This document shows, in pieces, positions 1 to 64,000 of a stretch of 64,000 nucleotides of DNA. Source of the stretch: Zavarzinia marina (GTDB lineage: Bacteria; Pseudomonadota; Alphaproteobacteria; Zavarziniales; Zavarziniaceae); contig NZ_JAKGSB010000001.1 in NCBI RefSeq assembly GCF_021568905.1, positions 992,001-1,056,000 of the forward strand, written 5' to 3'. Numbering within the stretch: the stretch's first letter is position 1; each line of letters begins with the position of its first letter. A program made the translations under genes and the position numbers. The notes below the pieces were generated by a model. That model saw only the letters and a list, made by a program, of their open reading frames with translations. It did not search any database and was not told where the DNA came from.

Positions 1-180
1 GACGCCCGATTCTGCCGGATGTGGGATCTCTATCTCGCGTCCTGCGAGGCCTCGTTCCGGGTCGGCGGCCAGGTGGTGTTCCAGCTTCAGCTCGGCCATC
101 ACGTCGGCTGCCTGCCGATCACCCGGGACTACCTGTACAAGGGCCCGGTCGAGACCGAACAACCGATGGCGGCGCAATAG
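1..180 (+). CDS. cfa: Cyclopropane-fatty-acyl-phospholipid synthase, C-terminal end (partial)
   Basis: Frame 1 is open from the window edge to a TAG at 178-180 and encodes the last 59 residues. It reads RMWDLYLASCEASFR near the start and ends with VVFQLQL and TRDYLYK. This matches the C-terminal helix of SAM-dependent cyclopropane fatty acid synthases, which methylenate unsaturated acyl chains of membrane phospholipids. The catalytic core is outside the window, so the call rests only on the C-terminal signature. Confidence 0.75.
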   Translation, partial: DARFCRMWDLYLASCEASFRVGGQVVFQLQLGHHVGCLPITRDYLYKGPVETEQPMAAQ

Positions 181-310
181 CCCCGCTGCTGTCCCCGTCG
201 CGAACAGGCATCCCCGACGTTCACAGGCTGTGGACGAAAAATCTGGGGATCGTCCTGAAGCGCCCCCAACTTCCCCTCGTCTCGCGGCGCCGAGGGGCTA
301 GACTGCCGCG
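181..310. other. Intergenic region upstream of dnaB
   Basis: A 130-base gap. An inverted repeat CCCCTCG (273-279) / CGAGGGG (291-297) with an 11-base loop lies just before the dnaB start. It could be a 5' leader hairpin of dnaB. I see no clear -35/-10 pair. Confidence 0.35.
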
Positions 311-1825
311 ATGGACAATGCTCAAGCCTTCTCTCCCCCGGGCCTGCCCGACGGCACCCCGGGCGAGGACATCCGTTACCGCACGCCGCCCCACAACATC
401 GAGGCGGAACAGGCGCTGCTCGGTGCCATCCTCGTCAACAACGAGGCGATCTCGCGGGTGACGGAATTCCTGATGGCGGAACATTTCTTCGAGCCGCTGC
501 ACCAGCGAATCTACGCCCATGCCCTGAAGCTGATCGAGCGCCAGCAGATCGCCAATCCGGTCACCCTGCGCCCCTTCTTCGAGCAGGACCCGGCCATGAT
601 CGAGATCGGCGGCCCCGGCTATCTGGCGCGCCTCGCCGCCAATGCGGTCACCATCATCAACGCCAACGAATACGGCCGCGCCCTCTACGACCTCGCGCTC
701 AAGCGCGAATTGATCCAGGTCGGCGAGGAGATCGTGAACACCGCCTATGAGGCGGATATCGACAACAGCGCCGACGAACAGATCCAGGCCGCCGAGGGCC
801 GGCTCTTCAATCTGGCGGAAGCCGGCAGCCGCGAAGGCGGCCTGATGCCCTTCAAGCACGGCCTGACCGAGGCGATCCGCGCCGCCGAACGCGCCTTCAA
901 GTCGGACGGCAAGCTGACCGGCGTCACCACCGGCCTCGTCGATCTCGACCAGAAGCTCGGCGGGCTGCACCGCTCCGACCTGCTGATTCTCGCCGGCCGG
1001 CCCTCCATGGGCAAGACCGCGCTCGCGACCAACATCGCCTTCAACGCCGCCCGCGCCGCCCGCTTCGAACAGGACGCCCAGGGCCGCACGGTCGCAAGCG
1101 AGGGCGCGGTGGTCGCCTTCTTCAGTCTCGAAATGTCGTCGGAACAGCTCGCCATGCGCATGCTGTCGGAACAGTCGCGCATCGTCTCCGAGAAGATCCG
1201 CCGCGGCCTGATGAACACCGACGAGTTCCACCAGCTCGTCGCCGCCGCGCAGGAGGTGGAGCGCCTGCCGCTCTATATCGACGATACGCCGGGCATCACC
1301 ATCTCGGCGCTGCGCACGCGCTGCCGCCGCCTCAAGCGCCAGTCCGGCCTCGGCCTCGTCATCGTCGACTATCTCCAGCTCGTCAATCCGTCGGGCAAGA
1401 CGCGGACGGACAACCGCGTGGGCGAACTGTCGGAGATCACGCGCGGCCTGAAGATGCTAGCCAAGGAACTGGACGTGCCCGTGGTCGCGCTGTCCCAGCT
1501 CTCGCGCCAGGTCGAGAACCGCGAGGACAAGCGGCCGCAGCTCGCCGATCTTCGCGAATCGGGCACCATCGAGCAGGACGCGGACGTCGTGATGTTCGTG
1601 TTCCGCGAGGAATATTACCTCCTGCGCCGCGAACCGCGTACGGGCACCCCCGAGCACGCCGCATGGCAGGACGAGATGGAAAAGGTGCATAATCTGGCCG
1701 AGGTGATCATCGGCAAGCAGCGCCACGGTTCCATCGGCACCGTCCGGCTGCGCTTCGATCCGTCCCTCACCCTGTTCCAGAATCTGGCGCGTGAGGATTA
1801 CCTGCCCGATGTCGACGCCTATTGA
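311..1825 (+). CDS. dnaB: Replicative DNA helicase DnaB
   Basis: A 504-residue replicative helicase that unwinds duplex DNA at the fork as a hexamer and recruits primase. The N-terminal DnaB domain covers about residues 28-130 (PHNIEAEQALLGAIL). The RecA-like ATPase domain follows, with Walker A GRPSMGKTA near residue 230, Walker B-type LGLVIVDYLQL, and the ADLRESGTIEQDAD segment near the end. Length is normal for the family and no intein is present. The 3' end overlaps alr by 17 bases, so the two are probably translationally coupled. The start is the first ATG; its Shine-Dalgarno is weak. Confidence 0.97.
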   Translation: MDNAQAFSPPGLPDGTPGEDIRYRTPPHNIEAEQALLGAILVNNEAISRVTEFLMAEHFFEPLHQRIYAHALKLIERQQIANPVTLRPFFEQDPAMIEIGGPGYLARLAANAVTIINANEYGRALYDLALKRELIQVGEEIVNTAYEADIDNSADEQIQAAEGRLFNLAEAGSREGGLMPFKHGLTEAIRAAERAFKSDGKLTGVTTGLVDLDQKLGGLHRSDLLILAGRPSMGKTALATNIAFNAARAARFEQDAQGRTVASEGAVVAFFSLEMSSEQLAMRMLSEQSRIVSEKIRRGLMNTDEFHQLVAAAQEVERLPLYIDDTPGITISALRTRCRRLKRQSGLGLVIVDYLQLVNPSGKTRTDNRVGELSEITRGLKMLAKELDVPVVALSQLSRQVENREDKRPQLADLRESGTIEQDADVVMFVFREEYYLLRREPRTGTPEHAAWQDEMEKVHNLAEVIIGKQRHGSIGTVRLRFDPSLTLFQNLAREDYLPDVDAY

Positions 1826-2978
1826 GTCCGTTGCTCCGACCGAATCGCCCAGCCTCGAATCCGCCCGCGTCGAGGGGCCCATCGGCGCCACCACCCGCCT
1901 GACCGTCGATCTCGGCGCCATCGCCGAGAACTGGCGCCGTCTCGCCGCCCTGGCAACGCCCGCCGTCACCGGCGCCGCCGTCAAGGGCGACGCCTATGGT
2001 CTCGGCGCCGCCCGCGTCGCGCCCGCGCTTCACGCCGCCGGCTGCCGCCATTTCTTCGTCGCCCATCTGGGCGAGGCACTGACGCTGCGTCCCCTGTTGC
2101 CCGTCGCCAGCGAAGTCCTCGTCCTGCACGGCATTCCCGCCGGCACCGCACGGGAATTCGTCGCCCATGGCGTCACGCCGGTGCTGAACAGCCTGGGCGA
2201 CATCGAGGCCTGGCACGGCGCCGCGCGCCACGCCGGGCGTCGCCTGGCGGCCATGCTCCATGTCGACACCGGCATGTGCCGGACCGGGCTTTCGGCGGCC
2301 GAGGTCGCGACGCTGGCGGCGGAGCCCGAGCGGCTGGACGGGATCGCGCTTTCCGTCGTCATGAGCCACCTGTCCTGCGCCGACGACCGCGACAATCCGA
2401 TGACGGCGCGCCAGCGCGCGCGCCTGATCGAGATCGCGGCCCGCATCGGCCACCGGGGCCGCCTCGCGCTCGCCAATTCGGCGGGGGTGATGTGGGGTCC
2501 CGACTATCATTTCGACATGGTCCGGCCCGGCATCGCGCTCTATGGCGGCAATCCGATTCCCGCCGACCCCAGCCCCGTCGTCCCCGTGGTGCGGCTGGAG
2601 GCCGGTATCCTGCAACGGCGCGAGATTGACCGGCCGGAGGCCGTTGGCTACGGTGCCGTCCACAAGGTGGAGCGGCCGACCCGTGTGGCGACGGTGGCGG
2701 TCGGCTATGCCGACGGCTATCTGCGCGCGGCGGGCAATCGGGGACAGGCCCTGATCGCGGGGCGGGAGGTCGCCATCCTGGGGCGGATTTCCATGGATCT
2801 GATGACCATCGACGTGACCGACGTGCCGGAGCACCTGTGCCGTCCCGGCATGCCGATCACCCTGATCGGCGACGGGCTGACCATCGACCGGGTGGCCGCC
2901 GCCATGGATACCGTCTCCTACGAATTGCTCACCCGCCTCGGCCGGCGTTTCGCCCGCCAATATCTCGGTGGTGCCTGA
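1809..2978 (+). CDS. alr: Alanine racemase
   Basis: PLP-dependent racemase (389 aa) that makes D-alanine for peptidoglycan. The PLP lysine lies in AVKGDAYGLG (K59), a slight variant of the usual VKANAYG. The C-terminal barrel has the catalytic-tyrosine region EAVGYGAVHK, plus AVGYADGY and GRISMDL. I chose ATG 1809 because AGGA at 1794-1797 is well spaced for it; an upstream GTG at 1791 is in frame but lacks this. It overlaps dnaB and its TGA overlaps the mlaE ATG (TGATG). Confidence 0.95.
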   Translation: MSTPIESVAPTESPSLESARVEGPIGATTRLTVDLGAIAENWRRLAALATPAVTGAAVKGDAYGLGAARVAPALHAAGCRHFFVAHLGEALTLRPLLPVASEVLVLHGIPAGTAREFVAHGVTPVLNSLGDIEAWHGAARHAGRRLAAMLHVDTGMCRTGLSAAEVATLAAEPERLDGIALSVVMSHLSCADDRDNPMTARQRARLIEIAARIGHRGRLALANSAGVMWGPDYHFDMVRPGIALYGGNPIPADPSPVVPVVRLEAGILQRREIDRPEAVGYGAVHKVERPTRVATVAVGYADGYLRAAGNRGQALIAGREVAILGRISMDLMTIDVTDVPEHLCRPGMPITLIGDGLTIDRVAAAMDTVSYELLTRLGRRFARQYLGGA

Positions 2979-3754
2979 TGTATAATCCTCTGGCGCTGGT
3001 GGGACGCGCCACGCTTTCCTTCTTCGCGTCGGCGGGACGCCTCGCGATCTTCGCCGGCAACGGCGTGCAGCATGTCGTGCGCCCGCCTTTCTATCCCAGC
3101 CTGATCGGCCGGCAGATGATCGCCATCGGCTATTTCTCCCTGCCGGTGGTGGGCCTGACCGCCCTCTTCACCGGCATGGTGCTGGCGCTGCAGATCTATA
3201 TCGGCTCGTCGCGCTTCAACGCCGAAAGCGCGGTCGCGACCATCGTCGTCATCGGCATCACCCGCGAACTCGGCCCGGTGCTGACCGGGCTGATGGTGGC
3301 GGGCCGGGTTTCCGCCGCCATGGCCGCCGAACTCGGCACCATGCGGGTGACCGAACAGATCGACGCCCTGACCACGCTCTCCACCAATCCGTTCAAATAT
3401 CTGGTGGCGCCGCGCCTGATCGCCGCCACCCTGACCCTGCCGGTCCTGGTGCTGATCGCCGACATCATCGGCGTCATGGGCGGCTATCTGGTCGGCACCG
3501 CCAAGCTCGGCTTCAACTACGGCAGCTATCTGAAGTCGACCGTCGACTTCCTGGAGCCGATGGACGTCATCTCCGGTCTCGTCAAGGCGGCGGCCTTCGG
3601 CTTCCTGCTGGCCCTGATGGGCTGCTACAACGGCTATTACAGCAAGGGCGGGGCCCAGGGCGTGGGCGCCGCGACCACCAATGCCGTGGTCTCCGCCTCG
3701 GTGCTGATCCTCGCCGCCAATTACCTGATCACCGAGATGTTCTTCGCGTCATGA
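2978..3754 (+). CDS. mlaE: MlaE-family ABC transporter permease
   Basis: A 258-residue inner-membrane permease of the MlaE/YrbE family, the membrane part of importers or exporters that traffic phospholipids across the envelope. It has an N-terminal amphipathic stretch and about five hydrophobic segments. The family core is visible as GITRELGPVLTGLMVAGRVS followed by AAELGTMRVTEQIDAL. It starts inside the alr stop codon and overlaps mlaF by ATGA, forming a permease-ATPase pair. No MlaD (MCE) or MlaC gene is adjacent. Confidence 0.95.
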   Translation: MYNPLALVGRATLSFFASAGRLAIFAGNGVQHVVRPPFYPSLIGRQMIAIGYFSLPVVGLTALFTGMVLALQIYIGSSRFNAESAVATIVVIGITRELGPVLTGLMVAGRVSAAMAAELGTMRVTEQIDALTTLSTNPFKYLVAPRLIAATLTLPVLVLIADIIGVMGGYLVGTAKLGFNYGSYLKSTVDFLEPMDVISGLVKAAAFGFLLALMGCYNGYYSKGGAQGVGAATTNAVVSASVLILAANYLITEMFFAS

Positions 3755-4524
3755 CCGTGCCGAAGCTGAAACTCCAGGGCGTCGCCAAGCATTTCGGCCA
3801 CAAGGTCGTGCTGGACGGCATCGACCTGACCGTGGGCCGGGGTGAATCCCTGGTCGTCATCGGCGGCTCGGGCACCGGCAAGTCGGTGATGCTGAAATGC
3901 GTGCTGGGCCTGATACGCCCCGACAGCGGCACGATCGAGGTCGACGGCGAGAATGTCGTCGGCCGGCGCGGTTCGGCGCGCGATGCCTATCTGGCGAAAT
4001 TCGGCATGCTGTTCCAGGGGGGCGCCCTCTTCGACAGCCTGAAGGTCTGGCAGAACGTAGCCTTCGGCCTGATCCAGGGCCGCGGCATGAAGCGGGCCGA
4101 GGCAAAGGAGATCGCGATCGAGAAGCTGGGCCGAGTCGGGCTCAAGGCCGATGTCGGCGAACTCTTCCCCGCCGAGCTTTCGGGCGGTATGCAGAAGCGC
4201 GTGGCGCTGGCCCGCGCCATCGCCACCGAACCGGAGATCATCTTCTTCGACGAGCCGACCACCGGTCTCGATCCGATCATGGCCGACGTCATCAACGACC
4301 TGATCGTCGAATGCGTGCGCGACCTGGGCGCCAGCACCCTGACCATCACCCACGACATGGCCTCCGCCCGCAAGATCGCCGACAAGGTGGCGATGATCTA
4401 CAAGGGCCGCATCATCTGGTCCGGCACGCGGGACGAGGTCGATGCCGCAGACAATCCCTATGTCGACCAGTTCATCCATGGCAGGGCCGAGGGGCCGATC
4501 ACCATGGACGTGCTGAAACCCTGA
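3751..4524 (+). CDS. mlaF: MlaF-family ABC transporter ATP-binding protein
   Basis: A 257-residue ATPase that powers the MlaE permease encoded just upstream. Visible motifs are Walker A GGSGTGKS, Q-loop LFQGGALFD, signature LSGGMQKRVALARA, Walker B IIFFDEPTTGLDP and H-loop ITHD. The LFQ..ALFDS context is typical of the MlaF/Ttg2A subgroup. The start overlaps the mlaE stop (ATGA) and its stop overlaps the radA start (TGATG). Confidence 0.95.
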   Translation: MTVPKLKLQGVAKHFGHKVVLDGIDLTVGRGESLVVIGGSGTGKSVMLKCVLGLIRPDSGTIEVDGENVVGRRGSARDAYLAKFGMLFQGGALFDSLKVWQNVAFGLIQGRGMKRAEAKEIAIEKLGRVGLKADVGELFPAELSGGMQKRVALARAIATEPEIIFFDEPTTGLDPIMADVINDLIVECVRDLGASTLTITHDMASARKIADKVAMIYKGRIIWSGTRDEVDAADNPYVDQFIHGRAEGPITMDVLKP

Positions 4525-5894
4525 TGGCGCGCGGGCCGGAATCCTGGGTCTGCCAATCCTGCGGCGCCGTCGCGCGCAAATGGTCGGGGCGCTGCGAAGC
4601 CTGCGGCGGCTGGAACACCATGGTCGAGGAAGCCGCGGCGCCCGCCCTGCCCGGCGGCCTGACCCAGAAGAGCCGGCGCAAGAGCCAGGCCCCCGCCTTC
4701 ACCGATTTGCGCGGCGCCGACGCACCGCCGCCCCGCCTGCCCAGCGGCATCGAGGAATTCGACCGCGTCGCCGGTGGCGGCCTTGTGCCGGGCTCCGCCC
4801 TGCTGGTGGGCGGCGATCCGGGCATCGGCAAATCGACGATCCTTTTGCAGGTGATGGCCGGCCTCGCCAATGCCGGGCGTTCCGTCGCCTATGTCTCGGG
4901 CGAGGAGGCGGTGGATCAGGTCCGGCTGCGCGCCGGGCGCCTCGGCCTCGGTGCCGCCCCCGTGAAGCTCTTGGCCGAAACCAGCCTCGCCGACGTGCTG
5001 GCGGCGATCGACGCCGCCGGCAGGGTCGACGTGGTGGTGATCGATTCGATCCAGACCATGTTCGCCGACAATATCGAATCGGCCCCCGGCACGGTCTCCC
5101 AGGTCCGCGCCGTCGCGGGCGAACTGGTGCGCCACGCCAAGCGCAAGGGCGTGACCATGATCCTGGTCGGCCATGTCACCAAGGAAGGCCAGATCGCCGG
5201 CCCCCGGGTGGTCGAGCACATGGTCGACACCGTGCTCTATTTCGAGGGCGAACGCAGCCATCAGTTCCGCATCCTGCGCGCGGTCAAGAATCGCTTCGGC
5301 GCGACCGACGAGATCGGCGTCTTCGAGATGACCGACCGGGGTCTTGCCGAAGTGCCGAATCCTTCCGCCATCTTCCTCGGCGAGCGCCAGGAGGATGTCT
5401 CGGGCACCGTCGTCTTCGCCGGGATCGAGGGCACCCGGCCCCTTCTGGTCGAGATCCAGGCGCTGGTCGCGCCGAGTTCGCTGGGTACGCCGCGCCGTGC
5501 CGTGATCGGCTGGGATTCGGGGCGGCTCGCCATGGTGATGGCGGTCCTCGAGGCGCGCTGCGGCGTCGCCTTCGGGCCACGGGACGTCTATCTGAACGTC
5601 GCCGGGGGCCTGCGCATCGCCGAGCCGGGGGCCGATCTTGCAGTCGCTGCGGCCCTGGTATCCGCCATGGCCGATGTTGCATTGCCGCGAAACATGGTAG
5701 TCTTCGGGGAGATCGGCTTGACGGGCGAAGTGAGGCCCGTGGCCCAGAGCGAGGCCCGCCTGAAGGAGGCCGCCAAACTGGGGTTCGATCAGGCGCTTGT
5801 CCCGGCCGGCGGGGCAAAACGCAGCCCATCAACCGGCGTTAAGGATATCTCCCGGCTTGCGGACATGGTCCATCGCCTTGTAGGAGATGGATAG
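4524..5894 (+). CDS. radA: DNA repair protein RadA
   Basis: RadA/Sms (456 aa), a DnaB-like ATPase acting at recombination intermediates and stalled forks. The N-terminal zinc finger is CQSCGAVARKWSGRCEAC. The RecA core follows with Walker A GGDPGIGKST, then the RadA-specific KNRFG motif in RAVKNRFGATDE, and a C-terminal Lon-like domain (AALVSAMADVALPRN). The ATG at 4524 sits in the mlaF stop codon. The alr-mlaEF-radA-cvpA-purF order is seen in other alphaproteobacteria. Confidence 0.96.
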   Translation: MARGPESWVCQSCGAVARKWSGRCEACGGWNTMVEEAAAPALPGGLTQKSRRKSQAPAFTDLRGADAPPPRLPSGIEEFDRVAGGGLVPGSALLVGGDPGIGKSTILLQVMAGLANAGRSVAYVSGEEAVDQVRLRAGRLGLGAAPVKLLAETSLADVLAAIDAAGRVDVVVIDSIQTMFADNIESAPGTVSQVRAVAGELVRHAKRKGVTMILVGHVTKEGQIAGPRVVEHMVDTVLYFEGERSHQFRILRAVKNRFGATDEIGVFEMTDRGLAEVPNPSAIFLGERQEDVSGTVVFAGIEGTRPLLVEIQALVAPSSLGTPRRAVIGWDSGRLAMVMAVLEARCGVAFGPRDVYLNVAGGLRIAEPGADLAVAAALVSAMADVALPRNMVVFGEIGLTGEVRPVAQSEARLKEAAKLGFDQALVPAGGAKRSPSTGVKDISRLADMVHRLVGDG

Positions 5895-5968
5895 GGAACC
5901 GATATGGAACACCCTCCCCGGAAGGACCGCCGTTCCCTCAGGAACCACCCGCCAAGGATTCGCTGATC

Positions 5969-6733
5969 ATGTCCGATCTGCCCTTCAATGTCGTCGACGG
6001 GGTGGTCATCGCACTCGTCATCCTGTCCGCGCTGTTCGCGTTCTTCCGCGGCTTCACGCGGGAGGTGCTGTCGATCGCGGCCTGGGTCGGGGCGGGCTTC
6101 ACCGCGCTCTATCTCTACGACAAGGTTCAGCCCTATGCGATGCAGGCGACGGGCAGCGAGACCCTGTCGCTGGCCATCGCCGTCGGCCTGCCCTTCATCG
6201 TGTCGCTGCTCGTCTATTCGGTCCTGACCCATCTGATCGCCAGCCGCGTGCAGCAGAGCGCGGCTGGGCCGCTGGACCGCACCCTCGGCTTCGTCTTCGG
6301 CGTCGCGCGGGCCCTCGTGGTCGTTTCCGTGCTCTATCTCGCCGTGGTCAACCTGATGCAGGAACCGGAAGACCCGACCTGGATGCGCGAGGCGAAGACC
6401 CTGCCCATCATCCGTGCCGGCGCCGAAGTGGTCTTCGACCTGCTGCCCGACAATCTTCGCAGCCCCGAGACCCTGGATCGCCTGCAGGCCCAGGGCGGCG
6501 CCGTGCTGGACGGCGCGCGCGCGCTCGAAACCCTGGCGCCGGCGGTGGCCCCCGCGCTGTCCCCGGGCGGCGCCCCCGCGCCGGCCGCCCCGCCGCCGGC
6601 GATCCTGACCCCGCCGCCGGGCCCGCAAGGCGCGCTTCCGGGCGGCGGCATGACCGAGACCAGCTATTCGCCGGATCAGCAGAACGACATCAACAGCCTC
6701 GTCGACCGTGTCGGCGCGGGCAGCGCCAATTGA
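5969..6733 (+). CDS. cvpA: CvpA family protein
   Basis: A 254-residue inner-membrane protein of the CvpA family, named for colicin V production and commonly linked to purF. The N-terminal 160 residues hold four hydrophobic segments, starting with DGVVIALVILSALFAFFRGF. The C-terminal third is rich in Pro and Ala (APAAPPPAILTPPPGP) and is probably disordered. Its stop codon lies 14 bases before the purF start. The molecular role of CvpA is not settled. Confidence 0.9.
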   Translation: MSDLPFNVVDGVVIALVILSALFAFFRGFTREVLSIAAWVGAGFTALYLYDKVQPYAMQATGSETLSLAIAVGLPFIVSLLVYSVLTHLIASRVQQSAAGPLDRTLGFVFGVARALVVVSVLYLAVVNLMQEPEDPTWMREAKTLPIIRAGAEVVFDLLPDNLRSPETLDRLQAQGGAVLDGARALETLAPAVAPALSPGGAPAPAAPPPAILTPPPGPQGALPGGGMTETSYSPDQQNDINSLVDRVGAGSAN

Positions 6734-6747
6734 AGGAGCAGGGTTCG

Positions 6748-8202
6748 TTGACGACCCCATTCGACGACGATCATCTCCGCGAGGAATGCGGCATCTTCGG
6801 CATCTATCGTCACGCCGAGGCCGCCCGCCACGTCGCTCTCGGGCTGCACGCCCTCCAGCATCGCGGCCAGGAGGCGGCGGGCATCGTCGCCTTCGACGGC
6901 GCGCGCTTCCAGGCCCACAGGGCCATGGGCCATGTCGCCGAGGCGTTCGAGACCGACCGGGTGATGGCGGAACTGTCCGGCTATGCGGCCATCGGCCATG
7001 TGCGCTACGCGACTTTCGGCGCCACGATCCTGCGCAACGTCCAGCCGCTCTTCGCCGATCTGTCGTTCGGCGGCTTCGCCATCGCCCACAACGGCAATCT
7101 GACCAACGCCATGACCCTGCGCCGGCGCCTGGTGCAGGCGGGCTGCATCTTCCAGTCGACGTCCGACACGGAGACGATCCTGCATCTCGTCGCGACTTCC
7201 GGCAAGGCGACACCGATCGACCGCCTGGTCGATGCCCTCGGCCAGATCGAGGGCGCCTACAGCCTCGTCGCCCTGTCGGATTCCATGATGCTGGGCGTGC
7301 GCGATCCGCTCGGCGTGCGCCCCCTCGTCCTCGGCAAGCTGGGCGACGGTTCCATGGTCTTCGCCTCCGAGACCTGCGCCCTCGACATCATCGGTGCCGA
7401 CTTCGTGCGCGACGTCGCCCCCGGCGAGGTGGTGATCATCTCGGACGAGGGCATGCGCAGCCTGAAACCCTTCGTCACGCCCAAGCCGCGCTTCTGCATC
7501 TTCGAGCACATCTATTTCGCCCGCCCCGATTCGGTGGTCGAGGGGCGCAGCGTCTACGACGTCCGCAAGGCGATCGGCGCCGAACTGGCGCGGGAGTCGG
7601 GCGTCGATGCCGACGTCGTGATCCCGGTGCCGGATTCGGGGGTGCCCGCCTCCATCGGTTACGCGGCGGAGGCCGGCATTCCCTTCGAACTCGGCATCAT
7701 CCGCAATCACTATGTCGGGCGTACCTTCATCGAGCCGACGCAGCAGATCCGCAATCTGGGCGTCAAGCTGAAGCACAACGCCAACCGCCCGCAGATCGAG
7801 GGCCGCCGGGTCATCCTGGTCGATGATTCCATCGTGCGCGGCACCACCTCCCTGAAGATCGTGCAGATGGTGCGCGATGCCGGCGCGCGCGAAGTCCACA
7901 TGCGCATCGCCAGCCCGCCGACCACTCACTCCTGCTTCTACGGCGTCGACACGCCGGAGCGCAGCCAGCTCCTGGCCGCGACTCACGACGTCGAGAGCAT
8001 GCGCAAGTTCATCCAGGCCGACAGCCTCGCCTTCATCTCCATGGACGGTCTCTACCGCGCCATGGGCGAGCACGGCCGCAACGCCGAGGCGCCGCAATTC
8101 TGCGACGCCTGCTTCACCGGTGAATATCCGATCGCCCTGACCGACCATTGGGGCGGCGACGAGGATCAGTCGCGCCGCTCGCGGATGAAGATCGCCGGCT
8201 GA
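6748..8202 (+). CDS. purF: Amidophosphoribosyltransferase PurF
   Basis: Catalyses the first committed step of purine synthesis, PRPP + glutamine to phosphoribosylamine (484 aa). The start is TTG 6748 with a strong GAAGGAG at 6732-6739; a longer upstream frame overlaps cvpA and is not real. The catalytic Cys is residue 14 (EECGIFGI), so a 13-residue propeptide must be removed. The glutaminase domain has the RYAT and AHNGNL motifs. The PRPP site [13 protein letters not shown] lies in the transferase domain. Directly downstream of cvpA, as in many proteobacteria. Confidence 0.96.
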
Positions 8203-8215
8203 CGGGAAAGCAAAC

Positions 8216-8932
8216 GTGACAAGACCGCTCGAAGGGCGCCTCGCCCTGATCACCGGGGCGTCGCGCGGTATCGGCTGGGCCGTCGCCCGGGCCTATGCCG
8301 CCGCCGGCGCCGATCTCATCCTGCTGGCGCGCACCACCGGCGCGCTCGAGGAATTGGACGACGCCATCCAGGCCGACGGCGGCAAGCCCTCCACCCTCGT
8401 CCCCCTCGACCTGACCGACGGCGACGGCATCGACCGTCTGGGCGCCGCCATCTTCGATCGCTGGGGCAAGCTCGACATCCTGGTTTCCAATGCCGGCGTG
8501 CTCGGCACCATCTCCCCCCTCGGCCATATCAAGCTGAAGGACTGGGACAGTCTGATGGCGGTGAACGTCACCGCCAATTTCCGCCTGATCCGCTCCCTCG
8601 ACGTGCTGCTGCGGGCCTCCGATGCCGGGCGCGCGATCTTCGTCACCTCGGGCGCGGCCGACAAGGGCGATGCCTATTGGGGCGGCTACGGCACCTCCAA
8701 GGCGGCCTTGAACGCCATGGTGCGTGCCTATGCGGCGGAGACGGAGACGACGAACCTGCGGGTCAATCTGCTCTCCCCGGGCCCGGTCGCCACCCAGATG
8801 CGCGCCAAGGCCTTCCCGGGCGAGGACCGCAATACGTTGCCGCAGCCGGCCGACATCGCCCCGCTCTTCGTCGAGCTGGCATGCAAGGAAGAGACGCGAC
8901 ACGGCCAGATCGTGCGTTATAGTCGGTCCTGA
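8216..8932 (+). CDS. SDR family NAD(P)-dependent oxidoreductase
   Basis: A 238-residue classical short-chain dehydrogenase. The cofactor motif is TGASRGIG, followed by the NAG motif in VSNAGVL. The catalytic Ser is in FVTSGAADKG and the catalytic pair is Y-G-T-S-K in GGYGTSKAALN. It starts at GTG 8216, 13 bases after purF, and is probably the last gene of that operon. SDR genes after purF are common in alphaproteobacteria, but the substrate cannot be read from sequence. Confidence 0.9.
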   Translation: MTRPLEGRLALITGASRGIGWAVARAYAAAGADLILLARTTGALEELDDAIQADGGKPSTLVPLDLTDGDGIDRLGAAIFDRWGKLDILVSNAGVLGTISPLGHIKLKDWDSLMAVNVTANFRLIRSLDVLLRASDAGRAIFVTSGAADKGDAYWGGYGTSKAALNAMVRAYAAETETTNLRVNLLSPGPVATQMRAKAFPGEDRNTLPQPADIAPLFVELACKEETRHGQIVRYSRS

Positions 8933-8954
8933 CGACAACAGGACGAGGGCCGCC

Positions 8955-9818
8955 ATGCCCCACGAGCATCGTCTTCCGGAGCGAACCTTGTTGAAGGCCG
9001 CGCCGACCCCGCTGGAAATCGAACGGCGCGGCCCCGGGGCCCCGGCGGACGTCTGGGGTGCCCTGGTGGATCACGCCGGGCGCATCGCCCGGGACGAGCC
9101 CCTGCTGACCCGGCTGGCCCGCCACTGGATCCTGTCGAAGCCCGATTTCGCGACGGCGCTGGGCGCCATGCTGGCGGACAAGATGTCCTGCGAGATGACG
9201 CCGCGCGACACGGTCGCGGAACTGGTCGCCCAGGCGATCACGGACGAACCGGACATCGCCGCCGCCACCCTGGCCGATCTCTCCGCCATCCTGGAACGCG
9301 ACCCGGCCGTCGTCGGCGCCGCGCACCCCTTCATGTTCTTCAAGGGTTTCCAGGCCTTGCAGGTGCATCGGATCTCGCATCACCTGTGGCATGCCGGCCG
9401 GCACGACGCCGCCCTCTTCTTCCAGAGCCGCTCGGCCGAGGTCTTCGGCGTCGACATCCACCCGGCGGCGCCGCTCGGCCGGGGCGTGATGCTGGACCAC
9501 GGCACCGGTCTCGTCGTGGGCGAAACCGCCGCCATCGGCAACGATGTCTCGATCCTGCAGAAAGTCACCCTGGGCGGCACCGGCAAGGTCACGGGCGACC
9601 GTCACCCCAAGGTGCGCGACGGCGTCCTTCTGTCGGCGGGCGCCATCGTCCTCGGCAATATCGAGATCGGCCGCAACGCCAAGGTCGGCGCCGGTTCCGT
9701 GGTGCTGCACGACGTGCCGCCCTGCGCCACCGTCGCCGGCGTGCCCGCCCGCATCGTCGGCTGGTGCAAACAGGGCGCCCCTTCGCTCTCCATGAACCAC
9801 GATCTGCCGGACGAGTGA
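8955..9818 (+). CDS. cysE: Serine O-acetyltransferase
   Basis: Acetylates L-serine with acetyl-CoA, the first step of cysteine synthesis (287 aa). An N-terminal helical SAT domain (residues 30-150, VWGALVDHAGRIARDEP) precedes a left-handed beta-helix of hexapeptide repeats (GVDIHPAAPLGRGVMLDHG, GETAAIGNDVSILQ, KVTLGGTG). The catalytic His is expected in the DIHP or LDHGTG loops. The start is ATG 8955 after a GAGGGC stretch. It converges on der with only 18 bases between the stops. Confidence 0.95.
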   Translation: MPHEHRLPERTLLKAAPTPLEIERRGPGAPADVWGALVDHAGRIARDEPLLTRLARHWILSKPDFATALGAMLADKMSCEMTPRDTVAELVAQAITDEPDIAAATLADLSAILERDPAVVGAAHPFMFFKGFQALQVHRISHHLWHAGRHDAALFFQSRSAEVFGVDIHPAAPLGRGVMLDHGTGLVVGETAAIGNDVSILQKVTLGGTGKVTGDRHPKVRDGVLLSAGAIVLGNIEIGRNAKVGAGSVVLHDVPPCATVAGVPARIVGWCKQGAPSLSMNHDLPDE

Positions 9819-9836
9819 CGGGCTCTATCGGCCTCG

Positions 9837-11252
9837 TCAATCGTCGGTATAGGGGTTTTCGTTCTTGCGCAGGTTGATGCGCACCGGCGTCCCTTCCATG
9901 TCGAAGGTCTCGCGCAGCCCGTTCATCAGATAGCGCACATAGGATTCGGGCAGTTCGCCCGGCCGGTTCATGAACAGGGCGAAGGTCGGCGGTCGGGCCT
10001 TCACCTGGGTCATGTAGCGCGGGCGCAGGCGCCGTCCGCTCACCGCCGGCGCCGGGTGGCGTTCGATCGCCGTGGCCAGCCAGCGGTTCAGCTTCGCCGT
10101 CGGCACGCGGCGGTTCCATTTGCGATAGGCGTCGAGCGCCGCCGGCATCAGCTTGTCGAGGCCGCGCCCGGTGCGCGCCGACAGCGTCACCACCGGCAGG
10201 CCGCGCACCTGGGGCAGATGGATGTCGAGCTTTTCCTTCAGCGCGACCAGGGCCGCGTTGTGATCCTCGACCGCGTCCCACTTGTTGAAGCCGACGATCA
10301 GGGCCCGGCCCTCATAGATCGCGCGGTCGGCGATGACCAGGTCCTGGCGGTCGATGCCCTGGACGGCGTCGATCAGCAGGATCACCACCTCGGCGAATTT
10401 CACGGCGCGGATCGTGTCGCCCGCCGAGAGTTTCTCGAGCTTGCTCTCGACCCTGGCCTTCTTGCGCAGCCCGGCGGTGTCGAACAGTTTCACCTCCCGC
10501 CCCTGCCAGTCCCAGACGACCGAGATCGAATCGCGGGTCAGGCCGGCCTCGGGCCCGGTGATCAGGCGGTCCTCGCCGAGGAGCCGGTTGATCAGGCTGG
10601 ATTTGCCGACGTTGGGCCGCCCGACCACGGCGATGCGCAGCGGCTTGCCCGGATCCTCCGGCACGTCGGCATCGGGATCGAAAGCCTCCTCCGCCTCGTC
10701 CTCGCCCGCGCCGTCGTCGTCCGGGAAAGGATCGATGCCGCGCGCCTCGAGCTGCTCGACGATCGAATCGAAGAGATCGATCATGCCCTCGCCATGTTCG
10801 GCCGAAAGATGGATGCAGTCGCCGAGGCCGAGTTCCCAGGCCCCGGCGGCGCCGATCTGGCCTTCCTTGCCCTCGGCCTTGTTGGCGCAGAGCACCAGCG
10901 GCCTGTCGATCTTGCGCAGCACCCGCGCGAAGGCGAGGTCGAGGGGCGTCACGCCGGCACGGGCGTCGAACAGGAACAGGACGACGTCGGCATCCTGCAC
11001 CGCGCGCTCGGTCTGGCGCCGCATGCGGCCTTCCATGGAATCGTCGATCACGTCCTCGAACCCGGCGGTGTCGAAGACGGTGAAATGCAGTTCGCCCAGG
11101 CGGCCCTCGCCCTCGCGACGATCGCGGGTGACACCCGGCGTATCATCGACCAGCGCCAGCTTCTTGCCGACCAGGCGATTGAACAATGTCGACTTGCCGA
11201 CGTTGGGCCGCCCCACGATGGCGATCCGCAGCCGGGGTTGTTCCGAGACCAT
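9837..11252 (-). CDS. der: Ribosome assembly GTPase Der (EngA)
   Basis: A tandem-GTPase ribosome assembly factor for the 50S subunit (471 aa). Two G domains are visible: GRPNVGKST near residue 14 and GRPNVGKSS near residue 210, each with DTPG or DTAG and NK(A/W)D-type motifs. A C-terminal KH-like domain ends with RINLRKNENPY. I chose ATG 11252, preceded by GAGGGAGAGG; a TTG at 11273 is in frame but lies inside the upstream terminator's T tract. The yfgM-bamB-der order matches Escherichia coli. Confidence 0.96.
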   Translation of the reverse strand: MVSEQPRLRIAIVGRPNVGKSTLFNRLVGKKLALVDDTPGVTRDRREGEGRLGELHFTVFDTAGFEDVIDDSMEGRMRRQTERAVQDADVVLFLFDARAGVTPLDLAFARVLRKIDRPLVLCANKAEGKEGQIGAAGAWELGLGDCIHLSAEHGEGMIDLFDSIVEQLEARGIDPFPDDDGAGEDEAEEAFDPDADVPEDPGKPLRIAVVGRPNVGKSSLINRLLGEDRLITGPEAGLTRDSISVVWDWQGREVKLFDTAGLRKKARVESKLEKLSAGDTIRAVKFAEVVILLIDAVQGIDRQDLVIADRAIYEGRALIVGFNKWDAVEDHNAALVALKEKLDIHLPQVRGLPVVTLSARTGRGLDKLMPAALDAYRKWNRRVPTAKLNRWLATAIERHPAPAVSGRRLRPRYMTQVKARPPTFALFMNRPGELPESYVRYLMNGLRETFDMEGTPVRINLRKNENPYTDD

Positions 11253-11272
11253 CGGGCCTCTCCCTCGTTCCA

Positions 11273-11308
11273 AAGCAAAACGGCACGCAGCCCGAAGGAT
11301 GCGTGCCG
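11273..11308 (-). terminator. Intrinsic terminator between bamB and der
   Basis: A 9-bp perfect stem, CGGCACGCA (11281-11289) with TGCGTGCCG (11300-11308), has a 10-base loop. Read on the minus strand it is followed by TTTTGCTTT. It ends bamB transcription only about 20 bases before the der start codon. Confidence 0.8.
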
Positions 11309-11327
11309 CCGCGCGTATTCCTCCCGA

Positions 11328-12695
11328 TCAGCGGATGGCGGCGATGCGCCCGTCCGTCATCAGGACATAGACGGTACCGTTGGCGACGACCGGCGAAATG
11401 GTCGTGCGTCCCGGCAGTTGAATGGTCCCGAGCGCATCGCCGGTATAGGGCGAGATCGCGGTCATCACGCCCGTGTTGGAGGCGAGCAGCAGGCGGTCGC
11501 CCGCCAGCACCGGGCCGGACCAGACGATGGCACCGGTCGCGTCCTCCTCGTCCTCGAAGCGCGGCAGGCGCGTGACCCAACGCACCCGCCCGCCGGCCCG
11601 GGTCAGGCAGATGACCTCGTTGTCGTCGGAGATCATGTAGATGAAGTCGCCGCCGGCCCAGGGCGTGTTGCTGGAGCCGATGGAACGGTCCCACAGCCGC
11701 GTGCCGGTGCGCAGCTCGATGCCCACCGTGCTGCCGCTGTGGCTGGAAGCAAAGACGTCGCCCCGGTCGACGACGACCTGGCCGCGGATGTCGTTGAGGG
11801 CCGCGATCGGCGTCGTCGCGCCGGTGCGGATTAGGTTGTCGGACCAGATCACGCGGCCGTTCTCGACCCGGAGCGCGAAGAGCTCGCCCGAGGAGAAGGG
11901 CACCACCACCGCCTCGCCCGAGACCGCCGGGCTGGCGGCGCCGAGGAAGCCGGCGCTTTCCGAAATGCCGACATGGTTCCACAGCACTTCGCCGTCGTCG
12001 GTCGAGAGCGCGAAGAGCTGGTTGTCCTGGGTGATGCCGAAAACCCGGCCGCCGTTCACCGTGGGCGCCGAGCGGAAGGGAATGCCGATGGGCCGGCGCC
12101 ACACTTCGCTGCCGTCGCCGGCATTCAGGGCGACGACGTCGCCGTAACCGGTGGTGACATAGACCCGGCCGCCGTCATAGGCGACACCGCCGAAGAAGCC
12201 GGTCGGCGAATCCTCGTCCTCGGGCTGGAGGTTCACGCTCCAGCGGTGCTGACCCTCGAGGTCGAGCGCGTTCACATGGGCGGTGGTGTCGAGCACATAG
12301 ATCGAATCGCCGGTGACGATCGGCTGCGCGATCAGGCGGGTATCGGACGAATCGCCCGCGCCCGCGCGCGCGGTCCAGGCGACCTTCAGTTCCGGCCCGG
12401 TCTGGAGGTGGTAGAGCGCATGGGCGGGGAAACCGCCCGGCTGCGGCCATTCCATGTTCAGATAGGGCGGCGGCAGGCGCACGGCGACATCGGCGATGGC
12501 GGCATCCGGTTCGACCGACAGGGACTGATTGCCGAGCACGGCGATGCGCTCGCCCTCGACGCGCTGTACCTCTTCCCCGCCGAAGGGGTTGAGGGACGAA
12601 CAGGCGCCGAGGAAGCCGGTCAGCAGCACGACGGCCAGCGGCTTCAGCGGGCGGCCGTGGATGTGGGCGCGGCTCTGACTTGGGTTTGCGATCAT
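11328..12695 (-). CDS. bamB: Outer membrane assembly lipoprotein BamB
   Basis: A PQQ-repeat beta-propeller lipoprotein of the BAM complex that helps fold outer-membrane proteins (455 aa). A signal peptide ends in the lipobox LGAC with lipidated Cys32. Repeated propeller blades follow (VYVTTGYGDVVALNAGDGSE, LFALSTDDGEVLWN, VICLTRAGGRVRWV). The ATG overlaps the stop of the YfgM-like gene upstream (ATGA). It is followed by a strong terminator before der. Confidence 0.94.
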   Translation of the reverse strand: MIANPSQSRAHIHGRPLKPLAVVLLTGFLGACSSLNPFGGEEVQRVEGERIAVLGNQSLSVEPDAAIADVAVRLPPPYLNMEWPQPGGFPAHALYHLQTGPELKVAWTARAGAGDSSDTRLIAQPIVTGDSIYVLDTTAHVNALDLEGQHRWSVNLQPEDEDSPTGFFGGVAYDGGRVYVTTGYGDVVALNAGDGSEVWRRPIGIPFRSAPTVNGGRVFGITQDNQLFALSTDDGEVLWNHVGISESAGFLGAASPAVSGEAVVVPFSSGELFALRVENGRVIWSDNLIRTGATTPIAALNDIRGQVVVDRGDVFASSHSGSTVGIELRTGTRLWDRSIGSSNTPWAGGDFIYMISDDNEVICLTRAGGRVRWVTRLPRFEDEEDATGAIVWSGPVLAGDRLLLASNTGVMTAISPYTGDALGTIQLPGRTTISPVVANGTVYVLMTDGRIAAIR

Positions 12696-13438
12696 GGGCG
12701 CGGCCCCTCGCTCTCGGACGGTTGATCGGACGTCGGCTGACCGGACGTGGGCTGACCGGGCGTGGCCTGACCGGGCGTGACGGGCGCCTCGGCCGGAAGC
12801 CGGCCGCCCAGCGCATCAAGAACCTCCTTCGCGCGATTCTTCAAGCGGGCCGGCGCCGTGGCGTCGTCGACCAATTCGCCGAGAAGGCCGCGGGCGGCCT
12901 CGGTAGCCCCTTCCCTGAGGCGGACATAGGCCCTGAGTTCGCGCACCATGGGGGCGAAGCCGGCCTGTTCGCCGACGGCGTCGAGCCGCGCGTCGAGATC
13001 GGCGGGAGCGGCGCTGTCCATCAGCGCCTGAACCGCGAGGACGCGCGCCAGGGCGCGCAGCGAACCATCGGTGGCACGCGCCGCGACCTTGTCGTAGAGC
13101 GCGACCGCGCCCGCGGCGTCGCCGGCCTCGAAACTCGCCGCGGCGGCATCGAGAAGGGCGAGGTCGGCATAGGCACCGTCCGAATCCTCGGCCAGGGCAA
13201 CATAGGATTTGGCGGCCGCGTCATATTGGCCGTTACCGAGAAGATCGGCCGCGTCGGCCATGGCGACGGCCTGGGAATCGAGCTTGGCATCGGTGTGATT
13301 GCGCCAGGTGATATAGGCGGCGACACCGACCGCGAGCCCGACACCCAAGGCGATGACCGCCGTACCGTAGCGGCGCCAGATCTGCATCAGGCGGTCGCGC
13401 CGGAGATCCTCGTCGATTTCCTGAAAAATGTCGGACAC
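12692..13438 (-). CDS. YfgM-like tetratricopeptide-domain membrane protein
   Basis: A 248-residue protein with a short cytoplasmic N-terminus (FQEIDEDLRRDRL), one membrane helix at about residues 27-45 and a periplasmic TPR-like region. This is the layout of YfgM, an ancillary SecYEG/periplasmic chaperone network protein encoded next to bamB in many proteobacteria. The C-terminus ends in pentapeptide repeats (TPGQA, TPGQP, TSGQP, TSDQP) encoded by four 15-bp repeats at 12723-12782. Overlaps bamB by 4 bases. Confidence 0.85.
   Translation of the reverse strand: MSDIFQEIDEDLRRDRLMQIWRRYGTAVIALGVGLAVGVAAYITWRNHTDAKLDSQAVAMADAADLLGNGQYDAAAKSYVALAEDSDGAYADLALLDAAAASFEAGDAAGAVALYDKVAARATDGSLRALARVLAVQALMDSAAPADLDARLDAVGEQAGFAPMVRELRAYVRLREGATEAARGLLGELVDDATAPARLKNRAKEVLDALGGRLPAEAPVTPGQATPGQPTSGQPTSDQPSESEGPRP
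12723..12782 (-). repeat. Four 15-bp tandem repeats in the yfgM-like gene
   Basis: Four imperfect copies of TGACCGG(G/A)CGTG(G)C on the plus strand encode a Pro/Thr/Gly/Gln pentapeptide tail on the minus strand. Copy number may vary between strains. Confidence 0.7.
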
Positions 13439-13522
13439 TTGTACCCCACCGCAGGCAGCGCAGGCCTTGAAAGGCGTGGAACGATAGCCAAAGCCCGGCG
13501 CCTTGGCAAACCGGTCCGGCGC

Positions 13523-14410
13523 CTATTTCTTGTTTTCGCTTTCGGGCGACTTGTTGTCGCCCTCGAGCTTGCCGGGCGACTTGTTGTCGCCCTTGAGCTT
13601 ATAGGTGAACTGCTCGCTCGGGAATCGGCGCTCGCGCACCTCGGCGGCATAGGCCGCCGCCGCCTCGCCGATGGCGACGCCGAACTCGGCATAGCGCTTC
13701 ACGAATTTGGGCGTGCGGTTGGACATGCCCAGCATGTCGTCGATCACCAGCACCTGACCGTCGCAGGCGGCGGAGGCGCCGATGCCGACGGTCGGCACGG
13801 GAACGCTTTCGGTGATGCGCACGGCGAGCGGTTCCGCCACCGCCTCGACCACCATGGCGAAGGCCCCGGCCCCGGCGACGGCGACACCGTCGGCGACGAT
13901 GCCGTCCCAGACCGAGGTATCGGCGGTGCCGAGAGCGGCATAGCCGCCGCTGGCGTTCACCGACTGCGGCATCAGGCCGATATGGCCCATGACGGGGATG
14001 CCGCGCCGCGTGAGGAAGGCGATGGTCTCGGCCATCACCCGCCCGCCTTCGAGCTTCACCGCCGAAGCGCCGGTCTCGCGCAGCACCCGGACGGCGTTGC
14101 GATAGGCGAGCGCGGGGCTTTCCTCATAGGTGCCGAACGGCATGTCGACGACAACCAGCGCCTTGCTGGCGCCCCGGACCACGGCGGCGCCGTGGGCGAT
14201 CATCATGTCGAGGGTGACGGGCACCGTGCTCGGCAGGCCGTAGACGACCATGCCGAGGGAATCACCGACCAGCAGCAGGTCCGCATGCGGATCCAGCAAT
14301 TGCGCCATGGGCGCCGTATAGGCCGTCAGGCACACGATCGGCTCCCCGCCCTTGCGGGCGCGGAGCTTCGGAACCGTATTGGGCTTGACGATGGTCGATT
14401 GGGCCGACAT
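13523..14410 (-). CDS. panB: 3-methyl-2-oxobutanoate hydroxymethyltransferase PanB
   Basis: First step of pantothenate (CoA) synthesis: ketoisovalerate plus methylene-THF gives ketopantoate (295 aa). Family motifs are [13 protein letters not shown] near the start, [11 protein letters not shown], the metal/substrate region VKLEGG, and [12 protein letters not shown]. The C-terminus is unusual: after the fold it ends [19 protein letters not shown], a duplicated lysine-rich motif encoded by a palindromic direct repeat (13544-13600). Confidence 0.95.
13544..13600. repeat. Tandem 30-bp palindromic repeat at the panB 3' end
   Basis: Two near-identical units (13544-13573 and 13574-13600). Each contains the perfect inverted repeat GGGCGAC-TTGTT-GTCGCCC. 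They lie in frame and add a duplicated GDNKSP motif to PanB. Confidence 0.8.
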
Positions 14411-14463
14411 GACGCGGAAACCTCGATCGACCGGTGCGCGATGGCTGCCGGCCGAACGGCCGA

Positions 14464-14670
14464 TCAGGCCAGACCGTCGCGCTGGGCCCGCTTGCGCGCC
14501 AGCTTGCGGGCGCGGCGGACGGCTTCGGCCTTTTCACGGGCGCGCTTCTCGGAGGGCTTCTCGTAGTGGCCGCGCAGACGCATCTCGCGGAAGATGCCCT
14601 CACGCTGCATGCGCTTCTTCAGCGCGCGCAGCGCCTGGTCGATATTGTTGTCGCGCACCAAAACCTGCAT
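14464..14670 (-). CDS. rpsU: 30S ribosomal protein S21
   Basis: Small basic ribosomal protein bS21 (68 aa) of the 30S subunit. It begins [20 protein letters not shown] and has the typical [17 protein letters not shown] segment, then a lysine/arginine-rich tail. AGGAGAAGG lies upstream of the ATG. Its promoter should be within 14671-14800 on the minus strand; a TGATATACAG stretch there is a possible -10, at low confidence. Confidence 0.97.
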
Positions 14671-14942
14671 TCGCTTTACCTTCTCCTGTCCCCGGCGGTT
14701 CTTCCCGGAACCACGCCACGAGGCACGTTCGAAAACAAAAATCCGTTCGGTGAAGGGAATCCCGCTCCACCGGAGGCAGGCTGTATATCACGTGGTCTTC
14801 GCGATGGGAAGCGCGACGCGCCGGCCCGCGAAGCCATGCAAATGCCCCGCCCCGGCCCCTTTTGCCGCATCCCGCCACTTTCTTTCCGCAATTCGCATGA
14901 TAGTGTCCCGTTCATAAGGGGGGAGGCTGTTTCGGACTCCCA

Positions 14943-15566
14943 TTGTCGAACGGAACGGCCGTGGACGACACAACGCACAACATGATCGACGCTTCGGCGG
15001 TGCGCGCGCCTTCGATGCTTCTCAAATGGTTGCGCGCGCCTTTTTCGATCGGTGCCGTGGCGCCGTCCAGCCGCCATCTGGCGCGCGAGATGGTGGCCGC
15101 GATCGATCCCACCCAGGACGGCCCGGTGGTCGAACTGGGCGGCGGCACCGGGGCCATCACCCGGGTGCTGCTCGAAAAGCTCGGCTACGACCGGCTGATC
15201 ACGGTGGAATTCGATCCCGAACTGGCGCAGACCCTGCGCCGGCGGTTTCCCCGGCTCCACCTGATCGAGGGCGATGCCGGCGAATTGGTCGAACTGCTGG
15301 CTGAACGCGGTTTCGCGGGGGCCGGCAACGTGGTGTCCGGCCTGCCCCTTCTCGGCATGCCGGCGGAAGTGCAGCGGCGCATCGTCGGCGCCGCCTTTTC
15401 GGTCATGGGACCGGCGGGCCGCTTCGTCCAGTTCACCTACGGACCGGCGACGCCGCTGCGCCCGGCCGTGATGAGGGAATTGGGCCTGGTCGGTCGTCGG
15501 GCGGGTCACGTCCTGCTCAATCTGCCGCCGGCCCGGGTCTGGTGCTACGAACGGACGGCGGCCTGA
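14943..15566 (+). CDS. SAM-dependent methyltransferase, phospholipid N-methyltransferase-like
   Basis: A 207-residue class I methyltransferase with the SAM motif VVELGGGTGAIT and the acidic loop VEFDPEL. The N-terminal region FSIGAVAPSSRHLAREMV matches the PmtA-type enzymes that methylate phosphatidylethanolamine, which also resemble rRNA adenine dimethylases in fold. The exact substrate is inferred. The TTG start at 14943 is the longest frame; GTG 14961 is an alternative. It diverges from rpsU. Confidence 0.75.
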   Translation: MSNGTAVDDTTHNMIDASAVRAPSMLLKWLRAPFSIGAVAPSSRHLAREMVAAIDPTQDGPVVELGGGTGAITRVLLEKLGYDRLITVEFDPELAQTLRRRFPRLHLIEGDAGELVELLAERGFAGAGNVVSGLPLLGMPAEVQRRIVGAAFSVMGPAGRFVQFTYGPATPLRPAVMRELGLVGRRAGHVLLNLPPARVWCYERTAA

Positions 15567-15606
15567 GGGCACGCCCGCCCACGGCGGCGGACATCGACGT
15601 CGGTGG

Positions 15607-15646
15607 CAGGGGACAGCGGTACTAGGGGACAGCGATAGTAGGGGAC
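15607..15646 (+). repeat. 16-bp tandem repeat (AGGGGACAGC-type), 2.5 copies
   Basis: Two units (15607-15622, 15623-15638) of AGGGGACAGCGRTAST plus a partial third, AGGGGACC. They lie in the leader upstream of the skp gene. The motif resembles short GGGGACAG repeats found around TnpA-REP genes in proteobacteria, but no transposase is here. Confidence 0.7.
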
Positions 15647-15682
15647 CGCCCGCGCGGCGGCCCAGGAGGTCTGGAGAACAAA

Positions 15683-16309
15683 ATGCATAATATGGTGAAG
15701 GGCATCGCCCTCGGTTTCGGGCTCGCCTTTTCCGCCGTCACGCTCGGCGCCCCCGTTGCGCCCGCATATGCGCAGCGCGCGGAAGCCGCGACCATCGCCT
15801 TCGTCGACGTGCAGCGCGTCATGCGCGAAAGCGCGGCGGCGAAGAGCATCCGCAGCCAGCTCGAACGGCAGGGCAAGGCCTATGAGGCCGAGATCAACGC
15901 CCAGTCCGAAAAGCTCGCGGCCGAGGAGGACGCCCTGAAGAAACAGCGCGCCTCGCTTTCGCCGGATTCCTTCGCGGCCAAGCAGCGCGAGTTCCAGGGC
16001 AAGGTCGAGGCGGTCCGCCGCCAGGTCGAACGCCGCCGCCAGCAACTGGCCTTCGCCCAGGACGATGCCCTGAAGAAGGTTCAGCCGGTGTTCAACGAAG
16101 TGGTGTCGACCGCCGCCAAGGAATATGGCGCGACCATCGTCCTCGACACGGCGCAGGTGCTGGTCTCGTCCAATGGCCTGAACATCACCGACGTCGTGAT
16201 GCAGCGCCTCGATGCCAAGCTGCCGTCGATCACGGTGAACTTCAACGCCCCGGCCGGCACGGGCAGCGGCGCGCCGCCGCCGCCGCCGCTCGCGCCGCCC
16301 TCGCGCTGA
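15683..16309 (+). CDS. OmpH/Skp family periplasmic chaperone
   Basis: A 208-residue secreted protein. The signal peptide ends near APAYA. The Skp core follows: IAFVDVQRVMRES, then a long charged coiled coil (about residues 55-125) forming the tentacles, and a C-terminal ATIVLDTAQVLVSSNGLNIT strand that completes the trimer base. It escorts unfolded outer-membrane proteins to the BAM complex. The tail is poly-Pro (PPPPPL). AGGAGG precedes the ATG. An intrinsic terminator follows at 16337-16376. Confidence 0.9.
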   Translation: MHNMVKGIALGFGLAFSAVTLGAPVAPAYAQRAEAATIAFVDVQRVMRESAAAKSIRSQLERQGKAYEAEINAQSEKLAAEEDALKKQRASLSPDSFAAKQREFQGKVEAVRRQVERRRQQLAFAQDDALKKVQPVFNEVVSTAAKEYGATIVLDTAQVLVSSNGLNITDVVMQRLDAKLPSITVNFNAPAGTGSGAPPPPPLAPPSR

Positions 16310-16336
16310 TCGGGCGCGCGGATCCGGCGGGAATTC

Positions 16337-16376
16337 GGGGGCCGTTCACCGTGTGGACGGCCCCTTCTCCTTTTCG
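16337..16376 (+). terminator. Intrinsic terminator after skp
   Basis: Stem GGGGCCGTTCA (16338-16348) / TGGACGGCCCC (16354-16364) with one wobble pair and a 5-base loop, followed by TTCTCCTTTT. Confidence 0.75.
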
Positions 16377-16405
16377 CACCGTTTCCTTTTGGCGGGGAAA
16401 GCGCC

Positions 16406-17500
16406 ATGCTCTCTCGGTTCCGGCTTAAGGCGGTCGATCCCATGGCGATCTCGTCCTCTCCCCTTGCCGCGGCGATCCTCGCCGCGATGATCCTCGGCCT
16501 CGCGGCCCCCGCCCGGGCCGAAGGGCCGCCGGTGGAGGTGGCGACGGTCTCGCCCCGCCCGCTCGGCCATCGCGTCGAGGCGGTAGGCAGCCTGCGCTCC
16601 GACGAGTCGGTGGTCATCCGGCCCGAGGTCGGCGGCCGCATCACGAAGATCCTGTTCGAGGAGGGCCGCCCCGTCGCCGCCGGCGCGCCCCTGATCGAAC
16701 TCGACGCATCGACCCAGGAGGCGGAACTGGCGCTCGCCCGGGCCGAACTGAAACTGGCCGAGGCGGATGCCGAGCGCGCGCGCACCCTGTTCGCCCAGAA
16801 GACCGGCACGGGCCGCGCCCTGGACGAAGCCCAGGCCCGCCTCGCCTCAGCCCGCGCCTCCGTCGACCTGGCCACCGCGCAATTCGCCAAGACGCGCATC
16901 GCCGCGCCCTTCGCGGGTGTGCTGGGCCTGCGCCAGGTCAGCGTCGGCGACGTGATCCAGCCGGGCCAGGCGATCGTCAATCTCGAGGCGATCGATCCCC
17001 TGAAGCTCGATTTCGCCGTGCCCGACAGCCTGCTGTCGCAGGTCGCCCCCGGCCAGCTCGTCGAAGTCACGGTCGATGCCCTGCCCGAGCGCCATTTCGC
17101 CGGCGAGGTCTATGCCGTCGATCCACTGATCGACGACGGCGACCGGGCGATCGCGCTGCGCGCCCTGGTGCCCAATCCGGACGGCGTGCTGCGCCCCGGC
17201 CTCTTCGCCCGCGTCAGCCTCGGCCTCGGCACCACGGAAGGCGCCATCCTGATCCCGGAACAGGCGCTGGTGGCGCGGGACGGCGCCTTCGTGGTCTATC
17301 GCCTCGCGGACGGCAAGGTCATGGCCGTGCCGGTCACCCTCGGCCTCCGCCGGGCGGGCGAGGTCGAGATCCTGGACGGCATCGCCGCCGGCGACACCAT
17401 CGTGACCTCGGGCCAGCAGCGCCTGCGCGACGGCATCGCGGTCGAGGTGGTCGGGCCGGACGGCACGCCGGTATCGCCGCCGCCCCGGACCGACGGGTAG
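16406..17500 (+). CDS. RND efflux periplasmic adaptor (HlyD/MFP family)
   Basis: A 364-residue membrane fusion protein linking an inner-membrane RND pump to an outer-membrane channel. It has a signal peptide ending at APARA, a barrel-sandwich half (RPEVGGRITKILFEEG), an alpha-hairpin with coiled coil (residues 100-160), the second lipoyl half (TRIAAPFAGVLGLRQVSVGD), and beta-barrel and membrane-proximal domains. It lies 6 bases before the pump gene. ATG 16442 is an alternative start. Confidence 0.93.
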   Translation: MLSRFRLKAVDPMAISSSPLAAAILAAMILGLAAPARAEGPPVEVATVSPRPLGHRVEAVGSLRSDESVVIRPEVGGRITKILFEEGRPVAAGAPLIELDASTQEAELALARAELKLAEADAERARTLFAQKTGTGRALDEAQARLASARASVDLATAQFAKTRIAAPFAGVLGLRQVSVGDVIQPGQAIVNLEAIDPLKLDFAVPDSLLSQVAPGQLVEVTVDALPERHFAGEVYAVDPLIDDGDRAIALRALVPNPDGVLRPGLFARVSLGLGTTEGAILIPEQALVARDGAFVVYRLADGKVMAVPVTLGLRRAGEVEILDGIAAGDTIVTSGQQRLRDGIAVEVVGPDGTPVSPPPRTDG

Positions 17501-17506
17501 ACGGCG

Positions 17507-20500
17507 ATGAACCTGCCCGAACTCTGCATCCGGCGGCCGGTCTTTGCGACCGTGCTCTCCCTGGTGATCTGCCTGATCGGCCTCGTCGCCTATCAGCGCC
17601 TGGCGGTCCGGGAATATCCCAACATCGACATCCCGGTGATCAGTGTCCGCACCGATTACACCGGCGCCAGCGCCGGCGTGGTCGAGAGCCAGATCACCCA
17701 GATCCTCGAGGATTCGATTTCCGGCCTCGACGGTATCGACACCATCACCTCGAGCAGTCAGGACGGGCGCAGCTCGATCACCATCCGCTTCCTTCTGGGC
17801 GTCGACCCCGACGTCGCCGCCAGCGACGTGCGCGATCGGGTGGCGCGGGTGCGCCGCGACCTGCCGGAGGAAGCCTCCGAACCCTCCATCGCCAAGGTGG
17901 AGGACGACGCCCAGCCGATCATCTATCTCTCGCTCAACGCCGAAGGCGCGAGCCGCCTCGAAGTGACCGAGGTGGCGGAGACCTATGTCGTCGACCGCCT
18001 GCAGACCATCCCGGGCATTTCCTCCGCCGATCTTCGGGGCGAGCGGCGCTTTTCCATGCGCATCTGGCTGGATCCCGCGCGCATGGCGGCCCTGGCGGTC
18101 ACCACCCAGGACATCGAGGACGCGCTGCGCGCCCAGAACCTGACCGTGCCGGCCGGCCGCATCGAATCGAACCAGCGCGAATTCACCGTCGACGCCAGCA
18201 CCGACCTGCGCACCCCCGCAGAATTCGCCGACGTCATCCTGCGCCGGACCGGCAACTACATGGTCCGCCTCGGCGATGTCGCCCGGGTCGAGCTGGGGCC
18301 GGAGAACGAACGCCTGCTGGCGCGCTACAACGGCCGCGAGTCGGTTTCCGTCGCCATCATCAAGCAGGCGACCGCCAACCCGGTGGAGATCGCCGCAGAA
18401 CTGCGCCGCCGCCTGCCCGAGATCCGCGACGCCCTGCCCGCCGGCTACGAGATCACCGTCAGCTACGATTCCTCGATCTTCATCGAACGCTCGATCGCGG
18501 CGGTGCAGGACGCGATCGTCGAGGCCGTGGTGCTGGTGATCGTGGTGATCTTCCTGTTCCTGCGCAGCGCCCGCGCCACGGTGATCCCGTTGGTCACCAT
18601 CCCGGTCTCGCTGATCGGCGCCTGTTTCATCATGTATGCCTTCGGCTTCACGCTGAACACGGTGACCCTGCTCGCCTTCGTGCTGGCTGTCGGCCTGGTC
18701 GTCGACGATGCCATCGTCGTCCTGGAGAACATCTACCGTCACGTCGAATCCGGCATGGCGCCCCGGGCGGCAGCCATGCGCGGCGCGCGCGAGATCGCCT
18801 TCGCCGTGGTCGCCATGACCCTGACGCTGGCCGCCGTCTATGCCCCCGTCGCCTTCGCCGAGGGGCGGATCGGCCGGCTCTTCTCCGAATTCGCCCTGAC
18901 GCTGGCGGGTGCCGTCATCGTCTCCGGCTTCGTCGCGCTGACCCTGACCCCCATGATGTGCGCGGGCCTGCTGCGCCACCAGACCGGCCACGGCGCCTTC
19001 TATCGCTTCGTCGAGGGCGGGCTGGACCGGCTGGACCGGGGCTACGGCAAGCTGCTGGGGCGCGTGCTGAAGCTCTGGCCCGTGGTGATCGCCGTCGGCC
19101 TCGCCGTGGTCGGCGCCAATGTCCTTCTGTTCGCCAGCCTGAAGTCCGAACTGGCCCCGACCGAGGACCGCGGCATCATCCGCGTCAGCGGCCGCGCCCC
19201 CGAAGGCGCCACCCTGGACTTCACCGTCCGCTACGGCGAGATCGTCGAGAAGCTGGCGGCTGAAATCCCCGATGTCGCGGGCGTGCTCTTCATCGTCGGC
19301 GCCCGCAGCGACGTCACCAGTCTCTTCGCCAATCTGATCCTGAAGAACTGGGAGGAGCGCGGCCGCGCCCAGCAGTCGATCACCCAGCAGTTGCGCGGCC
19401 GCCTGTCGCGGGTGCCGGGGATCAATCTCTCCGCCAGCAATCCCCCCTCCCTCGGACAGAGCGCCAGCCGGAAGCCGGTCAGCTTCGTCATTCAGTCCAG
19501 CGGCGACTTCGCCGAACTGGACGCTGCCGCCCAGACCCTGATCCAGGCCGTCGCCGACAATCCGGGCCTGATCGATACCGAATCCGACCTGACCCTGAAC
19601 AAGCCCCAACTCGAAGTGGTGATCGACCGCGACAAGGCGGCCAGCCTCGGCATCGAGGCGGGCGTGCTGGCGCGGACCCTGGAGACCTTCTTCGGCGGGC
19701 GCAACGTCACCCGTTTCGAGCGCAACGACAAGCGTTACGACGTCATCCTTCAGGTCGACGGCGCCGACAAGCGCGAGCCCTCGGACCTGACCGCGCTCTA
19801 TGTCCGTTCCGCCTCCGGGGCGATGGTTCAACTCTCCAATCTGGCCACCGTGCGCGAAACCGTCGGGCCGAAGGAATTGCTGCGCTTCAACAAGGCGCGA
19901 TCCGCCACCATCTCCGCCGATCTGGCGCCGGGCTACAGCCTGGGGCAGGCCCTCGCCGACCTGGAGGCGGCCGCGCGCGACGTGCTGCCGCCGGGCTTCC
20001 GCCACGACTACGACGGCCAGAGCCGGGAATTCCGCGAAGCCTCCGGCACGCTCTACATCACCTTCCTGCTGGCGGTCGCCTTCATCTTCCTGGTGCTGTC
20101 GGCGCAGTTCGAGAGTTTCGCGGCGCCCATCGTCATCCTGCTTTCGGTGCCGCTGTCGATCGCCGGCGCGCTCGGCGCTTTGCTGCTGACGGGCGGCACC
20201 TTGAACGTCTACAGCCAGATCGGCCTCATCACCCTGGTCGGCCTGATCTCGAAGCACGGCATCCTGATCGTCGAATTCGCCAATCAGCAGCGCGCCGACG
20301 GGCTTGCCCCGCGCGATGCCGTGATCGCCGCCGCGCGGCTCCGCCTGCGCCCGATCCTGATGACCACCGGCGCCATGGTGCTGGGCGCCGTGCCGCTCGC
20401 CTTCGCCGGCGGGCCCGGCGCCGAAAGCCGCCAGGACATCGGCTGGGTCATCGTCGGCGGCATGAGCTTCGGCACCCTTCTCACCCTCTTCGTCGTGCCG

Positions 20501-20587
20501 GTGGTCTATCTCCTGATCATGGGCCGGAAGTCCGCCGTCCACACGCCTTCGGCCGGCGAACTGCCCGCCGGCCAAGCGCCATCGTGA
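17507..20587 (+). CDS. RND efflux permease (AcrB/HAE family)
   Basis: A 1026-residue proton-driven efflux pump. It starts MNLPELCIRRPVFATV, with the family NIDIPVISV region, two large periplasmic loops and twelve TM segments. TM4 carries the proton-relay aspartates in LAVGLVVDDAIVVLENIYRH, and the C-terminal half repeats the fold (LITLVGLISKHGILIVEFAN). It forms an operon with the adaptor upstream; no outer-membrane channel gene is adjacent. The substrate is unknown; organic solutes or drugs are likely from the HAE-type sequence. Confidence 0.95.
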   Translation: MNLPELCIRRPVFATVLSLVICLIGLVAYQRLAVREYPNIDIPVISVRTDYTGASAGVVESQITQILEDSISGLDGIDTITSSSQDGRSSITIRFLLGVDPDVAASDVRDRVARVRRDLPEEASEPSIAKVEDDAQPIIYLSLNAEGASRLEVTEVAETYVVDRLQTIPGISSADLRGERRFSMRIWLDPARMAALAVTTQDIEDALRAQNLTVPAGRIESNQREFTVDASTDLRTPAEFADVILRRTGNYMVRLGDVARVELGPENERLLARYNGRESVSVAIIKQATANPVEIAAELRRRLPEIRDALPAGYEITVSYDSSIFIERSIAAVQDAIVEAVVLVIVVIFLFLRSARATVIPLVTIPVSLIGACFIMYAFGFTLNTVTLLAFVLAVGLVVDDAIVVLENIYRHVESGMAPRAAAMRGAREIAFAVVAMTLTLAAVYAPVAFAEGRIGRLFSEFALTLAGAVIVSGFVALTLTPMMCAGLLRHQTGHGAFYRFVEGGLDRLDRGYGKLLGRVLKLWPVVIAVGLAVVGANVLLFASLKSELAPTEDRGIIRVSGRAPEGATLDFTVRYGEIVEKLAAEIPDVAGVLFIVGARSDVTSLFANLILKNWEERGRAQQSITQQLRGRLSRVPGINLSASNPPSLGQSASRKPVSFVIQSSGDFAELDAAAQTLIQAVADNPGLIDTESDLTLNKPQLEVVIDRDKAASLGIEAGVLARTLETFFGGRNVTRFERNDKRYDVILQVDGADKREPSDLTALYVRSASGAMVQLSNLATVRETVGPKELLRFNKARSATISADLAPGYSLGQALADLEAAARDVLPPGFRHDYDGQSREFREASGTLYITFLLAVAFIFLVLSAQFESFAAPIVILLSVPLSIAGALGALLLTGGTLNVYSQIGLITLVGLISKHGILIVEFANQQRADGLAPRDAVIAAARLRLRPILMTTGAMVLGAVPLAFAGGPGAESRQDIGWVIVGGMSFGTLLTLFVVPVVYLLIMGRKSAVHTPSAGELPAGQAPS

Positions 20588-21783
20588 GCGCGACCTTCCC
20601 GACGATCACGCTGCAGCCGGGCCACGACCGACGTCTCTCGGGCGGGCATCCCTGGGCCTATTCCAACGAATTGCGCCTGGATGCCGCCGCCAAGGCCCTG
20701 GAGCCCGGCAGCCTCGTGCGTCTCGCCCGGGGCGACGGCAAGCCGATCGGCATCGCCAGCTTCAACCGCAATACATTGATCGCCGCCCGCCTGCTGCTGC
20801 GCGATCCGCGCGCGACCCCCGACATGATCGACCGCGCCTTCCTCGAAGCGCGGATCCGCCGGGCGCTGTCGCTGCGCGAGAAATTCTTCGACGGTCCCTG
20901 GTACCGCCTGATCCATGCCGAGGGCGACGGCATGCCCGGTTTCATCGTCGACCGTTTCGGCGACACGCTGGTGGTGCAAGCCAATACCGCCGGGGCGGAA
21001 CGCCTGACGCCGCTGTTTCTCGACGCCCTCGAGGCCGTGATCGCGCCCGCCGCCGTGGTGCTGCGCAACGACAGCGCCTATCGCGAACTCGAAGGCCTGC
21101 CCCGCGCCATCGTCCTGGCGCGCGGCGCCCTGCCCGACCGGGTCGAGGCGGTCGAACATGGTGTCCGCCATGGCATCGAGCCGCTGGACGGCCAGAAGAC
21201 CGGCTGGTTCTTCGATCTGCACGGCGCGCGCGGCCTGATCGCCGGCCTGTCGGCGGGCGCGCGCGTCCTCGATCTCTGCTGCAATGCCGGCGCCTTCGGT
21301 CTGGCCGCGCTGAAGGCGGGGGCGGCCTCCGCCCTGCTCGTGGACCGGGCGCAGCAGGCGCTCGCCGCCGCCGAGGCGACGGCGCAGGCCAACGGACTGG
21401 CGGCGCGCGCGGCATTCAGCCGCGCCGACATGTTCGACGAGGCGGAACGCCTGGCCGGCCTCGATGCGCGCTACGACGTGGTCATCGCCGATCCGCCCAG
21501 TTTCGCCAAGTCGCGAAAGGACGTGCCCCAGGCGCTCCGCGCCTATCGCAAGCTGGCGCGCGCCTCGGCCCGGCTGGTGGCGCCCGGCGGCACGCTCTTC
21601 ATCGCGTCGTGCAGCCACAATATCGAGCACGACGCCTTCGGCACCGAGGTCGCGCGCGGCATCGCCGCCGCCGAGCGGGAAGCGCGCATCATCGCCTCCG
21701 GCGGGGCCGGCCCGGACCACCCGATCCATCCCATGCTGCCGGAAAGCGGTTACCTGAAGTGGCTCGTCTTCGCCTTCGACTGA
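20584..21783 (+). CDS. Class I rRNA methyltransferase, RlmI-like (23S rRNA m5C1962)
   Basis: A 399-residue protein with an N-terminal PUA RNA-binding domain (TLQPGHDRRLSGGHPWAYSN), a central segment, and a Rossmann methyltransferase domain with VLDLCCNAGAFGL, DPPSFAKS and the SCSHNI cysteine motif. This is the RlmI layout, which methylates C1962 of 23S rRNA. Its GTG start overlaps the RND stop (GTGA), so it is translated with the pump genes. A functional link is not evident. Confidence 0.87.
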   Translation: MSATFPTITLQPGHDRRLSGGHPWAYSNELRLDAAAKALEPGSLVRLARGDGKPIGIASFNRNTLIAARLLLRDPRATPDMIDRAFLEARIRRALSLREKFFDGPWYRLIHAEGDGMPGFIVDRFGDTLVVQANTAGAERLTPLFLDALEAVIAPAAVVLRNDSAYRELEGLPRAIVLARGALPDRVEAVEHGVRHGIEPLDGQKTGWFFDLHGARGLIAGLSAGARVLDLCCNAGAFGLAALKAGAASALLVDRAQQALAAAEATAQANGLAARAAFSRADMFDEAERLAGLDARYDVVIADPPSFAKSRKDVPQALRAYRKLARASARLVAPGGTLFIASCSHNIEHDAFGTEVARGIAAAEREARIIASGGAGPDHPIHPMLPESGYLKWLVFAFD

Positions 21784-22478
21784 GCGCCGCCGCCCTCGCC
21801 TTCGCGGCGGTCGTTGCACCGGTACGGGCGGAGACCGTCGACACCGCGCTTCTGCTGGCGCTCGACGCCTCGTCCTCCGTCGACCGGGAGGAATATTTCC
21901 TGCAGACGGAGGGGATTTCGATCGCCTTCGCCGACGAGGAGATACAGGCCGCGATCGCCGCCGGGCCGACCGGGCGGATCGCCGTCGCCGTCGTCTCCTG
22001 GTCCCATCCCGACCGCCAGAGCCTGGACCTCGACTGGCGGATCGTGACCGCCGAGACGGCCCCCGCCTTCGCCGAGACGATGTTCAACCTGCCCCGCAAC
22101 ATCGAAGGCGGCGGCACCGCCGTCGGCGCCGCCCTGCTGCGCGCCGGCCAGGTGATGGAGAGCCTGCCGTTCACCGCCATGCGCCGGGTGATCGACGTTT
22201 CGGGCGACGGCAAGACCAGTGCCGGGCCCCTGCCCGCCGTGCCGCGCGATGCCCTGATCGCCCAGGGCATCACCGTGAACGGCCTCGCCATCGTCAACGA
22301 AGAGGCGGATGTCGACGATTACTACGCCGCCGAGGTGATCGGGGGCCCGGGCGCCTTCGTCGAGGTCGCCCGGGATTACGAGGATTTCCGCCGTGCCATC
22401 CGGCGGAAGCTGTTGCGCGAATTGCGCAGCGACCCCCTCGTCGCCGAGATGACGCCTCTCAGAGCGGCGCCACCGTGA
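21759..22478 (+). CDS. DUF1194 family secreted VWA-like protein
   Basis: A 239-residue protein. GTG 21759 gives a clean signal peptide (MARLRLRLSAAALAFAAVVA, cleavage near VRAET). The mature part has the metal-adhesion-site-like LALDASSSVD (DxSxS), SGDGKTSAG and GLAIVNEEAD typical of DUF1194, a von Willebrand-A-like family of unknown role. The start overlaps rlmI by 25 bases. The 3' end overlaps the convergent nfeD gene by 20 bases. Confidence 0.82.
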   Translation: MARLRLRLSAAALAFAAVVAPVRAETVDTALLLALDASSSVDREEYFLQTEGISIAFADEEIQAAIAAGPTGRIAVAVVSWSHPDRQSLDLDWRIVTAETAPAFAETMFNLPRNIEGGGTAVGAALLRAGQVMESLPFTAMRRVIDVSGDGKTSAGPLPAVPRDALIAQGITVNGLAIVNEEADVDDYYAAEVIGGPGAFVEVARDYEDFRRAIRRKLLRELRSDPLVAEMTPLRAAPP

Positions 22479-22902
22479 GGCGAGTGCCCTCGGCCGCGAC
22501 GACGCGCACCTTGGTGCCGGCCGGCAGGTCCGGCCCCGTGACCGACCAGCTCGTATCATCCAGGCGGACCCGGCCGCTGCCTTCGCTGATCGCCTGAATG
22601 ACCACCGCCTCGCGCCCGATCAGTGTCTTTTCGCGCTGATTGAGGCCCGGGACGGGCGGCGAGATCAGCCAGCCCTTCAGCATCCGCTGGCCGAGCAGCA
22701 GGGAGGCGGCACTGGCGATGGCGAAGATCATCAACTGATAGATCACGTCCATCCCGGGCACGAGCAGCAGCACGGTCCCGGCGATCACGGCACCGATGGC
22801 GAGCCAGAGGAAGATCACCCCCGGCATCAGGATCTCGAGGATGATCAGGGCGACCGCCAGGGTGTACCAGTACCAGAAGACGATCTCGAAACCGTTCGGC
22901 AT
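22459..22902 (-). CDS. NfeD family membrane protein
   Basis: A 147-residue protein with four N-terminal hydrophobic helices (ALIILEILMPGVIFLWLAIG and others) and a C-terminal OB-fold (LIGREAVVIQAISEGSGRVR, DTSWSV). NfeD proteins bind SPFH proteins in membrane microdomains. It starts 13 bases after the SPFH stop, in the classical pair order. It overlaps the DUF1194 gene tail to tail. Confidence 0.92.
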   Translation of the reverse strand: MPNGFEIVFWYWYTLAVALIILEILMPGVIFLWLAIGAVIAGTVLLLVPGMDVIYQLMIFAIASAASLLLGQRMLKGWLISPPVPGLNQREKTLIGREAVVIQAISEGSGRVRLDDTSWSVTGPDLPAGTKVRVVAAEGTRLTVAPL

Positions 22903-22915
22903 CGCGGCCCTCCCC

Positions 22916-23875
22916 TCAGCTCTGGCCCCAGGGCTTCGGCGCCGAGCCGCCGCCCGCGCCGCCCTGTTTGGTCAGATCGGCGATGCCCGAAATGGCGCCC
23001 AGGATCCCCGTCGCCTCGAGCGGCAGGAAGGTGATCTTGTTGTTGGGGGCCATGCCGATGCCGGCCAGGGCCTCGATGTATTTCTGGCCCAGGAAGTAGT
23101 TGATGGCGCCGGTGCCGCCGGCCGCGATCGCGTCCGAGACCATGGTGGTGGCGCGGGCTTCCGCCTCGGCCGCGCGTTCACGCGCCTCGGCGTCGCGGAA
23201 GGCGGCTTCGCGCCGGCCCTCGGCCTCCAGGATCGCCGCCTGCTTCTCGCCCTCGGCGCGCTTGATGCTCGATTCGCGAACGCCCTCGGCTTCGAGGATG
23301 GTGGCGCGCTTCTCGCGTTCCGCCTTCATCTGGCGGGCCATGGCGTGGACCATGTCCTCGGGCGGGGCGATGTCCTTCAGCTCGATGCGGGTGACCTTGA
23401 TGCCCCAGGGCTGGGTCGCCTGATCGATGATGGCGAGGAGCTGATCGTTGATCTCGGTCCGGCGCGACAGCACTTCGTCGAGGCTCATGGAGCCCATGAC
23501 CGAACGGATGTTGGTCAGCACCAGATTGATGATCGCCGCCGTCAGGTTCTGCACCTCATAGGCCGCCTGGGCCGGGTTGACGACCTGATAGAAGGCGACG
23601 GCGTCGCAGGTGACGATGGCATTGTCGAGGGTGATGATCTTCTGCGACGGGATGTCCAGCACCACTTCCTGGGTGGTCATGCGGGCACCGATCTGGTCGA
23701 TCACCGGAAAGATGAAGTTCAGGCCCGGATAGAGCGTGCGGGTATAGCGCCCGAAGCGTTCGAGCGTGAAGGCACGGCCCTGTGGAACCGTCTTCACCCC
23801 CATGAAGACCAGGATCAGAACCAGGGCCACGAGGACCAGTACGAACACGCCGAAGCCTTGCATTTCCCCCTCCAC
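22916..23875 (-). CDS. SPFH/band-7 (stomatin, QmcA-like) protein
   Basis: A 319-residue protein with an N-terminal membrane hairpin (VFVLVLVALVLILVFMGV), an SPFH domain (GRAFTLERFGRYTRTLYPGL, then TTQEVVLDIPSQKIITLDNA) and a long coiled coil rich in Ala, Glu and Arg (MKAEREKRATILEAEG). It oligomerises into membrane scaffolds. Partner NfeD is immediately downstream. Confidence 0.94.
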   Translation of the reverse strand: MEGEMQGFGVFVLVLVALVLILVFMGVKTVPQGRAFTLERFGRYTRTLYPGLNFIFPVIDQIGARMTTQEVVLDIPSQKIITLDNAIVTCDAVAFYQVVNPAQAAYEVQNLTAAIINLVLTNIRSVMGSMSLDEVLSRRTEINDQLLAIIDQATQPWGIKVTRIELKDIAPPEDMVHAMARQMKAEREKRATILEAEGVRESSIKRAEGEKQAAILEAEGRREAAFRDAEARERAAEAEARATTMVSDAIAAGGTGAINYFLGQKYIEALAGIGMAPNNKITFLPLEATGILGAISGIADLTKQGGAGGGSAPKPWGQS

Positions 23876-23945
23876 ATGCGATTTGGTGCCGGATGGTGCC
23901 CTTCATATCACGGTGCGGCCAGAAAAATGGTGAAGTGATTCACAG

Positions 23946-24677
23946 ATGCGCATCCTTTGCATTCAGAACGACATGATGACCCCGCCCGGCCTCGTCGGGC
24001 AGGCCATGATCGCCGCCGGCGCGCGGCTCGACGTCGTCGCGCCGCACCATGGCTGGACAAGTCATGCGCCGCTTTCCGGCGGCACCCTGCCGGCGGCGCC
24101 GGGGGCATATGACGCCCTCCTGGTGCTGGGCGGGCCGATGCATGCCAATGACGATGCCGGCTATCCCGCGCTGCCCGCCGTGCTGTCGCTGATCCGGGCC
24201 TTCGACGCCGCCGACCGGCCGGTGCTCGGCATCTGCCTCGGCGCGCAGCTGATCGCCCGGGCCTTCGGGGCGCGCGTCTATCCGCGCGGCCTGACCGAGA
24301 TCGGCTTCCTGCCGCTGGCCCTGGCACCGGCCGCCGCGGCCGATCCGCTGCTGCGCGACCTCGGTCCCGAGGCCCATGTCATGCAATGGCACGAAGACAC
24401 CTTCGACCTGCCGCCGGGCGCCGAACTACTGATGACCGGCGCCGACGTCCGGCACCAGGCGTTTCGCCTCCATCGTGCGACCTATGGCTTCCAATGCCAT
24501 TTCGAGGTGACGGCGGACATTGCCCGCGAATGGCTGCGCCGCAACCTCGACTGGGTGGCCCGCGAGAGACCGGACGTGCTCGATCGTTTCGAGGACGGGC
24601 TGCACCGCCACCTGCCCGGCGCCGCCCGTTTCGCATCCGCCGTGACCGACCGCTTCCTGGCCCTGATCGCGCCTTGA
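23946..24677 (+). CDS. Class I glutamine amidotransferase (GMP synthase-like)
   Basis: A 243-residue stand-alone GATase domain. The nucleophile elbow is LGICLGAQLIARAFG with the catalytic Cys. The oxyanion region is GGPMHAND, and the His of the triad is in YGFQCHFEVT. The QWHEDTF motif is typical of the YfeJ/GuaA-N-like group. There is no synthetase partner here, so the acceptor is unknown. It starts 70 bases from the divergent SPFH gene. Confidence 0.85.
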   Translation: MRILCIQNDMMTPPGLVGQAMIAAGARLDVVAPHHGWTSHAPLSGGTLPAAPGAYDALLVLGGPMHANDDAGYPALPAVLSLIRAFDAADRPVLGICLGAQLIARAFGARVYPRGLTEIGFLPLALAPAAAADPLLRDLGPEAHVMQWHEDTFDLPPGAELLMTGADVRHQAFRLHRATYGFQCHFEVTADIAREWLRRNLDWVARERPDVLDRFEDGLHRHLPGAARFASAVTDRFLALIAP

Positions 24678-24723
24678 CGCTTCGCGTGCCGAGGCACTGG
24701 ACCGCGCCCCGCATCTGTGCAGG

Positions 24724-25920
24724 ATGGCGGTCGTGACCGCCGCAACGCAAAGCCGTCTCCAGCCGAATCGTCGCCAGATCCTGGCGGCCGGCGGTGCGCT
24801 TGCCTGCGCGGCCGGCTTCGGCCCCCGCGCCGTCGCGGCACCCCGCCCGTCCCACATCCTGGCCCCCGCCGCCTATGGCGACGAAACCTTCCTCGCCGCC
24901 CTTGGCAAGCTCGCGGGCGCCAGCTTCGATCACCAGATGCTGGACGGTGACGATGCCGCCGTCGATGCCCTGCGCCCGCTCGGGCCGACCGCGTCGGCCA
25001 GCCAGATCCGCGCCCGCCCCGGCCTCGTCGTCACCGCCCATCCCTGGGCGCGCGGCATCCTCTGGCCCGAAGGGGTGATCGACGCGCTGGCCAAGCAGGT
25101 CTCGCCCACCACGATCGAACTGGCGCCGGGCCTCGTGCCCAGCCTGTCGGACCTGGAGACGGGGCTGGAGGGGCGCTATTTCCTGGGCCGGGCCATGGCC
25201 TTCGACATGGCCGCCATGGTCGTGGACCGGCGCCGTGTCTCGGTCGACGCGGTCGGCGATTTCGGTCTCGGCATTCTCGACGATCCGGCGTTGCGCGGGC
25301 GCTATGCCGTGGTCGACGACCGCCGCAGCCTGCTGGCCATGGCCATGCTCTATGCCGGGCTCGACCCCTTCCGCCTGCAGCGGCCGAGCGAATTACGCCG
25401 CTTCGAGCCCGCCTTGCGCCAGCTCGTCGCGCGCGCCGCCGTCGTGGTGCCGACGGCGGCGGAAGCGATCGCCGCCATCGCCGACGGCCGGGCCGACCTG
25501 GCGCTGCCCGCCGGCCTCGGTGCCATGGCGCCCGCCCGTCTTTCGGGCCAGGGGCATCTGGCACTGGCTTTGCCGGGCGTCGGGCCGCTGGGCGGGCGGG
25601 CCGCCTTCTACTGGGTCGAAATGATGACCGTGGTCACCCAGGCACCGGCCGAGATGAAGGCGGCCATGGCGGCGGCCGAGGATAGCGACGCGGTGCTCGC
25701 GCTCGCCCGCGCGGGGGGCGGTCTTCGACCGGTCGCCGGCCTTGCCCTGCCCGCCATCGCCGAGAAGCTGGCGCCCGAGGAACGGTCCGCGCTCGATCTC
25801 GATCTGCTGCCCGGCTTTCTTGCGCGCTGCGCCCCTATGGGGCTGGTGGCGGAACGCCGCCGCCTCGCCCCCCTGCTGGCCGAGGTGCTGGCCGGCCCGG
25901 CGGCCGATCCCGCCCAATAA
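24724..25920 (+). CDS. Putative Tat-exported substrate-binding-like protein
   Basis: A 398-residue protein I cannot assign to a precise family. The N-terminus has a twin-arginine signal (NRRQILAAGGALACAAG), cleaved near AVAA. The mature part begins SHILAPAAYGDETF and alternates strands and Ala-rich helices as in periplasmic solute-binding proteins; segments such as GILDDP resemble ABC spermidine/iron-binding proteins. No transporter gene is adjacent. Function is inferred only from the export signal and fold-like pattern. Confidence 0.6.
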   Translation: MAVVTAATQSRLQPNRRQILAAGGALACAAGFGPRAVAAPRPSHILAPAAYGDETFLAALGKLAGASFDHQMLDGDDAAVDALRPLGPTASASQIRARPGLVVTAHPWARGILWPEGVIDALAKQVSPTTIELAPGLVPSLSDLETGLEGRYFLGRAMAFDMAAMVVDRRRVSVDAVGDFGLGILDDPALRGRYAVVDDRRSLLAMAMLYAGLDPFRLQRPSELRRFEPALRQLVARAAVVVPTAAEAIAAIADGRADLALPAGLGAMAPARLSGQGHLALALPGVGPLGGRAAFYWVEMMTVVTQAPAEMKAAMAAAEDSDAVLALARAGGGLRPVAGLALPAIAEKLAPEERSALDLDLLPGFLARCAPMGLVAERRRLAPLLAEVLAGPAADPAQ

Positions 25921-25960
25921 GCCTTTCGCCGACCTCAACGAATGGGGTCGGCAACGAGAA

Positions 25961-25984
25961 AGGGGCGCGGTTTCCCGCGCCCCT
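25961..25984. terminator. Bidirectional hairpin between convergent genes
   Basis: Perfect 10-bp stem AGGGGCGCGG (25961-25970) / CCGCGCCCCT (25975-25984) with loop TTTC, between the stops of two convergent genes. Short T-rich flanks lie on each strand (CGTCTTG plus, TTCTCG minus). Confidence 0.65.
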
Positions 25985-26008
25985 CGTCTTGTCGTAACGC
26001 CTTGCGGC

Positions 26009-28375
26009 TCAATGCATGCTGCGCATCAGCGCGACGCGCTCTTCCTCCGACAGCGGCGGGTACTTCTTCGGCAGCACCTGCTGGATGACCGCGATCAGGG
26101 CCGGCAGCAAGGTGACCGCACCGATCATGTTCACCATGAACATGAAGGTCAGCAGCATGCCCATGTCGGCCTGGAACTTCAGGGCCGAGAAGCTCCAGGT
26201 CGAGACGCCGACCGCGAGCGTGAAGCCGGTGAACATGGTCGCCGACCCGACGTCCTTCAGTGCCTGCTCATAGGCATGGAAGGGCGACTTGCCGAGACGC
26301 ATGTAGCGCTGGATGCGGTTGTACTCGTAGATGCCGTAGTCGACGCCGATACCGACCGCGATCGCCAGCACCGGCAGGGTCGAGATCTTGAGGCCGATCT
26401 GGGCGAGCGTGAGGAACATGTTGCCGATGATCGTCGAGAGGATCAGCGGCAGCACGCAGCACAGCGAGCCGCGCCATTCGCGATAGGTCAGCAGGACGAG
26501 GCTGATCACCACGCCGTAGACCCAGAGCAGCATGGGGATTTCCTGCTCTTCCACCACCTCGTTGGTGGCGGCGGTCACACCGATCGAGCCGGCGGCCAGA
26601 CGGATCTGCATGCCTTCGAGGGTGTTTTCCGGCTTGGCGCGGAATTCCTTCACCGCCGTCACCACCCGCTTGATGGTGACCGCCTTGCTGTCCTTGGTGA
26701 AGATCAGCAGCGGCATCACGGTACAGGTCGTGTTCAGGGTCATGGTGGAGGTCGGGATCGGGCCGACCGCCTGCGCCAGAACCGCCGTGTTGCGCGGCAG
26801 GAAGTACCATTTCAGGTTCCCTTCGCGCCACATGGTGCCGACCATCTTGGCCAGCAGCGGCAGGCCGATGGTGGACTGCACGCCCTGGACGTTCGCCATC
26901 TCCCACTGGAAGCGGTCGAGCACGGCCATGTACTTGTGGTCGACGCAGGCGCCTTCGGGCGTCTCGACGATCACGGTCAGGATGTTCACGCCGATGTCGA
27001 AATTCTTCACGACATAGCGGGTGTCCTGATTGTAGCGGCTCTCCGGGCGAAGCTCGGCGGCGCCTTCATGCACGTCGCCGATCTGCAGCCCCTTCGAGAC
27101 ATAGACGCCGACGATGCCGAGGATCAGGCAGCCGGCGACCATCATCCAGGCGTTGCGCGGCTTGGCGATGCGCGCGACATAGGGCCAGACGCGCTCGCGC
27201 TTCTCCATCTGCTTCTTCACCTGGCGGGCATATTCGCCGGTGGGCGCGATATAGGACGCCAGCAGGGGCAGCATGATCAGGTTGGAGATGATCTTCAGAC
27301 CGATACCGATCGAGGCGGTGATCGACAGTTCGCGGATCATCCCGATCGGGATCAGATAGAGGGTCGCGAAACCGGCGAGGCAGGTGAAGAGCGCGATCGA
27401 GCCCGGCATCAGCAGGAAGCTGAAGGTGTCGCGCGCCGCCTGGTTCTTGCTCTTGCCGTTGGCGATCTCGGCCGAGACCATGTTGATCTGCTGCACGCCG
27501 TGGGAGACGCCGATGGCGAAGACCAGGAACGGCACCAGCACGGCGAGCGGATCGAGCCCGAAGCCGAGCAGATCGAGAATGCCGAATTGCCACACCAGCG
27601 AGCACAGCGAGGCCGACAGGGTGACGAAGGTCAGCAGCCACGACCGGCAATAGAGCCAGAGCATCATGACCGTCAGGAGGAAGGCGACGCCCATGAACAT
27701 GAACACGCTTTCCGCGCCGTCCTTGATGTCGCCCATGATCTTGGCGAAGCCGATGACTTTCACCGAGATGCCGTCCTTCTCGTAGGTCTGACGGAATTTC
27801 TCGAGGTCTTCGGCGACGCGGAAATAATCCAGGCGCTGGCGGGTGTCGGGATCGATGTCCTGCAGCTCGGCGGAGATCATCGACGATTCGAAGTTGTTCG
27901 CCACCATGCGGCCGACGATGCCGGCCTTCAGCACGTTGGCGCGCACGATGTTCATCTGTTCGGCGCTGCCGTCGAATTCCGCCGGCATGACGTTGCCGCC
28001 GGCAATGCCTTCTTCGGTGATTTCGAGGTAGCGGGTGTTCGGCGTCCACAGCGAGGCCAGCGTCGGTCGCGCCACGCCGCGGATGAAGAAGACGTCGTCG
28101 GTCGCCTTGCGCAGGACTTCGAGATATTCCGGCGTGAAGATCGTCTTGTCCTTCTCGTTCTCGAGAACGACGACGATGCGGTTGGCACCGGCGAAATCAT
28201 CCTGATACTTCAGAAAGGTCTCGATGTATTCGTGACCGATCGGGAGCATTTTCTCGAAGCCCGTGTCCATGTGCAGGTGGGAGGCGAAATAGCCCATCAC
28301 CACCGTCAGGACCGCGAGAAAGCCCAGGATAAACGCCCGGAACTTGAACAGAAAATTCTCAATATGCCGAAGCAT
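26009..28375 (-). CDS. MMPL/RND superfamily exporter (COG1033)
   Basis: A 788-residue RND-type membrane protein with two repeats, each one TM plus a periplasmic loop plus five TMs. The family markers are FVLFAIGVSHGVQQINMVSA in the first half and LAIAVGIGVDYGIYEYNRIQ in the second, both with small and charged residues in TM4. Members (HpnN, MmpL relatives) export lipidic substrates, so lipid or hydrophobic cargo is a reasonable inference. GGGGAAGGGGAG precedes the ATG. The predicted promoter at 28497-28525 overlaps a palindrome, and a TetR gene lies upstream. Confidence 0.88.
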   Translation of the reverse strand: MLRHIENFLFKFRAFILGFLAVLTVVMGYFASHLHMDTGFEKMLPIGHEYIETFLKYQDDFAGANRIVVVLENEKDKTIFTPEYLEVLRKATDDVFFIRGVARPTLASLWTPNTRYLEITEEGIAGGNVMPAEFDGSAEQMNIVRANVLKAGIVGRMVANNFESSMISAELQDIDPDTRQRLDYFRVAEDLEKFRQTYEKDGISVKVIGFAKIMGDIKDGAESVFMFMGVAFLLTVMMLWLYCRSWLLTFVTLSASLCSLVWQFGILDLLGFGLDPLAVLVPFLVFAIGVSHGVQQINMVSAEIANGKSKNQAARDTFSFLLMPGSIALFTCLAGFATLYLIPIGMIRELSITASIGIGLKIISNLIMLPLLASYIAPTGEYARQVKKQMEKRERVWPYVARIAKPRNAWMMVAGCLILGIVGVYVSKGLQIGDVHEGAAELRPESRYNQDTRYVVKNFDIGVNILTVIVETPEGACVDHKYMAVLDRFQWEMANVQGVQSTIGLPLLAKMVGTMWREGNLKWYFLPRNTAVLAQAVGPIPTSTMTLNTTCTVMPLLIFTKDSKAVTIKRVVTAVKEFRAKPENTLEGMQIRLAAGSIGVTAATNEVVEEQEIPMLLWVYGVVISLVLLTYREWRGSLCCVLPLILSTIIGNMFLTLAQIGLKISTLPVLAIAVGIGVDYGIYEYNRIQRYMRLGKSPFHAYEQALKDVGSATMFTGFTLAVGVSTWSFSALKFQADMGMLLTFMFMVNMIGAVTLLPALIAVIQQVLPKKYPPLSEEERVALMRSMH

Positions 28376-28496
28376 CGAGTCTCCCCTTCCCCGCCGGTCA
28401 TTGAACGACCGATCTTTAGTCGCCGGGATGCTGAACCCGGCTGATAATCTTGGCGAACTACAGTCCGACGGGGGCGCAACTCCCCCGAAGTTTCGC

Positions 28497-28536
28497 TAAT
28501 TAGGCCCCCGAAGACGCCGCGTCAACGATCTTGACG
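28497..28536 (-). promoter_or_regulatory. Promoter and candidate TetR operator for the MMPL exporter
   Basis: On the minus strand, -35 TTGACG (28525-28520), a 17-base spacer and -10 TAATTA (28502-28497) precede the exporter by about 120 bases. The -35 is one arm of the perfect palindrome CGTCAA-N5-TTGACG (28520-28536), a plausible repressor site. A GGGGG-N7-CCCCC hairpin (about 28470-28486) lies in the leader. Confidence 0.6.
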
Positions 28537-28600
28537 AACGTTATGGGAGCCGGAACGGGAAGCGCCCCACTAAAGCACCCGAAACGCGGGAATAAATCCT

Positions 28601-29281
28601 TCATTCCGGCAACAAGGACCGGATCAGCACCGCCATCGTGTTCCGCGTCTGCCGCGGCGTCAGGCGCTGGATGCGGCGCAGCCCGTACCAGGAATGGAAA
28701 CCGCCGACGGCCGCGATGCGGGCGACGGTGTCGAGACGCTTCTGCTTGCGCAGACCCGTCAGCTCCGGCCGGAAGGCCACCTCGACCTGGACCCGCAGGA
28801 TGTATTCGACCTTGCGAAACGTATCGCGCAACGTGTCGGAGACGGGCGTCGCGATCTGCCCCGCCCAATAGAGATTGCCGGATTTCTCGAACAGGTCGGC
28901 GCGCTGGCGTGCCAGGGCGGTGATCCGGCCGTCGAGCGGCAGGTCATCGGGCACCGGCCGCACCAGGGGCGCGAACCGTTCCACCCCGAGGGCGACCGCG
29001 GCGGAGAACAGCGTCTCGAGGTCGGGGAAATGCTGGAAGATCGAGCGTGTCGAGACGCCGGAGCGTTCGGCGATGACCTTGGCCGGGGGCTTGAACTCCC
29101 CTTCCTCCACCAGGTCGATCAGGGCGTCGAGAACGGCGGCGCGGGTGCGCAGCGAACGGGCCAGGCGGCCGTCGATCTTGGCGGGTTCGGCGGCGGCGGC
29201 CGCTTCCCCGCCACGCCAGGACTCGTCGGCGGCGAGCCCCCAGGGAAAGCGCCCGCCGCGCTCGGTGGCGGTCTTGTTCAA
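28601..29281 (-). CDS. TetR/AcrR family transcriptional regulator
   Basis: A 226-residue regulator. The HTH (residues 70-95, VIAERSGVSTRSIFQHFPDLETLFSA, in part) is typical of TetR; the C-terminal ligand domain is not recognisable. I start it at TTG 29281, which has GGAG 8 bases upstream; the longer frame from 29371 runs over the gene for a secreted protein. It lies directly upstream of the MMPL exporter in the same direction, so it probably represses that gene through the palindrome at 28520-28536. Confidence 0.82.
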   Translation of the reverse strand: MNKTATERGGRFPWGLAADESWRGGEAAAAAEPAKIDGRLARSLRTRAAVLDALIDLVEEGEFKPPAKVIAERSGVSTRSIFQHFPDLETLFSAAVALGVERFAPLVRPVPDDLPLDGRITALARQRADLFEKSGNLYWAGQIATPVSDTLRDTFRKVEYILRVQVEVAFRPELTGLRKQKRLDTVARIAAVGGFHSWYGLRRIQRLTPRQTRNTMAVLIRSLLPE

Positions 29282-29339
29282 TCTATGCTCCGGTTCCGAG
29301 GAAGGCAGGCAGGGAATGGCCACGGGGCGGCGGTCGCCG

Positions 29340-29813
29340 TCAGAAGCCGCCACAGGGCCGGCCCATGGCATCGACCGCCACGCCGTCCAGGAAATAATCG
29401 CCGGCGCATTCCCGGCCGCCGAGGCGGATCTGCGGCGGCGCGCCGGCCCGGCGGGGTGCCGCCGTGACGGGACGAACCGGCACCAGCGGTTCGGCGCGGG
29501 GCAGGGCCGCGGCCGCCGGCAGGGCCGTCAGCGGCGGCGGCAGGATCGTCGCGTCCCGCGCCCTCGGCTTCGCCGCCGCGGGCGGCAGCGCCGCCGCCCG
29601 GGCCGGTGCCTGGGGATGGTCGGGATCGGCCCAGCGCCGGTGCAGCACCTCGCCGGGCAGGAGCATGTCCTTGGGTTTCTTCGGCGCGGGGCGCGTCTCG
29701 ATGTCGCGGGTCTCGAGCGGCGGCAGTTCGGCCGCCGCCGTGCCCGGCGCGACGACGGGCGCGGCGATGGCCAAGAACAGAAAAAGGCGTGCGATCCGCT
29801 TGCTCCCCGTCAT
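29340..29813 (-). CDS. Secreted Pro/Ala-rich hypothetical protein (last gene of the buf cluster)
   Basis: A 157-residue protein of unknown function. A signal peptide (ARLFLFLAIAAPVVAPGTAA) is followed by a low-complexity Pro/Ala/Arg-rich stretch (residues 40-125). A conserved-looking C-terminal end has two cysteines (GGRECAGDYFLDGVAVDAM, then PCGGF). GGAAGGGGCGAGG precedes the ATG. It begins 66 bases after the DoxX gene in the same direction, so it may be co-transcribed with the bufferin operon. Confidence 0.6.
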   Translation of the reverse strand: MTGSKRIARLFLFLAIAAPVVAPGTAAAELPPLETRDIETRPAPKKPKDMLLPGEVLHRRWADPDHPQAPARAAALPPAAAKPRARDATILPPPLTALPAAAALPRAEPLVPVRPVTAAPRRAGAPPQIRLGGRECAGDYFLDGVAVDAMGRPCGGF

Positions 29814-29879
29814 GACCGCCTCGCCCCTTCCGCCAAGCCAGCTCGTTTACCAAGAATGGCCGGCAGGATAGCAGCAGTT

Positions 29880-30365
29880 CTAGCGCCGCCGCAGGAAAAA
29901 TCCGGCCAGGCCGTCGACCGAGACGAGACCGCCGCCCCGCACCAGCAGAACGAGCAGGGCACCGCCCCAGAGGAAGAATTCGACCGCGTTGAAATTGATG
30001 CCGTCGCCGGTGAAGGGCACGACGAGCTGGATCATGGCGGTAACGCCGAGCAGGATCAGGGCGCCGAAGCGCGTGCCGAGTCCGAGGAACAGCAGCCAGG
30101 CGCCCCCGGCCTCCGCCAGCGTGCCGGCCCAGGCGGCGAGTTCCGGCGGCAGCAGGGGCACGCGATAGATTTCCTGGAACAGGAAGACGGCGCTGTCGCT
30201 GATGCCGAAGCCGTCGAAGCGGGTGCTGGCGCTCTTCCAGAAGACCAGCCCGATGCCGAGGCGGAGCCCGAGCAGGCCCAGGGGTTCGAGGATCTGCGCC
30301 AGCCGGCGCAAAGGTTTCGCCAGGGCGGCCGGCGGCGCGCCCGAAAGGCTCTGGCTGAGGGTCAT
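29880..30365 (-). CDS. DoxX family membrane protein (BufD-like)
   Basis: A 161-residue DoxX/DoxD protein with four TM segments (LGLLGLRLGIGLVFWKSAST, TLAEAGGAWLLFLGLGTRFG, LILLGVTAMIQLVVPF and a C-terminal helix). DoxX genes are the usual fourth member of bufferin operons (gigD in Caulobacter). The ATG overlaps the bufC stop (ATGA), so the two are coupled. It probably acts in the inner membrane; its exact role there is unknown. Confidence 0.85.
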   Translation of the reverse strand: MTLSQSLSGAPPAALAKPLRRLAQILEPLGLLGLRLGIGLVFWKSASTRFDGFGISDSAVFLFQEIYRVPLLPPELAAWAGTLAEAGGAWLLFLGLGTRFGALILLGVTAMIQLVVPFTGDGINFNAVEFFLWGGALLVLLVRGGGLVSVDGLAGFFLRRR

Positions 30366-31159
30366 GGCAAGTCTCCGAGGGATTGAACGTCGTCGTGAAG
30401 GCAAAGCAGGCCGAGGCCGAGAGGACGCGCCAGGATCGCACCCGGATCGGCGTCGGCTTCGGCATCGAGGGCGGCATCGAGCGCCGGCCCCAGGGCGCCC
30501 GCTGCCGGCGCCAGGGCCCGAAGGAAGGCGGCATCGCCGACGCCGAGGTCGGCGGCCCGGATCGCGCCGGCGCCGTCGCGCCAGACCAACAGGCGCCGGG
30601 ACTCGGCGATGGTCCGGCCGGGGGTGCCGTCGCGCCCGGCCTGATTGATCTCCCAGATGTGATCGACGGCATGGGCCGTCTCGACGATCGAGACGCCGGG
30701 CAGCAGGGCGAGGCGCAGCGCGTCGATCGCATCCGGCCCCATGGAAGCGAGGCGCATGGCCTCGAAGGGGGCCACGGCCGGCGCCAGGGCCGCCCGGTGG
30801 CGCGCCCATTCGAATGCCGCGACTTCCGCCACCATGGGCAGGGCGGCGAGTTCCGGCAGGCGGGCCAGGAAACCGGGAAAGCGCGCGCCGAACAGCGCGA
30901 GACGCGGGTCGTCCGGCGGGCAGTCGGCGATGAAGCGGGTCGCCAGGGCGGCAAATCCGGCCTCCCCGACGAGGCAGGCGACCACCGGGAAATGCAGCGC
31001 CAAAGCCGCGCTCAAGGTGGTGCGCACGTGATTGCGGTGGAGGGACAGGCGGTTCGCCGCCGGCACGCCGCCACCGCCGATCAGGGCCAGCAGCGCCGGA
31101 TCGGCCGTGCCGCCCCGCAGGCTGGCGGCGAAACGGGCCTGGAAATCAGCCAGCAGCAC
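30362..31159 (-). CDS. bufC: DUF2063 protein BufC/HvfC-like (bufferin maturation partner)
   Basis: A 265-residue protein of the HvfC/BufC family. The DUF2063 N-terminal domain ([49 protein letters not shown]) is the RiPP-recognition partner of MNIO enzymes. The C-terminal half is a helical/strand region ending in an acidic Ala-rich part. It overlaps bufB by 14 bases and doxX by 4. It is expected to bind the BufA precursor and present it to BufB. Confidence 0.88.
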
Positions 31160-32009
31160 GGCGCGCCTCGCGGGTGTCGGATGAGAGGAAGTGCCCGATG
31201 CGCGCCGCCTCCGCCATCAGGACGTCGAGCGCCGGCAGGTCGCTGTCCCATTCGATCAGCACCGGCGCTTCGGGGCACTTCGGGCGCATATGTCCGAGCA
31301 GGGCCAGCGCCGCATCCCCCACGGGGCTGCCGTGATCGTCGATCAGCATGGTGGCGGCGCCGAGCTCGACCACGCTGTGCCCGGCGAGATGAATCTCCCC
31401 GACCGCCGCGAGGGGCATGGCCGCGAGCTCGGCCCGGGCATCGAGCCCCAGGTTGCCGGCGCTGACCACGATATTGTTGAGATCCAGCAGCAGGCCGCAG
31501 CCGGTGCGGGCGACGAGGGCCGCGAGGAACGCCCCCTCGCCCATCTCGTCCTCCGTGAAATTCATGTAGGTCGAGGGATTCTCGACCAGGATCGGGCGGC
31601 GCAGCCGCGTCTGCACCCGATCGACGTTGCGGGCGACGACATCCAGCGCCTCGAAGGTCCGGGGCAGCGGCAGGAGGTCGTTCCAATAGTACCCGCCCTC
31701 CACCGACCAGGCGAGATGTTCCGACACCAGGGCCGGCTCCAGCCGGTCCACCAGCGTGGCGAGACGCGCCAGATGGGCGTCGTCGATCCCTGCGGCGGAG
31801 CCCAGCGAAAGACCGACGCCATGGACCGAGACGGGTCGATCCCGCCGTACCCTCTCGATCAGGACGGCATCGGGACCGTGAAGCATGTGGTTCTCGGCGT
31901 GGATTTCGACCCAGGCCGGGTCCGCCTCGCCGCCCGCGACGGCGGAGAGATGCGGCGCGCGCAGGCCGATGCCGACGGCGCCCGGCGGGATCGACCTGCG
32001 CGCGATCAC
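31146..32009 (-). CDS. bufB: DUF692 multinuclear non-heme iron oxidase (BufB/MbnB-like)
   Basis: A 287-residue TIM-barrel oxidase of the MNIO family, which modifies cysteines of RiPP precursors. Metal-ligand motifs are visible in order: [47 protein letters not shown] and IEWDSD. It starts at GTG 32009, 4 bases after the bufA stop, with GAGGG inside the bufA end. In Caulobacter the homologue converts bufferin cysteines to thiooxazoles that bind copper. Confidence 0.93.
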
Positions 32010-32013
32010 GGGA

Positions 32014-32277
32014 TCAGCCCTCGCTGGAGGTCAGGGAGCCGCCGACCAGCTTCTCGCAGGTGCCGGCGGGCAGGAACAGCCAGGCGTCCTTCTGGCCGTC
32101 CATGGTCGAGGTGCCGGCGCAGGACGAGCTGGCGGTCTGGCAGTCGTTCTGGCCCGCCTTGGCGACGCCGTAGCACTTCTCGTTGTCGGCGGCATGGGCA
32201 CCGCCCGCGACGAGGCCGGCGGCGGCGACGGTGGCGGCGAACAGGGTGGCGGTGGCGGTCCGGGACAGGATGGACAT
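32014..32277 (-). CDS. bufA: DUF2282 bufferin precursor (copper-binding RiPP)
   Basis: An 87-residue precursor. A signal peptide ([20 protein letters not shown], cleavage near AHAA) is followed by a short mature peptide with four cysteines in [20 protein letters not shown] and [10 protein letters not shown], the DUF2282 hallmark. AAGGAG lies 7 bases before ATG 32277. Bufferins are modified by BufB/BufC in the cytoplasm and exported, where they sequester copper. Upstream is an ECF-type promoter element. The divergent gene is an ECF sigma factor. Confidence 0.93.
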
Positions 32278-32362
32278 GAAGATCTCCTTGGCTGTGGCGG
32301 GCCCCGTTTCGGTCGGCCCTTCGTGGAACGAGAGGCCGTCGACGGCCGGTCTCGTTGGAAGG

Positions 32363-32387
32363 TTCGGCGCCGCCCCGCGAAAGTTAC
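32363..32387 (-). promoter_or_regulatory. ECF (SigF-type) promoter upstream of bufA
   Basis: On the minus strand GTAACT (32387-32382) and CGAA (32366-32363) are separated by 15 bases. If the -35 is scored as GTAAC, the spacing becomes 16. The reported Caulobacter SigF consensus is GTAAC(C)-N16-CGAA. The element lies 85 bases upstream of bufA. No second copy faces the sigma gene. Confidence 0.65.
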
Positions 32388-32469
32388 ACACGCCGCCGTC
32401 CGGCATTGTTTTCTTGTAAATTCCCGGGCGAGGCGGCACGGTTTGCCGGCTCACGGAGTTTGGTGAATC

Positions 32470-33057
32470 ATGACCGACGAGGCCGATCAGCGCCGGGCGG
32501 CCGATCAGGCCCGCGAACTGGCGAACCTGATGGCGGCGGCGCAGGACGGCGACCGCCGCGCCTATGCGGCGCTCCTCCAGGCCGTGACCCCCTATCTCAG
32601 GGCACAGGCCCGGCGCTATTTCCGCAACACACAGGACGTCGAGGACGTGGTACAGGAAATCCTGCTGACCGTTCATCGTGTCCGCCAGACCTATGATCCC
32701 GAGCGCCCGTTCATGCCGTGGCTGACCGCGATCGCCCGCCGCCGCGTGGTCGATCGCCTGCGCGGCAAGGGCCGCCGCGAAACGCGCGAAATCGTCATTC
32801 CGCCGGATCATGAAACTTTCACCGAGGTCGCGGCGAACATTGAACCAGAGGCACCCGATCACAGCGCGCTGCATGCCGCCGTGGCGGCGCTTCCGCCGGG
32901 CCAGCGCCTGGCGGTCGAATTGCTGAAGTTCCAGGATCTCTCTCTCAAGGAGGCGTCGGAACGCAGCGGCATGTCGGTGGGTTCGCTGAAGGTGGCGGCG
33001 CACCGCGCCTACAAGAGCTTGCGCGCCGCGCTGTCGGGCGGCGGGAATGATGCGTGA
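32470..33057 (+). CDS. ECF RNA polymerase sigma factor (SigF/ECF16-like)
   Basis: A 195-residue group IV sigma factor. Region 2 contains DVEDVVQEILLTVHRVRQTY and region 4 the HTH LSLKEASERSGMSVGSLKVA. Between the two is a short linker with DHETFTEVAAN. It is divergent from bufA and followed, with an 11-base overlap, by a DUF1109 anti-sigma factor. This arrangement matches SigF-NrsF of Caulobacter, which controls the buf-type operons under metal stress. Confidence 0.93.
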   Translation: MTDEADQRRAADQARELANLMAAAQDGDRRAYAALLQAVTPYLRAQARRYFRNTQDVEDVVQEILLTVHRVRQTYDPERPFMPWLTAIARRRVVDRLRGKGRRETREIVIPPDHETFTEVAANIEPEAPDHSALHAAVAALPPGQRLAVELLKFQDLSLKEASERSGMSVGSLKVAAHRAYKSLRAALSGGGNDA

Positions 33058-33745
33058 CGAGGTTGAGAGAACGAAGGTGGCTGCGGATACGAACCGGTTG
33101 ATCGACACTCTGGTGAGCGAAGCGCGCCCCGTGCGGCGGCTGCGGCCGCCCCTGGTGCGCGCCGCGTTCTGGCTGGCGGTCTCCGTCGCGGTCATCGCCG
33201 CCATCGCCTATCTGCATGCCGTCAGGGAAGAGCACGGCCTGCGCCACCTGTTCGGCCAGTTCGCCGATATCGGCTTCACCCTGCAATGGCTGGCCAGCCT
33301 GCTCACCGGCGTGACGGCCATCGTCGCCGCCTTCGAGCTGGCCCTGCCCGACCGTTCGCGCGCCTGGCGCCTGCTGCCGCTGCCGGCCGTCGTGTTCTGG
33401 TTCCTTTCCATCGGCTATGGCTGCCTGACCGACTGGGTGGAGCGCGGACCGGACGGTTTCGTCGCCGGCCACAGTTTCGAATGCTTCGGCGTGATCGTCG
33501 GCACCAGCGTGCCGCTCGGCCTGTTCCTGGCCTGGATGCTGCGTTTCGCCGGCGCCGCCTGGCCGATGGAGACGATCACGGCGGGCGCGCTCGGCACCGC
33601 CGCGCTCTCGGCCGCCGGCCTCAGCCTCTACCACGATCTCGACGCCTCGCTGATGATCCTGATCTGGCACGGCGGCACCACCGCCCTTGTCGTCGGCGTC
33701 AGCCGCATGGTCGGCCGGCGGATGATGCGCCGCCGGCACGCCTGA
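33047..33745 (+). CDS. nrsF: NrsF-family (DUF1109) anti-sigma factor
   Basis: A 232-residue inner-membrane anti-sigma factor with a cytoplasmic N-terminus (residues 1-38) and six hydrophobic segments. Two cysteines sit near the periplasmic side, C126 in IGYGCLTDW and C146 in SFECFG. In Caulobacter NrsF, conserved cysteines are needed for metal-dependent release of the sigma factor; whether these are the same positions was not checked. The gene overlaps the sigma gene by 11 bases. Confidence 0.88.
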
Positions 33746-33830
33746 CGCTTTCGCCGCTCGGCTTTCCATTGCACGGCGCCTCGCTTCGGAGGCATGCTGC
33801 GGCCGAAAGCGAAGCAGCGGGGCGCCGGCG

Positions 33831-34352
33831 ATGATCTACGAACTGGGCAACAAGAAGGTCGTGCGCGAGGAAGGATCCTGGATCGCGCCCGGCGCCGTCG
33901 TGATCGGCGACGTCGTCCTGAAACAGAACGCCAGCATCTGGTTCAATGCCGTCATCCGGGGCGACAACGATCCCATCGTGATCGGCGAGAACAGCAACAT
34001 CCAGGACGGCTCCGTCCTCCACACCGACGACGGCGTGCCCATGGTCGTCGGCTCCCATGTCACCGTCGGCCACAAGGTCATGCTGCATGGCTGCATCATC
34101 GGCGACAATACGCTGATCGGCATCAATTCTGTGATCCTGAACCGCGCGAAGATCGGCAGGAACTGCATCATCGGCGCCAACAGCCTGATCCCCGAGGGCA
34201 AGGAGATCCCCGGCGGCTCCCTGGTGGTCGGCAGCCCCGGGCGCGTGGTGCGCCAGCTTTCGGAGGCGCAGGCCCAGATGCTGACCCTCCAGGCGCTGCA
34301 CTACGTCGAGAACGCCAAACGCTACGCCCGCGACCTGAAGTCCGCCGAATAG
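33831..34352 (+). CDS. Gamma carbonic anhydrase family protein
   Basis: A 173-residue left-handed beta-helix protein with hexapeptide repeats ([35 protein letters not shown]). The putative metal-binding histidines lie in [13 protein letters not shown] and nearby, as in gamma-CA (YrdA/CaiE-type) proteins. CO2 hydration is assumed, but many YrdA-like members are poorly tested. It starts 85 bases after the anti-sigma gene with only a weak GGGG element, so it may be transcribed separately. Confidence 0.88.
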
Positions 34353-34436
34353 ACGATTTCATCCGCCCGTTTCGGTGTCATCCCTTCAAAGCCGGCAGGC
34401 GATCCCCAGATAGGGTTGGCAACAGCGGAGATGACG

Positions 34437-35069
34437 ATGTCCGACCGTCCCCAGATCTTCGGCATTCCCACCAGCACCTTCTGCTGGACCATCCGCCTGG
34501 TCTGCGCCGAGAAGGGCCAGGCCCACGATTTCGTCGAGATGATCCCGGGCGGGGTGCTGGACGGCGTGCGCCACCCCTTCGCCCGGGTGCCGGTGCTGCG
34601 CTTTCGGGGTGTCACGGTCTACGAATCGCCGGCGATCGCGCGTTTCCTCGACCGCGAGCTGGAGGGACCGGCACTCCAGCCCCGCGACAGCCTGGCATTG
34701 GCGCGGATGGACCAGTGGATCAGCGCCACCGCCGATTATCTCTATGATTCCATGATCGAGGGCGTGGTGTCGGAGCGCCTGATCGCCCCCCTCGACGGGC
34801 GCGAGCCGGACGAGGCGGTGGTCGCCGAACAGGCCGAGATCATGCACGGGCAATTGGGCGTCGTCGACGAGATGCTCTGCGCCGAACGCTATCTGGCCGG
34901 GCCCGACATCACCCTGGCCGACCTCTTCCTCGCGCCCGTGATCTATTGGGTCGACAAGACGCCCGAGGGCGCGAGCGCCCTCGACGCCTATCCGACGCTG
35001 CGCCGCTGGTTCCGCGGCATCGCGGAACGCCCGGCCTTTCGCGAGACGACGCCCCTGGTCACGGTCTGA
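34437..35069 (+). CDS. Glutathione S-transferase family protein
   Basis: A 210-residue thioredoxin-fold plus helical-domain GST. The N-terminus has IFGIPTSTFCWTIRLVC (a candidate catalytic Ser/Cys in STFCW) and the cis-Pro region RVPVLRF, with YESPAIARFL following. Helical C-domain: ITLADLFLAPVIYW. I start at ATG 34437 because GGAG at 34427-34430 is correctly spaced. The substrate is unknown. Confidence 0.88.
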   Translation: MSDRPQIFGIPTSTFCWTIRLVCAEKGQAHDFVEMIPGGVLDGVRHPFARVPVLRFRGVTVYESPAIARFLDRELEGPALQPRDSLALARMDQWISATADYLYDSMIEGVVSERLIAPLDGREPDEAVVAEQAEIMHGQLGVVDEMLCAERYLAGPDITLADLFLAPVIYWVDKTPEGASALDAYPTLRRWFRGIAERPAFRETTPLVTV

Positions 35070-35090
35070 GACCCCACGGCCCTGCGCGAC

Positions 35091-35106
35091 AGGGGCGCCC
35101 CTTTTT
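35091..35106 (+). terminator. Short hairpin plus T tract after the GST gene
   Basis: AGGG-GCGC-CCCT (35091-35102) followed by TTTT, ending at the mscL stop codon on the opposite strand. The stem is short, so confidence is low. Confidence 0.4.
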
Positions 35107-35531
35107 CAGCTTTCCTTCGACTTCAGGACGTCGCGGATCTCGGCCAGCAGGCTTTCGGTCGGAGTCGGGCCCGGCGGCGGCGGGGGCGGCGCGGCTTCCT
35201 GCTTCTTCATCATGCTGTTCACCCCCTTCACCAGAAGGAAGACGGCGAAGGCGACGATGACGAACTGGATCGCGACATTGATGAAATTGCCGTAGGAGAT
35301 GACGGCGGCGCCGGCCTCCTGGGCTGCCGCCAGGGACTCATAGTCCGTATCGGTCAGATTGATGTAGAGCTCCGAGAAATCGACACCGCCGACCAGCAGG
35401 CCGATGGGCGGCATGATCACGTCGTTCACGACCGACGTCACGATCTTGCCGAAGGCGGCGCCGATGATCACGCCGACGGCGAGATCGATCACGTTGCCCC
35501 GCATGATGAATGTCTTGAATTCCTTCAGCAT
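35106..35531 (-). CDS. mscL: Large-conductance mechanosensitive channel
   Basis: A 141-residue MscL that releases osmolytes under membrane tension. The N-terminus is [20 protein letters not shown] with TM1 ([18 protein letters not shown]), then [19 protein letters not shown]2 is [20 protein letters not shown], followed by a Pro-rich linker (PPPPPPG) and cytoplasmic helix. The ATG 35531 has AGGAGAGAG upstream; a longer frame to 35804 is a shadow. Confidence 0.96.
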
Positions 35532-35619
35532 CGAATGCTCTCTCCTGCTTGCCGGCCCCTTCGCCGCTTCCCCTGCATTAGAATGCAACCCGGACGCAAG
35601 GCAATGAATTTGTCGACCG

Positions 35620-36087
35620 TCAAATCTTTCCACCGGGCGGCGCCAGCCACTTTCGCATGTAGATCCGGTCGAAGCCGCGCTCCACGCGCCGGTCGAACAC
35701 CCGATAGCCGAGCCGCTCGTAGAACGCGACATTCTCGACCATGCGGGCGTTGGTATAGAGGCTGATGGCGCCGAGGCCGGCCGCTCGGGCCGCGCCCTCG
35801 GCATGAGCGATCAGGGCCCTGCCGATGCCCCGGCCCGCCGCCTCGGGCCTTACCGCGACATTGTCGAGCAGCATTTCGCCGTCCTTGCGCACCAGCACCA
35901 GAAGCCCGGCGACCCCGCTCGCCAGGACGGCCACGGTCACCCGACCGGCGGCGATGGCGGCGGCGTAATCGTCGGCCATCGGCCCCGGCTCGCGCCCGAT
36001 GCGGGCGACCCAGGGGCGATAGGCGGCCTCGACACAGGCTTCGATCGCCGCCAGATCGCCGGCCTCGGCCGGCCGGAGGACGGTCAT
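35620..36087 (-). CDS. GNAT family N-acetyltransferase
   Basis: A 155-residue acetyltransferase. The acetyl-CoA P-loop is in [20 protein letters not shown] (motif A), followed by [19 protein letters not shown] (motif B). The N-terminus is [19 protein letters not shown]. Its start overlaps the stop of an ArsC-like gene (36084-36087), so the two form an operon. The acceptor is unknown. Confidence 0.9.
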
Positions 36088-36437
36088 TCGCGGCCCAGCG
36101 TCGCCGCGTAGGTCTCGGGCTTGAAGCCCGCGAGATAGCGGCCGTCGAGATCGAGCAGCGGGCGCTTGATCATGCTCGGTTGTTCGACCATCAGGGCGAT
36201 CGCCCGGTCGCGGTCGAGATCGGCGCGCGCCGCTTCCGGCAGCTTGCGGAAGGTGGTGCCGGCGCGGTTCAGCACCTTGTCCCAGCCGAGCGCGTCGCAC
36301 CAGCGCCCCAGGCTTTCGGCATCGATGCCCGCCTGCTTGTAGTCGTGGAAGACATAGTCGATGCTGCGCGCCTCGAGCCACTGGCGGGCCTTCTTGATCG
36401 TGTCGCAATTCTTGATGCCGTACATGGTGATCGTCAT
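36084..36437 (-). CDS. ArsC/Spx-like family protein (YffB-type)
   Basis: A 117-residue ArsC-fold protein with MYGIKNCDTIKKARQWLEA at the start, giving one redox Cys (KNCDT). The C-terminal part has FRKLPEAAR and the IKRPLLDLDGRYLAGF segment typical of the YffB/ArsC-like group. Whether it reduces arsenate or another thiol target is unknown. ATG 36437; the gene runs into the GNAT gene. Confidence 0.88.
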   Translation of the reverse strand: MTITMYGIKNCDTIKKARQWLEARSIDYVFHDYKQAGIDAESLGRWCDALGWDKVLNRAGTTFRKLPEAARADLDRDRAIALMVEQPSMIKRPLLDLDGRYLAGFKPETYAATLGRE

Positions 36438-36503
36438 CGCCCGTCCCTTTCCTGCTCTGGCGCTTGATGCCACGGCGGGGCCGCTTGCGCTAGATTTTGC
36501 GCC

Positions 36504-38354
36504 ATGACGCTGCAACTCGCCCTCGTGCTCGGCCTCCTTGGCGCCGCCGTGGTCATGTTCGCGCTGAACCGGCCGCGCATGGACGTGGTGGCGCTGATCA
36601 TGATCATCGCCCTGCCCTTCACCGGCGCCGTCTCGACGGCCGAGGCGCTGTCGGGTTTCGCCGACCGCAACGTGATCCTGATCGCCGCCCTCTTCGTGAT
36701 CGGCGAAGCCCTGGTGCGCACCGGTGTCGCCCAGCGCCTGGGGGACGCCCTGATCCGCCGCGCCGGCGCCAGCGAGATCCGGCTGATCGCGCTGCTGATG
36801 ATCTTCGTTTCGCTGCTCGGGGCGATCATGAGTTCGACCGGCGTCGTCGCCCTGTTCATTCCCGTCGTGCTGCGCGTCGCCCGCGGCGCCGGCCTCGCGC
36901 CCAGCCGCCTGATGATGCCGCTGTCGATCGCGGCGCTGAGCAGCGGCATGACCACATTGGTGGCGACGCCGCCCAATCTGATCGTTCACGGCGAATTGCT
37001 GCGCCACGGCCTCGAAGGCTTCGGCTTCTTCGGCTTCTCCCCCTTCGGCCTGCCGGTCCTGGCGCTGTCGATCGTCTATGTCCTTCTCGTGCGGCGCTGG
37101 CTGACGCTTCGCCCGGCCGGCGCACCGGCGCCCAGCCGGGGCCCGGGTTTCGCCGAATGGATCGACGATTACGCGCTGGCCGCGCGGGAGCATCGGCTGC
37201 GCGTCGGCCCCGCCTCGCCGCTCGCCGGGCAGGCGCTGCGGGCGCTGCGGGCGCTGGCGCTCAGGGCGAGCGAAGGCGCCAACGTGATCGCCGTCGAACG
37301 CGGCATCGGCTTCGGCCGGCACCTGTTGCGTCCCCATGCGGACCTGGTGCTGCACGCCGGCGACATCCTGCTGGTCGACGTTTTCGAACCCGCCTTCGAC
37401 CTGGACGAGACCATGGCCCGCCTCGGCCTCGAGCCCCTGCCCCTCAGCGGGCGCTATTTCGCCGAGAGCCGCCACGAGATCGGCCTCGCCGAAGTGATGA
37501 TTCCCGCCACCTCCAACCTGATCGGCCAGACCCTGGCGCAGTCGCGCCTGCGCAGCGAACACGATCTGGTCGCGATCGGGCTGCGCAAGGGCCGCAAGGC
37601 CGAGACCACGAACATCGCCAGCCGCAAGCTCGACACCGGCGATACCCTGCTGGTCACGGGGCCGTGGCAGGCGATCCGCAAGCTCGGCGACGATCGCCGC
37701 CACCTGATGGTGATCGCGCTGGCGGCGGAAGGCGAGGACGTTGCGCCGGCGGCGGAGCGCGCCCCCTTCGCCCTCGGCGTGCTGGCGCTGGTGGTCGGGG
37801 CGATGGTCCTCGGCCTCATTCCCAATGTCGCCGCCGCCCTGATCGGCTGCCTGCTGATGGGCCTCTTCGGCTGCATCGACATGAAGGGCGCCTATCGTTC
37901 CATCCATTGGCAGAGCCTGGTGCTGATCGTCGGCATGCTGCCGTTCTCGATGGCGCTGGAACGCAGCGGCGGCCTCGCGCTCGCGGCCGAGGGTTTCATT
38001 TCGATCTTCGGCCAGGGCGAGCCCCGGCTGGCGCTGGCCGGGCTCTTCGTGCTGACGGCGGGCTGCAGCCTCTTCATGTCGAACACGGCGACGGCGGTCC
38101 TGCTGGCGCCGGTCGCCATCGCCGTCGCGGGCGACATGGGCCTGTCGCCCTATCCCTTCGCCATGACCGTCGCGCTCGCCGCCTCCGCCGCCTATGTGAC
38201 GCCGGTCTCGTCCCCGGTGAATGCCCTGGTACTCGGCCCCGGCGACTACCGCTTCGGCGATTTCGTGCGCATCGGCCTGCCCCTGGCGGTGCTGGTGCTG
38301 GCGGTCACCGTTTTCCTGGTGCCACTGATCCTGCCGTTCAGCCCCGGCGGATGA
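36504..38354 (+). CDS. SLC13/ArsB-type permease with internal TrkA-C domains
   Basis: A 616-residue transporter. Twelve or so hydrophobic segments flank two TrkA-C (RCK_C) domains at about residues 215-295 and 320-400 (LVAIGLRKGRKAETTNIASR lies in the second). The citrate-melibiose-like motifs are ALLMIFVSLLGAIMSSTGVV and SNTATAVLLAPVAIAVAG. Such proteins take up dicarboxylates, sulfate or other anions. It ends 17 bases inside the convergent phosphatase gene. Confidence 0.88.
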   Translation: MTLQLALVLGLLGAAVVMFALNRPRMDVVALIMIIALPFTGAVSTAEALSGFADRNVILIAALFVIGEALVRTGVAQRLGDALIRRAGASEIRLIALLMIFVSLLGAIMSSTGVVALFIPVVLRVARGAGLAPSRLMMPLSIAALSSGMTTLVATPPNLIVHGELLRHGLEGFGFFGFSPFGLPVLALSIVYVLLVRRWLTLRPAGAPAPSRGPGFAEWIDDYALAAREHRLRVGPASPLAGQALRALRALALRASEGANVIAVERGIGFGRHLLRPHADLVLHAGDILLVDVFEPAFDLDETMARLGLEPLPLSGRYFAESRHEIGLAEVMIPATSNLIGQTLAQSRLRSEHDLVAIGLRKGRKAETTNIASRKLDTGDTLLVTGPWQAIRKLGDDRRHLMVIALAAEGEDVAPAAERAPFALGVLALVVGAMVLGLIPNVAAALIGCLLMGLFGCIDMKGAYRSIHWQSLVLIVGMLPFSMALERSGGLALAAEGFISIFGQGEPRLALAGLFVLTAGCSLFMSNTATAVLLAPVAIAVAGDMGLSPYPFAMTVALAASAAYVTPVSSPVNALVLGPGDYRFGDFVRIGLPLAVLVLAVTVFLVPLILPFSPGG

Positions 38355-38823
38355 GATCGAGCAGGCCGGCGGCGCCCGCCGTCACCTCCGCCCAGGTGGT
38401 CTCGAAACCGGCGTCGCCGCCGTAATAGGGATCGGCCACCGCCTGCCCCGCCCGCCCCGCCACGTGATCGAGCAGGAGGGAGAGACGCGCCGTCCCGTCC
38501 GCCGGGCGAAGCGCCCGCAGGTTGCCGAGATTGGCGTGATCGAGGGCGACGACGTGATCGAAGCGCCTGAAATCCGCCGCCGTCACCTGGCGCCCGCGCA
38601 GGCCCGAAATGTCGACGCCGTGGCGGCGCGCCGTCGCCTGGGCACGGCGGTCCGGCGGCTCGCCGACATGCCAGTCGCCCGTGCCGGCGGAATCGACCCG
38701 CAGCGCGATCCCCGCCTCGCCCGCCAGATGGCGCAGCGCGCCTTCCGCCATGGGCGAGCGGCAGATGTTGCCGAGACAGACGAAGAGGACGGCGGCGCGA
38801 TCGGACGGCAAGGCAACACCCAT
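38338..38823 (-). CDS. Low molecular weight protein-tyrosine phosphatase
   Basis: A 161-residue LMW-PTP. The P-loop is VLFVCLGNICRSPMAEGALR with the catalytic Cys and Arg, and the general-acid Asp is in VADPYYGGDAGFE. It removes phosphate from tyrosine in capsule or other bacterial proteins; no exopolysaccharide genes are adjacent. It ends 17 bases inside the permease 3' end. Confidence 0.93.
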   Translation of the reverse strand: MGVALPSDRAAVLFVCLGNICRSPMAEGALRHLAGEAGIALRVDSAGTGDWHVGEPPDRRAQATARRHGVDISGLRGRQVTAADFRRFDHVVALDHANLGNLRALRPADGTARLSLLLDHVAGRAGQAVADPYYGGDAGFETTWAEVTAGAAGLLDLIRRG

Positions 38824-38858
38824 CGGGAAGACTGAACGAGCGGATGTGATTTAGTCAC

Positions 38859-39905
38859 ATGACCGGCGCCCAAGCCACCGACAGAATGGCGAAAGCGATG
38901 GAACTTCGAATGCGAGAAACGACCATGACCGCCCCGACGGCGGCCGGCGGCATCGTCGCCGGCCGGCTGGAACATCTGCCCCTGCCCCTCTTCGCCGCGC
39001 CCATGGGCGTCGGCGGCCTCGGCCTCGCGTGGCGGGAAGCGGCGCGGGTGCTCGGCGCGCCCGAGCTGATCGGCGAGGTGCTGCTGGGGACGGCGCTGGC
39101 GAGCTGGCTTCTGATCGCCCTGCTGCACGTCATGCGCGCCCTGAACCACCCCGGCGCCCTGGCCGGCGACCTGCGCCATCCGATCCGATCCGCCTTCGCC
39201 GGGGCCGTCAGCATCGGCCTCCTGATCGTCGCGGGCGGCTTCATTCCCTATGCGCCCGCCTTCGCCGCCGGCCTGTGGCTGGTCGCGGTCGGCCTGCATC
39301 TGGCGATCGGCATCTGGACCGTGCGCGGCCTGCTGACCGCCCCGCGCGAGGCGGCGACCCTGCTGCCGCCCCTGCTGATCCCCCTGGTCGGCAATATCGT
39401 GGCGCCGATCTTCGGCGCGAAGCTGGGCTTTCCGACATTGTCGTGGATGTTGTTCGGTCTCGGCATGCTGCTCTGGGCCGGGATCCAGCCGCTCATCCTC
39501 GGCCGGATCGTCTCGGGCCCGCCCCTGCCGGGCAAGCTGCTGCCGACCCTAGCCATCATGCTGGCGCCGCCGGCCGTGGGTGCGGTCGCGCTGTCCGCGC
39601 TGACCGGCGGTTTCGACACGGGGCCGCTCGCCCTCCTCGGGCTCGCCGCCTTCGTCGCGGCCGTGCTGCTGGCGATGGCCGGGCGGTTCGCGGCCACCCC
39701 CTTCGCCGTATCCTGGTGGGCCTGGACCTTCCCCAGCGCCGCCTTCTCGGTCGCGGTCAGCGGCTTCGCTCACGCCCATGCGGCGCCGGGCGTCACCGTC
39801 GCCGCATGGGCCGTCCTGGCCCTGGCGACGGCGATCGGCCTGATCGTCGGCGCGGCGACACTGCGTGCGGCCGCCCTCGGCGAGTTGCTGAAGCCCGAGA
39901 CCTAA
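38859..39905 (+). CDS. SLAC1/TDT family transporter (TehA-like)
   Basis: A 348-residue membrane protein with about ten hydrophobic segments, of the C4-dicarboxylate/tellurite/SLAC1 family, with LPLPLFAAPMGVGGLGLAW in TM1 and LSWMLFGLGMLLWAGIQPLI later. The start could be ATG 38859 or one of 38886, 38901, 38913 and 38925. Upstream an ATGTGA-N5-TCACAT palindrome lies at 38844-38860. It converges on the rhodanese gene (4-base overlap); a Crp/Fnr gene follows on the other strand. Confidence 0.85.
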   Translation: MTGAQATDRMAKAMELRMRETTMTAPTAAGGIVAGRLEHLPLPLFAAPMGVGGLGLAWREAARVLGAPELIGEVLLGTALASWLLIALLHVMRALNHPGALAGDLRHPIRSAFAGAVSIGLLIVAGGFIPYAPAFAAGLWLVAVGLHLAIGIWTVRGLLTAPREAATLLPPLLIPLVGNIVAPIFGAKLGFPTLSWMLFGLGMLLWAGIQPLILGRIVSGPPLPGKLLPTLAIMLAPPAVGAVALSALTGGFDTGPLALLGLAAFVAAVLLAMAGRFAATPFAVSWWAWTFPSAAFSVAVSGFAHAHAAPGVTVAAWAVLALATAIGLIVGAATLRAAALGELLKPET

Positions 39906-40285
39906 GCGGCCTTGGCGACGTGGCGGATGCCGCCCGTCGCCGGATCGGTCGCGATATAGGGCAGGCCCGCCGTCTTCCAGGCGGCGAAGCCCCCCGCCAT
40001 ATGGGCGAGCGGGGCGATGCCCGCGCCGGCGCAGGCTTCCGCCACCCGGCGCGAGCGCATGCCCGAACCGCAGTGGAAGACGATGCGCTTGCCCTGCTGG
40101 GTCGGCAGATAGCCCGGCTTGAAGCTGGCGAGCGGGGAGAGCATCCCGCCCTCGATGTGCTCGAAGGCGAATTCCTGCGGGGTGCGGACGTCGATCAGCA
40201 CGATCTCGCCCTTCTCCTGCGCGGCAAAGACTTCCTCGGGCGTCCAGCATTCCAGCGGGGTCCCGCTCATATCCTCGACATGCAT
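39902..40285 (-). CDS. Rhodanese-like domain protein
   Basis: A 127-residue single rhodanese domain. The active-site loop is FHCGSGMRSRR with the sulfur-accepting Cys. The N-terminus ECWTPEEVFAAQEKGEIVLI and DVRTPQEFAFEHIEG are typical. It transfers sulfane sulfur to cyanide or thiols. A strong AGGAGG precedes the ATG. It is just downstream of the Crp/Fnr gene, suggesting a shared operon. Confidence 0.93.
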   Translation of the reverse strand: MHVEDMSGTPLECWTPEEVFAAQEKGEIVLIDVRTPQEFAFEHIEGGMLSPLASFKPGYLPTQQGKRIVFHCGSGMRSRRVAEACAGAGIAPLAHMAGGFAAWKTAGLPYIATDPATGGIRHVAKAA

Positions 40286-40312
40286 GATCTTCCTCCTAGA
40301 TGATCGATTGAG

Positions 40313-40966
40313 TCACATGGCGGCGACCGCGCCGAGGGCGGCGCGGTCCCGAACTTCGATGGCGCCGCGGCCGAGATTGACCCAGCCGCGCTGCCGGAAA
40401 TCGTGCAGTTGCCGCGACACGACTTCCCGCGCCGTGCGCAACTCGGCCGCCAGTTCCTGATGGGTCGTGGCGACCGTGCCGTCCGCCGCCGCCATGGCCA
40501 GAAGCTTGCGCGCCAGGCGGCCGTCGACCCGGCGAAAGGCGATCTCGTCGATGACCTGGAAAAGCTCGGCCATGCGGCGCGAGACCGCGGTGAAGACGAA
40601 ACGCCTGAAGGTGGGCGAGACGGCGATCGCCTCCTCGAAGGCGGCGCGCGGCAGGGCCACCGCCTCGACCTCGGTCTCGGTCACGGCTTCGGCGTCGTAA
40701 TCCTGATAAGCCAGCATGCAGGCGGCGGTCAGCACGCAGCTTTCGCCGCCGTGGGCACGGAACAGCACGATCTCGCGGCCCTGTTCCGACCATTGCTGGA
40801 CGCGGATGGTGCCCCGGATCAGGAGCAGCATGTCGTCCGGGGCGTGCCCCGGTCCGACGATGGTGGTGCCCGCCGGAAAGCGCCTCGTCCGGGCCCTTCC
40901 CGCCAGAATCGCCCGCGCCGCCGGTTCCAGGGCCGAGAGGGCGGGGAAATGTTCGATCCAATCCAT
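40313..40966 (-). CDS. Crp/Fnr family transcriptional regulator
   Basis: A 217-residue regulator with an N-terminal cyclic-nucleotide-binding fold (IVGPGHAPDDMLLLIRGTIR) and C-terminal winged HTH (TTHQELAAELRTAREVVSRQ). Two Cys are in the sensor (ESCVLTAACM), but no Fnr-type iron-sulfur cysteine cluster is visible. I chose ATG 40966, which has AAGGA upstream; ATG 40990 is in frame. It likely regulates the rhodanese and the SLAC1-type transporter next to it. Confidence 0.87.
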   Translation of the reverse strand: MDWIEHFPALSALEPAARAILAGRARTRRFPAGTTIVGPGHAPDDMLLLIRGTIRVQQWSEQGREIVLFRAHGGESCVLTAACMLAYQDYDAEAVTETEVEAVALPRAAFEEAIAVSPTFRRFVFTAVSRRMAELFQVIDEIAFRRVDGRLARKLLAMAAADGTVATTHQELAAELRTAREVVSRQLHDFRQRGWVNLGRGAIEVRDRAALGAVAAM

Positions 40967-41046
40967 GGCGCATCCGTCCTTCGCCGCCATCGGAGCAGAT
41001 CACGGACGGTCCGTCCTTGCGATCGGTCAAATCCGCGCGCCGGCCC

Positions 41047-42771
41047 TCAGCCGCCGAGCACCAGACGCGCCGCGAGCACCGCCGAGAGGAGCGCGAGCGC
41101 GGCCGCCGTTCCCTGCCAGAAGCGCAGGGGATCGCGTTCGATCAAGGGCTTGCGGTTGCGGGCCCGATAGTCCGGGCCCGGTGCCCGCAGCGCCGCCGTG
41201 AATTCGGACAGTGCCTCGTGACGGCGGGCGGGATCGGGGTGCACGGCCCGCGCCAGCGCATGATCCACCCAGTCCGGCACCGGGCGACCTTCGTCCCGCG
41301 CCGGGCGATAGACCAGACGATGCCGCGCCCGGCCCCGGCCGCGCGCGGCATCGGCGCCGTAGGGCAGCCGCCCGGTCAGCATCTCATAGGCGACGACGCC
41401 CAGGGAGAAGAGATCGGCGCGCCAGTCGGCGGCTTCGCCGGCCAGATATTCCGGTGCCGAATATTGCAGGGTGCCCAGCATCGCCTCCCCGGACAGGGGC
41501 GGCGTATCGTCCTCGAGGCCGGCGACCCGGACAGCGCCGAAATCGATGATCTTCACCGTGCCGTCGCCATCGACCATGACGTTCTCGGGCCGAAGATCCC
41601 GGTGCAGCATCTCGCGCCGGTGGAAGGCGCGGAGCCCGATGGCGATCTGTTCGACGATGCCGCGCACGGCTTCCAGCGAGGGCGCCGGGTGATCGCGCAT
41701 CCATTGCCGCAGGCTCTGGCCGTCGATGAATTCAGTGACGGCATAGAGCGCGCTGCGCCGCTCGGGCGCCGATGCCGCGGCCATGACATGGGGCGACGCG
41801 ATGCGCCGCGCGATCCATTCCTCCATCAGGAAGCGGCGGCGCAATTCGTCGCTGTCCAATATGTCGCGCGCCGGAATCTTCAGGGCGACGCGGCCGCCGT
41901 CCGCCGTCGCCGCGAGGAACAGACGGGCTCGGGCATCGCCATGGATCTGGCGCAGCACCCGGAAACCGTCGATCACCGCGCCCGGCCGGATCTCGCCCGG
42001 CACCGGCAGGTCGGCCCGGACATCCGCAAGCTCGACGGCGCCGGCCGCCGGCAGACCGTCGACGCGCAGCACCTGGACCGTCAGATTGTCCGGGCTGCCG
42101 GCTTCGAGGGCCCCTGCCCCGATCAGGCGCGCGATCTCGTCCGGATCGCCGTCGCCCGCGAGGAGGCGGGCGGCGGCGCGCGCGTCCATCCACTCGTGGA
42201 CGCCGTCGGTGGTGAGCAGGAAACGGTCGCCCGGCGAAACCTCGACGGCGCGATAGTCGATCTCCACCTCGGGCCCGGCGCCGAGGGCGCGGGCCAGATA
42301 ATTCTCGCCCGGGCCGAGATCGAGGCGGTGATCCTCGGTCAGGGGTTCCAGCGCCTGGCCGGCGAGACGCCAGATGCGGCTGTCGCCGACATGGAACAGA
42401 TGCGCCTTCCGGCCCTTCAGGATCAGCGCCGACAGGGTGCAGACATGGCCGCGGTCGCGATCGTCCAGCCGGGCGCGGCGGTTCTGGGCATGAAGCCAGG
42501 CATTGATGGCGATGATCACCCGCGTTGCCGCGGTCTTCGCCGACCAGGCGTCGGGCGTGCAGTAATAGTCGCTCAGCAGGCTCTTGACCGCGATCTCGGC
42601 CGCTTCGGCGCCGACCGGGCTCGAACTGATGCCGTCGGCGATGGCGGCGGCGATGCCCTTGGTGGTCAGTGCCGCGCCCTCCGGCACCAGGGCGCCGTGG
42701 AAGTCCTGATGGGCCGGCTTGCGTCCGGCGTCTGACCATTGGCCGATCGCGACCGAGAGGCGTGACATCAT
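41047..42771 (-). CDS. Bifunctional PP2C phosphatase / Ser-Thr kinase
   Basis: A 574-residue fusion. The N-terminal PP2C domain (residues 1-235) has IAAAIADGISSSP, LFHVGDSRIW and LLTTDGVHEW with metal-binding aspartates. The kinase domain (275-530) has the lysine in ALKIPARD, catalytic HRDLRPENVM and the DFGAVR motif, with GTLQYSAPEYLAGE. A hydrophobic C-terminal TM (AALALLSAVLAARLVL) anchors it. Such fusions are often adjacent to nitrite or nitrate transport genes, and here it follows a formate/nitrite channel. Confidence 0.92.
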   Translation of the reverse strand: MMSRLSVAIGQWSDAGRKPAHQDFHGALVPEGAALTTKGIAAAIADGISSSPVGAEAAEIAVKSLLSDYYCTPDAWSAKTAATRVIIAINAWLHAQNRRARLDDRDRGHVCTLSALILKGRKAHLFHVGDSRIWRLAGQALEPLTEDHRLDLGPGENYLARALGAGPEVEIDYRAVEVSPGDRFLLTTDGVHEWMDARAAARLLAGDGDPDEIARLIGAGALEAGSPDNLTVQVLRVDGLPAAGAVELADVRADLPVPGEIRPGAVIDGFRVLRQIHGDARARLFLAATADGGRVALKIPARDILDSDELRRRFLMEEWIARRIASPHVMAAASAPERRSALYAVTEFIDGQSLRQWMRDHPAPSLEAVRGIVEQIAIGLRAFHRREMLHRDLRPENVMVDGDGTVKIIDFGAVRVAGLEDDTPPLSGEAMLGTLQYSAPEYLAGEAADWRADLFSLGVVAYEMLTGRLPYGADAARGRGRARHRLVYRPARDEGRPVPDWVDHALARAVHPDPARRHEALSEFTAALRAPGPDYRARNRKPLIERDPLRFWQGTAAALALLSAVLAARLVLGG

Positions 42772-42790
42772 GGATCATCCGGCAGGGCGC

Positions 42791-42837
42791 GGCCCCGCCA
42801 GGGGCATGCGGGGCCGCTGGGCGGCCCGAAGGCCGCC
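42791..42837 (-). promoter_or_regulatory. Two consecutive GC-rich hairpins between fnt and the kinase gene
   Basis: Stems GGCCCCGC (42791-42798) / GCGGGGCC (42808-42815) and GGCGGCC (42820-42826) / GGCCGCC (42831-42837, loop CGAA). There is no U tract, so they look like an mRNA-processing or attenuation element rather than a terminator. Confidence 0.6.
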
Positions 42838-42853
42838 GGTTGAATGCCGGTGA

Positions 42854-43699
42854 TTACTCGCCGGGGACGCCGATCGGGCCACCCTTGACCGCCGGCATGC
42901 GCTTCGGCGAGGTCTTGTAGTGGGTCGCATAGAGGGTGGCGCCGACGAAGGTGAGGCCGCCGACGAGATTGCCGAGCACGGTCGGGATCTCGTTCCACAG
43001 GAAATAGTCGCCCCAGGTGAACTGGCCGCCCAGCATGATGCCCGAGGGGAAGAGGAACATGTTCACGATCGAATGTTCGAAGCCCATGTAGAAGAACACC
43101 AGGATGGGCATCCACATGCCGATCACCTTGCCCGAGACCGAGGTGGACATCATGGCGGCGACGACGCCGGTGGAGACCATCCAGTTGCACATCACGGCGC
43201 GGACGAAGAGGGTGAGCATGCCGCCGGCGCCATGGGCGGCATAGCCGAGGGTGCGGCCCTCGCCGATGTGGCCGATCTTCTGGCCGATGGCATTCGGCGC
43301 TTCCGAGAAGCCGAAGGTGAAGACGATCGCCATGAACACCGCGACGGTCATTGCACCGGCGAAATTGCCGATGAAGACGAGTCCCCAGTTGCGCAGCACG
43401 CCGCCGAGGGTGACGCCCGGCCGCTTGTCGAAGAGGGCGAGCGGCGCCAGCGTGAAGACCCCGGTCAGCAGATCGAAGCCGAGCAGATAGAGCATGCAGA
43501 AGCCGACGGGAAAGAGCAGCGCGCCGATCAGCGGCTCGCCCGTGTTCACCGTGATGGTGATCGCGAAGGCCGCCGCCAGGGCCAGGATGGCACCCGCCAT
43601 ATAGGCGCGGACCAGCGTGTCCTTGGTCGACATGAAGATCTTGGATTCGCCGGCGTCGATCATCTTCGACACGAATTCGGTGGGGGCGAGATAGGCCAT
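42854..43699 (-). CDS. Formate/nitrite transporter family protein
   Basis: A 281-residue FNT channel with six TM segments. The family hallmark loop is LYLLGFDLLTGVFTLAPLAL, followed by WGLVFIGNFAGAMTVAVFMA, and the central pore His is expected in FEHSIVNMF. It carries formate or nitrite across the inner membrane. AGAGGAA precedes the ATG. Same direction as the PP2C-kinase downstream, with an 82-base gap. Confidence 0.93.
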   Translation of the reverse strand: MAYLAPTEFVSKMIDAGESKIFMSTKDTLVRAYMAGAILALAAAFAITITVNTGEPLIGALLFPVGFCMLYLLGFDLLTGVFTLAPLALFDKRPGVTLGGVLRNWGLVFIGNFAGAMTVAVFMAIVFTFGFSEAPNAIGQKIGHIGEGRTLGYAAHGAGGMLTLFVRAVMCNWMVSTGVVAAMMSTSVSGKVIGMWMPILVFFYMGFEHSIVNMFLFPSGIMLGGQFTWGDYFLWNEIPTVLGNLVGGLTFVGATLYATHYKTSPKRMPAVKGGPIGVPGE

Positions 43700-44068
43700 T
43701 TCAGGGTTCCTCTGGTTCGGGTTCGGAAAAGGCGTCAGTCCGTCTAAACGTCGTCCAATTCGGCCGCTCGCCATGGGTGGATGGGATCGGGAGAGGAACC
43801 CGCCTGCCGCGACACCGGCGTTGAAACGCGAAAAAGGCCGCGCCTCAGAACCCCGGGCCATGCCCGAAGCGCCGAAGTCGCAGCCCCATTGCCGCGCGCC
43901 GTATCTAGCGAAATGGCCGCGCCGTTGCGGCCCAAGAAGATTCTTTCTGCCGCTTTTTTCGGCAGACCGGATCTCGTGCATCATTCTTAGGCCAAGGAAA
44001 GGATTTCCGCAAGCGCGATGTTGCACCACGGCATGATCGACGCCGGGCCGGCACGCCATCGGACGCGG
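43700..44068. other. Intergenic region between fnt and the TetR gene
   Basis: A 369-base gap with no convincing gene; the open frame from 43773 has no family signature. It should hold the fnt promoter on the minus strand. A perfect 7-bp hairpin TCTGCCG (43946-43952) / CGGCAGA (43960-43966) has a loop of CTTTTTT. I did not find an Fnr-type TTGAT-N4-ATCAA site. Confidence 0.5.
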
Positions 44069-44119
44069 TTGACAGGCTCCCCCGGTCGCGACAGTCTCGT
44101 ATTACGTTCATCATACGAG
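44069..44119 (+). promoter_or_regulatory. Promoter and TetR operator upstream of the dehalogenase operon
   Basis: A consensus -35 TTGACA lies at 44069-44074. The palindrome CTCGTAT (44096-44102) - N10 - ATACGAG (44113-44119) covers the -10/start region just before the TetR ATG at 44126. The spacing to a clear -10 is uncertain. Confidence 0.65.
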
Positions 44120-44125
44120 TCGAAC

Positions 44126-44734
44126 ATGAGGAAACGATCCGAAGCGACCAGACGGTCGGAGGCCAAGGAAGCGGCGCGCACCCGGATCCTCGGGGCCGGC
44201 GCCGCCCGCATTCGCGGCCAGGGGCTGGAGGGGGCGGCGATCGCGCCGATCATGCGCGATGCCGGCCTGACGCACGGCACCTTCTATGCCCATTTCCCCG
44301 ACAAGGACGATCTGGTGGCGGCCGCCTTTCGCCACGCCCTCTCGATCGGCCGCCCGGCCTGGACCGAGGGCGCGGATGCGGACTGGGACCACCGCCTGGC
44401 CCGCCTCGCCCGGCATTATCTGACCGAAAAGCACCGCGACACGCCGGAAGAAGGCTGCGCCTTCGCCGCCCTCGGCGCCGATGCCGCCCGCGCGCCCGAC
44501 GGCTTTCGCCATGTCTTCGGCGAGGAACTGGAGAAATCGGTCGAGGCGGTCGCGGCCCAGCCCGGGAACGGCCCCGATGCCGGTGCGCGCCGCGCCGACG
44601 CCATCCGCCTGCTGGCGCTCTGCATCGGCGGCATGACGCTGGCGCGCGGCGTCGGCCCCGGCCCGCTGTCCGACGAAATCCTGCGGGTCTGCCGCGATGC
44701 CCTCGCCCTCAAAGGAGAATCCGATGACCAGTGA
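44126..44734 (+). CDS. TetR family transcriptional regulator
   Basis: A 202-residue regulator with a TetR HTH ([20 protein letters not shown]) and a ligand domain. ATG 44126 follows the operator palindrome directly, which suggests autoregulation. Its 3' end overlaps a haloalkane dehalogenase gene by 11 bases, so the two are co-transcribed. It probably senses a haloalkane-related compound or a stress signal. Confidence 0.87.
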
Positions 44735-45620
44735 ACTGGGCACCGCGCCCTTCGCCGAAAAGCGCTTCATCGAGGTGAAGGGCAAGCGCATGGCCTATAT
44801 CGACGAGGGCGAAGGCCCGGCCATCGTGTTCCAGCACGGCAATCCGACGTCGTCCTATCTATGGCGGAACGTCATGCCCCATCTGCGCGGCCTCGGCCGG
44901 CTCGTCGCCTGCGATCTGATCGGCATGGGCGATTCCGAGAAACTCTCCCCCTCCGGCCCAGACCGCTATCTCTACGAGGAACAGCGGGATCATCTCTTCG
45001 CGCTGTGGGACAAGCTGGACCTCGGCGATCAGGTGGTGCTGGTGCTGCACGACTGGGGTTCCGCCCTCGGCTTCGACTGGGCGTCCCGGAATGCGGCGCG
45101 GGTGCAGGGCATCGCCTATATGGAGGCGATCGTCGCCCCCATGCTGTGGTCGGACTGGGAGCCCGGCACGGCCCGCGTGTTCCAGGGTTTCCGCTCGGAG
45201 GCCGGCGAGGCGATGATCCTCGACGCCAATACCTTCGTCGAGCGGGTCCTGCCCGGTTCCATCGCCCGCACCCTCCGCCCGGAAGAGATGGCGGAATACC
45301 GCCGCCCCTTCCTCACCCCCGGCGAGGACCGCCGCCCGACCCTGAGCTGGCCGCGCAGCATTCCGATCGAGGGCACGCCCGCAAGCGTCACCGCGATCGC
45401 CGAAGGTTACAGCCGCTTCCTGGCGGAAAGCCCGATCCCGAAGCTCTTCGTCAACGCCGAACCCGGCGCCATCCTGACCGGCCGGTTGCGCGATTTCTGC
45501 CGGACCTGGCCGAACCAGACCGAAGTGACGGTCAAGGGCATCCATTTCGTCCAGGAGGACAGCCCGGACGAGATCGGCACGGCCGTGGCCGAATTCGTCG
45601 GGGGGCTGCGGGGAATGTGA
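44724..45620 (+). CDS. Haloalkane dehalogenase (HLD-II, LinB/DhaA-type)
   Basis: A 298-residue alpha/beta hydrolase. The nucleophile Asp is in [13 protein letters not shown] with the halide-binding Trp next to it; the second halide ligand Asn is in [10 protein letters not shown]. The acid Glu is in YMEAIVAP and the His is in GIHFVQED. It hydrolyses haloalkanes to alcohol and halide. AAAGGAG lies 7 bases before ATG 44724. A TetR gene is directly upstream. Confidence 0.93.
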
Positions 45621-45688
45621 TCCCGCCCATCCGGCGCCTTCGGCGGCCTGAAGGGTGCCGGGGCCGCGCCTCGTACCGATTGCGCCGT

Positions 45689-45973
45689 TCAGACCGGCAA
45701 CGACGCCGCAAGACAGGCGAAGGTCAGCACGAGACAGATCCCCGCCAGCCAGAGCCACAGGCTCTGGCCATCGGAGAAACGCTGCTGGATGATGAGTTTA
45801 CGGGCTTCCTCTATGTCTTCGCCCGACATGGCGCCCTTCTTGAGAAGATCCTGAAGCGCCCGGAAATCCCGGCTCTGGGCGACAAGGTCGATCAACGGGA
45901 TGAAGAGAAAGATCGAGGCCGCCAGCGCGAAGACACCGGAAAGCCATCCGAGATTCAGGCCGATCCAGGACAT
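45689..45973 (-). CDS. Small two-TM membrane protein (XRE module)
   Basis: A 94-residue protein of unknown function. It has two hydrophobic helices (LNLGWLSGVFALAASIFLFI near the N-terminus and LWLWLAGICLVLTFACLAAS near the C-terminus) joined by a polar, charged loop with LLKKGAMSGEDIEEARKLII. The start overlaps the XRE stop by one base, so it is translationally coupled. I recognise no family. Confidence 0.65.
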   Translation of the reverse strand: MSWIGLNLGWLSGVFALAASIFLFIPLIDLVAQSRDFRALQDLLKKGAMSGEDIEEARKLIIQQRFSDGQSLWLWLAGICLVLTFACLAASLPV

Positions 45974-46794
45974 CACGCGGACAACGGCACGCCGAGCGAG
46001 CGGGCCACCTCCACGGTCAAGGGCACGGTCATGAAGTCGAACCTGTCGTCGCCCGTATTGGCCACATCGATGTGCGCGTGATCGCCGGCGACCACGACCT
46101 GCGGGGACGTCGAGACATTCGCCTTCGACGCGCGCCGCACCGTGCCGGGCCCGGCGATCGCCACGACGATCAGGCCTCGCTTGGCGGCGAGCGTGCCGAC
46201 CTGGCCGGGCGCGGCGGACCAGAAGCCGCATACGCCCCGATCGAACAGATTCGCCCTGCCCGACCGCGACGCGACGAGTCTGCCGATGGCGGCCCGTGTT
46301 TCCTCGAGTATGGGACCGCGTATCAGCGAACGGATCAGCGCGGTGCATATTTCGAGATTCTCGGTCTCGTCGGTCAACAGCAACGCCTGGTCGCCACCGA
46401 CCCGCTCCACCCAGTCCTCGATCGCCGGCAATTGCGGCGCATCCATCACGAACTTGACCCCGAGCGACGAAAGAAGCGGCCGAAGTTTCCGGTAGCTCGG
46501 CCCCTCCGGCATCTTCCCGCTCTCGATCTCGCTGATCTGTCCCTGCTTGAGACCGGCACGGTCGGCGAGTTCGGTCTGGGTGAGGCCACGGGTCTCTCTG
46601 GCGCGCCTCAGGACCACGCCGATCTCGATCGCCGCCGGGTCGAAGGTCTCGAAACCGAGCCCATTCGGGCGGTCCCGGATCGAATCCAGCATGCCCGCGA
46701 GATCGGTCGCGTTCCGCATCTCCTTGTCGTGCATGGGCAGCCGCGCCTTGCCGACCCGAGCGAGTCCGCGGTTCTTTCCGGCGATGTCGGTCAT
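45973..46794 (-). CDS. XRE-family regulator with novel C-terminal domain
   Basis: A 273-residue protein. An HTH (residues 58-95, VLRRARETRGLTQTELADRA, GLKQGQISEIESGKM) of the HigA/XRE type sits in the middle of the N-terminal half. A long C-terminal domain (residues 100-273) matches no family I know. AAGGA lies 8 bases before the ATG. It sits 11 bases after a 133-residue gene and just before the small membrane gene. The trio resembles a toxin-antitoxin or phage-type regulatory unit. Confidence 0.7.
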   Translation of the reverse strand: MTDIAGKNRGLARVGKARLPMHDKEMRNATDLAGMLDSIRDRPNGLGFETFDPAAIEIGVVLRRARETRGLTQTELADRAGLKQGQISEIESGKMPEGPSYRKLRPLLSSLGVKFVMDAPQLPAIEDWVERVGGDQALLLTDETENLEICTALIRSLIRGPILEETRAAIGRLVASRSGRANLFDRGVCGFWSAAPGQVGTLAAKRGLIVVAIAGPGTVRRASKANVSTSPQVVVAGDHAHIDVANTGDDRFDFMTVPLTVEVARSLGVPLSA

Positions 46795-46805
46795 GACGGC
46801 ATCCT

Positions 46806-47207
46806 TCAGGTCAAAGACAGGACGCGCGGCTCAATCACTCGGGTCCACCACATTTCGGGATCATCGTCGGGATAGCGATAACAGGCCGAGATCGCACAGA
46901 TCCTGATCGATCCGTCACTCCGCAGGCTGGCCGCGAATGCGAGCGACGGCGTATCCGGGAGCCGGTAGACGTTCCAGTCGTCCGTCATTTTCCACAGAGC
47001 GACATTCGCGAGATAGTCGATCATGGCCTTGGCGGACTTCCGTTTGAGCTGCACCTCCAAATAGTCCAAAACGAAACTTCGAAGACGGGATTGAGCCGCA
47101 CCGTCCCCGACGGCGAGCGCCGCCTTTCCGGCGTCGTTCCAATCCGGCGCGAAAGCGCCGAGACGGCCGCTGTGGTCGACGAAATATTCGATCGAGACCC
47201 GGCTCAT
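46806..47207 (-). CDS. Hypothetical small protein, possibly RelE/HigB-like
   Basis: A 133-residue protein, start ATG 47207 with GAGGG upstream. It has no clear family hit by eye. The second half reads VALWKMTDDWNVYRLPDTPS, then SIRICAISACYR, which recalls the strand order of HigB/RelE toxins (an LR-type patch and a final Y/H-R motif). Since it precedes an XRE gene, a toxin-like role is possible but unproven. The palindrome at 47219-47236 lies 12 bases upstream. Confidence 0.55.
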   Translation of the reverse strand: MSRVSIEYFVDHSGRLGAFAPDWNDAGKAALAVGDGAAQSRLRSFVLDYLEVQLKRKSAKAMIDYLANVALWKMTDDWNVYRLPDTPSLAFAASLRSDGSIRICAISACYRYPDDDPEMWWTRVIEPRVLSLT

Positions 47208-47218
47208 CACGCCCTCAA

Positions 47219-47236
47219 TATAATGAATTCGTTATA
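47219..47236 (-). promoter_or_regulatory. AT-rich near-perfect palindrome at the XRE module start
   Basis: TATAATGAATTCGTTATA is symmetric except for one pair. It is strikingly AT-rich in a GC-rich region and probably covers a -10 element and the XRE operator. Confidence 0.55.
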
Positions 47237-47254
47237 AAACACAAGCCCGCCGAC

Positions 47255-47366
47255 CGATCGCCCTCAGAACCGATCGCCCTCAGAACCGGTCGCCCTCGGA
47301 ACCGGTCGCCCTCGGAACCGGTCGCCCTCGGAACCGGTCGCCCTCGGAACCGGTCGCCCTCGGAAC
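47255..47366. repeat. Seven tandem 16-bp repeats
   Basis: Seven contiguous 16-bp copies: two of CGATCGCCCTCAGAAC then five of CGGTCGCCCTCGGAAC. There are no spacers, so it is not a CRISPR array. It lies between the XRE module and the MmcQ gene. Confidence 0.9.
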
Positions 47367-47665
47367 TTGCCATCGTCCCCGGGCATTCGGCCACGCCCCC
47401 AGATTGTATCGAAGAACGCGGTCCCTGTCAGAATTCGAACATGCAACGCGGCGGCCCCAGGTCTCGACCGCGACGGTGATCGTCCCCGCCCTGTCGACGG
47501 ACGCGACGCCGAACGGCGTGCGCGTCGCCCGGACCTCGCCCGGCCGGATGGAGACCCGGGTCGCCGTTGCGCGTGCCGGGCCGCTCGCGGAAGATACGGG
47601 CACGGATCGCGACGGCGGCACCATGCCGATGGTCCGACATGACGGAAGGAGTCCCCTCGACGATC
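47367..47665. other. Gene-poor stretch after the 16-bp repeats
   Basis: About 300 bases with no assignable gene. A minus-strand frame (about 47385-47624) has mostly GC-rich third positions, so it could be the remnant of a gene whose 3' end was replaced by the repeats, but it has no known domain. Nothing else is evident. Confidence 0.4.
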
Positions 47666-48010
47666 ATGACCCGCGACGACTTCAACCACTTCTGCGCCAG
47701 CCTGCCGGCCGCGAGCCACGTGGTGCAATGGGGCGGCTCCGACGTCTGGAAGCTGGGCGGCAAGGTCTTCGCCATCTGCGGCCTTCACGGCGGCGTCACC
47801 TTCAAGGTCTCGGAAACCGCCTTCGAGATCCTTCGCGAAATGCCGGGGCTGCGCCCCGCCCCCTATCTCGCCTCGCGCGGCCTGAAATGGATCCAGCACC
47901 ATGGGAAACCGGGCCTCGGCGACGAGGACCTGCGGCACTATCTGACGGAATCATACCGCATGATCGCGGCGGCCCTGCCCCGCAGGACGCGGGCGGCACT
48001 GGGGCTGTGA
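47666..48010 (+). CDS. MmcQ/YjbR family protein
   Basis: A 114-residue MmcQ/YjbR protein with a CyaY-like fold. The start MTRDDFNHFCASLPAASHVV and the later ICGLHGGVTFKVSE and YLASRGLKWIQ are typical. The family has a double-wing DNA-binding-like fold, but the function is not established. ATG 47666; an upstream ATG (47639) is an alternative. Confidence 0.88.
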   Translation: MTRDDFNHFCASLPAASHVVQWGGSDVWKLGGKVFAICGLHGGVTFKVSETAFEILREMPGLRPAPYLASRGLKWIQHHGKPGLGDEDLRHYLTESYRMIAAALPRRTRAALGL

Positions 48011-48135
48011 GGGCCGGCACGGCGGCCGGCATCAAGGGCGACCCTGCACCAGTCGCTTTATGCGCTCGACCGCCGTCTGGCGAAAGCCGGCCCGACAACC
48101 GGCACGCCCACCCGTCGGCTCGGGTGACCTCCCGC

Positions 48136-49716
<1,581 letters not shown>

Positions 49717-49871
49717 GGCGGGCAAGCTACTGTCAAGCGACAGCGCCGTAAACGGCGATTTTCGGCGCCCTGCCCCACCCGATCGGCAAAGGACGGAATC
49801 GGCATCCCATGGTCTCATCCGTGGGGTTTGGCCCTGGCCTCGCCCCACGTCGCCCACGGCCCGCCCAGACG

Positions 49872-50342
49872 TCAGGCACCGGACGCCATCACCACCCGAT
49901 AGGCCGCGACGGCGGCCCGCAGATCGGTGAATTCGGCGCAGCCCGCCGGGCACAGGCGGCCCAGGGCCGCGAGCTGTTCCTCGGCCTTTTCGATCCGGCC
50001 CTGACCGAGGAACACCGAACCCAGGCGCGCGCGGGCTTCGAGATGATCCGGCGCAAGGGCGAGAGCCCGCTCGAAATGGCGCTTCGCCTCGCGCAGATTG
50101 CCGAGTTCCTGGAAGGAACGGCCGATCAGGCTTTCGAGATCGGCGCCCTCGGCGCCGGCCACCATGGCGGCGCTGAGGTGGCGGATGGCGGACGCGTGGT
50201 CGCCGGCGGCCGAGGCGGCCTCGCCGAGGGCGCGGTGGCCGGCGGCGGGATCCGCGATCTCGGCGGCGAGCGCGCCGGCGGAAAGGTCGAGAACCGCCAG
50301 GCTGAAGGCAAGGCCGGCGGCGGTGAGAAGCGATTTGAACAT
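49872..50342 (-). CDS. Secreted TPR protein 1 (paralogue pair)
   Basis: A 156-residue secreted protein: signal peptide [20 protein letters not shown], cleaved near GALAA. It has about three TPR motifs ([20 protein letters not shown], then [20 protein letters not shown]). It ends with a CPAGC cysteine pair followed by [13 protein letters not shown]. Paralogue of the gene at 50563-51042. Role unknown. Confidence 0.75.
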
Positions 50343-50462
50343 GATGTGGTCCTCGGGGATCTGGGGGAGGATCGCGGCCATCACGGCCGCGACATGAGAG
50401 GACCCTACCCGCCGCCCCGGTCCCGCGCTGTTCCACCGGGAACAGGGCCGGGCCCGGGACAT

Positions 50463-50503
50463 GAAAAAAGCCGGCAGCGACGCCCATCGGCATCGGCCGG
50501 CCC
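50463..50503 (-). terminator. Intrinsic terminator after TPR gene 2
   Basis: On the minus strand a hairpin with arms around CGATGCC/GGCGTCG (one wobble) flanked by CCGG is followed by TTTTTT (50464-50469). It ends transcription of the second TPR gene before the first. Confidence 0.6.
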
Positions 50504-50509
50504 GATCGT

Positions 50510-50546
50510 CCGGACGGCGCGGGGGGATGAGGGCCGCGCCGTCCGG
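50510..50546. repeat. Strong 13-bp inverted repeat downstream of TPR gene 2
   Basis: CCGGACGGCGCGG (50510-50522) and CCGCGCCGTCCGG (50534-50546) form a perfect 13-bp stem with an 11-base loop. No T run follows; it may be a 3' end stabiliser or attenuator. Confidence 0.75.
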
Positions 50547-50562
50547 AAGCGATGGTTGGAGA

Positions 50563-51042
50563 TCAGCCGGGATTGGCGGCCTTATAGGCGTCGATCGCCG
50601 CCTTCAGTTCGTCCAGCTCCTCGCAGCCGGTGGGGCACACGCGCCGCAGTTCGACCAGACGGCCCTCGGCCTTTTCGAGCTGCTTCAGCTCGAGGAAGGC
50701 TTCGCCCAGATATTCATGGGCGCCGCGGTGGTCCGGATCCAGCTCCAGGGCGCGCCAGTAGTGCTTCCTGGCTTCGTCGTAGTTGCCGAGCTTGCGGTTC
50801 GAGAAGCCGAGCAGGTTTTCGGCATCGGCGCTGTTCGGATCGGCCTCGACGGCGGCGGTCAGGTGACGGATCGCGGTCCTGTAATCCTTGGCGTCGACGG
50901 CGGCCTTGCCGGCGGCGTAATAGTCGGCGGCGGCGGGGGCCGGTTCGACGGTCTCGGTGCCGGCCGCGAGCGCGACGCCCGAGATGCCGACGGTGACGAG
51001 GGAGAAGGCAAGGCCGAAAGCGGCGAGCGGCGACTTGATCAT
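50563..51042 (-). CDS. Secreted TPR protein 2 (paralogue pair)
   Basis: A 159-residue paralogue of the protein at 49872-50342: signal peptide ending near GVALA, then three TPR motifs (FSNRKLGNYDEARKHYWRAL, EYLGEAFLELKQLEKAEGRL). It ends in CPTGCEELDELKAAIDAY, the same CPxGC signature. The pair probably arose by tandem duplication. The cysteines could form a disulfide; the partner is unknown. Confidence 0.8.
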   Translation of the reverse strand: MIKSPLAAFGLAFSLVTVGISGVALAAGTETVEPAPAAADYYAAGKAAVDAKDYRTAIRHLTAAVEADPNSADAENLLGFSNRKLGNYDEARKHYWRALELDPDHRGAHEYLGEAFLELKQLEKAEGRLVELRRVCPTGCEELDELKAAIDAYKAANPG

Positions 51043-51167
51043 GGGGTTAGTCCTTCGCTTGGGGAATTGCCTCGAAGCCGGTCCGGCCTCGAAGTCGAGA
51101 GAACCCTATGCCCTGGACCGGCGCCTCGTTGTTCCCCGGGGAACAGCCGGTGGAACGGGTGGCGCCG

Positions 51168-52787
51168 TCATGCCAATGCCGTAAAATGCGCCCCCCAGGG
51201 CTCGAGCACCAGAAGTCCGTCGCGCCGCACGCCGCCGAAACCGTGCCCAGCCAGATCCTGCCCCATGGGCAGGCCCGCCACCGGCACCGACAGCGCCTCG
51301 TCGCCCAGGTTGAACAGGCAGAGCACGCCGCCGTGATCGTTCCGCCGCTCGAAGGCGAGCAGCGCGGGCGGTCCCGCGTGGAACACCATGCGACCGGTGC
51401 GGAACACCGGATGGCGCTTCCGCCAGTCCAGGAACTGGCGCATGCGGTTGAGGGGCGAGCCCGGCTCGAAATCCTGGGCATCGACGGCATGGGCGCGATA
51501 GTCGTCCGGCAGGGGCAGCCAGGGCTCGACGCGGCTGAAGCCGCCGTGCTCGCCCGCCGCCAGCCAGGGCATGGGCGCGCGGGCCCCGTCGCGCCCCTTG
51601 AAGGCGGGATAGAATTCGACGCCGTAAGGGTCGCGCAGGCGTTCGAAGGGAATGTCGGCATCCGGCAGCGCCAGTTCGCTGCCCTGATAGAGGCAGACCG
51701 AGCCGCGCAGACATGCCAGCGCCGCCTGAAGCGTGATGGTGAAACCCGGATGGTTCCGCCCCTGGTGCAGCCGGGTCGGCGAGCGCATGAAGTCGTGATT
51801 GTCGAGGGTCCAGCACGGATGGCCGTCGCCCGGCGCATGGCCCAGGATCTCGGCCAGGGACCGGATCGCGGCGCCGTCCAGGTGATGGGCCCAGAGCAGC
51901 CAGGAGCCGTAGGCGAGATGCAGCCGGCCGGGCGCCGTGTAGGCACGGTGAAGACGTCCCCCGTCCCGCTCCTCCAGCTCGCCGAGAAGGACGCGGTCGC
52001 CGAATTCGTCGGCAAGTGCGCGCAGGCGCTCGACGAAGGCGAGCGTTTCGGGCCGGCCGATGTCGTAGACGTGTTCCTGGAAGAAATAGGGGTTGAAGTT
52101 CATGCGCGTGCCGCCGACCGGTTTCGCGGCCGGCGGATTGTCGCGCAGGTCGAGGTCGTGGATGTAGAAGGGACAGGCGTCGAGCCGGAAACCGTCGATG
52201 CCGAGGTCGAACCAGAAGCGGCAGGTGTCGAGCAGCGCGTCCTGCACCGCCGGATTGCGGCAGTCGAGATCCGGCTGGGACGCCAGGAAATTATGCATGA
52301 AATATTGGTTGCGGCGCGGTTCCCACTGCCAGGACGGGCCGCCGAACAGCGACAGCCAATTGTTGGGCGGCGTGCCGTCGGGCTTGGGATCGGCCCAGAC
52401 GTACCAGTCGGCCTTGGGATTGCTGCGCGAGGCGCGGCTCTCGCGGAACCAGGGATGACGGTCGGAGGTGTGGCTGAGCACCTGATCCATCATGACCTTG
52501 AGGCCGAGGTCGTGGGCCCGGTCGATCACCTGCTTCACGTCGTCGAGGGTGCCGAACAGCGGATCGACCGCCTTCATGTCCTCGATGTCGTAGCCGAAGT
52601 CGCGCATGGGGGACTTCTGGAACGGCGAAATCCAGATCGCATCGACCCCCAGCCGCGCGACATAGTCCAGCCGCTCCGCGATCCCCCGAAGATCGCCCAC
52701 GCCATTGCCCGACGTATCCATGAAGGAGCGCGGATAGATCTGATAGATCACCGCGCCCTGCCACCAGGGGGTCTCCCCTGCCGCCAT
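51168..52787 (-). CDS. GH13 alpha-glucosidase/amylase family protein
   Basis: A 539-residue glycoside hydrolase, family 13. Region motifs are DQVLSHTSD (I), GFRLDACPF with the nucleophile Asp (II), LLGELEE with the acid Glu (III) and LDNHDFM (IV). The opening WWQGAVIYQIYPRSF is typical of oligo-1,6-glucosidases and trehalose hydrolases. ATG 52787 follows GGGGAAGGGGG; the GTG at 52808 is less likely. There is no signal peptide, so it acts in the cytoplasm. Confidence 0.9.
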   Translation of the reverse strand: MAAGETPWWQGAVIYQIYPRSFMDTSGNGVGDLRGIAERLDYVARLGVDAIWISPFQKSPMRDFGYDIEDMKAVDPLFGTLDDVKQVIDRAHDLGLKVMMDQVLSHTSDRHPWFRESRASRSNPKADWYVWADPKPDGTPPNNWLSLFGGPSWQWEPRRNQYFMHNFLASQPDLDCRNPAVQDALLDTCRFWFDLGIDGFRLDACPFYIHDLDLRDNPPAAKPVGGTRMNFNPYFFQEHVYDIGRPETLAFVERLRALADEFGDRVLLGELEERDGGRLHRAYTAPGRLHLAYGSWLLWAHHLDGAAIRSLAEILGHAPGDGHPCWTLDNHDFMRSPTRLHQGRNHPGFTITLQAALACLRGSVCLYQGSELALPDADIPFERLRDPYGVEFYPAFKGRDGARAPMPWLAAGEHGGFSRVEPWLPLPDDYRAHAVDAQDFEPGSPLNRMRQFLDWRKRHPVFRTGRMVFHAGPPALLAFERRNDHGGVLCLFNLGDEALSVPVAGLPMGQDLAGHGFGGVRRDGLLVLEPWGAHFTALA

Positions 52788-52904
52788 GCTGCCCCCTTCC
52801 CCGCTCACCCCGACTTCCCCCCGGGGTCCCGCGTGCGATGGTAGGGGCGAGCGGGATACCGTCCAACGGCGTTCGTCCCCAGCTTTGGGACAGTCGTTCG
52901 AAAC

Positions 52905-54170
52905 TCAGCCCGGATTTCGGCCGAGCGCCGCGACGAAGAAGCCGTCGGTGCCATGGGCGGCGGGATCGAGCGCGATGCCGAGGCGGCCACCGCTGATGCC
53001 CGGCGGCAGCGTTTCGTGGTCGAGTACGGTGAAATCGCCGTGGCGGCCTAGAAAGGCTTCCACCACATCCTCGTCCTCCTCGAGGAAGAGCGAACATGTG
53101 GCATAGACCAGGCGCCCGCCCGGCTTCACCAGGCGCGCCGCCGCATCGAGGATGCGGCCCTGCAGGCCGGCCAGTTCCCGCACGCGCTCGAGGGTCACGT
53201 TCCAGCGCGCCGCCGGATTGCGCCGCCAGGTGCCGGACAGGCTGCACGGGGCATCGACCAGCACCCGGTCGAATGCCCCGGCCTCGCGGTCCAGCAGATC
53301 GTCGGTGATGACGGCGCGGGTGACGAACCCCTCGATCCCGGCCCGCGCCAGGCGCGGCATCATGCGCGACAGGCGCCGCTCCTCGACGTCGAGGGCGAGC
53401 AGACGCCCCTGCCCCGCCATGTCGGCGGCAAGGGCCAGGGTCTTGCCCCCGGCCCCGGCGCAGAAATCGGCGACGGCCATGCCGGGCCGCGCGTCGCAGG
53501 CGAGCGCCACGAGTTGCGAGCCTTCGTCCTGGACCTCGATCCGGCCTTCGGCGAAGGGGGCCAGGCGGCCCAGCCGCTCCCGCCCGGCGACGCGGACACC
53601 GGCAGGCGCGAGTGCGCAGGGCTCGACGCTCAGGCCGAGGGCCGCGAGTTCCGCCATGGCGCCCGCCCGGTCGATCTTCGCCGTGTTGACGCGAAGATCC
53701 AGGGGCGCGCGCCCGGCCATGGCGGCGACGGCCGCCGCGAGGCGCGTGCCGAAACGGCGCAGCAACAGGGGATGCAATTCCTCGGCATAGTCGCCCGCCA
53801 CCCAGGGCGGGGCCGGCCGCGGATCCGAGAGGGCGGCGAGGGCCGCGCGTTCCGCATCGCTCAGGGGGGCCGGGGCATGGCCTTCGCCCGTCGCCCAGGC
53901 CGCCACGGTTTCGGCATCGGCGGCCCCGGTCAGGACCGCCGCCGCCATGGCGAGGATGCGGGGCGTATCGCCGCCGCCGGTCAGATGGATCAGGGCCCCC
54001 CGTCGCCGCACCGCGTACCAGACCAGGGCGGCGATGGCGGCCCGGTCTTGCTTGCCGGCATAGCGCCGGGCGCGGAAATAGCGGTCGACCACCTGGTCCG
54101 CCGCCTCGCCGCGCGCGCCGATCTCGGCCAGCAGTTCGATCGCGGCCGACAGCCGCGCGGCGGGACGCAT
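52905..54170 (-). CDS. RsmB-type 16S rRNA (cytosine-C5) methyltransferase
   Basis: A 421-residue m5C methyltransferase. An NusB-like N-terminal domain (residues 1-125) precedes the SAM domain with VADFCAGAGGKTLALA. The two catalytic cysteines are in DAPCSLSGTWRRNP and YATCSLF. It targets C967 of 16S rRNA if it is RsmB; the exact site is inferred. It is 23 bases after guaB in a common alphaproteobacterial order. Confidence 0.88.
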   Translation of the reverse strand: MRPAARLSAAIELLAEIGARGEAADQVVDRYFRARRYAGKQDRAAIAALVWYAVRRRGALIHLTGGGDTPRILAMAAAVLTGAADAETVAAWATGEGHAPAPLSDAERAALAALSDPRPAPPWVAGDYAEELHPLLLRRFGTRLAAAVAAMAGRAPLDLRVNTAKIDRAGAMAELAALGLSVEPCALAPAGVRVAGRERLGRLAPFAEGRIEVQDEGSQLVALACDARPGMAVADFCAGAGGKTLALAADMAGQGRLLALDVEERRLSRMMPRLARAGIEGFVTRAVITDDLLDREAGAFDRVLVDAPCSLSGTWRRNPAARWNVTLERVRELAGLQGRILDAAARLVKPGGRLVYATCSLFLEEDEDVVEAFLGRHGDFTVLDHETLPPGISGGRLGIALDPAAHGTDGFFVAALGRNPG

Positions 54171-54193
54171 GGGGTCCTATCGGGCGCGCGGGA

Positions 54194-55735
<1,542 letters not shown>

Positions 55736-55772
55736 CTAGCGGTCAGACGCAGGCCCGCCATGCGCCGAGCGG

Positions 55773-56492
55773 TCAGGCTCTGAAACCCGTGGCGACCACA
55801 TACATTTCGGACGAATCGCTGCGGCTGGCGGGCGGTTTCATGTGTTTCACCACGGCGAAATGCTTGCGCATGGTGGCCATGAGCTGGTTCTCGGACCCGC
55901 CCTGCAGGACCTTGGCGATGAAGGCGCCGCCGGGCTTCAGCACGTCGACGGCGAAATCGAGGGCGGCTTCGCACAGCGCCATGATCTTCAGATGGTCGGT
56001 CGCCTTGTGGCCGGTGGCGGCGGCCGCCATGTCGGACAGCACCACATCGGCCGGCCCGCCCAGCAGGGCGCGGAGCCTTTCGGGCGCGTCTTCCGCCAGG
56101 AAATCGAACTGAATGACCTCCGCCCCCGGCACCGGCACGACTTCGGTCAGGTCGATGCCCACCACCTTGCCATTGGGCGCGCTGTCGCCGGGGCGCGAGC
56201 GCACTCGCTCGCTCGCCACCTGGCACCAGCCGCCGGGGGCCGCGCCCAGATCGACGACGACGGCGCCGGCGCGCAGCACATGCAGCTTGTCGTCCATCTC
56301 GATCAGCTTGTAGGCGGCGCGGCTGCGATAGCCGTCGCGCTTGGCGGCGGCGACATAGGGATCGTTCAACTGGCGTTCCAGCCAGCGCGCGGAGGAGACG
56401 GTGCGCTTCTTCGCCGTCTTCACCCGGACGTGGAGCCCGCGCGCCGCGCCGGATTTGCCGCCGCCGCCCTTACTGCCCGAACGCGCGGTCAT
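55773..56492 (-). CDS. rlmE: 23S rRNA (uridine2552-2'-O) methyltransferase RlmE
   Basis: FtsJ-type methyltransferase (239 aa) acting on U2552 in assembled 50S subunits. The K-D-K-E tetrad is visible: [31 protein letters not shown] and [11 protein letters not shown]. The SAM motif is [17 protein letters not shown] basic N-terminal tail ([12 protein letters not shown]) is an alphaproteobacterial feature. The ATG overlaps the ppx stop. Confidence 0.95.
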
Positions 56493-57535
56493 CGTCCGAT
56501 CCCCGCCATCAGGCCCATCAGCACGCCTTCGCGCAGGCCCCGGTCGGCGATGCGCAGGCGCCGTTCGGGCCAGGCCTCGACGATGGCGTCGAGAATGGCG
56601 CAGCCCGCCAGTACCAGATCGGCGCGGTCGCGCCCGATGCAGGGATTGGCCGCCCGCGCCTCGAAGGGCATGGCACGGATGTCGGCGATCACGGCGCGGA
56701 TCTCTTCCCAGTTCAGCCAGCTGCCGTCGACGCGGGAGCGGTCGTAGCGCGGCAGGCGCATGCGCACGGCGGCAAGGGTGGTGACGGTGCCCGAGGTGCC
56801 GAGAAGCTGGAAGCCGTGGTCCGTCACCGCCCGTTCCACCGGATGCTGGCGCGCGAAGGCGGCGAGCGCGCCGCGCACCTCCGCCACCATGCGGGCATAG
56901 ACCGTGTCGTCGACGGAGACGCCGCCGAAATGTTCCGCCAGGGTGACGACGCCGATGGGCAGCGACGTCCAGTCCAGCATCTCCGCCCGGTCGGGCCCGG
57001 TGACCGACAGCCAGGCGAGTTCCGTCGACCCGCCGCCGATGTCGAAGACCAGCGCGCGGCGCCGGTCGGGATCGAGCAGCGGCGTGCAGCCGACGACGGC
57101 GAGCCGCGCCTCTTCCGCCGGCGAGATCACTTCGAGGTCGATGCCGGTCTCGCTGCGCGCGCGGTCCAGGAATTCGGTGCCGTTGGTGGCGCGGCGGCAG
57201 GCTTCGGTGGCGATGGCGCGGATGTGGGTGACGCGGCGGCGCTTCATGCGCCCGGCGCAGATGCGAAGCGCTTCGATGGTGCGGTCGATGGCGGCATCGG
57301 CGATCCGCCCCTGGGAAGCGATGCCCTCGCCCAGGCGGACGATGCGGGAAAAGGCGTCGACGATGCGGAAGGTGCCGTGGCGCGCCGGTTCGGCGATCAA
57401 CAATCGACAGTTGTTCGTGCCGAGATCGAGCGCGGCGAAGACCGGCGGATCCGAAAATTCCGATTTCATGTCCGGCGCGACCGGGCGCGACACGCCGGGC
57501 GCCGGTAGTGGCCCTTCCGGGCGAACATCCGACAA
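56489..57535 (-). CDS. Ppx/GppA phosphatase family protein
   Basis: An exopolyphosphatase/pppGpp phosphatase (about 348 aa) with the ASKHA-fold motif [14 protein letters not shown], then [13 protein letters not shown] and [13 protein letters not shown]. It degrades polyphosphate or converts pppGpp to ppGpp. TTG 57535 has AGAGG upstream; ATG 57586 and ATG 57469 are in-frame alternatives. It is followed by rlmE in a tight operon. Confidence 0.85.
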
Positions 57536-57679
57536 TTGAGACCTCTGACCACCGGCACGGCAAAGGCCGTACCACTTAAGTGTCATGATAGCAGCATTCC
57601 CGCACCGCCGTGAAGCCCCGCCCCGGCGGCGGGCGGCGGTGCCGACAGACCATCGCCACCCCTGAATACTGAGGGTCAG

Positions 57680-57717
57680 ATCAGCAAATCAGACATATCA
57701 GATGTCACATATGATAT
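57680..57717 (+). promoter_or_regulatory. AT-rich promoter and direct/inverted repeats upstream of the XRE gene
   Basis: Three ATCAG copies start at 57680, 57688 and 57697. The inverted repeat ATATCA (57695-57700) - N11 - TGATAT (57712-57717) and the TATATTATAC -10-like region follow. It is probably the operator of the XRE gene. Confidence 0.5.
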
Positions 57718-57735
57718 ATTATACATGATCCGCCC

Positions 57736-58002
57736 ATGATGACCGCCGCGCAAATGCGGGCCGCCCGCGCCCTTCTCGGTATCGACCAGAAAGCCCTGGC
57801 CGAACTGTCGGGCCTGTCGCTGCCCACGATCCAGCGCATGGAGGCCAGCGAGGGCAATGTTCGCGGTGTGGTCGAAAGCCTGACCCGGGTGGTCGAGGCC
57901 CTGGACCGCGCCGGTGTCGACCTGATCGGGGACAATGTGCCGAGCATCGGCGGCGGGCGGGGTGTGCGCCTGAAGGCGCCGAAACCGGCCGAGACTCCCT
58001 GA
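57736..58002 (+). CDS. Small XRE-family regulator
   Basis: An 88-residue protein with a single HTH (MRAARALLGIDQKALAELSG, then LSLPTIQRMEASEGNV). The C-terminus is short and basic. It lies 126 bases before a SulP transporter; XRE-SulP pairs are common in alphaproteobacteria, where the XRE may regulate the transporter. ATG 57739 is an alternative start. Confidence 0.85.
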   Translation: MMTAAQMRAARALLGIDQKALAELSGLSLPTIQRMEASEGNVRGVVESLTRVVEALDRAGVDLIGDNVPSIGGGRGVRLKAPKPAETP

Positions 58003-58128
58003 CCGGTGGAAGACGCGACGGCGACCGAAGGTCGAAAGCCGACGATCCCGCCGCGCTGGTAGCGGCCTGGACGCATCCCGCCCCCTTCCTTCCGAGGACG
58101 GATCGTCCCGTTTCGTGGAGTATCCGTC

Positions 58129-59865
58129 ATGGCCGCAAGGCCCGCCGAACCCGGCTTCATCGAATTGTTCACGCCCAAGCTGGTGACCATCCTGCGGGAG
58201 CGTTACGGCCTTGCCGACCTCCGCGCCGATGCCGTCGCCGGCCTGACCGTGGCGATCGTCGCCCTGCCGCTGTCGATGGCGATCGCCATTGCCTCGGGCG
58301 TCACGCCCGATCGCGGTCTCTATACCGCCATCGTCGGCGGTTTCCTGGTTTCGGCGCTCGGCGGCAGCCGATTCCAGATCGGCGGCCCGGCGGGCGCCTT
58401 CATCGTGCTGGTCGCGCTGACCGCGCAGGTCCACGGCGTCGACGGATTGCTGCTCGCCACCGTCATGTCGGGGATCTTCCTTGCCGCGATCGGTTTCCTG
58501 CGCCTCGGCACCTACATCAAGTTCATTCCCTATCCGGTCACCGTCGGCTTCACGGCCGGGATCGCCGTGATCATCTTCGCCAGCCAGATCAAGGAATTGC
58601 TGGGCCTGACCCTGGCGGGGCCGGAACCCGCCCCCATCATTCCCAAGCTCGAGGCCATGGCCGGCGCCCTGCCCACGGCCAATCCCGCCACCATCGCCAT
58701 CGCGATGCTGACCGTCGCCGTCATCATCGGGCTGAAGCGGCTGCGGCCCCATTGGCCCGGCATGCTGATCGCGGTCACGGTGGCGGCGCTTGCGGCGCTC
58801 GGCCTCGACCTGCCGGTGGAGACCATCGGCACCCGCTTCGGCGGCATTCCGCAGAGCCTGCCCCTGCCCCATCTGCCGCCAGTGAGCCTGGACAAGATCG
58901 TCGAGATGCTGCCCGCCGCGCTCTCCTTCACCCTGCTCGGCGCGATCGAGAGCCTGTTGTCCGCCGTCGTCGCCGACAGCATGAGCGGGCGGCGCCACCG
59001 TTCGAACTGCGAACTGGTGGCGCAGGGTGTCGCGAATGTCGCCTCGGGCCTGTTCGGCGGGATCTGCGTGACCGGGACCATCGCCCGCACCGCGACCAAT
59101 GTCCGGGCCGGGGCGCGCGGGCCGATATCGGGCATGTTGCATGCCCTGTTCCTGCTCGCCTTCGTGCTGCTGGCGGCCCCCCTCGCCTCCGCCATTCCGC
59201 TGGCGGCGCTGGCCGGCGTTCTTGCCATCGTCGCCTGGAACATGATCGAGCGCCACGCCTTCGCCGTCCTGTTCCGCACCTCGCGCGGCGATGCGATCGT
59301 GCTGATGGCGACCCTGCTGCTGACGGTGTTCCGCGACCTGACCGAAGGCATCGTGGTGGGATTCACCCTGGGCGCGCTGCTCTTCCTGCACCGCATGGCG
59401 CAATCGGTGGAAGTCGAGTCCGAAGTGCCCCTGATCGCCGAGGATCGGGCGGACAGCAACGGCAACGGCGGACGCACGCCCTATGATTCCGCCGCCGCCA
59501 GCGATCCGGACGTGGTCGTCCACCACATCGCCGGCGCCTTCTTCTTCGGCGCGGCGGCGAGCGTCGCCGCGGTGCTCGACCGCATAGGCCAGAGCCCGCG
59601 CGCCTATGTCCTGGACTTCGCCGGCGTCCCCTTCCTGGATTCGACGGCGGCGGCGACCATCGAGGGCTTCCTGCGCAAGGCCGAAAGGAGCGGCGCCGAA
59701 GTCTATGTCGCCGGCGCGCGCCCCGCCGTCCGCCGGGTGCTGATCACCCATGGCGTCCGCCCACCCCGCGCCCATTTCACTGCGCGCGTCGCCGACGCGA
59801 CGGAACGCGCGCACCGCCACTTGGCCAGCCTCGTCGCCGAGCCCGGAACGGCGGATCCGGCCTGA
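58129..59865 (+). CDS. SulP family inorganic anion transporter with STAS domain
   Basis: A 578-residue transporter with about 12-14 TM helices (GLTVAIVALPLSMAIAIASG at the start) and a C-terminal STAS domain (residues 475-570, VLDFAGVPFLDSTAAATIEG). It takes up sulfate, bicarbonate or similar anions; the substrate is not known. GGAG lies 9 bases before ATG 58129. Confidence 0.92.
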   Translation: MAARPAEPGFIELFTPKLVTILRERYGLADLRADAVAGLTVAIVALPLSMAIAIASGVTPDRGLYTAIVGGFLVSALGGSRFQIGGPAGAFIVLVALTAQVHGVDGLLLATVMSGIFLAAIGFLRLGTYIKFIPYPVTVGFTAGIAVIIFASQIKELLGLTLAGPEPAPIIPKLEAMAGALPTANPATIAIAMLTVAVIIGLKRLRPHWPGMLIAVTVAALAALGLDLPVETIGTRFGGIPQSLPLPHLPPVSLDKIVEMLPAALSFTLLGAIESLLSAVVADSMSGRRHRSNCELVAQGVANVASGLFGGICVTGTIARTATNVRAGARGPISGMLHALFLLAFVLLAAPLASAIPLAALAGVLAIVAWNMIERHAFAVLFRTSRGDAIVLMATLLLTVFRDLTEGIVVGFTLGALLFLHRMAQSVEVESEVPLIAEDRADSNGNGGRTPYDSAAASDPDVVVHHIAGAFFFGAAASVAAVLDRIGQSPRAYVLDFAGVPFLDSTAAATIEGFLRKAERSGAEVYVAGARPAVRRVLITHGVRPPRAHFTARVADATERAHRHLASLVAEPGTADPA

Positions 59866-59884
59866 TACGTCTCACCTGATCGTC

Positions 59885-61096
59885 TCATCGGCGCTTGGGC
59901 GGCACCTTCATGTCGCGCAGCTTGATGCCTTCGAGGGCGATGCGGAAGGCGCCGCCGCCTTCGCCCGCGCTGTCCGGCGGATCGATCCCCGAATATGTCC
60001 CCACGAGGGCGCCGTCCGGTCCGACCTCGAAGCGGACCACATATCGTCCCGGGCGGTCGCCGGCCATGTTCACGCTCTCGAACGAGACCCGGTCGTCGTC
60101 CTCGTGACGCAACTCGCCCGGCAAGGGGATGAACTTCTCGGGCTTGCCCTCGCCCGGCTTCGCGAAGCCGATGGCGATGCCGACGCCGGGCAGGCGCCTG
60201 GTCCAGATCTCGGCCTCGGGCGGCAGCGTCATGCCGCCCTCCTCCCACATCTCCTCGAGCGTCAGTTTCAGCTTCCATTTGCCGAGCAGGGCGGCGTCGA
60301 GGAACAGGTCCTCGAACAGGACGGCCCGGTAATAGCCCTTGGCCTTGGCTTCTTCGTGGAGCTGTTCGGGCGTGTGCCAGAACTTGAAGGAGACGTCGAG
60401 ATCGATCTGCGCCGCGCGCCAATAGACGACATGGACCAGGGTGATGCAGTCGAAGCCGCTCTCGATCTGGTCGTAGGGCAGCGCCGCCGCTTCACTGTTC
60501 TTGATGCCGTCGATCCATTCGACGCGCCGTTCCACGGACGAGAAATTAGTTGTTTCGAGCTGAAAATGGCTGCCCTCGTAGGGAACGTTCGCGCGGGCCG
60601 CCTCCAGGGCTTCGCGCACGATCGCCCAGCGGCGCGGATCGTCGGTGCCGAGGCCGGGCCAGGCGATGGCCCCGCCCGTCTTCGCCTCCCAATGAAGCGA
60701 CGCCGGCAATTTGCCGGCCTGCGCGCCGTTCGGCAGATAGCCGGTGAACTGCTCGGTGAAGGAGCGCAGCGTGGTGCCGCGCCCGCCGATGGCATCGACC
60801 ACCAGATGGCTGTCGGCGAGGCCGTAGTCGCGCGAGCGGATCAGCACCGCGTCGTAGACATCGGCGAAATCCGCCTGGATGTCGGCCGGCAGTTCCTCCC
60901 AGCGCCCGATATAGATGCCGGCATGGCCCGGAAAATGGACGATGTTGCCGAGCACCACGTCGCCCGGCACGATGCCGATGTCGAAATCGCCGGATGCCCG
61001 CGCCGGACCGCCCATCCCGAAGACGGCGATCCAGAGCGCCGCGACGACGGCGCCGCCCCATGTTCTCCATGCCCGAGTTCTCGATGACCGTCGCAT
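59885..61096 (-). CDS. Secreted permuted NlpC/P60 (YiiX/YebB-like) cysteine hydrolase
   Basis: A 403-residue secreted protein. A signal peptide precedes ARASGDFDIGIVPGDVVLGN. The domain has His in HFPGHAGIYIGRW and the Cys in SGFDCITLVHVVYW, the His-before-Cys order of permuted papain-like hydrolases. A long C-terminal extension (about 170 aa, residues 230-403) is not recognised. It could cut peptidoglycan or lipids. GGGGAGGGG precedes the ATG. Confidence 0.7.
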   Translation of the reverse strand: MRRSSRTRAWRTWGGAVVAALWIAVFGMGGPARASGDFDIGIVPGDVVLGNIVHFPGHAGIYIGRWEELPADIQADFADVYDAVLIRSRDYGLADSHLVVDAIGGRGTTLRSFTEQFTGYLPNGAQAGKLPASLHWEAKTGGAIAWPGLGTDDPRRWAIVREALEAARANVPYEGSHFQLETTNFSSVERRVEWIDGIKNSEAAALPYDQIESGFDCITLVHVVYWRAAQIDLDVSFKFWHTPEQLHEEAKAKGYYRAVLFEDLFLDAALLGKWKLKLTLEEMWEEGGMTLPPEAEIWTRRLPGVGIAIGFAKPGEGKPEKFIPLPGELRHEDDDRVSFESVNMAGDRPGRYVVRFEVGPDGALVGTYSGIDPPDSAGEGGGAFRIALEGIKLRDMKVPPKRR

Positions 61097-61302
61097 GGTC
61101 CCCTCCCCGTCTGTGCTCGTTTCTCCCGATGAGCCTGAACGACGGACAACCGTAGAGCGCCCGCCCGCCGAGGACAAGGCGGGCGCCCGGAAGCGTCGGA
61201 CGGACCGGCGGAAACGCTTCGGCCGGAAACGCCGGGCTTGCCAAGCCCGACCGCCCCGGGGAAACAATGTGTCATCGTCGCGGGATTGATCGTGGGACCG
61301 CC

Positions 61303-61806
61303 ATGCCGACCGAAATGCGCCAGACACCGCGCCTCGCCGCACTTCTGATCGCCGGCGCGCTCTGGGCCGCGCCCGCCGGGGCGGCCGATACGTCGTCGAC
61401 CACGGTCACCATGACGGTGAACGCCAATTGCATCGTCACCGCCAACGATCTTGCCTTCGGTGCCTATAATCCGATGGCCCCCGGCCCGACCGACGGCGCC
61501 ACCACGCTGCAGGTCCGCTGCACCAACACGACCGCCTATGCGGTCAAGCTGAACAAGGGCGCCGGCACCGGGGCCACCGTCTCCCAGCGCCGCATGAGCC
61601 ATGCGCCGTCCGGCACGCTGGTCTATTCGCTCTATACCGATTCCGGCCGCGGCCAGGTCTGGGGCGACGACAGCGGCGGCGCCTCGGTCTCGGGGGTCGG
61701 GACGGGCCTGGCCCAGACGTTGACGGTCTACGGCCGGATTCCCGCGGGCCAATTCTCGACGGCGGGCAGCTATACCGACACGGTTTCGGTGACGATCAAC
61801 TATTGA
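61303..61806 (+). CDS. Spore coat U (SCPU) domain pilin-like protein 1
   Basis: A 167-residue secreted protein. The signal peptide ends near APAGA, followed by TVTMTVNANCIVTANDLAFG and RCTNTTAYAV, the SCPU motifs with two Cys. Related to the CsuA/B subunits of archaic chaperone-usher pili. First gene of a pilus cluster with chaperone and usher downstream. ATG 61315 is an alternative start. Confidence 0.85.
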   Translation: MPTEMRQTPRLAALLIAGALWAAPAGAADTSSTTVTMTVNANCIVTANDLAFGAYNPMAPGPTDGATTLQVRCTNTTAYAVKLNKGAGTGATVSQRRMSHAPSGTLVYSLYTDSGRGQVWGDDSGGASVSGVGTGLAQTLTVYGRIPAGQFSTAGSYTDTVSVTINY

Positions 61807-61924
61807 TCCCTCGGCGTTCACCATGATCCGGTGGCAATCTTAAGCATTTAGTAGCCATTCCCCCATACACTCCTGACGATAAATCGTACGTCGGCGTGCC
61901 GATGTTCACGAAAGGAGTCTATGC

Positions 61925-62434
61925 ATGCGTTCTCTGACGCCAGCCTATTTGGCCCTGGGACTTCTGTTCTCGGGTGCCGCCGGTGCCCTGGCCGCGGACT
62001 ATAACGCGGGCAGTTTCGAGGTCACGGCGACGGTCTCCGATTCCTGCGCGGTGACGCTGAACGATCTCGATTTCGGCGCCTATGACGCCGGCTCGAACAA
62101 GACGGGTTCGACCACCCTCGAAATCACCTGCACCACCGGCACCGCCTATCAGGTCGGCGCCGACAAGGGTGCCAACGGCGCGGATACCTCAAACCGCGAG
62201 ATGAAGCTGACGACCGGTACCGACCTGCTCGGCTATACGCTGACCATCGGCACCAACGGCGGCTCCCATCTGGGCAGCAATTGGGGTGACGACACCGCCG
62301 GCGGTTCGGACACGATCGACGGCACCGGGACCGGCGCCGCCGTGACCGTGACCATCGACGGCGACATTCCCGCCAGCCAATATGTGACCGCCGGTTCCTA
62401 TTCCGACACGGTGAACGTCACGGTCGCGTATTGA
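61925..62434 (+). CDS. Spore coat U (SCPU) domain pilin-like protein 2
   Basis: A 169-residue secreted SCPU protein like the preceding one (FEVTATVSDSCAVTLNDLDF, ITCTTGTAYQVG, and the terminal YSDTVNVTVAY). The 119-base gap before it holds an AT-rich stretch (GGCAATCTTAAGC) and AAAGGAG for ATG 61925. It probably encodes the major pilus subunit. Confidence 0.87.
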   Translation: MRSLTPAYLALGLLFSGAAGALAADYNAGSFEVTATVSDSCAVTLNDLDFGAYDAGSNKTGSTTLEITCTTGTAYQVGADKGANGADTSNREMKLTTGTDLLGYTLTIGTNGGSHLGSNWGDDTAGGSDTIDGTGTGAAVTVTIDGDIPASQYVTAGSYSDTVNVTVAY

Positions 62435-62491
62435 TGTACGCGGAACATCCTCTAACCTGACCGCCACGCGCGGTTCGGACGGGGGGATGGA

Positions 62492-63199
62492 ATGAAGAGG
62501 CTCTGGCCAGTCTTGGCGATGGTGCTGATGGTGGGGCTTGCTGGTCCGACGGCGGCACTCGCCAGTTCGATTCAGGTCTCTCCGATCAGGGTGACGCTGA
62601 CGGCGGCGCAGCCGGTCATGGCGATCTATGTCACCAACGATGGGGACGCGCCGATCCTGATCCAGGCTTCGGTGCAGCATTGGACGCAGGACGAGGGGGA
62701 GGACCTCTATGCCCCGACACGCGACGTTCTGGTCAATCCGCCGCAATTCCGCCTTGCGCCCGGACAGAAACAGATCGTGCGTTTCGGCCTCGTCTCCAGC
62801 AATCTCGCCGCCGCCCCGACCGAAGGCACCTATCGCGCCTTCCTCCAGGAAGTGCCGGAAACCCCGCCCAGCGGCGGCGCCACGCTGCGCACCCTGCTGC
62901 GTATCTCCCTGCCCGTCTTCGTCGCGCCGGCGGGCGATGCCGTCGTCGCCGGCCGCTGGTCGTCACCCGCGCCCGGCATGCTGCGCTACGAGAATACGGG
63001 CAACAGCCATATCCAGTTCGGCGCGATGCGGGTCGTCGCGGGCGAACGAACCCTCGCGACCATCGACGTCGGCGGCTATGTCCTCGCCGGGCAGCATCGC
63101 GACTGGAAATTGTCCGGCGCAGGCACCCTGCCGCCGGGTACGCGGATCACGGCCGAAAGCGATGCCGGTGCGATCGATCAGGGCATCGGCGGCGAGTGA
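62492..63199 (+). CDS. Periplasmic pilus chaperone (FimC/CsuC-like)
   Basis: A 235-residue PapD-like chaperone. The signal peptide ends near LASSI, then ASSIQVSPIRVTL with the immunoglobulin-like strands; the usual lysine/arginine anchors are expected near VTNDGD and PPQFRLAPGQKQIVRFGL. It caps SCPU subunits and hands them to the usher. It overlaps the usher gene start. Confidence 0.88.
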   Translation: MKRLWPVLAMVLMVGLAGPTAALASSIQVSPIRVTLTAAQPVMAIYVTNDGDAPILIQASVQHWTQDEGEDLYAPTRDVLVNPPQFRLAPGQKQIVRFGLVSSNLAAAPTEGTYRAFLQEVPETPPSGGATLRTLLRISLPVFVAPAGDAVVAGRWSSPAPGMLRYENTGNSHIQFGAMRVVAGERTLATIDVGGYVLAGQHRDWKLSGAGTLPPGTRITAESDAGAIDQGIGGE

Positions 63200-64000
63200 C
63201 GGGCTGATTCCCCTCGTCGCCGGCATCGTCGCCGGTTTCGTCGTGTCCGTGCCGGTCGGTTCGATGCCGGCCGCCCGGGCCGAAACAGCGCCCGACGACG
63301 TCTTCCTGGCGGGTTTCGAGGTCAACGGCCGCGCCAGCGATCTCGCCGGCATCCTGCGGCGACGGGGCGACGAATTCCTCATCCGCGATTCGGATCTCGC
63401 CACGCTGCGCCTGAACATTCCGAGCGTGCCCGGGATCGAGATCGAGGGTGACGTCTATCGCCCCGTCTCGGCCCTGAAGCCGACCATGGTGCGTTTCGAC
63501 ACCGAACGTCAGGTCCTGATCCTCGACCTGCCGAGCACCGCGATGCAGGCGATCAGCATCGACCTCGGCCGGCGCCCCACGGCTTTGCCGACGTCCGACG
63601 ACTGGTCGCTGTTCCTCAATTACGAAGCCGCGGTCACCGGTACCGACGACTACGCCCTCGGCAACGGTGCCCTGGAGGCGGCGGTTTCCGGCCCCCAAGG
63701 CACCATCGTCGCGAGCGGCCTCGGCCACGCCCGCCTCGACGGCGGATGGGGCGGCGACGGCGGCGTCGCCGGGCCGCCGCGCGGTGTCCGCCTCGAGACC
63801 CATTACACCTACGACAATCCGCGCGACCAGACGCGGCTCCGCCTCGGCGACGGCGTCACCGGCCGTTCCAGCATCGGTCAGCAGATCCGCTTCGCGGGCT
63901 TCCAGTTCAGTTCCGACTTCAACCTGCGCCCGGGCCAATTCGTCTTCGCGGCGCCGGGACTGAGCGGCTATCTCGACGGCGCCTCCAGCGTGGCGCTCTA
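63162..64000 (+). CDS. Fimbrial usher protein (partial, runs off the window)
   Basis: The frame starts at ATG 63162 (or GTG 63168), overlaps the chaperone 3' end and stays open to the window edge. A hydrophobic signal peptide (AGIVAGFVVSVPVGSMPAAR) is followed by DVFLAGFEVNGR, a typical usher N-terminal domain, and LGDGVTGRSSIGQQIRFAGF, an FimD/CsuD-type segment. Only the N-terminal 279 residues are visible. Confidence 0.82.
   Translation, partial: MPVRSIRASAASDGLIPLVAGIVAGFVVSVPVGSMPAARAETAPDDVFLAGFEVNGRASDLAGILRRRGDEFLIRDSDLATLRLNIPSVPGIEIEGDVYRPVSALKPTMVRFDTERQVLILDLPSTAMQAISIDLGRRPTALPTSDDWSLFLNYEAAVTGTDDYALGNGALEAAVSGPQGTIVASGLGHARLDGGWGGDGGVAGPPRGVRLETHYTYDNPRDQTRLRLGDGVTGRSSIGQQIRFAGFQFSSDFNLRPGQFVFAAPGLSGYLDGASSVAL

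Follow-up and report, generated by a model that had tools for sequence, protein, structure and literature searches.

The closest described relative of the locus analysed here is the bufferin 1 locus of Caulobacter vibrioides/crescentus (CC3252-CC3257; CCNA_03363-03366), which shares its six gene families, gene order, divergent sigF-nrsF pair and promoter class (PMC3511200, PMC8224329). The CC3252-CC3257 promoter is reported to be SigF-dependent, and sigF to be dispensable for chromium or cadmium resistance (PMC3511200); the SigF regulon is described as copper-induced and a sigF::Tn5 mutant as copper-sensitive (PMC8224329). Besides bufferin 1, that regulon covers MsrPQ and another operon of bufferin type (PMC3511200, PMC8224329). 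Buf1 precursors, as described in PMC12452194, are DUF2282 proteins with four cysteines, in which the central cysteines are modified and the outer pair is disulfide-bonded, and sigma/NrsF genes occur in Buf1 clusters.

Several other systems share part of this arrangement. In Sinorhizobium meliloti, the ECF16 sigma/anti-sigma genes of RpoE7/EcfR7 are divergent from a four-gene operon (SMb20527-SMb20530) that includes DUF692 and DUF2063 genes; rpoE7 and its target promoter were reported as unresponsive to H2O2, cadmium and chromate, and that study did not find the inducer (PMC6180224). Bradyrhizobium EcfF/OsrA and Brucella BcrS/AbcS likewise pair an ECF16 sigma factor with a DUF1109 anti-sigma factor and control methionine-sulfoxide reductases, but the regulon genes named in those reports include several hypothetical proteins and no bufferin operon (PMC3420878, PMC8315932). 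The HvfABC-DoxX (oxazolin) operon of Haemophilus influenzae combines an MNIO enzyme, a DUF2063 protein, DoxX and a precursor with a Sec signal, and is co-regulated with methionine-sulfoxide repair, but its precursor is of the EGKCG type and it is governed by another sigma factor and a small anti-sigma factor (PMC7907618, PMC12452194).

The locus from Zavarzinia marina lies within a 64,000-nucleotide stretch of contig NZ_JAKGSB010000001.1, hereafter the window. On the minus strand it comprises bufA (32014-32277), encoding an 87-residue DUF2282 precursor (Pfam E-value 1.7e-25); bufB (31146-32009, GTG start), encoding a DUF692 MNIO enzyme (MbnB_TglH_ChrH, 2.2e-90); bufC (30362-31159, GTG start), encoding a DUF2063 partner protein; and doxX (29880-30365), encoding a cysteine-free DoxX membrane protein (7e-13). 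Divergent from bufA on the plus strand are sigF (32470-33057), encoding an ECF sigma factor (Sigma70_r2, 9.3e-16; r4_2, 1.3e-11), and nrsF (33047-33745), encoding a DUF1109/NrsF anti-sigma factor (1.3e-20). The matches of all six genes exceed the curated Pfam cut-offs and far surpass chance, and all six lie where the initial annotation had placed them. Its description of the operon as coupled stop to start is nearly exact: bufA and bufB are separated by 4 bases, while the other junctions overlap (bufB/bufC by 14 bases, bufC/doxX by 4), as do sigF and nrsF (by 11). The six-gene arrangement is identical in all six Zavarzinia genomes (that of the window and five others), and this conservation, together with the domain E-values, rules out a chance operon.

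The BufA translation contains four cysteines (positions 35, 46, 53 and 74), as originally claimed, in the pattern of Buf1. Its N-terminus is hydrophobic and ends in AHA-A; judged by eye from the translation, Sec-type signal cleavage probably occurs after AHA. BufA received no NCBIfam name above cut-off, scoring 32.8 bits against the BufA2 model (cut-off 60). BufB exceeds the cut-off of the NCBIfam equivalog model for bufferin maturases (MNIO_BufB), with 329.7 bits against 310. When its metal ligands were checked, none of the nine expected MNIO iron-ligand positions, assigned by motif and not by structure, lacked a ligand-type residue. These residues (H63, H98, E143, D176, N179, H207, D224, H226 and E253) are 97–100% conserved among 34 aligned bufferin-type MNIOs. 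N179, D224 and H226 match N175, D242 and H244 of HvfB (PMC13419390), and the order and spacing of all nine are as predicted for PbsC, with the difference that BufB has His in place of PbsC Asp133 and Asn in place of PbsC His216 (PMC12257519). Solved structural relatives of BufB are 3BWW, 8HCI and 7TCR. BufC is a full-length DUF2063 (PME type 1) partner of 265 residues (9.9e-19) with weak similarity to the HvfC family, and DoxX resembles the HvfX family; both fall under the cut-offs of the respective NCBIfam models. Methanobactin, chryseobasin, aminopyruvatide and oxazolin (HvfA) cluster types were excluded, as the precursor is a DUF2282 protein and none of the MbnB, ChrH, ApyH and HvfB models reaches its cut-off. 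A role for DUF2063 as a DNA-binding regulator was also rejected, its published role being that of MNIO partner (PMC12452194).

A predicted SigF-type promoter, GTAAC-N16-CGAA, is located 85 bases upstream of bufA (32363-32387, minus strand). Its spacer is one base shorter than in the Caulobacter form, GTAACC-N16-CGAA, and forms with 16- and 17-base spacers are both present in related loci. Across the Zavarzinia genomes the motif precedes buf1, buf2, msrQ and msrA in six of six cases each and msrP in all five that could be tested. Of 38 SigF/NrsF-linked loci, 32 have it upstream of their MNIO gene, compared with none of 38 for the reversed pattern, whether each half or the whole motif was reversed; in nine of the 38, an exact motif is found on the strand opposite the buf genes. 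Loose-motif counts are no better than chance: a window-wide search for the 17-base form with one mismatch gave 8 matches, a number reached by 11 of 100 shuffles, and a whole-genome count in the same organism fell below its reversed control (16 versus 40). The argument is therefore carried only by position and gene context. Because the motif also precedes the Buf2 operon, msrA, msrQ and msrP, the SigF regulon of Zavarzinia probably includes two bufferin operons, the second MNIO operon lying elsewhere in the genome, and methionine-sulfoxide repair. The initial annotation was right that regulator and operon are present together in one 3.9-kb block, but this block probably does not contain all targets of the sigma factor. 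Most of this predicted regulon is already known from Caulobacter and Bradyrhizobium; unlike in Caulobacter, msrA and a DUF1223 gene also carry the motif. With regard to autoregulation, a search of the sigF strand with a relaxed GTAA pattern found no match in the intergenic region of any of the six Zavarzinia genomes; the sigF side thus differs from that of Caulobacter and from S. meliloti, where the motif precedes both units, including the sigma operon (PMC6180224). The putative assignment of the sigma factor to ECF16 is based on its NrsF partner and this motif.

The gene content, ligand residues, cysteines and conserved promoter motif observed here lead us to conclude, with a probability of roughly 0.87, that the locus is a bufferin-1 biosynthetic operon controlled by the divergent SigF/NrsF pair and operating as follows, the chemistry, export, copper binding and release steps being modelled on the named precedents. 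Copper stress, oxidant stress on thiols and methionine, or both would alter the periplasmic face of NrsF through a cysteine pair (C126/C146). SigF freed from NrsF would then transcribe bufABC-doxX from the GTAAC-N16-CGAA promoter, and probably also turn on the Buf2 operon, MsrA, MsrP and MsrQ. In the cytoplasm, BufB and BufC would oxidise BufA, most likely converting C46 and C53 to 5-thiooxazoles, with C35 and C74 forming a disulfide. The product, exported by Sec and chelating copper in the periplasm, would by this analogy very probably be a periplasmic copper-binding thiooxazole peptide. The earlier proposal of a modified copper-binding peptide is thereby supported, given the BufB score above the maturase cut-off and the retained ligands and BufA cysteines.

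As a trigger, metal stress, as first proposed, agrees with the copper induction published for the Caulobacter counterpart, but oxidants may act as well, since the same motif precedes the methionine-sulfoxide reductases, and on this basis metal and oxidants are equally plausible. An alternative that falls somewhat short of even odds is that the system is primarily a response to periplasmic oxidants (reactive chlorine or peroxide), in which bufferin stops copper-driven oxidation of thiols and methionine and copper is one of several inducers. Among described relatives, Brucella BcrS/AbcS responds to HOCl (PMC8315932), Bradyrhizobium EcfF/OsrA to H2O2 and singlet oxygen (PMC3420878), and H. influenzae RpoE2, with its different, small anti-sigma factor, runs msrAB and a DoxX/MNIO operon under HOCl (PMC7907618). 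However, the Caulobacter SigF targets are reported to be copper-induced (PMC8224329) and to rise with chromium and cadmium but at most twofold with H2O2, tBOOH, paraquat or diamide (PMC3511200).

The sensor itself is an NrsF by sequence, with six predicted transmembrane segments (TMs) and a gene adjoining that of the ECF sigma factor, but it is not of the described cysteine type. Its cysteines are C126 and C146, with 19 residues between them, compared with 131/181 in Caulobacter NrsF and 129/179 in the Bradyrhizobium and Brucella proteins (PMC3420878, PMC8315932). In alignments, C146 corresponds to the near-invariant NrsF cysteine, the first of the two described. The second (OsrA C179, Caulobacter NrsF C181), which belongs to periplasmic loop 5, is absent, with C126 present instead. 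As the second cysteine of OsrA is reported to be required for the H2O2 stress response (PMC3420878), the release step is not simply transferable from Bradyrhizobium. Both window cysteines map to predicted periplasmic loop 3, which connects TM3 with TM4, or to its edge, C126 being at the TM3 end.

A pair of the C126/C146 type was found in 35 of 92 surveyed NrsF proteins and accompanies a promoter preference, namely a pyrimidine after GTAAC and a 16- or 17-base spacer. Our literature search found no description of this pair, and the window protein may represent a new variant of the sensor. A third, rarer type contains CxxC. The loop-3/TM4 cysteine is retained in nearly all NrsF proteins, and in most of them only one of three partner positions is occupied. 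This pattern suggests conservation of a pair of cysteines at the periplasmic face rather than of a fixed position. We consider it nearly an even chance that NrsF occurs in at least two cysteine architectures, that of the window being a C-x19-C switch within one periplasmic loop with its own sigma-promoter preference. The two second-cysteine positions co-occur in none of the 92 proteins (shuffle mean 16.7), a figure given no weight because the types cluster on the tree (7 changes in all), the paired test had too few independent pairs for a decision, and there are two near-position exceptions. In two window-type rows (L007 and L241), an extra cysteine lies one or two columns off the published position.

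Direct sensing of copper by NrsF, with C126 and C146 as metal ligands instead of disulfide partners, seems unlikely. The loop location of both residues and the production of a copper chelator by the regulon would suit such a role. However, NrsF genes of all three cysteine types are found linked to bufferin genes, so cysteine type does not predict a role in copper response, and the fold model is too poor to yield a C126–C146 distance: the AlphaFold models, built from a six-sequence alignment, have a mean pLDDT of 71.2 for the best and 45.7–55.5 for the other four, and the prediction places C126 within helix 112–138 and C146 towards the beginning of helix 143–168 without showing the pair to be close. 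That the cluster is a relic or its peptide left unmodified is highly improbable, as the genes are all intact, the ligand residues are kept, and six genes and promoter motif are conserved throughout the genus.

The bufferin-1 operon of Zavarzinia is thus of a known kind, essentially ordinary and already known from Caulobacter, and it extends this copper-buffering RiPP system to the genus. The regulatory side is the more useful part. The prediction is that a single SigF regulon in Zavarzinia unites both bufferins with methionine-sulfoxide repair, and, if the proposed cysteine architectures are correct, the route of NrsF inactivation would be testable by relocating the partner cysteine in Caulobacter. 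More than one cysteine arrangement in this anti-sigma sensor would bear on how NrsF senses metal or oxidant.

Translation and Pfam searches placed the six genes of the block (29880-33745) as the initial annotation had done, with bufA, bufB, bufC and doxX (the Buf1 operon) on the minus strand and sigF and nrsF divergent on the plus strand. The genes are tightly packed: 4 bases separate bufA from bufB; the pairs bufB/bufC, bufC/doxX and sigF/nrsF each overlap; and the bufA and sigF starts are 192 bases apart. The same six-gene arrangement occurs in all five other Zavarzinia genomes (in two of them via the contigs L003 and L005). Past nrsF (window 33831-38354) are genes for a hexapeptide-repeat protein, which we take to be gamma-carbonic-anhydrase-like, a glutathione transferase, MscL and a CitMHS/TrkA_C transporter; these look unrelated.

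The interpretation as a bufferin operon with its own SigF/NrsF pair is supported by the BufB match to the bufferin maturases, the retained metal ligands and the four cysteines of BufA. BufA is an 87-aa protein with a DUF2282 match and cysteines at 35, 46, 53 and 74; published Buf1 is described as having a disulfide between its outer two cysteines and modified central ones (PMC12452194). BufB scores 329.7 bits against the NCBIfam bufferin-maturase equivalog (cut-off 310), and its nearest named relatives found are Zavarzinia records at 68–72% identity. As alternative identities we considered HvfB, ApyH, ChrH and MbnB, each of whose models scores below its own cut-off.

The initial annotation had made its reading depend on the metal ligands of BufB, and all nine ligand-type residues (H63, H98, E143, D176, N179, H207, D224, H226 and E253) are present, with 97–100% conservation across 34 MNIOs (the window, the second operon of the same genome, and survey loci with an open frame under 420 aa, longer frames being excluded). 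This conservation, with the motif matches to HvfB and PbsC, indicates that the ligands are kept. By motif, N179, D224 and H226 correspond to HvfB N175, D242 and H244, each reported as essential in HvfB (PMC13419390), and the nine residues share order and spacing with the predicted PbsC ligands, although His98 and Asn179 of BufB are replaced by Asp133 and His216 in PbsC (PMC12257519); the correspondence is taken from motifs and the 3BWW alignment rather than from structure.

The genome contains two MNIO genes and one DUF2282 gene, and two MNIOs are found in each of the six Zavarzinia genomes. The second MNIO (locus L001) is preceded by an 83-aa precursor (NCBIfam BufA2, 93 bits, cut-off 60) and followed by a DUF2063 gene, forming a Buf2 operon. 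In two Zavarzinia genomes an additional Buf2-type precursor is followed by a gene for a DUF1223 protein with a CSSC motif, together with a SigF motif (L070, G003:C3:29200-32200; L081, G005:C132:15800-18800). Neither precursor has its own MNIO, both MNIOs of each genome lying elsewhere, and the two are candidates for modification in trans.

The predicted promoter GTAAC-N16-CGAA is present 85 bases upstream of bufA, one base shorter than the GTAACC-N16-CGAA reported for Caulobacter SigF (PMC3511200). Genome-wide, the loose pattern GTAACN{16,17}CGAA gave 16 matches versus 40 for a reversed control, and its GTAACYT subset 6 versus 3. All six of the latter are directly upstream of buf1, buf2, msrP, msrQ, msrA and a DUF1223 gene, identified by NCBIfam or Pfam (MsrQ, at 120.4 bits, falls short of its NCBIfam cut-off of 130 and exceeds the cut-off only for Pfam Ferric_reduct); near the other 10 loose matches, for which ORF output was used, none of these genes was seen. 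The YT rule was derived from this genome and afterwards examined in the other five. Counting all six genomes, the motif is upstream of buf1 and msrA in 6/6, of buf2 in 6/6 (once as GTAACTC), of msrP in 5/5 (once as GTAACAT; the sixth contig starts 49 bases before msrP) and of msrQ in 6/6. For msrQ, at least two genomes have an open frame extending upstream, the start codon is our reading in three, and a longer reading would make the motif intragenic. The predicted promoter ends about 9–11 bases before the likely msrQ start (L013, L069, L079, L088, L095 and L105), which, provided these starts are correct, suggests a transcript with almost no leader.

Across the six genomes there are 52 GTAACYT matches versus 20 for the reversed control. 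Four resembled a dispersed repeat and were left out; of the 48 examined, 30 belong to the buf1, buf2, msrP, msrQ, msrA and DUF1223 set and 18 have no gene assigned. The motif alone thus does not define the regulon, which is defined by recurrence of the motif upstream of the same genes. By analogy, the predicted regulon mostly follows a known pattern, since bufferins and MsrPQ are described under SigF in Caulobacter, copper-induced in the conditions tested and with a copper-sensitive sigF mutant (PMC8224329), and an ECF16 sigma factor is described as controlling peptide methionine-sulfoxide reductases in Bradyrhizobium (PMC3420878). DUF1223 was not found as a member in the accessible text of the cited literature on these regulons.

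A conserved pair of cysteines is reported for ECF16 anti-sigma factors: residues 131 and 181 in Caulobacter (PMC3511200), and residues 129 and 179 in both Brucella (PMC8315932) and Bradyrhizobium (PMC3420878). In Bradyrhizobium the C179S variant no longer responds to H2O2, and the C129S variant no longer represses (PMC3420878). The NrsF of the window contains two cysteines, C126 and C146, and no others. A search of 387 Alphaproteobacteria genomes gave 88 loci in 81 genomes with a match over the Pfam cut-off; with the window, two previously found loci, L006 and L007 the set comprised 93, of which 92 were usable (L247 gave none). Of these proteins, 91/92 have the first cysteine (window C146). 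The second occupies the published position in 44, the window position in 35 and a CxxC site three columns past the first in 7, and 6 have none at these three sites; no protein has both main second positions, and in two of the 35 window-type proteins (L007, L241) an additional cysteine lies one or two columns away from the published position. Averaged hydropathy and charge, used rather than a dedicated topology predictor, suggest six transmembrane segments with both ends inside, placing the cysteine positions at or within predicted periplasmic loops 3 and 5. In a quick-method tree of 91 rows, built without the four cysteine columns and without L246 (the protein that has no first cysteine), the types group; the tree implies 7 changes in total, and support is weak at many forks. 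The types therefore distinguish subfamilies and reflect few independent events; the 92 proteins do not count as independent observations. An MNIO is nearby in 12/35 window-type, 21/44 published-type, 4/7 CxxC and 1/6 other loci, contig ends cutting some loci.

Among the 38 MNIO-linked loci, 32 have an exact motif (15–17 bases between GTAAC and CGAA) upstream of the MNIO, versus none with the pattern reversed whole or with each half reversed. A pyrimidine follows GTAAC in 11/11 window-type loci with the motif (spacer 16 in six, 17 in five), and a purine in 14 of 16 published-type loci (spacer 17 in all). Promoter preference tracks NrsF subfamily, as a correlation and not a test, because related loci share ancestry.

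The window arrangement also occurs in four named plasmid proteins (of 20 records found), from Burkholderia contaminans, Nitrobacter hamburgensis, Paraburkholderia phenoliruptrix and Rhizobium sp.; all but the first adjoin a complete bufferin operon. In B. contaminans (L253, 2571-3954) nrsF adjoins molybdopterin oxidoreductase and cytochrome b genes, possibly MsrP/MsrQ, and no bufferin operon is annotated within the stretch. At the N. hamburgensis plasmid 3 locus, where the bufferin operon is complete and divergent, the gene directly after nrsF encodes a TlpA-like thiol-disulfide protein (L254, 5037-5639), which fits a thiol-based sensing step. In the Rhizobium sp. T1473 plasmid, a gene for a 328-aa hypothetical protein lies between the DUF692 and DNA-binding-domain (DUF2063-type) genes of the operon (L256, 1329-2315).

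We found no description of the alternative NrsF arrangement in the open-access passages searched, which is weak evidence of novelty, as most subscription papers, figures and supplements lie outside them. The locus is a known kind of system, and the sensor cysteines of its regulator might be the part that is new.
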